A DNA stretch of 20,434 nt from a virus: positions 1 through 20,434 of the IMG/VR virus record IMGVR_UViG_3300010354_013359. One strand, given 5' to 3'. The translations under genes were made by a program, and so were the position numbers. Below the pieces are notes generated by a model, which saw nothing but the letters and a program-made list of their open reading frames with translations, was not told the origin of the DNA and made no database searches. Position 1 is the stretch's first letter; the number at the start of each line of letters is the position of its first letter. Shown here piece after piece: positions 1-20,434 of the stretch.

Positions 1-13
1 AGACTTTTAAATA

Positions 14-1117
14 ATGAAGTTACTGGTAAACGATAAAGAACTAGCGTATTTCTTAATGTCTTTAATTGATATTAAAGATCATTGCAAACATATTCAAATT
101 AACGAATCAAATGATTCACATGCCGCAGGAGCCATTGGTTATATTCTTAATAAACAAAGTTCTCCTAAATTTGAATTGTCAAAATTTAAGCAAAAGTTTA
201 AAGATAAGTTATATTCAGGAGTAGCTGCCGATGTCAACGAATGGCGGAAAAATGTTGAAGCTGTTATTAAAGAAGTTAAAAATGTTAGGCAAAAAAAGTT
301 ACAACTGAATGCATCAAAGATAATAGATGCACTCGGTGAAGACGTTGTAATAGAAAAATATCTTCAAAGTAGAAATCAACATTTTATCAAAACTGTTGGA
401 TTACAGTTAAATCCTAACGCGATAATGGTGAGAAGGCAAAAGTTTAATAATCCTAGTGAAGATTGTCTATTAAGAAACACAACAGGTAATGAAAATATTT
501 TAGTTGATAAGATCGATCAAAAATATCCTTTTTGGTTTATAGACAGCGGATACACTAATTTTATTGAACCAAACAAAAAATGGCACAGATTAGTTAGAAA
601 TCATCTGCATTTCAATCATACATTCGATGCTCCTTCCGATAGATTAATTAACTTTACATCTTTCCCCGTACCATGGAAAAAAGAAGGGAAAAAGATTTTA
701 GTTGTTGAACCGGGACCGTTTGCGGCTTCTATCTTTCATGTGAATCCACAGGTATGGCGAGAGACTATTACAACTGAAATTAAAAAATATACAGATAGGC
801 CAATAGAGTTTAGAGAAAAAACCAACAAAAAAACTAGGACAAGTTTATATAAACAACTATTAGATGGAGATTACTATTGTTCTATTAGTATTAATTCAAA
901 TAGCGCAGTAGAATCTGTATGGGCAGGTGTCCCGGCTATTACTCTAGATAAACATGTAAGCAATCCCGTTACTAGGAATTCTATTTCACAAATTAATGAT
1001 TTATATTATGGTCCTCTTGGAAACTGGTTAAGTTGGTTAAGTTATTGTCAATTTACATACGACGAACTTTTAAATGGTACTGCGATATCAATCGTAAGAG
1101 ATTATCATAATGTCTAA
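14..1117 (+). CDS. GT-B-like glycosyltransferase family protein, paralog A (long N-terminus)
   Basis: This 367-residue protein is the largest of four related proteins in the window. Its C-terminal half (about 225-367) carries the shared signature: a YTDRP element (259-263), a NSNSAVESVWAGVP segment (294-307), and a WLSYCQFTYDELLNG tail (341-355). The Ser-rich, VEA-like, GxP pattern resembles the donor-binding region of GT-B enzymes of the CDP-glycerol glycerophosphotransferase/KpsC-KpsS kind. The usual HP of that family is replaced here by REKTNKK, so the donor site may be altered. The first roughly 220 residues are Lys-rich and I do not recognise them; they may bind the acceptor. No signal peptide or membrane segment is visible, so it should act in the cytoplasm. 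It overlaps the next gene by 8 bases. The ATG lies 13 bases into the window, so its upstream signals are not seen. The specific substrate is unknown. Confidence 0.6.
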   Translation: MKLLVNDKELAYFLMSLIDIKDHCKHIQINESNDSHAAGAIGYILNKQSSPKFELSKFKQKFKDKLYSGVAADVNEWRKNVEAVIKEVKNVRQKKLQLNASKIIDALGEDVVIEKYLQSRNQHFIKTVGLQLNPNAIMVRRQKFNNPSEDCLLRNTTGNENILVDKIDQKYPFWFIDSGYTNFIEPNKKWHRLVRNHLHFNHTFDAPSDRLINFTSFPVPWKKEGKKILVVEPGPFAASIFHVNPQVWRETITTEIKKYTDRPIEFREKTNKKTRTSLYKQLLDGDYYCSISINSNSAVESVWAGVPAITLDKHVSNPVTRNSISQINDLYYGPLGNWLSWLSYCQFTYDELLNGTAISIVRDYHNV

Positions 1118-2033
1118 ACTTACAGCGGTAGCCTATTACGCCGGTATCCCCCCAAACAATAGTAATCTAGAAAAACCAAAAATTTTAGATTATTTTTGTC
1201 AGGGTGTACTATCTTGCGGTGATAATGCTATTGCACACAAGGGATTTGATGCATTAGATTGCGATGTAGCTTTAATTCAAGGATTCGTTCATGATAACGG
1301 AAAAAACTTGCCTCACCTCAAACTGAGAAGAGATGCTATTGAATTGCAGAAAAAAAATAATAAAAAATCATTAATAGTTGATAGTAGTTTGTTTTTATAT
1401 GTGAATAAAAATAATCCTTTGCATTACCTAAGGTATAGTTTTGACGGAGTTTTTCCTACTACTGGATATTATTTTGACAAAAATATCAACAGCGAAAGAT
1501 GGAAACAAATTAGTAATGATCTAAATATAACTTTAAAACAATATAGACAAACAGGCAATCATATTTTAATTTGTTTACAAAGAAATGGCGGATGGAGCAT
1601 GGGTGGATTAGATGTCATTAAATGGATGAATTTGACTGTACAAAAAATAAGACAATACTCGGATAGGCCCATTGTTATCCGCTCGCATCCTGGAGATAAA
1701 AAAACTAAAAATTTGTTACAGGCAAAATTTAAAAATGTCACAATTAGTCAAAAAGAATCTTTATCAGAAGATTTAAAAAATTGCTGGGCTTCGGTTGTTT
1801 ACAATAGCAGTCCGAGTGTAGCAAGCTTAATAGAAGGAGTTCCAACTTTTGTTACAGATCCAATACCTCAACATAGTCAAAGTTTTGAAATGTGTAATCT
1901 TGATCTAGCTAATCTTGAAAATCCAATCTTAGCAGATAGACAAGAATGGATAGAAAAATTGTCTATGTGCCATTGGAAATTTGATGAATTACAGTCTGGA
2001 AAAGCATGGGATTTTTTTAGAGGTCATCTATGA
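1110..2033 (+). CDS. GT-B-like glycosyltransferase family protein, paralog B
   Basis: This 307-residue paralog keeps the most canonical motifs of the four: YSDRP (183-187), RSHPGDKK (191-198, the basic HP element expected in CDP-glycerol glycerophosphotransferase/capsule-transferase folds), YNSSPSVASLIEGVP (231-245) and the tail MCHWKFDELQSGKAW (286-300). The N-terminal half (1-150) would be the acceptor-side Rossmann-like domain and contains a VALIQGF strand. It is probably a cytoplasmic sugar or polyol-phosphate transferase for a surface glycan; donor and acceptor are unknown. It starts inside the end of paralog A and ends in an ATGA overlap with a methyltransferase, suggesting coupled translation of transferase and methylase. 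The family call rests on motif pattern only. Confidence 0.62.
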   Translation: MSKLTAVAYYAGIPPNNSNLEKPKILDYFCQGVLSCGDNAIAHKGFDALDCDVALIQGFVHDNGKNLPHLKLRRDAIELQKKNNKKSLIVDSSLFLYVNKNNPLHYLRYSFDGVFPTTGYYFDKNINSERWKQISNDLNITLKQYRQTGNHILICLQRNGGWSMGGLDVIKWMNLTVQKIRQYSDRPIVIRSHPGDKKTKNLLQAKFKNVTISQKESLSEDLKNCWASVVYNSSPSVASLIEGVPTFVTDPIPQHSQSFEMCNLDLANLENPILADRQEWIEKLSMCHWKFDELQSGKAWDFFRGHL

Positions 2034-2620
2034 AAGAATATAAATGGAATAGCATATTTTTACCCTTAATTCAAAGATGGAGGCCGCAAACCTTCTGTGA
2101 AATAGGATGTCACGAAGGATTAACACTTAAATCTTTATGTCCCACTGTAAAAGGATTAGGTTATGAAATTACATACATAGGATACGACGCATTTGACCTA
2201 GCGGATAGGCCAACTTTTGAATATCCTAAAAATCCTTTTACAGGAGAAATGGAACACAACGGGAAAGAATCTGCAGATTATAAAAAATTAATCGAACGTT
2301 GTGAAAAATATAAAAAAGACAAATCTCTTAAATCATATATAATATATAAAGGTTGGACACATGAAACCTTAAAAGATGATAGCCAGTTTGACATGGTATA
2401 CATCGATGGCGGGCATTCTTATTCAACTGTTAAATGGGATTATGAACATGTTAAGAAGAGTAAGATAATTATATTTGACGATACTTATCCAGTAAAATTT
2501 CCAGGTGTAGCAAAATTAATTGACGAACTTAAAGAACAAAACCTAAATATTAAAGAGTATATAGAAAAAGATAAAACCGGCAAAATAATAATGCAATGCG
2601 CTGTAATTAAGAATTTATAA
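2030..2620 (+). CDS. class I SAM-dependent methyltransferase
   Basis: This 196-residue protein has the layout of the Methyltransf_24-like group. Motif I is FCEIGCHEG (22-30), the acidic strand-2 end is YIGYDAFD (49-56), and YIDGGHSYSTVKWD (124-137) is the characteristic IDG-HxY element, followed by FDDTYP (149-154). Such enzymes often methylate sugars in glycan gene clusters. The neighbouring GT-B-like genes and the FkbM gene five bases downstream support that role here. It starts in an ATGA overlap with a GAGGTC ribosome-binding site a few bases upstream. The methyl acceptor cannot be read from the sequence. Confidence 0.72.
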   Translation: MKEYKWNSIFLPLIQRWRPQTFCEIGCHEGLTLKSLCPTVKGLGYEITYIGYDAFDLADRPTFEYPKNPFTGEMEHNGKESADYKKLIERCEKYKKDKSLKSYIIYKGWTHETLKDDSQFDMVYIDGGHSYSTVKWDYEHVKKSKIIIFDDTYPVKFPGVAKLIDELKEQNLNIKEYIEKDKTGKIIMQCAVIKNL

Positions 2621-2624
2621 AATT

Positions 2625-3341
2625 ATGAAAAAATTAACAATAGGTTGGTATGTTCCGGACGATGATCAAAGAGTCACTTTTCTTCTAGCAAAAGATACTC
2701 AAATGTCTAGACCCAAATACGAAGAAAAATATAGAGAGATTATTGTCAGGCAGTTACCTAATAAAAGAACTTTTGTAGATGTCGGTGCAAATGTAGGAAT
2801 TTGGTCATTACCGATGTTTAAATATTTTAAAAATGTCGTTCCTTATGAGCCGTCAAAGCAAAATATAGAGTGTTTAAAACTTAACATACCTCCCAGCATA
2901 AAAATTAGAGAACTAGCTGTAGCAGACTTTAACGGAGAAGCTGATTTTCATCAAGCCGGCAAAAATTGTGGGGATGGAAAATTAGTTGGAGACCTTCCTA
3001 TACCGTCGTCTTATAAAGTGCCGGTTGTAAAATTAGATGACGAAAACTTATCTAATGTAGATATGGTTAAAATAGATACACAAGGTTGGGAATTACAAGT
3101 TTTAAAAGGTATGACCGGAATTTTAAAAAATCAGCGTCCTTGGGTAATGATAGAAATCAATGAGGAAGTAGATATTTGCTGTAAGCTTATGGAGAAATAT
3201 GATTACGAAATGGTTTATGTTAAAAGCAAACGTAATCTACTGTGGGCCCCCAAGACGGGTCATAACAGTCCGTTAGATAAATCAATTCTCAAAAGGTATT
3301 TAGGGCCTGGTCCATACGCTCCTAGGTATGCTCCTGGTTGA
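2625..3341 (+). CDS. FkbM family methyltransferase, copy 1
   Basis: This is a 238-residue SAM-dependent O-methyltransferase of the FkbM type. Visible motifs are VDVGANVGIW (51-60), YEPS (74-77), VKIDTQGWELQVLKG (148-162; family consensus IKIDVEGxE) and VMIEINEE after RPW. FkbM enzymes methylate hydroxyls on sugars and polyketides; a sugar is the likely target given the glycosyltransferases around it. The GQ-rich variant TQGWE replaces the usual VEGxE, so one acidic residue of the motif is a Gln. The C-terminus ends in an odd Pro/Gly/Tyr-rich tail (PGPYAPRYAPG, 228-238). It is the last + gene before a convergent minus-strand block and overlaps the end of that block by 20 bases. Confidence 0.82.
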   Translation: MKKLTIGWYVPDDDQRVTFLLAKDTQMSRPKYEEKYREIIVRQLPNKRTFVDVGANVGIWSLPMFKYFKNVVPYEPSKQNIECLKLNIPPSIKIRELAVADFNGEADFHQAGKNCGDGKLVGDLPIPSSYKVPVVKLDDENLSNVDMVKIDTQGWELQVLKGMTGILKNQRPWVMIEINEEVDICCKLMEKYDYEMVYVKSKRNLLWAPKTGHNSPLDKSILKRYLGPGPYAPRYAPG

Positions 3342-4107
3342 TTACATCCCATGCATACCCAGACAGTAATTCAGCTCTAGTAAATTGACAATAGGACAGA
3401 TGTTTCATCCAAGCCTGTTTAAGATCTTGGTCTGCAACTGATAAAATTTCAATATCTTTGATTGTTTTTTTGTAAAGACTTCTTGTTGCCGAATGTCCTA
3501 ATGGTATTACTGGAATATCGCAGATTGCAGCCTCCACGAGAGAATTAGATGAATACCCAATTACACAATAGGTATTGTTTCTTATAAAATCTTTAAAGGT
3601 GTTAGACGTTGTTCTTTCTCCTCTAGATTCTGGCCTGTACCTAACTCTAATATTTCTATCTGTAAATTGTTTAACTTGTTGAACAACGGTATTAATCCAA
3701 TCATCTACGGATCCCAAATCTAAAGTATGACAAATTTTTCTATCTGGCGGAACTATTACAATATCCGAGCCTCTCTTAAAAGATTCGTTGTTAAGATTAA
3801 GAATTTCTAGCCTATCATTTGGCCTATCTATGATGTCGTTAGTATTCTGAAAATTGTTTACACTTAATCTAAAGTAGTTTTTCTTTTTTTGATTTCCAAA
3901 GTATGCTCCGTCAAAATTATAAAATTTTAAATGATGCTTTCTGCAAATCTCCAGCCATTGAGGTTTAAAAAAACTAGGCCAGCACATTGGATATTTGGTA
4001 TTTTCGTACATTTCTGCTCTAGTAAGAAAATAACCACCACTTCCTAGGGTGAATTCGTATGCCCCGTAATCTGTGCCTTGTTCTGTTACAAAATTAATTA
4101 TTTTCAT
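3322..4107 (-). CDS. GT-B-like glycosyltransferase family protein, paralog C
   Basis: This 261-residue member of the same family lies on the minus strand. It shows FTDRN (148-152), a basic RYRPESRGER stretch where paralogs B and D have HP, GYSSNSLVEAAICDIPVI (184-201) and the tail LSYCQFTRAELLSGYAW (237-253). The tail is almost identical in pattern to that of paralog A, which argues for common descent. I chose the ATG at 4107 because it forms an ATGA overlap with the upstream gene; a TTG at 4116 would add three residues. It is the third gene of a minus-strand unit whose likely promoter lies near 5358-5365. It is probably a cytoplasmic transferase with unknown substrate. Confidence 0.6.
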   Translation of the reverse strand: MKIINFVTEQGTDYGAYEFTLGSGGYFLTRAEMYENTKYPMCWPSFFKPQWLEICRKHHLKFYNFDGAYFGNQKKKNYFRLSVNNFQNTNDIIDRPNDRLEILNLNNESFKRGSDIVIVPPDRKICHTLDLGSVDDWINTVVQQVKQFTDRNIRVRYRPESRGERTTSNTFKDFIRNNTYCVIGYSSNSLVEAAICDIPVIPLGHSATRSLYKKTIKDIEILSVADQDLKQAWMKHLSYCQFTRAELLSGYAWDVINQEHT

Positions 4108-4940
4108 TTGAGCCAATATGCTTCTTTTCTTAAAATTCTTAAATCTTCTTTTTTACTTCTACCTAATTTCTTTCTACCGCCCTTTAAATGGTCTAGATAA
4201 GCGCCCCAGTCACTATTAATTAAAGGATGACCCTCCCCGGGACTCATTCCACCCTTCGGCCTAAGGTCATTTAATTTAGCCGCCCAATCATTTTGTTTCA
4301 TATTTGGAAATTTTATTCTTACAGCATCAAAAACAAAACTGTCGTGCCATTCTTGTAAGGTAAAAATGCCGTTCTCAGCATCGTCGTAGTAATGTTGAAA
4401 TTCTTTTAGAAAGTTTTGAACAGTACTTGATCTTAAATTGAGAGAATATAAACCGCATTCGCTATATTTGCCTTTTCTACCCAAATAACATAGTTCTGAA
4501 TCAGGCGGAATTAATCTTGTTATTTCAGATAAACTTATAGGACTGTGGCAAACAGTATCGGCATCCATCCAAATTAAAATATCGGCGTCTGTTTTCTTAG
4601 CGCAATCAAAAATGGCATAAACTTTATGTGCAAATCTTATAGCATGCCATTTAAATCCTTTACCGGAGTCTTTTCTTTTGGATCTGATAGGATCATTACT
4701 TACATCTCCGTTAGCTTTAGGCACATCTTTCCACTTTTGTTTGAAGATTTGAAGATCTTGCACTTCTTCTAACCTATTCAATGTTATTCTTGAATGATCT
4801 TTAATTTGTGGATTACAATTTTCTGGATATAGATGAAGTACGACCTCCTTAGGCCAAGATTCTATGTAAGAATTAATCATTCGTTGAGCATAATTTTGCA
4901 AACCGTCTCCGTTGAATGTGGTTACAACTGCATATTTCAT
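4104..4940 (-). CDS. GT-A-like glycosyltransferase with DxD motif
   Basis: This 278-residue protein begins MKYAVVTTFNGDG, a typical first strand of a nucleotide-sugar-binding GT-A fold. It contains ADILIWMDADTV (119-130), whose DAD is the expected metal/nucleotide-sugar DxD motif. Later elements are ECGLYSLNL (161-169), EWHDSFVFD (197-205) and a basic tail with HLKGGRKK (251-258); a late His and basic residues often close the donor site in such enzymes. It should transfer a sugar from a nucleotide donor in the cytoplasm. I prefer the ATG at 4940 (ATGA overlap with the upstream gene) to one five residues earlier at 4955. It lies between a small Rossmann protein and GT-B paralog C on the minus strand. 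Sugar specificity is unknown. Confidence 0.7.
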   Translation of the reverse strand: MKYAVVTTFNGDGLQNYAQRMINSYIESWPKEVVLHLYPENCNPQIKDHSRITLNRLEEVQDLQIFKQKWKDVPKANGDVSNDPIRSKRKDSGKGFKWHAIRFAHKVYAIFDCAKKTDADILIWMDADTVCHSPISLSEITRLIPPDSELCYLGRKGKYSECGLYSLNLRSSTVQNFLKEFQHYYDDAENGIFTLQEWHDSFVFDAVRIKFPNMKQNDWAAKLNDLRPKGGMSPGEGHPLINSDWGAYLDHLKGGRKKLGRSKKEDLRILRKEAYWLK

Positions 4941-5335
4941 TTTACAAATTTCCATAGGTGATAATCGCCAAACATTTCAGTGACAGAAAAACTAAAATTC
5001 TTCAAAAACTTATATTCGTTTCTATCAAAAATTATATTACCTTCTACAAGTAGTATAGGCCTGTATTTTAACAGTAACGGTTTCAATTTATCAATATTAC
5101 AATCCTGATTTCTGTCTATCATTACGACGTCTAGATCTGGTAGTAGTTCGACACTATCAAATGTTTCTCTATAAATTAAATTTTTACGTTTAATTGGTTC
5201 TTTTAAGGTTGAAATAATGAAAACATTGTTAAAATGATCACAAATTTCCGAGAGAAAACCAAATCCAGTACCTAATACTAGAACGTTTCTAGGATTTTTG
5301 AAATTTTTTCTTATCCGTTTTACTAATTTGGGCAT
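4937..5335 (-). CDS. small Rossmann-fold, methyltransferase-like protein
   Basis: This 132-residue protein opens with a basic segment and then VLVLGTGFGFLSEI (18-31), a glycine-rich strand-loop-helix like SAM-binding motif I. A second strand, NVFIISTL (37-44), and a third, DVVMIDR (69-75), follow, as in a class I methyltransferase core. It is much shorter than a full methyltransferase (usually about 200 residues or more), so it may be a minimal or inactive SAM-binding protein or a reduced nucleotide-binding domain. It is the first gene of the three-gene minus-strand unit, 23 bases or less from a late-type promoter. Function is uncertain. Confidence 0.5.
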   Translation of the reverse strand: MPKLVKRIRKNFKNPRNVLVLGTGFGFLSEICDHFNNVFIISTLKEPIKRKNLIYRETFDSVELLPDLDVVMIDRNQDCNIDKLKPLLLKYRPILLVEGNIIFDRNEYKFLKNFSFSVTEMFGDYHLWKFVK

Positions 5336-5357
5336 TTTATGTCGTTAAATACTACTA

Positions 5358-5365
5358 TATTTATT
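5358..5365 (-). promoter_or_regulatory. probable T4-type late promoter (AATAAATA), minus strand
   Basis: Read on the minus strand, the 41-base divergent gap contains AATAAATA, matching the NATAAATA late -10 element of T4-like marine phages. It ends 22 bases before the ATG at 5335, leaving a leader of about 16 bases. It is the only good promoter match for the three-gene minus-strand unit. A 5-base inverted repeat (GGGCA at 5330-5334, TGCCC at 5365-5369) brackets it. Confidence 0.55.
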
Positions 5366-5376
5366 GCCCTGCATTT

Positions 5377-6210
5377 ATGAACTTTAAATTGTACAAAAAC
5401 TTTGGAGCTTTGAATAGCGGTCCTGTATTTGCTGCTATAGAACAAGGTTTATTATCGTTAGGTCATAAAATTGTGGATCAAGATGAGGATATTAGTGTTA
5501 TTTGGTCTGTTTTATGGCACGGTAGGATGGCATCTAACAAACTCATCTACGAATCAAACAAACAACATAATAAAAAAACTTTGATAATTGAAGTTGGTAA
5601 CTTTTTTCGTGGTAAAACTTGGAGACTTTCGATGAATCACATAGATGCTACTGGCATATATGGATTTAATAAAGACCTCGATAGAAATAGACCTGCAAAG
5701 TTAGGCCTAAGATTAAACGATTTAAATTTAAAAAGGCGATCCGAAATTTTGTTAGCCTGCCAGCATGAAAAAAGTTTACAATGGCAGGGTCTACCCTCCA
5801 CATCAGAATGGGTTAATCAGATGATCGCCGATATAAGGCGGTACTCGGATAGAAAAATTTATGTAAGACCGCATCCAAGATGTCCGTTGAGGGGTAATAT
5901 AATAGGTGGTACGTTAATAGCGCCTAGACAAATTCAAGGTACTTACGATGATTTTGACTTTGATACAAATTACCATTGTGTAATCAATCACAATAGTGGT
6001 CCTTGCATACAGGCAGCAATTAAGGGAACTCCTGTTATTTGCAACAGAACAAGTTTAGCATACCCAGTAAGCGATTTATTGGAAAATATTGACAAAATAA
6101 ATCTTGGAGACAGAATCGAATGGCTGATTAAGCTTTCTCATACCGAATGGACTGTTAGTGAGTTGGGGACTGGCCAGCCTCTCCAAAGAATACTTAATGA
6201 AATAACTTGA
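5377..6210 (+). CDS. GT-B-like glycosyltransferase family protein, paralog D
   Basis: This is the fourth member of the local family, 277 residues long. It has YSDRK (156-160), RPHPRCP (164-170, the HP element), HNSGPCIQAAIKGTPVI (205-221) and the tail LSHTEWTVSELGTG (253-266). The N-terminus (1-75) has an alternating strand/helix pattern with VIWSVLWHG and TLIIEVGNF, as in the first Rossmann domain of GT-B proteins. It is a likely cytoplasmic transferase acting on a surface glycan. It is divergent from the minus-strand unit; I see no convincing promoter or ribosome-binding site for it in the 41-base gap. Its stop codon lies inside the -35 element of the next gene's promoter. Confidence 0.6.
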   Translation: MNFKLYKNFGALNSGPVFAAIEQGLLSLGHKIVDQDEDISVIWSVLWHGRMASNKLIYESNKQHNKKTLIIEVGNFFRGKTWRLSMNHIDATGIYGFNKDLDRNRPAKLGLRLNDLNLKRRSEILLACQHEKSLQWQGLPSTSEWVNQMIADIRRYSDRKIYVRPHPRCPLRGNIIGGTLIAPRQIQGTYDDFDFDTNYHCVINHNSGPCIQAAIKGTPVICNRTSLAYPVSDLLENIDKINLGDRIEWLIKLSHTEWTVSELGTGQPLQRILNEIT

Positions 6211-6235
6211 CAAAACAAATACTAACTGTTAATAT
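6207..6235 (+). promoter_or_regulatory. sigma70-like early promoter abutting a start codon
   Basis: TTGACA (6207-6212, perfect -35) is followed by a 17-base spacer, a TG extended -10 (6227-6228) and TAATAT (6230-6235, 4 of 6 matches). The ATG at 6242 begins six bases after the -10, where transcription would normally start. The -35 overlaps the stop codon of the preceding gene. It should drive the 397-residue gene and uvsW, and predicts a leaderless or nearly leaderless message. Confidence 0.65.
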
Positions 6236-6241
6236 ATTTGA

Positions 6242-7435
6242 ATGGCTCAGCATAGATACCTTGAAGACATATTTTTAGATTTTAATATCTGCAATGGTAT
6301 CCATGGATTTGTCACTAACTATACAGATTACCGAATCGTTAATAGTTTTACCACAATTATTAACAATAATTCTCAAATGACGCAGAGTCAGGCTAATCTT
6401 GCATGTAAACTATTAAAAAAATATCAAGATGATGCTAAAAAATTTAATTTAGATTACGAAAATGATTTAGTAACTCCGTTATGGAAGACACCATTTAGAG
6501 TTTTAGATCTAAGTAAAAAAGTTTTTATAAAAAAAGAAGAAAATGGGGAAATTTTTGTGTGCTTAAAATTTCCTTTTCAATTTAAAGAAGTTTTTGACCT
6601 TGAATTTTCTAATCAGTCAGAGAATATTTTAACCAGGTCCTGGGACCACGATGAAAAAATTAGAAAAATACCCGTTGACAGTATTAACCTTATTCACTTA
6701 CACGATTGGTGTCAAAAAAATTCGTTTGAATTGGATCAAGAATTTTTAGATCTGGTGCTTTTTGTCGAAAATTTGTGGGCTGAAGAAGAAGAGGTAATAC
6801 CTCATTCAGTAATTTTTGAAAATTTTGTAGTATTAAAAAATAGTTCTCATGATGCAGATGTGTTTTTTGAAAAATTTTCAACAGGGAATTTATATAACGA
6901 TTTATTTTTGGCAAAGTCTATGAATTTTCCGCTGCGATGTGAAAAATCTCCGGTAAATTTGGTGGAAAAAATTTGTAGGTCAAATGAAAACATTTTTTGG
7001 ATTAAGGAACTTGAGAAATTTTTTAGTCTCGCTGAAAAAATTTCTGGAAAAATTGTTGTGTTAATTGACAGGGCTAGTGAAAGAGACACATGGCTTACAA
7101 ATTTTGTTAAAATCAGCGAAAAATTTCCAGCAGAACGTGAAAAAATTAAAGTCTGTTTTAGGGACGACAAGCATGAAAAAGGTAATCTTAATAAATGGAT
7201 AAAGGACAATAACCTAGGCGGCGGCGTTGATAGTGGAAAATATTTAATTTTTGAAAATAAACCGGCCAAGTGGTTGTTTAAAGACAATTTAGATGTTAAA
7301 ATTATTGTAACTAACAACCTTTACATGAATTCTAATGTATGGGTTAATGATTGGATGGCTAGTCATCCTTGCGTGATTTATCTCAGTGATGTGAAGCCTA
7401 CAATAAAGAGGATAAAAAACATTGCCGCTCTGTAA
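6242..7435 (+). CDS. uncharacterised protein coupled to UvsW helicase
   Basis: I do not recognise this 397-residue protein with certainty. An N-terminal MTQSQANLACKLLKKY helix (46-61) looks like a folded DNA- or protein-binding element. The C-terminal part has alternating strands, including KIVVLIDR, KYLIFENKPAKWLF and HPCVIYLSDVKPT, that recall the second RecA-like domain of an SF2 helicase without its catalytic motifs. It overlaps the UvsW start by 14 bases and shares its promoter, so the two products may work together on recombination or fork DNA. No ribosome-binding site precedes the ATG, which fits a leaderless start; the next ATG is at 6377. Codon use is strongly A/T with many GAAAAATTT runs, which creates a spurious antisense frame. 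Confidence 0.6.
   Translation: MAQHRYLEDIFLDFNICNGIHGFVTNYTDYRIVNSFTTIINNNSQMTQSQANLACKLLKKYQDDAKKFNLDYENDLVTPLWKTPFRVLDLSKKVFIKKEENGEIFVCLKFPFQFKEVFDLEFSNQSENILTRSWDHDEKIRKIPVDSINLIHLHDWCQKNSFELDQEFLDLVLFVENLWAEEEEVIPHSVIFENFVVLKNSSHDADVFFEKFSTGNLYNDLFLAKSMNFPLRCEKSPVNLVEKICRSNENIFWIKELEKFFSLAEKISGKIVVLIDRASERDTWLTNFVKISEKFPAEREKIKVCFRDDKHEKGNLNKWIKDNNLGGGVDSGKYLIFENKPAKWLFKDNLDVKIIVTNNLYMNSNVWVNDWMASHPCVIYLSDVKPTIKRIKNIAAL
7408..7413 (+). promoter_or_regulatory. ribosome-binding site deciding the TTG start of UvsW
   Basis: GAGGAT lies about eight bases before a TTG at 7422, within the end of the previous gene. The first ATG in frame is much further in, after the conserved N-terminal strand, so this site supports TTG as initiator. 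Confidence 0.55.
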
Positions 7436-8876
7436 ACTAACAATAAAAGACGAAGTCAATATTAAATTCGACGGACTAGCAGTTGAAACTAGACGTAAAA
7501 TTGTTAATAAATTAAAGTTTGACCTGCCTTATGCTCGTCATATGCCTGCCTATAAATTAGGACGCTGGGACGGTACTAAAACCTATTTTGGTATAGGTGG
7601 AACCGGATACCTAGCACACCTAGAGGTAATATTACCTATCATTGAAGATGCTGGATACGAGATCGAGATCGAGGATCACAGGTTACACAACGAAATAAAG
7701 TTTGATCAGGTTGACGAAAATTATTGGTCCAGCAAAGGTAAGACGTGGCCCAAGGGTCATCCCGAAGCAGGTAATCCTATTGTACTTAGAGATTATCAAT
7801 ATGATGTTGTTAACAAATTTTTATCTAACACGCAGGCCTTACAGGAGGTGGCTACCGGTGCAGGTAAAACGATTACTACAGCAACACTTAGCCACATTTG
7901 CGAGAAATATGGCCGTACGATGGTTATTGTTCCAAATAAATCACTTGTCGTACAAACCGAAGAAGATTACAAAAACTTAGGACTCGATGTCGGTGTGTAC
8001 TTTGGCGATCGTAAAGAATTAAATCGCACACATACTATCTGTACTTGGCAAAGTTTAAACGTATTAGATAAGAAAAGTTATGACGAAGATACATTAACCT
8101 TGGCAGAATTCTGTGAAGGTGTGTGTGCCGTAATTGTTGATGAAGTCCATCAAGCTAAAGCAGACGTACTGACAAAACTGCTTACACAAAACTTCAAGAA
8201 CTGTGCTATACGTTGGGGACTTACAGGAACTATTCCTAAAGAGCAATGGGAATTTCAAGGCATCCTTGCTAGCATTGGTCCCGTAATCAACCGTGTAAGT
8301 GCTCACGACCTACAACAAAAAGATGTGTTAGCACAATTAGATATTCAAATTCTTCAAACTACAGACGTAAAAGAATTTAGATCTTATCAAGACGAATATG
8401 CCTATCTTGTTACAGATGATACAAGAATAGAATGGTTGGCTAAAAATATAAAAAATATCTCTCAAAGCGGCAATACATTAGTATTAGTTGGCCGAATAGA
8501 CACTGGAGACAAATTAGTAAAACTGTTACCAGATTGTGTATTCATTAGCGGTGCGGTTAAACTTACAGACAGAAAAGAAGAATATGACGAAATTAAAACT
8601 AGTGATAATAAGATTATTGTGGCGACTTATGGTGTGGCCGCTGTGGGTATTAATATTCCTAGGATTTTTAATTTGGTTCTTTTGGAGCCCGGAAAAAGCT
8701 TTGTCCGAGTTATACAAAGTATTGGGCGAGGCATTAGAAAAGCAGAAGACAAGGACTTCGTACAGATCTGGGACATTACGTCCACCTGCAAGTATGCCAA
8801 GAGACATTTAACAGAGCGTAAAAAATATTATAAGGAAGCAAAATATCCTTTTACAGTGACAAAGGTAGCGGTATGA
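7422..8876 (+). CDS. uvsW: UvsW-type ATP-dependent SF2 helicase
   Basis: This 484-residue protein matches T4 UvsW in length and motif order. Helicase motifs are RDYQYD (123-128, Q-like region), Walker A ATGAGKT (144-150), TWQS (208-211), DEVH (240-243), GLTGT (266-270), ATYGVAAVGI (401-410) and QSIGRGIRK (432-440, motif VI). The N-terminal 100 residues contain the RWDGTKTYF segment equivalent to the YGNWDGRIRL region of T4 UvsW. UvsW unwinds R-loops and branched recombination or fork intermediates and helps switch phage replication from origin-dependent to recombination-dependent. The start is TTG with a GAGGAT ribosome-binding site. It ends in an ATGA overlap with an FkbM methyltransferase, so it is expressed as part of the same polycistronic unit. 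Confidence 0.93.
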   Translation: MPLCKLTIKDEVNIKFDGLAVETRRKIVNKLKFDLPYARHMPAYKLGRWDGTKTYFGIGGTGYLAHLEVILPIIEDAGYEIEIEDHRLHNEIKFDQVDENYWSSKGKTWPKGHPEAGNPIVLRDYQYDVVNKFLSNTQALQEVATGAGKTITTATLSHICEKYGRTMVIVPNKSLVVQTEEDYKNLGLDVGVYFGDRKELNRTHTICTWQSLNVLDKKSYDEDTLTLAEFCEGVCAVIVDEVHQAKADVLTKLLTQNFKNCAIRWGLTGTIPKEQWEFQGILASIGPVINRVSAHDLQQKDVLAQLDIQILQTTDVKEFRSYQDEYAYLVTDDTRIEWLAKNIKNISQSGNTLVLVGRIDTGDKLVKLLPDCVFISGAVKLTDRKEEYDEIKTSDNKIIVATYGVAAVGINIPRIFNLVLLEPGKSFVRVIQSIGRGIRKAEDKDFVQIWDITSTCKYAKRHLTERKKYYKEAKYPFTVTKVAV

Positions 8877-9430
8877 GTCAAAGAAAAATAGACGAGTGGG
8901 CAATTCCTTATGTTAATAATTTTAGAACATACATAGATATAGGTGCTAGTGTTGGAAATACATCTGTACCTTATTTGAACAAATTTCAAAAAGTTATTGC
9001 ATTTGAACCCAACCCTGAAAGTTATGCAAAGCTAACAATGAACCCAACCCTTACTTGTTTTAATTTTGCTCTCAGCAACAAAGAAGGGATCTCAGTCCTA
9101 AAAATTCCTTCACAAACAATGAATCCCGAACATGGTTCTATAGCCCGTCGTAGAAATGACGCTTGGAACGGTCCGTGTTTTAATGTTCAAACTAAATTGC
9201 TAGATTCTTTTAATTTTATAGATGTAGACTTTATTAAAATTGATGTCGAGCAAGGAGAATTAGAAGTAGTTTTAGGAGCAATGGAAACTATTAAAAAATA
9301 TAGACCTACAGTATTTTTTGAAAACAAAAGAAACGAAAATGATTATCTTATAGAATTGTTTCAAGGTCTAAATTATAGTTTTGTAAAACATAAGAGCGAT
9401 ACAGTAGTTTATCACAGGAATAATCAATGA
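8873..9430 (+). CDS. FkbM family methyltransferase, copy 2 (compact)
   Basis: This 185-residue protein shows the FkbM set: IDIGASVGN (21-29), FEPN (44-47), IKIDVEQGELEVVLGA (121-136) and FFENKR (148-153). It lacks most of the N-terminal extension of the other two copies and starts almost directly at the SAM-binding core, so it is close to a minimal enzyme. It is expected to O-methylate a sugar hydroxyl. ATGA overlaps link it to uvsW upstream and an unknown gene downstream, which places a decoration gene inside a recombination operon. Confidence 0.83.
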   Translation: MSQRKIDEWAIPYVNNFRTYIDIGASVGNTSVPYLNKFQKVIAFEPNPESYAKLTMNPTLTCFNFALSNKEGISVLKIPSQTMNPEHGSIARRRNDAWNGPCFNVQTKLLDSFNFIDVDFIKIDVEQGELEVVLGAMETIKKYRPTVFFENKRNENDYLIELFQGLNYSFVKHKSDTVVYHRNNQ

Positions 9431-9933
9431 GAATATTAACATTAAAAAATACAGCTTTCAATTTAAATGAGTTGCCAAACGAGGTTGACGACGATACTAG
9501 ATTCAGCGTTTTAGATAACAGTAATCCAAGTGAACCAGACTTTTTCTTTATGCCTCTAATTTTCTTAGAGAGCTTTAATGCACCGGCTATAGTTTTAAGA
9601 ATTGGGGGACACGAAGTTCAAATGCCGTTAGACTGGTGTATGGTAGTTGGGGATAAAGAGTGTGGCATGGATCCTGAAGTACTCCCGTTAACCAGTATTA
9701 ATGAACGGGGATTTGATGCTTTTATTTTTAATCCTATTGCAGGATTTAAGTGCGAATACTATCCAATAGAAATAGTAAATATCTATCAAGATGTTAGATG
9801 GTATTTTCCAAAGATGAGAAACGGACAATTATTAAGTGTACCGCTTCACGATGAAGAAAATCCGCCGTGCGCTTACTTTGTTAAAGAAATTGGTAGACAA
9901 AGTGAAATTATTCAATTACACAAAATATTATAA
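9427..9933 (+). CDS. conserved-looking phage protein of unknown function
   Basis: This 168-residue acidic protein has no motif I can name. Features are DFFFMPLIFLESF (38-50), a GGHEVQMPLDW segment (59-69), DVRWYFPKMRNGQLLSVPL (about 121-139) and a final CAYFVKEIGRQSEII. From memory it resembles an uncharacterised protein shared by T4-like marine phages, but I cannot verify that. It has no signal peptide or membrane segment. AGGA lies before the ATG, and it overlaps both neighbours by one to four bases, suggesting coupled translation with the methyltransferases on either side. Confidence 0.7.
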   Translation: MRILTLKNTAFNLNELPNEVDDDTRFSVLDNSNPSEPDFFFMPLIFLESFNAPAIVLRIGGHEVQMPLDWCMVVGDKECGMDPEVLPLTSINERGFDAFIFNPIAGFKCEYYPIEIVNIYQDVRWYFPKMRNGQLLSVPLHDEENPPCAYFVKEIGRQSEIIQLHKIL

Positions 9934-10433
9934 TGAAAAGACGCGATAGATTAAATGTACCTATGACGGTGACTTGGGATCATCCAAAACACACCAGGAG
10001 ACATTTTTTAGAGTATCTTATTAATAAGAATAAGTTTACAACGATGGTTGAAATTGGTGTGCGTAGAGGAGGAACTACATTTCATTTATTAGATACAATA
10101 CAAGATCTAACCATTTACGCAATTGATACGGATATTAGTCAATTTTATTCAAAGAGTATTAAAGAAAAATATGGTACAAGATTAGTACCAATTCAAGGTT
10201 TTAGTGAAAATGTAGCAGATCAAATTCCAAATAATAGCATAGACATTATCTTCATAGACGGTAACCATTCCTATGAATATGTCTATAAGGATATTGTTAA
10301 ATATAGTTCTAAATTAAAACCCGCAGGACTTTTAACAGGACACGACATAGATTACCCGGGTGTAAATCGTGCCGTAAAAGAGTTAGTTGTTAAGTTTGAT
10401 GTGGGTCCTAATAACGTATGGGTGAAAATATGA
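9933..10433 (+). CDS. class I SAM-dependent methyltransferase (Methyltransf_24-like)
   Basis: The protein has 166 residues. Motif I is VEIGVRRGGTT (39-49), strand 2 ends in YAIDTD (62-67), and FIDGNHSYEYVYKDI (107-121) is the IDG-HxY element also found in the methyltransferase at 2030-2620. GHDIDYPGV (136-144) follows, equivalent to the FDDTYP segment of that protein. The two may be distant paralogs with different N-termini. A sugar or lipid hydroxyl is the likely acceptor given the gene context. It begins on the last base of the previous stop (TAATG) and ends in an ATGA overlap with the cupin gene. Confidence 0.77.
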   Translation: MKRRDRLNVPMTVTWDHPKHTRRHFLEYLINKNKFTTMVEIGVRRGGTTFHLLDTIQDLTIYAIDTDISQFYSKSIKEKYGTRLVPIQGFSENVADQIPNNSIDIIFIDGNHSYEYVYKDIVKYSSKLKPAGLLTGHDIDYPGVNRAVKELVVKFDVGPNNVWVKI

Positions 10434-10774
10434 AAGCAGGAAAAGTATGGGGACAAACTGAATTGTTAGAGGCTAATGGGGTTTTAGAATTCCACCGAAT
10501 AGAAGCAAAGGCAGGCGGAGTTTGCTCTAAGCATAAACATAAGTTTAAATGGAATGGCTTTTTTGTTGAGTCGGGAAAAATGATTATTCGTGTATGGAAA
10601 AATAATTACGATCTCGTAGACGAAACAATTTTAACAGCCGGTCAATACACAAAAGTAGGCCCGGGAGAATATCATCAGTTTGAAGCACTGGAAGATACAG
10701 TAGCATTTGAATTATATTGGGCAGAATTTGATCACGAAGACATTGAAAGAGAAACAGTAGGTTTTACTAAATGA
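10430..10774 (+). CDS. small single-domain cupin protein
   Basis: This 114-residue protein is a beta-rich single cupin. The first cupin motif is in CSKHKHKFKWNGFFVESG (HxH for metal, then E and G), and the second is GEYHQFEA near the C-terminus. In glycan clusters such proteins act as sugar epimerases or isomerases or as sensors; which applies here is not visible. I chose the ATG at 10430, which forms ATGA with the upstream stop and has GGGTGA four bases before it, over an upstream in-frame ATG at 10418 with no ribosome-binding site. It lies between two methyltransferase-like genes. Confidence 0.75.
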   Translation: MKAGKVWGQTELLEANGVLEFHRIEAKAGGVCSKHKHKFKWNGFFVESGKMIIRVWKNNYDLVDETILTAGQYTKVGPGEYHQFEALEDTVAFELYWAEFDHEDIERETVGFTK

Positions 10775-10792
10775 ATAAAAAAATCTAAAGGA

Positions 10793-10798
10793 TATAAT
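10793..10798 (+). promoter_or_regulatory. possible -10 element TATAAT near a start codon
   Basis: A perfect TATAAT sits seven bases before the ATG at 10806 in a 31-base gap, one of the few gaps on this strand. No TTGACA-like -35 lies 16-18 bases upstream, so it could be a weak or activator-dependent promoter, or chance in AT-rich sequence. An AAAGGA overlaps its 5' edge but is too far from the ATG to be a good ribosome-binding site. Confidence 0.3.
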
Positions 10799-10805
10799 AA
10801 TTAAA

Positions 10806-11534
10806 ATGGGATACAGTAATTTAATTACTAGAGCTGTAGGAACAGTTGCTAGAGATGTATTAAAAAATTCAAAACCTAGTGTAATTGAATTAGGAAATCA
10901 AACATTAAAAAACGCTAAGGCGAGAGGCGATGTTTATAAAGATTTAGGAATCAAAGCCCCAGATCAACTTTCCTCGACTAAAGACTTTTACATGAGTTTA
11001 GGATTCCAAAAATATGTAGCTATAGATGTTAATACGGAAAGAGACGCTATTGCTATGGACCTAAATACCGATTTGTCAAAAGAATACGGATACAATGAAA
11101 AATTTGATCTAGTAACAAACAACGGTACCGGAGAGCATGTTTTTAACCAATATATGGTGTTTAAGAATGCGCACGATTTGTGCAAGGTTGGCGGATACAT
11201 GATTCATGCACTTCCATTCTATAGATGGGTTGATCACGGTTTCTTTAATTATAATCCTAATCTTTTTCCTTGTTTAGCTTTTCAAAATCAATACGAACTA
11301 AAAGAGCTGTGGATTGCATCTAGTGATACAGTTTACCTACATAAACTTAATGTAAATGATTTATCTAGAAATAAAGGCCATAGAGATAGTCTAAATCTTG
11401 ATACATGGGATAGCGACCCGATGGTAGCTGCTGTTCTTCAAAAGACTAATGATAACCCTTTTACTATTCCTATACAAACATTGTACGGCGGTCAAAACAT
11501 TTCTGACTCTAATATAGCACAACAGTATAGATAA
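10806..11534 (+). CDS. class I methyltransferase-like protein
   Basis: This 242-residue protein has a SAM-binding-like core: VIELGNQ (26-32), VAIDVN (71-76), DLVTNNGTGEHVFNQ (101-115, motif IV with an EH pair as in many methyltransferases) and LCKVGGYMIHALPF (125-138). Motif I departs from GxGxG (LGNQT), so SAM binding is less certain than in its neighbours. A histidine/aromatic stretch (RWVDHGFFNYNP, 140-151) may form the substrate site. It starts after a rare short gap and precedes an Fe(II)/2OG oxygenase gene. I think it belongs to the glycan- or metabolite-modifying set, but the substrate is unknown. Confidence 0.62.
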   Translation: MGYSNLITRAVGTVARDVLKNSKPSVIELGNQTLKNAKARGDVYKDLGIKAPDQLSSTKDFYMSLGFQKYVAIDVNTERDAIAMDLNTDLSKEYGYNEKFDLVTNNGTGEHVFNQYMVFKNAHDLCKVGGYMIHALPFYRWVDHGFFNYNPNLFPCLAFQNQYELKELWIASSDTVYLHKLNVNDLSRNKGHRDSLNLDTWDSDPMVAAVLQKTNDNPFTIPIQTLYGGQNISDSNIAQQYR

Positions 11535-11539
11535 AAATT

Positions 11540-12268
11540 ATGAATCTATCTGTTCTTCAAAATTTTCAACCAAGCGATTTTTATGAATATCCTTTTCCAT
11601 ATATTCATATTAGAAATGCTTTACCTAATGATTTATATAGGCAATTAGCAGAAGAATATCCGGAAAGAGCATTAGATAAAAGTCAAAGTTATTCAGATTT
11701 TAGATATTACCAATCTAATTTTACACCTGATTTAATTACTCCGCTATGGCAAAAATTTATTGACTTTCATACTAGCAAAGACTATAAAGATCAACTTATA
11801 AAGATTTTAGATCCAGGTATGAGGCAATACTATCCCGAGATCACTGATAAGTATCTCAATAGTGATGTATGTCTAAGACATGAAAGTCAACCAAACGCAC
11901 TTAAACTAGAAATACAATTTGTAATGAATTCGCCAGACGCTAAAAAAATAAGAACTCCTCATATTGATCAAGCTAGAGAATTATTTGCTTGTTTATTTTA
12001 TATGCGAAAAGAAGAAGATAAAAGCAACGGTGGTGATTTAATATTATATGAAAAGAGTTCTGAAAATTTTGAATTCCTTAATAAAAGAAAAGCACCAACT
12101 GATAAAATTAAACAAGCTGCGATCGTGAAGTATGAGCCAAATACTTTAGTTGCTTTTTTAAATACTAAAAATTCTATTCACGGTGTTACCTCTAGAGTAA
12201 ATGCTTCGGACATACGTCGTTACGTAAACATTGATGGTCATGTGGATGAAAAATTATTTGAGTTATAA
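11540..12268 (+). CDS. Fe(II)/2-oxoglutarate-dependent oxygenase
   Basis: This 242-residue protein has the facial triad of the prolyl-4-hydroxylase-like superfamily: HID (H141, D143) in TPHIDQARE, the distal H214 in NSIHGVTSR, and R226 or R227 twelve to thirteen residues later to bind 2-oxoglutarate. NGGDLILY (163-170) is the usual strand between them. Such enzymes hydroxylate carbon centres using O2 and 2-oxoglutarate and are common in marine T4-like phages with unknown targets. Here a sugar, lipid or protein in the glycan pathway is the simplest guess; nucleic acid is possible but the motif spacing is not specific. It sits six bases after one methyltransferase-like gene and two bases before another. 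Confidence 0.83.
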   Translation: MNLSVLQNFQPSDFYEYPFPYIHIRNALPNDLYRQLAEEYPERALDKSQSYSDFRYYQSNFTPDLITPLWQKFIDFHTSKDYKDQLIKILDPGMRQYYPEITDKYLNSDVCLRHESQPNALKLEIQFVMNSPDAKKIRTPHIDQARELFACLFYMRKEEDKSNGGDLILYEKSSENFEFLNKRKAPTDKIKQAAIVKYEPNTLVAFLNTKNSIHGVTSRVNASDIRRYVNIDGHVDEKLFEL

Positions 12269-12270
12269 TT

Positions 12271-12840
12271 ATGAAAACAAAATTAATATCTGAAAATTAT
12301 AAACGTCAGCTGCAAGAAATGCATTCAAACCCTAAAAGGTTTAATAATGGAAGTAAAAAAATAGGTAAGGTTGAAGATTTTTTATTAAAATATTCTCCCA
12401 GTAGCTTAATTGATTTTGGTTGTAGCACAGGAGGATTAATTAGAGCTATATCTGAAAAATATCCTAGCACTAGGGTAGCTGGTTACGATCCCGGTGTGAA
12501 AGAATTTGAAACTCTACCTAATGAAAAATTTGATAGCTTGATTTCAACTGACGCTTTAGAACATGTTGAACCAGACATGTTAGAAGAAACATTGAAAATT
12601 GTAGATAATCTATTTGAAAAATCTGCTTACTTGGTTATTGCTAGCTATCCTGCTAAAAAGCGTTTACCAGACGGAAGAAATGCACACCTAATTATTGAAA
12701 GTTTTGATTGGTGGCGAGAAAAATTAGAAAGAAATATTCAAGGTAGAATTGTTTCTTTTAGAGACGATGAATTTTATAGCGAACCAAAAAAAGGCGACCC
12801 AATAAGAGGTCGTGAATTTTTGTTTATTATAGAAAAATGA
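12271..12840 (+). CDS. class I SAM-dependent methyltransferase (Methyltransf_23-like)
   Basis: The 189-residue protein has motif I LIDFGCSTGG (46-55), strand-2 GYDPG (71-75), and FDSLISTDALEHV (87-99), the D-x-x-EHV motif typical of small-molecule methyltransferases. ASYPAKKRLPDGRNAHLI (124-141) replaces the usual PN-HxxxxS segment and ends in a histidine likely near the active site; W147 and W148 follow. Related enzymes methylate sugars or cofactors. It ends in an ATGA overlap with FkbM copy 3, so the two methylases are probably made together. Confidence 0.77.
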   Translation: MKTKLISENYKRQLQEMHSNPKRFNNGSKKIGKVEDFLLKYSPSSLIDFGCSTGGLIRAISEKYPSTRVAGYDPGVKEFETLPNEKFDSLISTDALEHVEPDMLEETLKIVDNLFEKSAYLVIASYPAKKRLPDGRNAHLIIESFDWWREKLERNIQGRIVSFRDDEFYSEPKKGDPIRGREFLFIIEK

Positions 12841-13511
12841 TTTCACCTTACGAAATTGATAATTGGAGTGTAGTATTAGGAGATAGGGCGCTACATTCGG
12901 CTCTTAATAAAGAACGATCAAGGCAAAATAATCAAACTGTTAATATAACTGATTATCAAAAGAAAAATCTATTAGAAGCATTAGAATTTGTTAAGATCTT
13001 TAATCTAGCTATAGATGCTGGTGCTAATTACGGACTAATGAGTTTTAATTTAAATGAAAGATTTAATGAAGTACATTCTTTTGAAGTAGATGATAATGTA
13101 AGAAATTGTTTTAAAGAAAATGTACATAAATTTAATCTTAATAGAATAACTGTTCACGATTGCGGATTAAGCGATAAAGAAGAGTTAGTTTCTCTTACCT
13201 ACAACAAGAATACTTTTGGTACATCAATTAATAAATTGAAGGAAGGAAGTTTTGTATGCCGAACAATCGACTCTTTCAATTTCCAAGATCTAAATTTTTT
13301 AAAAATAGATTGTGAAGGGTACGAACCTTTTATTATCAGAGGCGGAGAAAATACTATCAAAAAATTTAGACCTGTTATTTTGATGGAAGATAAAAACCTG
13401 TCTAGAAGATATTATGGTACAGAAGGAAATCTATCTGTAGACATTTTAAAATCATGGGGTTATTCTATCAAAATAGGATACTCAAAAGAATGCATTCTAG
13501 TATCAGAATAA
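12837..13511 (+). CDS. FkbM family methyltransferase, copy 3
   Basis: This 224-residue protein carries IDAGANYG (59-66), SFEVDD (81-86), LKIDCEGYEPFIIRGG (155-170) and VILMEDK (180-186), a textbook FkbM set. It keeps the EG of the IKID-EG motif, unlike copies 1 and 2, which have QG. The first 55 residues form a helical extension with a DYQKKNL segment, absent in copy 2. It probably O-methylates a sugar. It sits directly before the sugar epimerase gene, six bases away, which supports a nucleotide-sugar or glycan pathway. Confidence 0.85.
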   Translation: MISPYEIDNWSVVLGDRALHSALNKERSRQNNQTVNITDYQKKNLLEALEFVKIFNLAIDAGANYGLMSFNLNERFNEVHSFEVDDNVRNCFKENVHKFNLNRITVHDCGLSDKEELVSLTYNKNTFGTSINKLKEGSFVCRTIDSFNFQDLNFLKIDCEGYEPFIIRGGENTIKKFRPVILMEDKNLSRRYYGTEGNLSVDILKSWGYSIKIGYSKECILVSE

Positions 13512-13517
13512 TCTAAT

Positions 13518-14354
13518 ATGAAAATATTGATAACGGGTAATTGTGGTTATATTGGATCGCACCTATCAAAGATGTTATCGATGGATACAACCTATGAACT
13601 CCATGGATTAGATAAAAATTCATTACAACAGCATAAATTAGCTTACTTCTATCAATGGGATATAACTACAGAAGGTAATTGGGGGTTTGACGAAGAATAT
13701 GACGTGGTTATACATTTAGCAGCAGAGGTGGCTGTTGGGCGTAGTGTAAAAAATCCAACCCTTTACTATGTTACAAATACCATGGGAACTCTAAATGTTT
13801 TAAAAAATATTAGGACCAAAAGATTCGTTCATGCCAGTACAGGTTCAGCAGGACCAATGAATAATCCATATGGCATTAGTAAAAGAGGAGCCGAAGATAT
13901 TGTAACACAGTGGTGTACCCAAAAAGAGATTCCTTTTACAATTTTTAGATTTTTTAATGTAACTGGCTGCGACGGTTTTAACCCAACTAACCCAGACGGT
14001 CTAATGTGGAATTTGATGAAGGCTCAAGAGACCGGAGTATTTACTGTTTTTGGCAGCGATTATAATACCAAAGACGGCACACCTGTAAGAGATTATACTC
14101 ATGTTAACGAGATCTGTTCGGCAGTTTCTACAGGTATACATCTATCATCTAACAAAATTGAAAATTTAGGACACGGTGTGGGCACAACAGTTCTAGAAAT
14201 GGTTGATCTGTATAAAAAAATTAATCGATGCGACTTTGAAGTAGAGATGGGTCCCCGTCGAGCAGGCGATCTTGAACGTAGTGTTCTTGACAATCCTTCC
14301 TCATATATGCAAAAATTATATACTATGGAAGACCTATTACATGTTAGTAGATAA
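13518..14354 (+). CDS. compact NAD-dependent sugar epimerase/dehydratase (extended SDR)
   Basis: The Rossmann nucleotide-binding motif is ITGNCGYIG (5-13), followed by VVIHLAAEVAVG (63-74) and the catalytic YGISK (118-122, Y and K) after ASTGSAG (106-112). This is the extended SDR family of UDP-glucose 4-epimerase and its relatives, which change sugar stereochemistry or dehydrate nucleotide sugars. The 278 residues are about 50 fewer than a typical GalE-type enzyme, and the C-terminal substrate domain is short, ending in RAGDLERSVLD and then a brief tail. The product sugar is not predictable. It closes the second decoration cassette and overlaps the next gene by 14 bases, linking to replication genes. 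Confidence 0.85.
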   Translation: MKILITGNCGYIGSHLSKMLSMDTTYELHGLDKNSLQQHKLAYFYQWDITTEGNWGFDEEYDVVIHLAAEVAVGRSVKNPTLYYVTNTMGTLNVLKNIRTKRFVHASTGSAGPMNNPYGISKRGAEDIVTQWCTQKEIPFTIFRFFNVTGCDGFNPTNPDGLMWNLMKAQETGVFTVFGSDYNTKDGTPVRDYTHVNEICSAVSTGIHLSSNKIENLGHGVGTTVLEMVDLYKKINRCDFEVEMGPRRAGDLERSVLDNPSSYMQKLYTMEDLLHVSR

Positions 14355-14598
14355 AATTACTGAATATACAGTTTATGAAAGTCCTGATGGCGGCAAAACT
14401 GTATACGCTAGAAAAAGTGGCGAGAAAGATAGATATCTCCATTCTATTGACCCGGATACAGCTAAACAACTAGCCAAAGTAGCAGACGACCTAATGTGGA
14501 TGGAAATACGCACAATGGCCGAGCATAATCCCGCTTTACAAAAGGCCATAGATAATGTTATACTCATATATAAACTGAGTAAAGATAATGCCAAATAA
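14341..14598 (+). CDS. small uncharacterised protein upstream of gp62-like gene
   Basis: This is an 85-residue protein starting MLVDKITEYTVYESPDGG. A beta-hairpin-like N-terminus (VYESPDGGKTVYARK) is followed by helical regions (AKQLAKVADDLMWMEIRTMA and a C-terminal helix to KLSKDNAK). I do not recognise it. I use the ATG at 14341 rather than an upstream in-frame start at 14272, because the extra residues lie inside the epimerase and lack coding character. It overlaps epimerase and gp62-like genes at both ends, so it is likely co-translated with the clamp-loader subunit. Confidence 0.65.
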   Translation: MLVDKITEYTVYESPDGGKTVYARKSGEKDRYLHSIDPDTAKQLAKVADDLMWMEIRTMAEHNPALQKAIDNVILIYKLSKDNAK

Positions 14599-15064
14599 AC
14601 ATGTTGATCTATTCAAAGACATAATTCCTGCTGTTGATTTAGGTATGAAAGAATTATGGGATGCTACTACCGATGAAGGTCGTAAAGAAATCAAAGCTGA
14701 CCTTTGGAACTTAAACAGATATATCAGTAGTGTAAAAGGTGCTTCTCAAGAAGTTCAAGAACATTATCTCGAAATGGTCAATGAGGTCTACAATAAAAAT
14801 TGGGCACAACTAAAGGATCATCCTAAGTTGGCATGGATGCTGTTATGTATGTGCAGTTACGGTAATGGTAAAACATATTTTCATGAATATATTCCTCTAA
14901 AAAAAGCTAAGAATAAAAAAGAAGAATTATTGTTAGATCTATTTCCAAATATGAAGGCAGATGATGTTAGCACACTTGCAGCAATCACTACAGACAAAGA
15001 AATCAAAGAGTACTGCGCCAGCCTTGGTTGGGATAAAAAACAAATCAATGAACTTAAACTATAA
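14588..15064 (+). CDS. probable sliding-clamp loader small subunit (gp62-like)
   Basis: The 158-residue protein starts with DLFKDIIPAVD (7-17), an opening shared with gp62 of marine T4-like phages as I recall them, then NLNRYISSV, a HPKLAWMLLCM helix, a KKAKNKKEE basic stretch, and an ending in KEYCASLGWDKKQINELK that resembles the gp62 C-terminal helix. gp62 joins the gp44 ATPase to load the gp45 clamp on primed DNA. T4 gp62 is 187 residues, so this one is a little short. The gene for gp44 is not in the window. The call is by weak overall resemblance; an unrelated phage protein is possible. Confidence 0.5.
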   Translation: MPNKHVDLFKDIIPAVDLGMKELWDATTDEGRKEIKADLWNLNRYISSVKGASQEVQEHYLEMVNEVYNKNWAQLKDHPKLAWMLLCMCSYGNGKTYFHEYIPLKKAKNKKEELLLDLFPNMKADDVSTLAAITTDKEIKEYCASLGWDKKQINELKL

Positions 15065-15731
15065 GTGTGAATATTGCGGGAATTCTTTTGCCAAAGAAAA
15101 AACGCTGGTAGTTCACATATGCGAACAAAAACGTAGACATCTCAGTAAGACAGAAAAACATGTCCAAGCTGGACTTTTAACTTATCAAAGATTTTACGAG
15201 ATTACACAAAAAGGTAAATCTAAAAAGACCTTTGAAGATTTTGCTTCTAGTCCCTACTATACAGCTTTTGTAAAGTTTGGTAGTTTTCTAAGCAATACTA
15301 ATCCTATCTATCCTGAACGTTTTATTGATTTTGTAATAAAAAGCGGAGTTAAATTAGATCATTGGTGTAGGGACGAATTATATGATACCTATGTGTTGGA
15401 TCTAATAAAACAAGAACCTGCAGATGGTGCTATACAACGGTCCATTACAACCATGATGACATGGGCAGATAACAATAATGCATCGTGGGAACATTATTTC
15501 GCCTATGTTAATTTAAACAGAGCTACTCATGATATTAAAGAGGGTTTAGTCAGTCCTTGGTTGGTGTTAAATACACGGTCAGGCAAGGAGATGCTGACTA
15601 GAATGAACGACGAACAATTAGCCATTATTTCAGATGTTATTGATCCGCAGTTCTGGAAACGTAGATTTAAGAGCTTGCCTGCTGACATAGAATTGGTAAA
15701 AGATATAATCAGGGAGGCGAAAATATTGTGA
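15048..15731 (+). CDS. N-terminal C2H2 zinc-finger protein of unknown function
   Basis: This 227-residue protein starts YKCEYCGNSFAKEKTLVVH (5-23), a C-x2-C-x12-H zinc-finger arrangement; a Cys or His close after it (HICEQKRRH) supplies the last ligand. The rest is a conserved-looking helical/aromatic domain, with ASPYYTAFVKFGSFLSN and DHWCRDELYDTYVLDLI, and a C-terminal WKRRFKSLPADIELVKDII. The finger suggests nucleic-acid binding. From memory, proteins with this layout occur next to replication genes in marine T4-like phages, but I cannot verify the family. I chose ATG 15048 because it overlaps the gp62-like gene; an upstream in-frame start at 14961 would only extend into that gene. Confidence 0.65.
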   Translation: MNLNYKCEYCGNSFAKEKTLVVHICEQKRRHLSKTEKHVQAGLLTYQRFYEITQKGKSKKTFEDFASSPYYTAFVKFGSFLSNTNPIYPERFIDFVIKSGVKLDHWCRDELYDTYVLDLIKQEPADGAIQRSITTMMTWADNNNASWEHYFAYVNLNRATHDIKEGLVSPWLVLNTRSGKEMLTRMNDEQLAIISDVIDPQFWKRRFKSLPADIELVKDIIREAKIL

Positions 15732-15952
15732 TGTCTAGAAAACGTAGACCAGAACCCGAAGTTGAAGAACTCAAAGATAATGAAGAATTTATTTCTAGAA
15801 ATGATATAGATATTGAAGTTAGTTTAACTGATGAAGGCGAAGTGATTGTAAAATTTTCTGGATTTAATGATTATGAAGATGCAGACGAATATGCAACTTT
15901 TTTAGCAGAAACATTGCCGCTATTACTTTTTGAAACAACTAGATTAAATTAA
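15728..15952 (+). CDS. small acidic protein of unknown function
   Basis: This 74-residue protein has a basic start (SRKRRPEPEVEELKDNEEF), then an acidic beta-rich region with DIEVSLTDEGEVIVKFSGF and a C-terminal helix (DADEYATFLAETLPLLLFET). I do not recognise it. A strong AGGGAGG lies at 15711-15717, ten bases before a GTG at 15728 that forms GTGA with the upstream stop. The ATG at 15731 is thirteen bases from it, so GTG is the better start, though only one residue differs. It probably shares translation with the zinc-finger gene. Confidence 0.6.
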   Translation: MMSRKRRPEPEVEELKDNEEFISRNDIDIEVSLTDEGEVIVKFSGFNDYEDADEYATFLAETLPLLLFETTRLN

Positions 15953-16143
15953 TGCAACAAAGGAAACTACAAACGGGAGAACTTGTTACTGAATTATCTA
16001 ATCCAGTAACATTGAAAGTTTATACTAAGTGCCCGGAGAAATGGATGTTAATAGATTTAGAAACAGGCGAACGATACGTGGGTTATAGTACAGAAGGCAA
16101 AAATGATTGGCGAAAGGTGAATACATGCCGGACATTGACATAG
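15952..16143 (+). CDS. small uncharacterised protein
   Basis: This is a 63-residue protein with KVYTKCPEKWMLIDLETGERYVG (23-45), the pattern of a small beta-sheet domain, followed by a YSTEGKNDWRKV tail. Its role is not known to me. It starts on the last base of the preceding stop (TAATG) and its end overlaps the start of the DnaE-like gene by 19 bases, as expected in a compact phage operon. Similar tiny proteins with a CPEKW-like segment seem to occur in marine T4-like phages, from memory only. Confidence 0.55.
   Translation: MQQRKLQTGELVTELSNPVTLKVYTKCPEKWMLIDLETGERYVGYSTEGKNDWRKVNTCRTLT
16113..16120 (+). promoter_or_regulatory. ribosome-binding site deciding the DnaE-like start
   Basis: AAAGGTGA lies four bases before the ATG at 16125, inside the previous gene. 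It supports that ATG over a TTG at 16107 for the DnaE-like protein. Confidence 0.6.
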
Positions 16144-16703
16144 ATTTTACAGATAGAGATAAGGCATTAGAATTTTTTAACTATGTATCGGCTAGTCGTA
16201 CAGACAACGGTAAACTAGTTAGGCACAACACAGGGATCTACTTCCACGAGGTTCCGGTTTATGCTCCAACTAATACCTGCGCGATACCTTACGAAGAGGC
16301 AGAAGAAAAAGGATTTTTTAAATTAGATTTTCTCAATGTTGGAATTTACAAAGGTGTTCGTAATGAGGATCACCTTAACGAACTACTAAACAAGGAACCA
16401 ATATGGGATTTACTAGAACAGGACGATTTCGTCAACTTGCTCTTTCACGTCAACGGACATGGTGGCATCTTAAGACAAATGAAGCCAAGAAGCATAGAAC
16501 AACTGGCAGCAGTATTAGCTATGATTCGTCCTGCAAAAAGGTACCTTATTGGAAAAAATTGGACAACTGTAATGAGTGAAGTTTGGATGAAACCTAAGGG
16601 CGATGAGTATTACTTTAAGAAATCGCATGCCACAGCTTATGCCGCTGCTGTAGTCGTCCAAATGAATTTAATTTGCGAAGAATTAAGCTACGGTTATTCT
16701 TAA
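16125..16703 (+). CDS. miniature DNA polymerase III alpha (DnaE)-like protein
   Basis: This 192-residue protein is built of DnaE palm and fingers pieces in the right order. MPDIDIDFTDRDKAL (1-15) matches the PDxDxDF segment with two catalytic aspartates, RHNTG...VYAPTN (33-50) matches the HAGG...VIAPT region, EKGFFKLDFLN (61-71) matches KxDFLG with the third catalytic aspartate, MKPRSIEQLAAVLAMIRPAK (119-138) matches LKP..FEDL.A..ALYRPGP, and FKKSHATAYA (164-173) matches FNKSHSAAYA. The PHP domain, the upstream GRGS palm segment and the C-terminal tau/OB regions are absent, as is about 100 residues between the PDxDxDF and HAGG-like parts. It may be an accessory or regulatory DnaE derivative rather than a processive polymerase. 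It ends tail-to-tail with the minus-strand gene, the two stop codons sharing bases. Confidence 0.75.
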   Translation: MPDIDIDFTDRDKALEFFNYVSASRTDNGKLVRHNTGIYFHEVPVYAPTNTCAIPYEEAEEKGFFKLDFLNVGIYKGVRNEDHLNELLNKEPIWDLLEQDDFVNLLFHVNGHGGILRQMKPRSIEQLAAVLAMIRPAKRYLIGKNWTTVMSEVWMKPKGDEYYFKKSHATAYAAAVVVQMNLICEELSYGYS

Positions 16704-17068
16704 ATTTTTCTAACTAAAGTAATAGATTTTCTTTTAACACGTTTAACAATCATGTCGTTCAAACTAGTAACTGGTCCAAACATTACCTGAACGTCCTTAG
16801 TGTTAAAATTGCGTATAGCGTATCTAAAGTTGATAATTTCCTGATTTAGGAAGATGTTTATAGGAATTTGACGATTAGATTCCCACCACCAAATTTCGCC
16901 TAATTCTATAAATTTTGCTTTTTCTTCGTTGGTCTTAATTAATGAATAATCATACATACTGGTTATTTGATGATCTTGATTAATAATAATACCAACGTAT
17001 TCTTGATTTACATGGTGTATAACAGTAACGAATGGAAAATTTTCTTGTAAATTTGTTGTAATTCTCAT
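16700..17068 (-). CDS. uncharacterised phage protein, isolated on minus strand
   Basis: This 122-residue protein opens MRITTNLQENFPFV, contains beta-rich YVGIIINQDHQITSMYDYSLI, then a helix-strand region IELGEIWWWESNRQIPINIF (56-75) with three tryptophans, and RNFNTKDVQVMFGPVTSLNDM. The WWWESNR and MFGPVTSL segments resemble an uncharacterised family I associate from memory with T4-like marine phages. No function is inferred. It is convergent with the DnaE-like gene and divergent from the BppU-like gene. I see no confident promoter for it in the 29-base gap; the late-type element there reads the other way. Confidence 0.6.
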   Translation of the reverse strand: MRITTNLQENFPFVTVIHHVNQEYVGIIINQDHQITSMYDYSLIKTNEEKAKFIELGEIWWWESNRQIPINIFLNQEIINFRYAIRNFNTKDVQVMFGPVTSLNDMIVKRVKRKSITLVRKI

Positions 17069-17069
17069 A

Positions 17070-17077
17070 GATAAATA
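17070..17077 (+). promoter_or_regulatory. T4-type late promoter (GATAAATA) for virion gene
   Basis: GATAAATA matches NATAAATA and lies 20 bases before the ATG at 17098. Transcription would begin near 17083, leaving a short leader containing AAAGG (17083-17087) as ribosome-binding site. The position in a divergent gap directly before a virion-type gene is what a late promoter requires. Confidence 0.7.
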
Positions 17078-17097
17078 TTCTTAAAGGTCCATATAGT

Positions 17098-17907
17098 ATG
17101 CAAGAATTTTCATTTTATTTATATCCAAATAATATAGATGTATTTACTAATCTGGATACCTGGGACGGCATGAGGTATAAAAAAGTGTATAATCCTAACT
17201 TAAAAGTATATGGCGGTGTCGATAACAAGATAAAAATTCAGGTCCGTAACGTAGATCAAAAACCAGTAAACCTTACTGGTTATGCTACGGTATTTACTTT
17301 GGTAAGCAGAGATAAGCAAAAAATTGTCTTAGAAAAGGACTGCGAATCTTATGACATTACACAGGGTGCATTGTATCTTACGATAACCAGAGAGGAGTTA
17401 TTATCGATAGAAAAGGGATTGTATACTTACAGTCTTCGTAGAGAAGTTAGATCCGCAGTTGACAATGATGAGTATCTTGTAACATCTAGTTTTCCTTTAT
17501 ATGTAGACAGTCAGTACGGTGCAATGGGTGTTATAGAAATTGATGATAATATCAAGGGGAATTTAAATGCAACGTCTGTTACTAAAGAGTGGACAAAAAA
17601 GCTAGTTTACAACACTCCTTCCGGTAACGACGATTATTTCATAAGCGGACTAGTAGATGCTAGACCGCAATTTAATACGCCTCAAACTTTACATAGCTTT
17701 CAGGTTTACATGACCAATTATACCGGCGAATTTGAAATCCAAGGTAGTCTTAGCGAAGGCGGGAATCCAGGGACATGGGTAACCATCTCAAACACCAGTT
17801 ATACAGAAAAGACCATAGATTTAATTAACATAACTGGAAAGTGGAATTTTTTTAGATTCAAATATTCGCCCGAAACAGGAACTGTTGACAAAGTCTTATA
17901 TAGATAA
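17098..17907 (+). CDS. BppU-like baseplate or virion structural protein
   Basis: The 269-residue protein begins with an N-terminal domain (about 35-155) of the BppU type: VYGGVDNKIKIQVRNVDQKP (37-56), VNLTGYATVFTL, and GLYTYSLRREV, the immunoglobulin-like fold seen in phage baseplate upper proteins. A second beta-rich domain follows (165-269) with FISGLVDARPQF, SFQVYMTNYTGEFEIQGS and TGKWNFFRFKYSP, resembling a discoidin/lectin-like or Ig-like repeat. It may act in the virion at the baseplate, tail fibre or other receptor-facing part. Late promoter GATAAATA upstream supports late structural expression. Its end overlaps the primase promoter. The precise virion position is not known. Confidence 0.68.
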   Translation: MQEFSFYLYPNNIDVFTNLDTWDGMRYKKVYNPNLKVYGGVDNKIKIQVRNVDQKPVNLTGYATVFTLVSRDKQKIVLEKDCESYDITQGALYLTITREELLSIEKGLYTYSLRREVRSAVDNDEYLVTSSFPLYVDSQYGAMGVIEIDDNIKGNLNATSVTKEWTKKLVYNTPSGNDDYFISGLVDARPQFNTPQTLHSFQVYMTNYTGEFEIQGSLSEGGNPGTWVTISNTSYTEKTIDLINITGKWNFFRFKYSPETGTVDKVLYR

Positions 17908-17913
17908 TATACT
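17885..17913 (+). promoter_or_regulatory. sigma70-like promoter abutting the primase start
   Basis: TTGACA (17885-17890, perfect) is followed by a 17-base spacer and TATACT (17908-17913, 5 of 6). The primase ATG begins six bases after the -10, the same arrangement as at 6207-6242. The -35 lies in the 3' end of the BppU-like gene. It predicts early host-RNA-polymerase transcription of primase with little or no leader. Confidence 0.7.
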
Positions 17914-17919
17914 AAGTCT

Positions 17920-18936
17920 ATGACTCTCGTCTTAGACAAGTTTAGATCCCTCCTGCCCAAAACAAAGACTAGCCCCAGTGGTTGGCTAAGTTTTAATGCG
18001 CCCTGTTGTCAACACAGAGGGCACGGTGCCGATACCAGAAAACGTGCAGGAGTTATATTTACAGATGGTGTTGTCTATAATTGTTTCAACTGTAAATTTA
18101 CCGCAAGTTGGCAACCTGGTAGGAATATTAATGACAAATTCAAAACACTTTGTTTATGGCTAGGTGCTAACCAAGACGACATAAAACAGTTAGTGTTTGA
18201 GGCATTAAAGACTGAAAGTATTGAATATCAATCAGAACAATACATTGCTAAAGTAGCATTTGAAGATAAAGAATTACCAAACGGTGCTATGCATATTGCG
18301 GAATGGGCAAAAGTGATACAAGGTGACCTTGAAAAGGATTACACCAACGTACTGAGCTATCTTATTAATAGGGGATATCAAAATCCATTAGAGCATGATT
18401 TTTATTGGTCACCTATAGCAGGATATATCGATAGAGTAATTATACCATTTAGATACGACGGAAGAATAGTTGGTAATACTGCTCGCAAGATTGGAGAAGG
18501 TAAGCCCAAATATCTCTCAGATCAACATCCGCAATTTGTATTCAATACGGATGCGCAAAATGAACTTAGTAGGTATATATTTGTAGTAGAAGGACCTTTT
18601 GATGCTCTGGCCATTGGAGGGGTAGCACTACTAACTAACGACATAACAGACCAACAGGCGCGAATTATCGATAGTCTTAACAAGGAAATAATTGTAGTTC
18701 CAGATCAAGACAAAGCAGGAATAAATCTTATCAATAGCGCCTTACACTACAACTGGTCCGTAGCGTTTCCTACTTGGGAAGTTAACGTAAAAGATTGTTC
18801 AGATGCTGTTTTAAAATACGGAAAACTATTTACTATGGTTGATATTATTAAAACAGCAGTCAAGGGAGAAATTAAAATTAACATGGCTAAAAAGAAACTT
18901 GAACAGTCAATCAAATTAAGGAGTTATGATGTTTAA
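17920..18936 (+). CDS. gp61-type DNA primase
   Basis: At 338 residues the protein matches T4 gp61 (342). The N-terminal zinc ribbon is APCCQHRG (27-34) plus YNCFNCKF (53-60), with C29/C30, H32, C55 and C58 as candidate ligands. The Toprim core has VEGPFDAL (223-230, catalytic E), VVPDQDKAG (259-267, DxD-like) and a later KDCSDAV (291-297). Primase makes short RNA primers for the lagging strand and works with the gp41 helicase. The start follows the sigma70-like promoter by six bases. Translation then passes to a 38-residue ORF by an out-of-frame overlap of eight bases. Confidence 0.9.
   Translation: MTLVLDKFRSLLPKTKTSPSGWLSFNAPCCQHRGHGADTRKRAGVIFTDGVVYNCFNCKFTASWQPGRNINDKFKTLCLWLGANQDDIKQLVFEALKTESIEYQSEQYIAKVAFEDKELPNGAMHIAEWAKVIQGDLEKDYTNVLSYLINRGYQNPLEHDFYWSPIAGYIDRVIIPFRYDGRIVGNTARKIGEGKPKYLSDQHPQFVFNTDAQNELSRYIFVVEGPFDALAIGGVALLTNDITDQQARIIDSLNKEIIVVPDQDKAGINLINSALHYNWSVAFPTWEVNVKDCSDAVLKYGKLFTMVDIIKTAVKGEIKINMAKKKLEQSIKLRSYDV
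18918..18923 (+). promoter_or_regulatory. ribosome-binding site for the 38-residue gene
   Basis: AAGGAG lies five bases before the ATG at 18929 inside the end of primase. It is one of the best ribosome-binding sites in the window and argues that the tiny frame is real. Confidence 0.65.
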
Positions 18937-19045
18937 AAAATTATGGTTTTGGATTACCTATCCATATTATGCATATAAAGAAAAACAAAGAATTAAAAAA
19001 CGCCTAGAAGAGATGCGTAAGCGAGACCCGTTTATCTACAAATGA
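18929..19045 (+). CDS. 38-residue conserved-looking small protein
   Basis: The product starts MFKKLWFWITYPYYAYKEKQ and ends in KRDPFIYK; it has an aromatic N-terminal stretch followed by a highly basic helix (RIKKRLEEMRKR). The short hydrophobic segment (about 5-15) is too short for a confident membrane anchor but could sit at the membrane. It has a strong AAGGAG ribosome-binding site and ends in an ATGA overlap with the SGNH gene, so translation is likely coupled. From memory, similar peptides ending in DPFIYK occur in T4-like marine phages, but I cannot verify it here. It could bind nucleic acid or membrane; function is unknown. Confidence 0.65.
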   Translation: MFKKLWFWITYPYYAYKEKQRIKKRLEEMRKRDPFIYK

Positions 19046-19641
19046 CTATTCTGTCGGTAGGCTGTAGCTTTTTATGTCAGCGAGGAGAAATACAACCACA
19101 AGTTGTTTCGATTTCCCGCCAATTAAATTTAGATTTAGAAAATAAAAGTATTCCCGGAAACGGAAATTCTCATATTGTTTATAATACAATTAACAATATT
19201 TTACAAGATCCAAAAAAATATAAATTGGTATTAATTGGATGGTCTAATCCAGGTAGATGGGATTTTGTAACTGCTCCGGACAAATGGTTCGCTATTAAAA
19301 TGAATCATGTAGTTCCAACTATTACAAATAAACCTATTAATATTGAAGAAACTTTATTTAGACAATGGGCACCTCAAGCTATTTTGTTAGCCGAATGGCT
19401 TAGAATAAATCATATACCTTTTATTATGTGGAATAGTCTTAAAACATGGAATGACGGTCAGAGTATACTTCACGATACACTTATCAACATGGCAGAATTT
19501 TATCAACCTACAGAATGTCATTTAGATACGTTGAGAGCTAAGAAAGAATTCATCTCGGAAGAAGATCATCATCCTAATCAAAAAAGTCACAATGATCTTG
19601 CTGACACTATAGTAAAAATGTTTAAGGATTTATATCTATGA
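19042..19641 (+). CDS. SGNH/GDSL hydrolase-like protein
   Basis: This 199-residue protein shows four SGNH blocks: GCSF (7-10, catalytic Ser), NKSIPGNGN (34-42, block II Gly region), GWSNPGR (66-72, block III), and DHHPNQKSH (175-183, block V with D175 and H177). SGNH enzymes are esterases or acyltransferases; in glycan pathways they add or remove acetyl groups. No signal peptide is visible, so it would act in the cytoplasm or be packaged. It sits between ATGA overlaps with the 38-residue gene and the carbamoyltransferase, suggesting a common use in sugar modification. Its esterase versus transferase direction is unclear. Confidence 0.75.
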   Translation: MTILSVGCSFLCQRGEIQPQVVSISRQLNLDLENKSIPGNGNSHIVYNTINNILQDPKKYKLVLIGWSNPGRWDFVTAPDKWFAIKMNHVVPTITNKPINIEETLFRQWAPQAILLAEWLRINHIPFIMWNSLKTWNDGQSILHDTLINMAEFYQPTECHLDTLRAKKEFISEEDHHPNQKSHNDLADTIVKMFKDLYL

Positions 19642-20434
19642 TTACTTGGGGAATAAGTGCAAATAGCCATAACGGTGCATTGGCTGTTTTTAACAATGAT
19701 AAGTTAGTTTTTGCTAGCGAAACTGAAAGATTCAGCGGAAAGAAAAATGATGCTCATCTGAATCAGCATTTAATTGATACCGCTCTTTTATATGGCGGAT
19801 ATCCCAACAAGATCTGTTGGTATGAAAATCCTTATCTTAAAACAGCACGACAATTACTTGCAGGTCAAGGTTGGCTGTGGAAAGAAAACAATATTAAAAA
19901 CTATCTAGCAGAATACGGTTTAAATTCAAAGATAGTTTATGCTCAACATCATCATAGTCATGCTGCTGCCGGATATTATACCAGTAAGTTTGACGATGCC
20001 TGTATTGTTGTTATTGATGCCATTGGAGAATTTGAGTGTCTAACTATTTGGCATGCTCGAGACAATAAACTTAAAAAGGTTTACTCTTTAAATTATCCAC
20101 ATAGTGCAGGATTGTTCTATAGTGCCATGACACAACGTTGCGGTTTAAAACCCAATGAAGAAGAATATATTTTAATGGGAATGAGCGCATTTGGTAATCC
20201 AGATCGATTGTCTTCTACAATAATGAAAGATTTTATTTCATTAGATACCGATCGTCCTTTCTTATTGAAAACAAATATGCATAGAGGATGTAAAGATTGG
20301 AGAAAGTATCTAGCTACAGAAAAGGATATATTTGACATTGCAGCAGGTACACAAGCAGTCTATGAAATTATGTTTGAAAAAACATTACAGTTCGCTAAGA
20401 ATCTTGTACCTAGTCATAATCTTGTTCTGATGGG
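19638..20434 (+). CDS. NodU/TobZ-type carbamoyltransferase, 3' end outside window
   Basis: The first 265 residues are present and the frame is still open at the window edge. MITWGISANSHNGALAVF (1-18) carries the SxHN motif of the N-terminal Kae1-like domain, AQHHHSHAA (102-110) is the metal-binding HxxxH region, VVIDAIGE (124-131) is the ASKHA-type strand, and SAGLFYSAMT and EEYILMGMSAFG (156-186) follow in order. The family makes carbamoyl-adenylate from carbamoyl phosphate and ATP and moves the carbamoyl group to a sugar hydroxyl, as in Nod factor and tobramycin modification. The C-terminal YrdC-like or substrate part is not seen. It starts by ATGA overlap with the SGNH gene. Confidence 0.88.
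   Translation, partial: MITWGISANSHNGALAVFNNDKLVFASETERFSGKKNDAHLNQHLIDTALLYGGYPNKICWYENPYLKTARQLLAGQGWLWKENNIKNYLAEYGLNSKIVYAQHHHSHAAAGYYTSKFDDACIVVIDAIGEFECLTIWHARDNKLKKVYSLNYPHSAGLFYSAMTQRCGLKPNEEEYILMGMSAFGNPDRLSSTIMKDFISLDTDRPFLLKTNMHRGCKDWRKYLATEKDIFDIAAGTQAVYEIMFEKTLQFAKNLVPSHNLVLM

Follow-up and report, generated by a model that had tools for sequence, protein, structure and literature searches.

The window analysed here, a stretch of 20,434 nucleotides (IMG/VR record IMGVR_UViG_3300010354_013359, positions 1 to 20,434), encodes a 192-residue protein that is related to DnaE and conserved, and that carries equivalents of the catalytic aspartates and of the proposed steric-gate histidine of that enzyme. 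The GRGS segment absent from this protein (the C half) is supplied in related phages by a separate gene, phrog_11127 (the N half), and the two chains probably assemble into one active site that adds dNTPs. A split minimal Pol III alpha is already on record. From 'group 2.2' jumbo phages, Iyer et al. 2021 (PMC7824862) reported a phage-specific form that consists of two proteins whose genes lie far apart; it has no other Pol III domains and occurs alongside a family B polymerase, with which they suggested that it cooperates in strand synthesis or repair. The window gene is a further member. Its product does not differ in kind from that form, and the standalone C-terminal unit with Mg2+-binding aspartates that they described is present in it; a preliminary description of the window could not say whether the form had been studied, and it has in fact been described. 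Our literature search found no experimental follow-up on the split enzyme and no biochemical data. New here are the residue-level complementarity and conservation of the two halves, the conservation of the steric gate and a 141.6-kb phage that carries both halves.

Gene and relatives of the C half

The open reading frame runs from an ATG at 16125 to a TAA at 16701-16703. Its product begins with MPDIDIDF, and a ribosome site resembling AAGGTG lies upstream of the ATG; promoter and terminator scans gave no signal above chance. The gene and the motifs within it are as follows.

16125..16703, + strand: C-terminal half of a split minimal DnaE (phrog_11778), 192 aa; PHROG E=3e-67 and AlphaFold
16128..16148, + strand: PDIDIDF (D3, D5, D7 = E. 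coli D401, D403, D405); invariant in 46/46 and 53/53 sequences
16221..16238, + strand: R33-H34-x-x-G37-I38 = DnaE KHAGGV (H34 = E. coli H511); H34 and G37 invariant; hhalign
16320..16337, + strand: K66-L-D68-F-L-N = DnaE KFDFLG (D68 = catalytic D555, K66 = K553); both invariant; hhalign
16524..16538, + strand: I134-R135-P136-A-K138 = DnaE fingers LFRPGP (R639); I134, R135, P136 and K138 invariant
16614..16646, + strand: F164-KKSH168-ATAYA = DnaE FNKSHSAAYA (H168 = proposed steric gate H760); H168 in 46/46 and 53/53 sequences

The occurrence of these motifs in DnaE order is far above chance. Further matches of the protein are to phrog_405, a profile of complete phage DnaE (E=1.3e-8), and to NCBIfam TIGR00594 polc (E=1.5e-5), and Pfam gives a faint fingers match and nothing else; the PHROG label for both phrog_11778 and phrog_11127 is just 'DNA polymerase'. 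The preliminary description had placed an open reading frame with DnaE-ordered motifs at this site, and the coordinates and the PHROG and NCBIfam matches agree with it. By tblastn, 68 phage records match the C half, RaK2-like phages, PA5oct, Atu_ph07, Phosso, XacN1 and SCTP-2 included, and at least 552 IMG/VR relatives were confirmed. Among the matches listed, a tblastn search with the C-half family reaches bacterial DnaE-type genes with E values of 2e-7 to 3e-5. The most divergent C half found, at 2977-3606 of the 51-kb contig IMGVR_UViG_3300029986_000380, retains the DIDID, KxD and KKSHA motifs, and an N half was not found on that contig. In GAP32 and CBB, among others, genes like the C half are labelled 'putative membrane protein'. 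For the Atu_ph07 C half (8001-8567), the RefSeq CDS YP_009611739 starts 24 codons late, so that the PDIDIDF motif is left out.

Active-site residues

The first C-half alignment, of 46 sequences with identity down to 36%, contains 21 invariant columns, including D3, D5, I6, D7, H34, G37, P44, K66, D68, R135, P136, K138, H168 and Y172. In the second, 53 of 53 IMG/VR sequences have D3, D5, D7, H34, G37, K66, D68, R135, P136, K138 and H168. The E. coli DnaE equivalents given in the list above (D401, D403, D405, H511, K553, D555, R639 and H760) come from hhalign together with motif positions. D401, D403 and D555 are absolutely conserved throughout family C, and D405 is DnaE-specific, with Asn in PolC (PMC3919608); H760 is a proposed steric gate against ribonucleotides (PMC8485763). 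Equivalents of the D401/D403/D555 catalytic triad, of D405 and of H760 are all present in the protein. The invariant residues and their E. coli equivalences thus indicate that the C half has kept metal ligands of the DnaE type together with the dNTP gate.

Predicted structure and missing domains

The AlphaFold model of the C half, for which the input alignments held IMG/VR sequences only, has a mean pLDDT of 92.1 and comprises the palm and fingers of DnaE. Among the PDB alignments, DnaE and PolC structures fill the first 13 places, with Z from 9.9 to 6.1, and the next, unrelated one has a Z of 3.6. The model aligns to residues 461-841 of Taq DnaE, 419-811 of the M. tuberculosis enzyme (5lew), 400-781 of the E. 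coli enzyme (2hnh) and 970-1363 of PolC (9qrn). Foldseek alone gave weak E-values, the best being 2e-3. The preliminary description had considered a reduced polymerase keeping 'all three palm aspartates', and had proposed structure prediction and a comparison of homologs as checks. Both support this reading: a DnaE palm fold is predicted, and the triad aspartates D3, D5 and D68, together with D7, are conserved in 46/46 and 53/53 sequences.

The spacing of the conserved residues shows where the protein is shorter than DnaE. First, D7 and H34 are separated by 27 residues in the C half compared with 106 in E. coli (D405-H511). In DnaE the thumb is inserted between PDxDxDF and HAGG, so the thumb is missing here. 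Second, the spacing of R135 and H168 is 33 residues compared with 121 in E. coli (R639-H760), which means that much of the fingers is missing as well. The 192-residue protein is also without PHP, the GRGS nucleotide-binding palm segment and the C-terminal domains. No PHP was found by PF02811 in any of the 11 isolate genomes tested, and neither the C chain nor the N chain contains a clamp- or tau-binding part.

The partner gene

A search of relatives' genomes with Pfam DNA_pol3_alpha revealed a second small open reading frame, of ~155-190 aa, at model positions ~19-97; the C half touches model positions ~97-114 only. The second frame belongs to phrog_11127 (E=2.5e-38 to 3e-85). Its C-terminal end, ...GRGSS.aSY.LyLiGvHkidSikY.L...EF, stops where DnaE runs on into MPDxDxDF, and across 47 sequences G119, R120, G121 and S122 (GRGS), G117, E148 and F149 are invariant. 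The AlphaFold model of the N half (pLDDT 84) aligns to residues 304-418 of M. tuberculosis DnaE (5lew), 275-397 of E. coli DnaE (2hnh) and 820-966 of PolC (9qrn). The N half therefore ends and the C half starts at 418/419, 397/400 and 966/970 in the three structures, respectively, with no overlap. The two genes lie 15 to >180 kb apart. According to the preliminary description, the protein lacks PHP, the GRGS part and the C-terminal domains; this is correct for the window protein, from which the thumb is missing too, but the GRGS segment appears not to have been lost, being encoded by phrog_11127. A split intein joining the two halves was considered and rejected, since neither protein has extra sequence of intein length.

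Co-occurrence of the two halves

The co-occurrence search covered 21 records carrying the C half. In each of the 17 that reach 140 kb or more, an N half (E 2e-20 or better) is present together with a family B polymerase, the latter as the preliminary description had expected of a T4-like phage; the four records with neither are all fragments of 51-87 kb. Among the matches listed, and with Slicko01 not counted, PP728206 is the one phage C-half record without an N half; it measures 109 kb and comes from a phage whose relatives are ~350 kb. In Slickus01, the sister of Slicko01, the N half was confirmed by profile; this genome of 141.6 kb carries both halves, so that the pair is not confined to jumbo phages. 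For the N-half record RAS14, the C counterpart is not among the matches listed. The N half is present in three of the 22 IMG/VR relatives of the window (G003, G004 and G010), many of the others being short contigs. For G001 and G002, the gene order of relatives would put the N half past the point where the contig stops. A family B polymerase is also found in G001, G003 and G004. No N half lies within the 20-kb window, which at this length does not show the N half of its own phage, and no family B polymerase gene lies within it either.

Gene neighbourhood and selection

Three genes follow the C half in the window.

16700..17068, - strand: phrog_11637, convergent neighbour, its stop codon overlapping the C-half stop; PHROG
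17098..17907, + strand: virion-protein-like neighbour (phrog_14467); PHROG
17920..18936, + strand: gp61-like DNA primase (phrog_47; Toprim_2); PHROG and Pfam

The gene order is conserved. Directly adjacent to the C half at 115 loci, phrog_11637 lies further downstream on the same strand at eight and was undetected at three distant phage loci, and phrog_14467 occupies the equal position in RaK2, PA5oct, Atu_ph07 and Phosso. A gp61-like primase gene is found downstream of the C half at 70/70 phage loci with enough flank, and a GroES-like gene downstream of the N half at 74/76 loci, full-size-DnaE loci being left out of both counts. Several annotated genomes have the gp44 clamp-loader gene after the N half. 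Median dN/dS, a rough estimate from ungapped equal-length pairs only, is 0.11 for the C half (58 pairs) and 0.13 for the N half (26 pairs), values that point to purifying selection on both genes.

Proposed enzyme and alternative readings

We infer that the two halves assemble physically, and their most likely product would be a small dNTP-selective DNA polymerase beside the family B replicase. In this minimal polymerase of family C (DnaE type), the C chain would provide the half with the metal site and the fingers, and the N chain, whose gene lies beside the GroES-like gene and usually near gp44, the GRGS nucleotide-binding half; together they would form a palm with reduced fingers. The task of this polymerase would perhaps be extension of primers from the adjacent gp61 primase, or gap filling. 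The adjacency of the primase favours primer extension or hand-off, and the missing thumb favours short gap filling; a thumbless two-chain palm may grip DNA poorly, which makes DNA polymerase activity uncertain. The fuller proposal, that a two-chain thumbless family C polymerase of ~350 residues is an enzyme dedicated to primer extension or gap filling beside the family B replicase, is possible though doubtful. If true, no natural DnaE-type polymerase would be smaller, and the enzyme would parallel, in phages, the part that DnaE plays in primer hand-off in Bacillus. Should the halves be active together, they would define the minimal catalytic core of the bacterial replicase, offer a simple two-chain system for finding which DnaE parts are needed in catalysis, fidelity and DNA grip, and account for the presence of a bacterial-type polymerase next to the family B enzyme in T4-like jumbo phages. 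The split pair is widespread, with hundreds of environmental contigs.

The halves might also assemble and bind nucleotide and metal, yet form a nucleotidyltransferase or NTP sensor and not a template-directed polymerase, using another substrate or regulating the replisome. The absence of the thumb and of much of the fingers (27 versus 106 and 33 versus 121 residues) and the full PolB already present in each genome would suit such a complex. However, the equivalents of H760, the triad and K553 are invariant, as a dNTP-adding polymerase would need, and we regard this reading as unlikely.

It is quite unlikely that the thumb or exonuclease comes from an extra phage subunit, either DnaQ-like or of another kind, so that the core would be larger, Pol III-like and made of several chains. 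Of the 11 isolate genomes, 8 encode a DnaQ-like exonuclease (PF00929), in several near the C half, but none was found in Phosso, Slickus01 or SCTP-2 and none is clear in the IMG/VR relatives. We rejected it as a fixed partner, since it is missing from several genomes, and no third DnaE piece was found.

The preliminary description had also raised a regulatory or decoy fragment. For the C half alone to act as a regulator or decoy of host Pol III, for example by titrating host tau, epsilon or clamp, is highly improbable. Its small size and its resemblance to the host alpha subunit would fit, but it is without the clamp-, tau- and epsilon-binding regions: the clamp and tau sites of DnaE lie in the C-terminal part and the epsilon site in the PHP. 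Moreover, the invariant residues are catalytic ones, and the C half occurs with a complementary half that gives the missing N-terminal palm. The interpretation in the preliminary description is thus partly supported overall. Lastly, a decaying remnant of an acquired DnaE is scarcely credible in spite of the absent large domains, as both selection (dN/dS ~0.11) and conservation contradict it: the copies examined contain no stops, relatives number in the hundreds and synteny is conserved.

Comparison with other DnaE-type genes

The phage pair shares with the bacterial DnaE of E. coli, Taq and M. tuberculosis the triad, D405, K553, the RP motif, the steric gate, the palm fold and, in the partner chain, GRGS. 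It differs in consisting of chains of ~155-190 and 190 residues, whereas bacterial DnaE is one chain of ~1160, and in being without PHP, the thumb, most of the fingers, and the HhH, OB and tau-binding parts. Earlier papers reported one 'truncated' or lone Pol III alpha, such as CBB_328 (172 aa) and Atu_ph07 gp316. The latter is the N half of the split system, and we take CBB_328 to be an N half as well, from its length and the match of CBB to the N half; the link to the C half was not made in those reports.

A search of genome contigs for a cellular origin of the mini form gave at least 14 relatives, which match part of the query at 25-34% identity and are taken to be ordinary DnaE-type genes; among the matches listed there is no mini form, and such an origin was rejected. 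The N half matches phrog_13169 (463 aa) and phrog_7513 (461 aa) close to their C-terminal ends, and the C half matches phrog_12219 (823 aa) at 225-257, consistent with a start near PDxDxDF; other phages may thus have a longer DnaE that is divided at this position. In Alicyclobacillus phage KKP_3916 (OQ846916.1, 4990-11604), a full-length DnaE gene is interrupted at three catalytic motifs, namely at PD(x)DxDF, after VKMDFLG and in FNKSH, and the first two gaps hold open reading frames that resemble homing endonucleases when judged by eye. No more than a few residues separate the first break from the point at which the jumbo-phage enzyme is split, a hint that the split could have begun with a mobile insertion at the PDxDxDF motif.

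Elsewhere in the window, the open reading frames 14-1117 (+), 1110-2033 (+), 3322-4116 (-) and 5377-6210 (+) are apparent diverged copies of one family, with common endings like LSYCQFTxxELLxGxAW. Pfam gave no match for three of the four, and their surroundings contain many methyltransferase and sugar-modifying genes.
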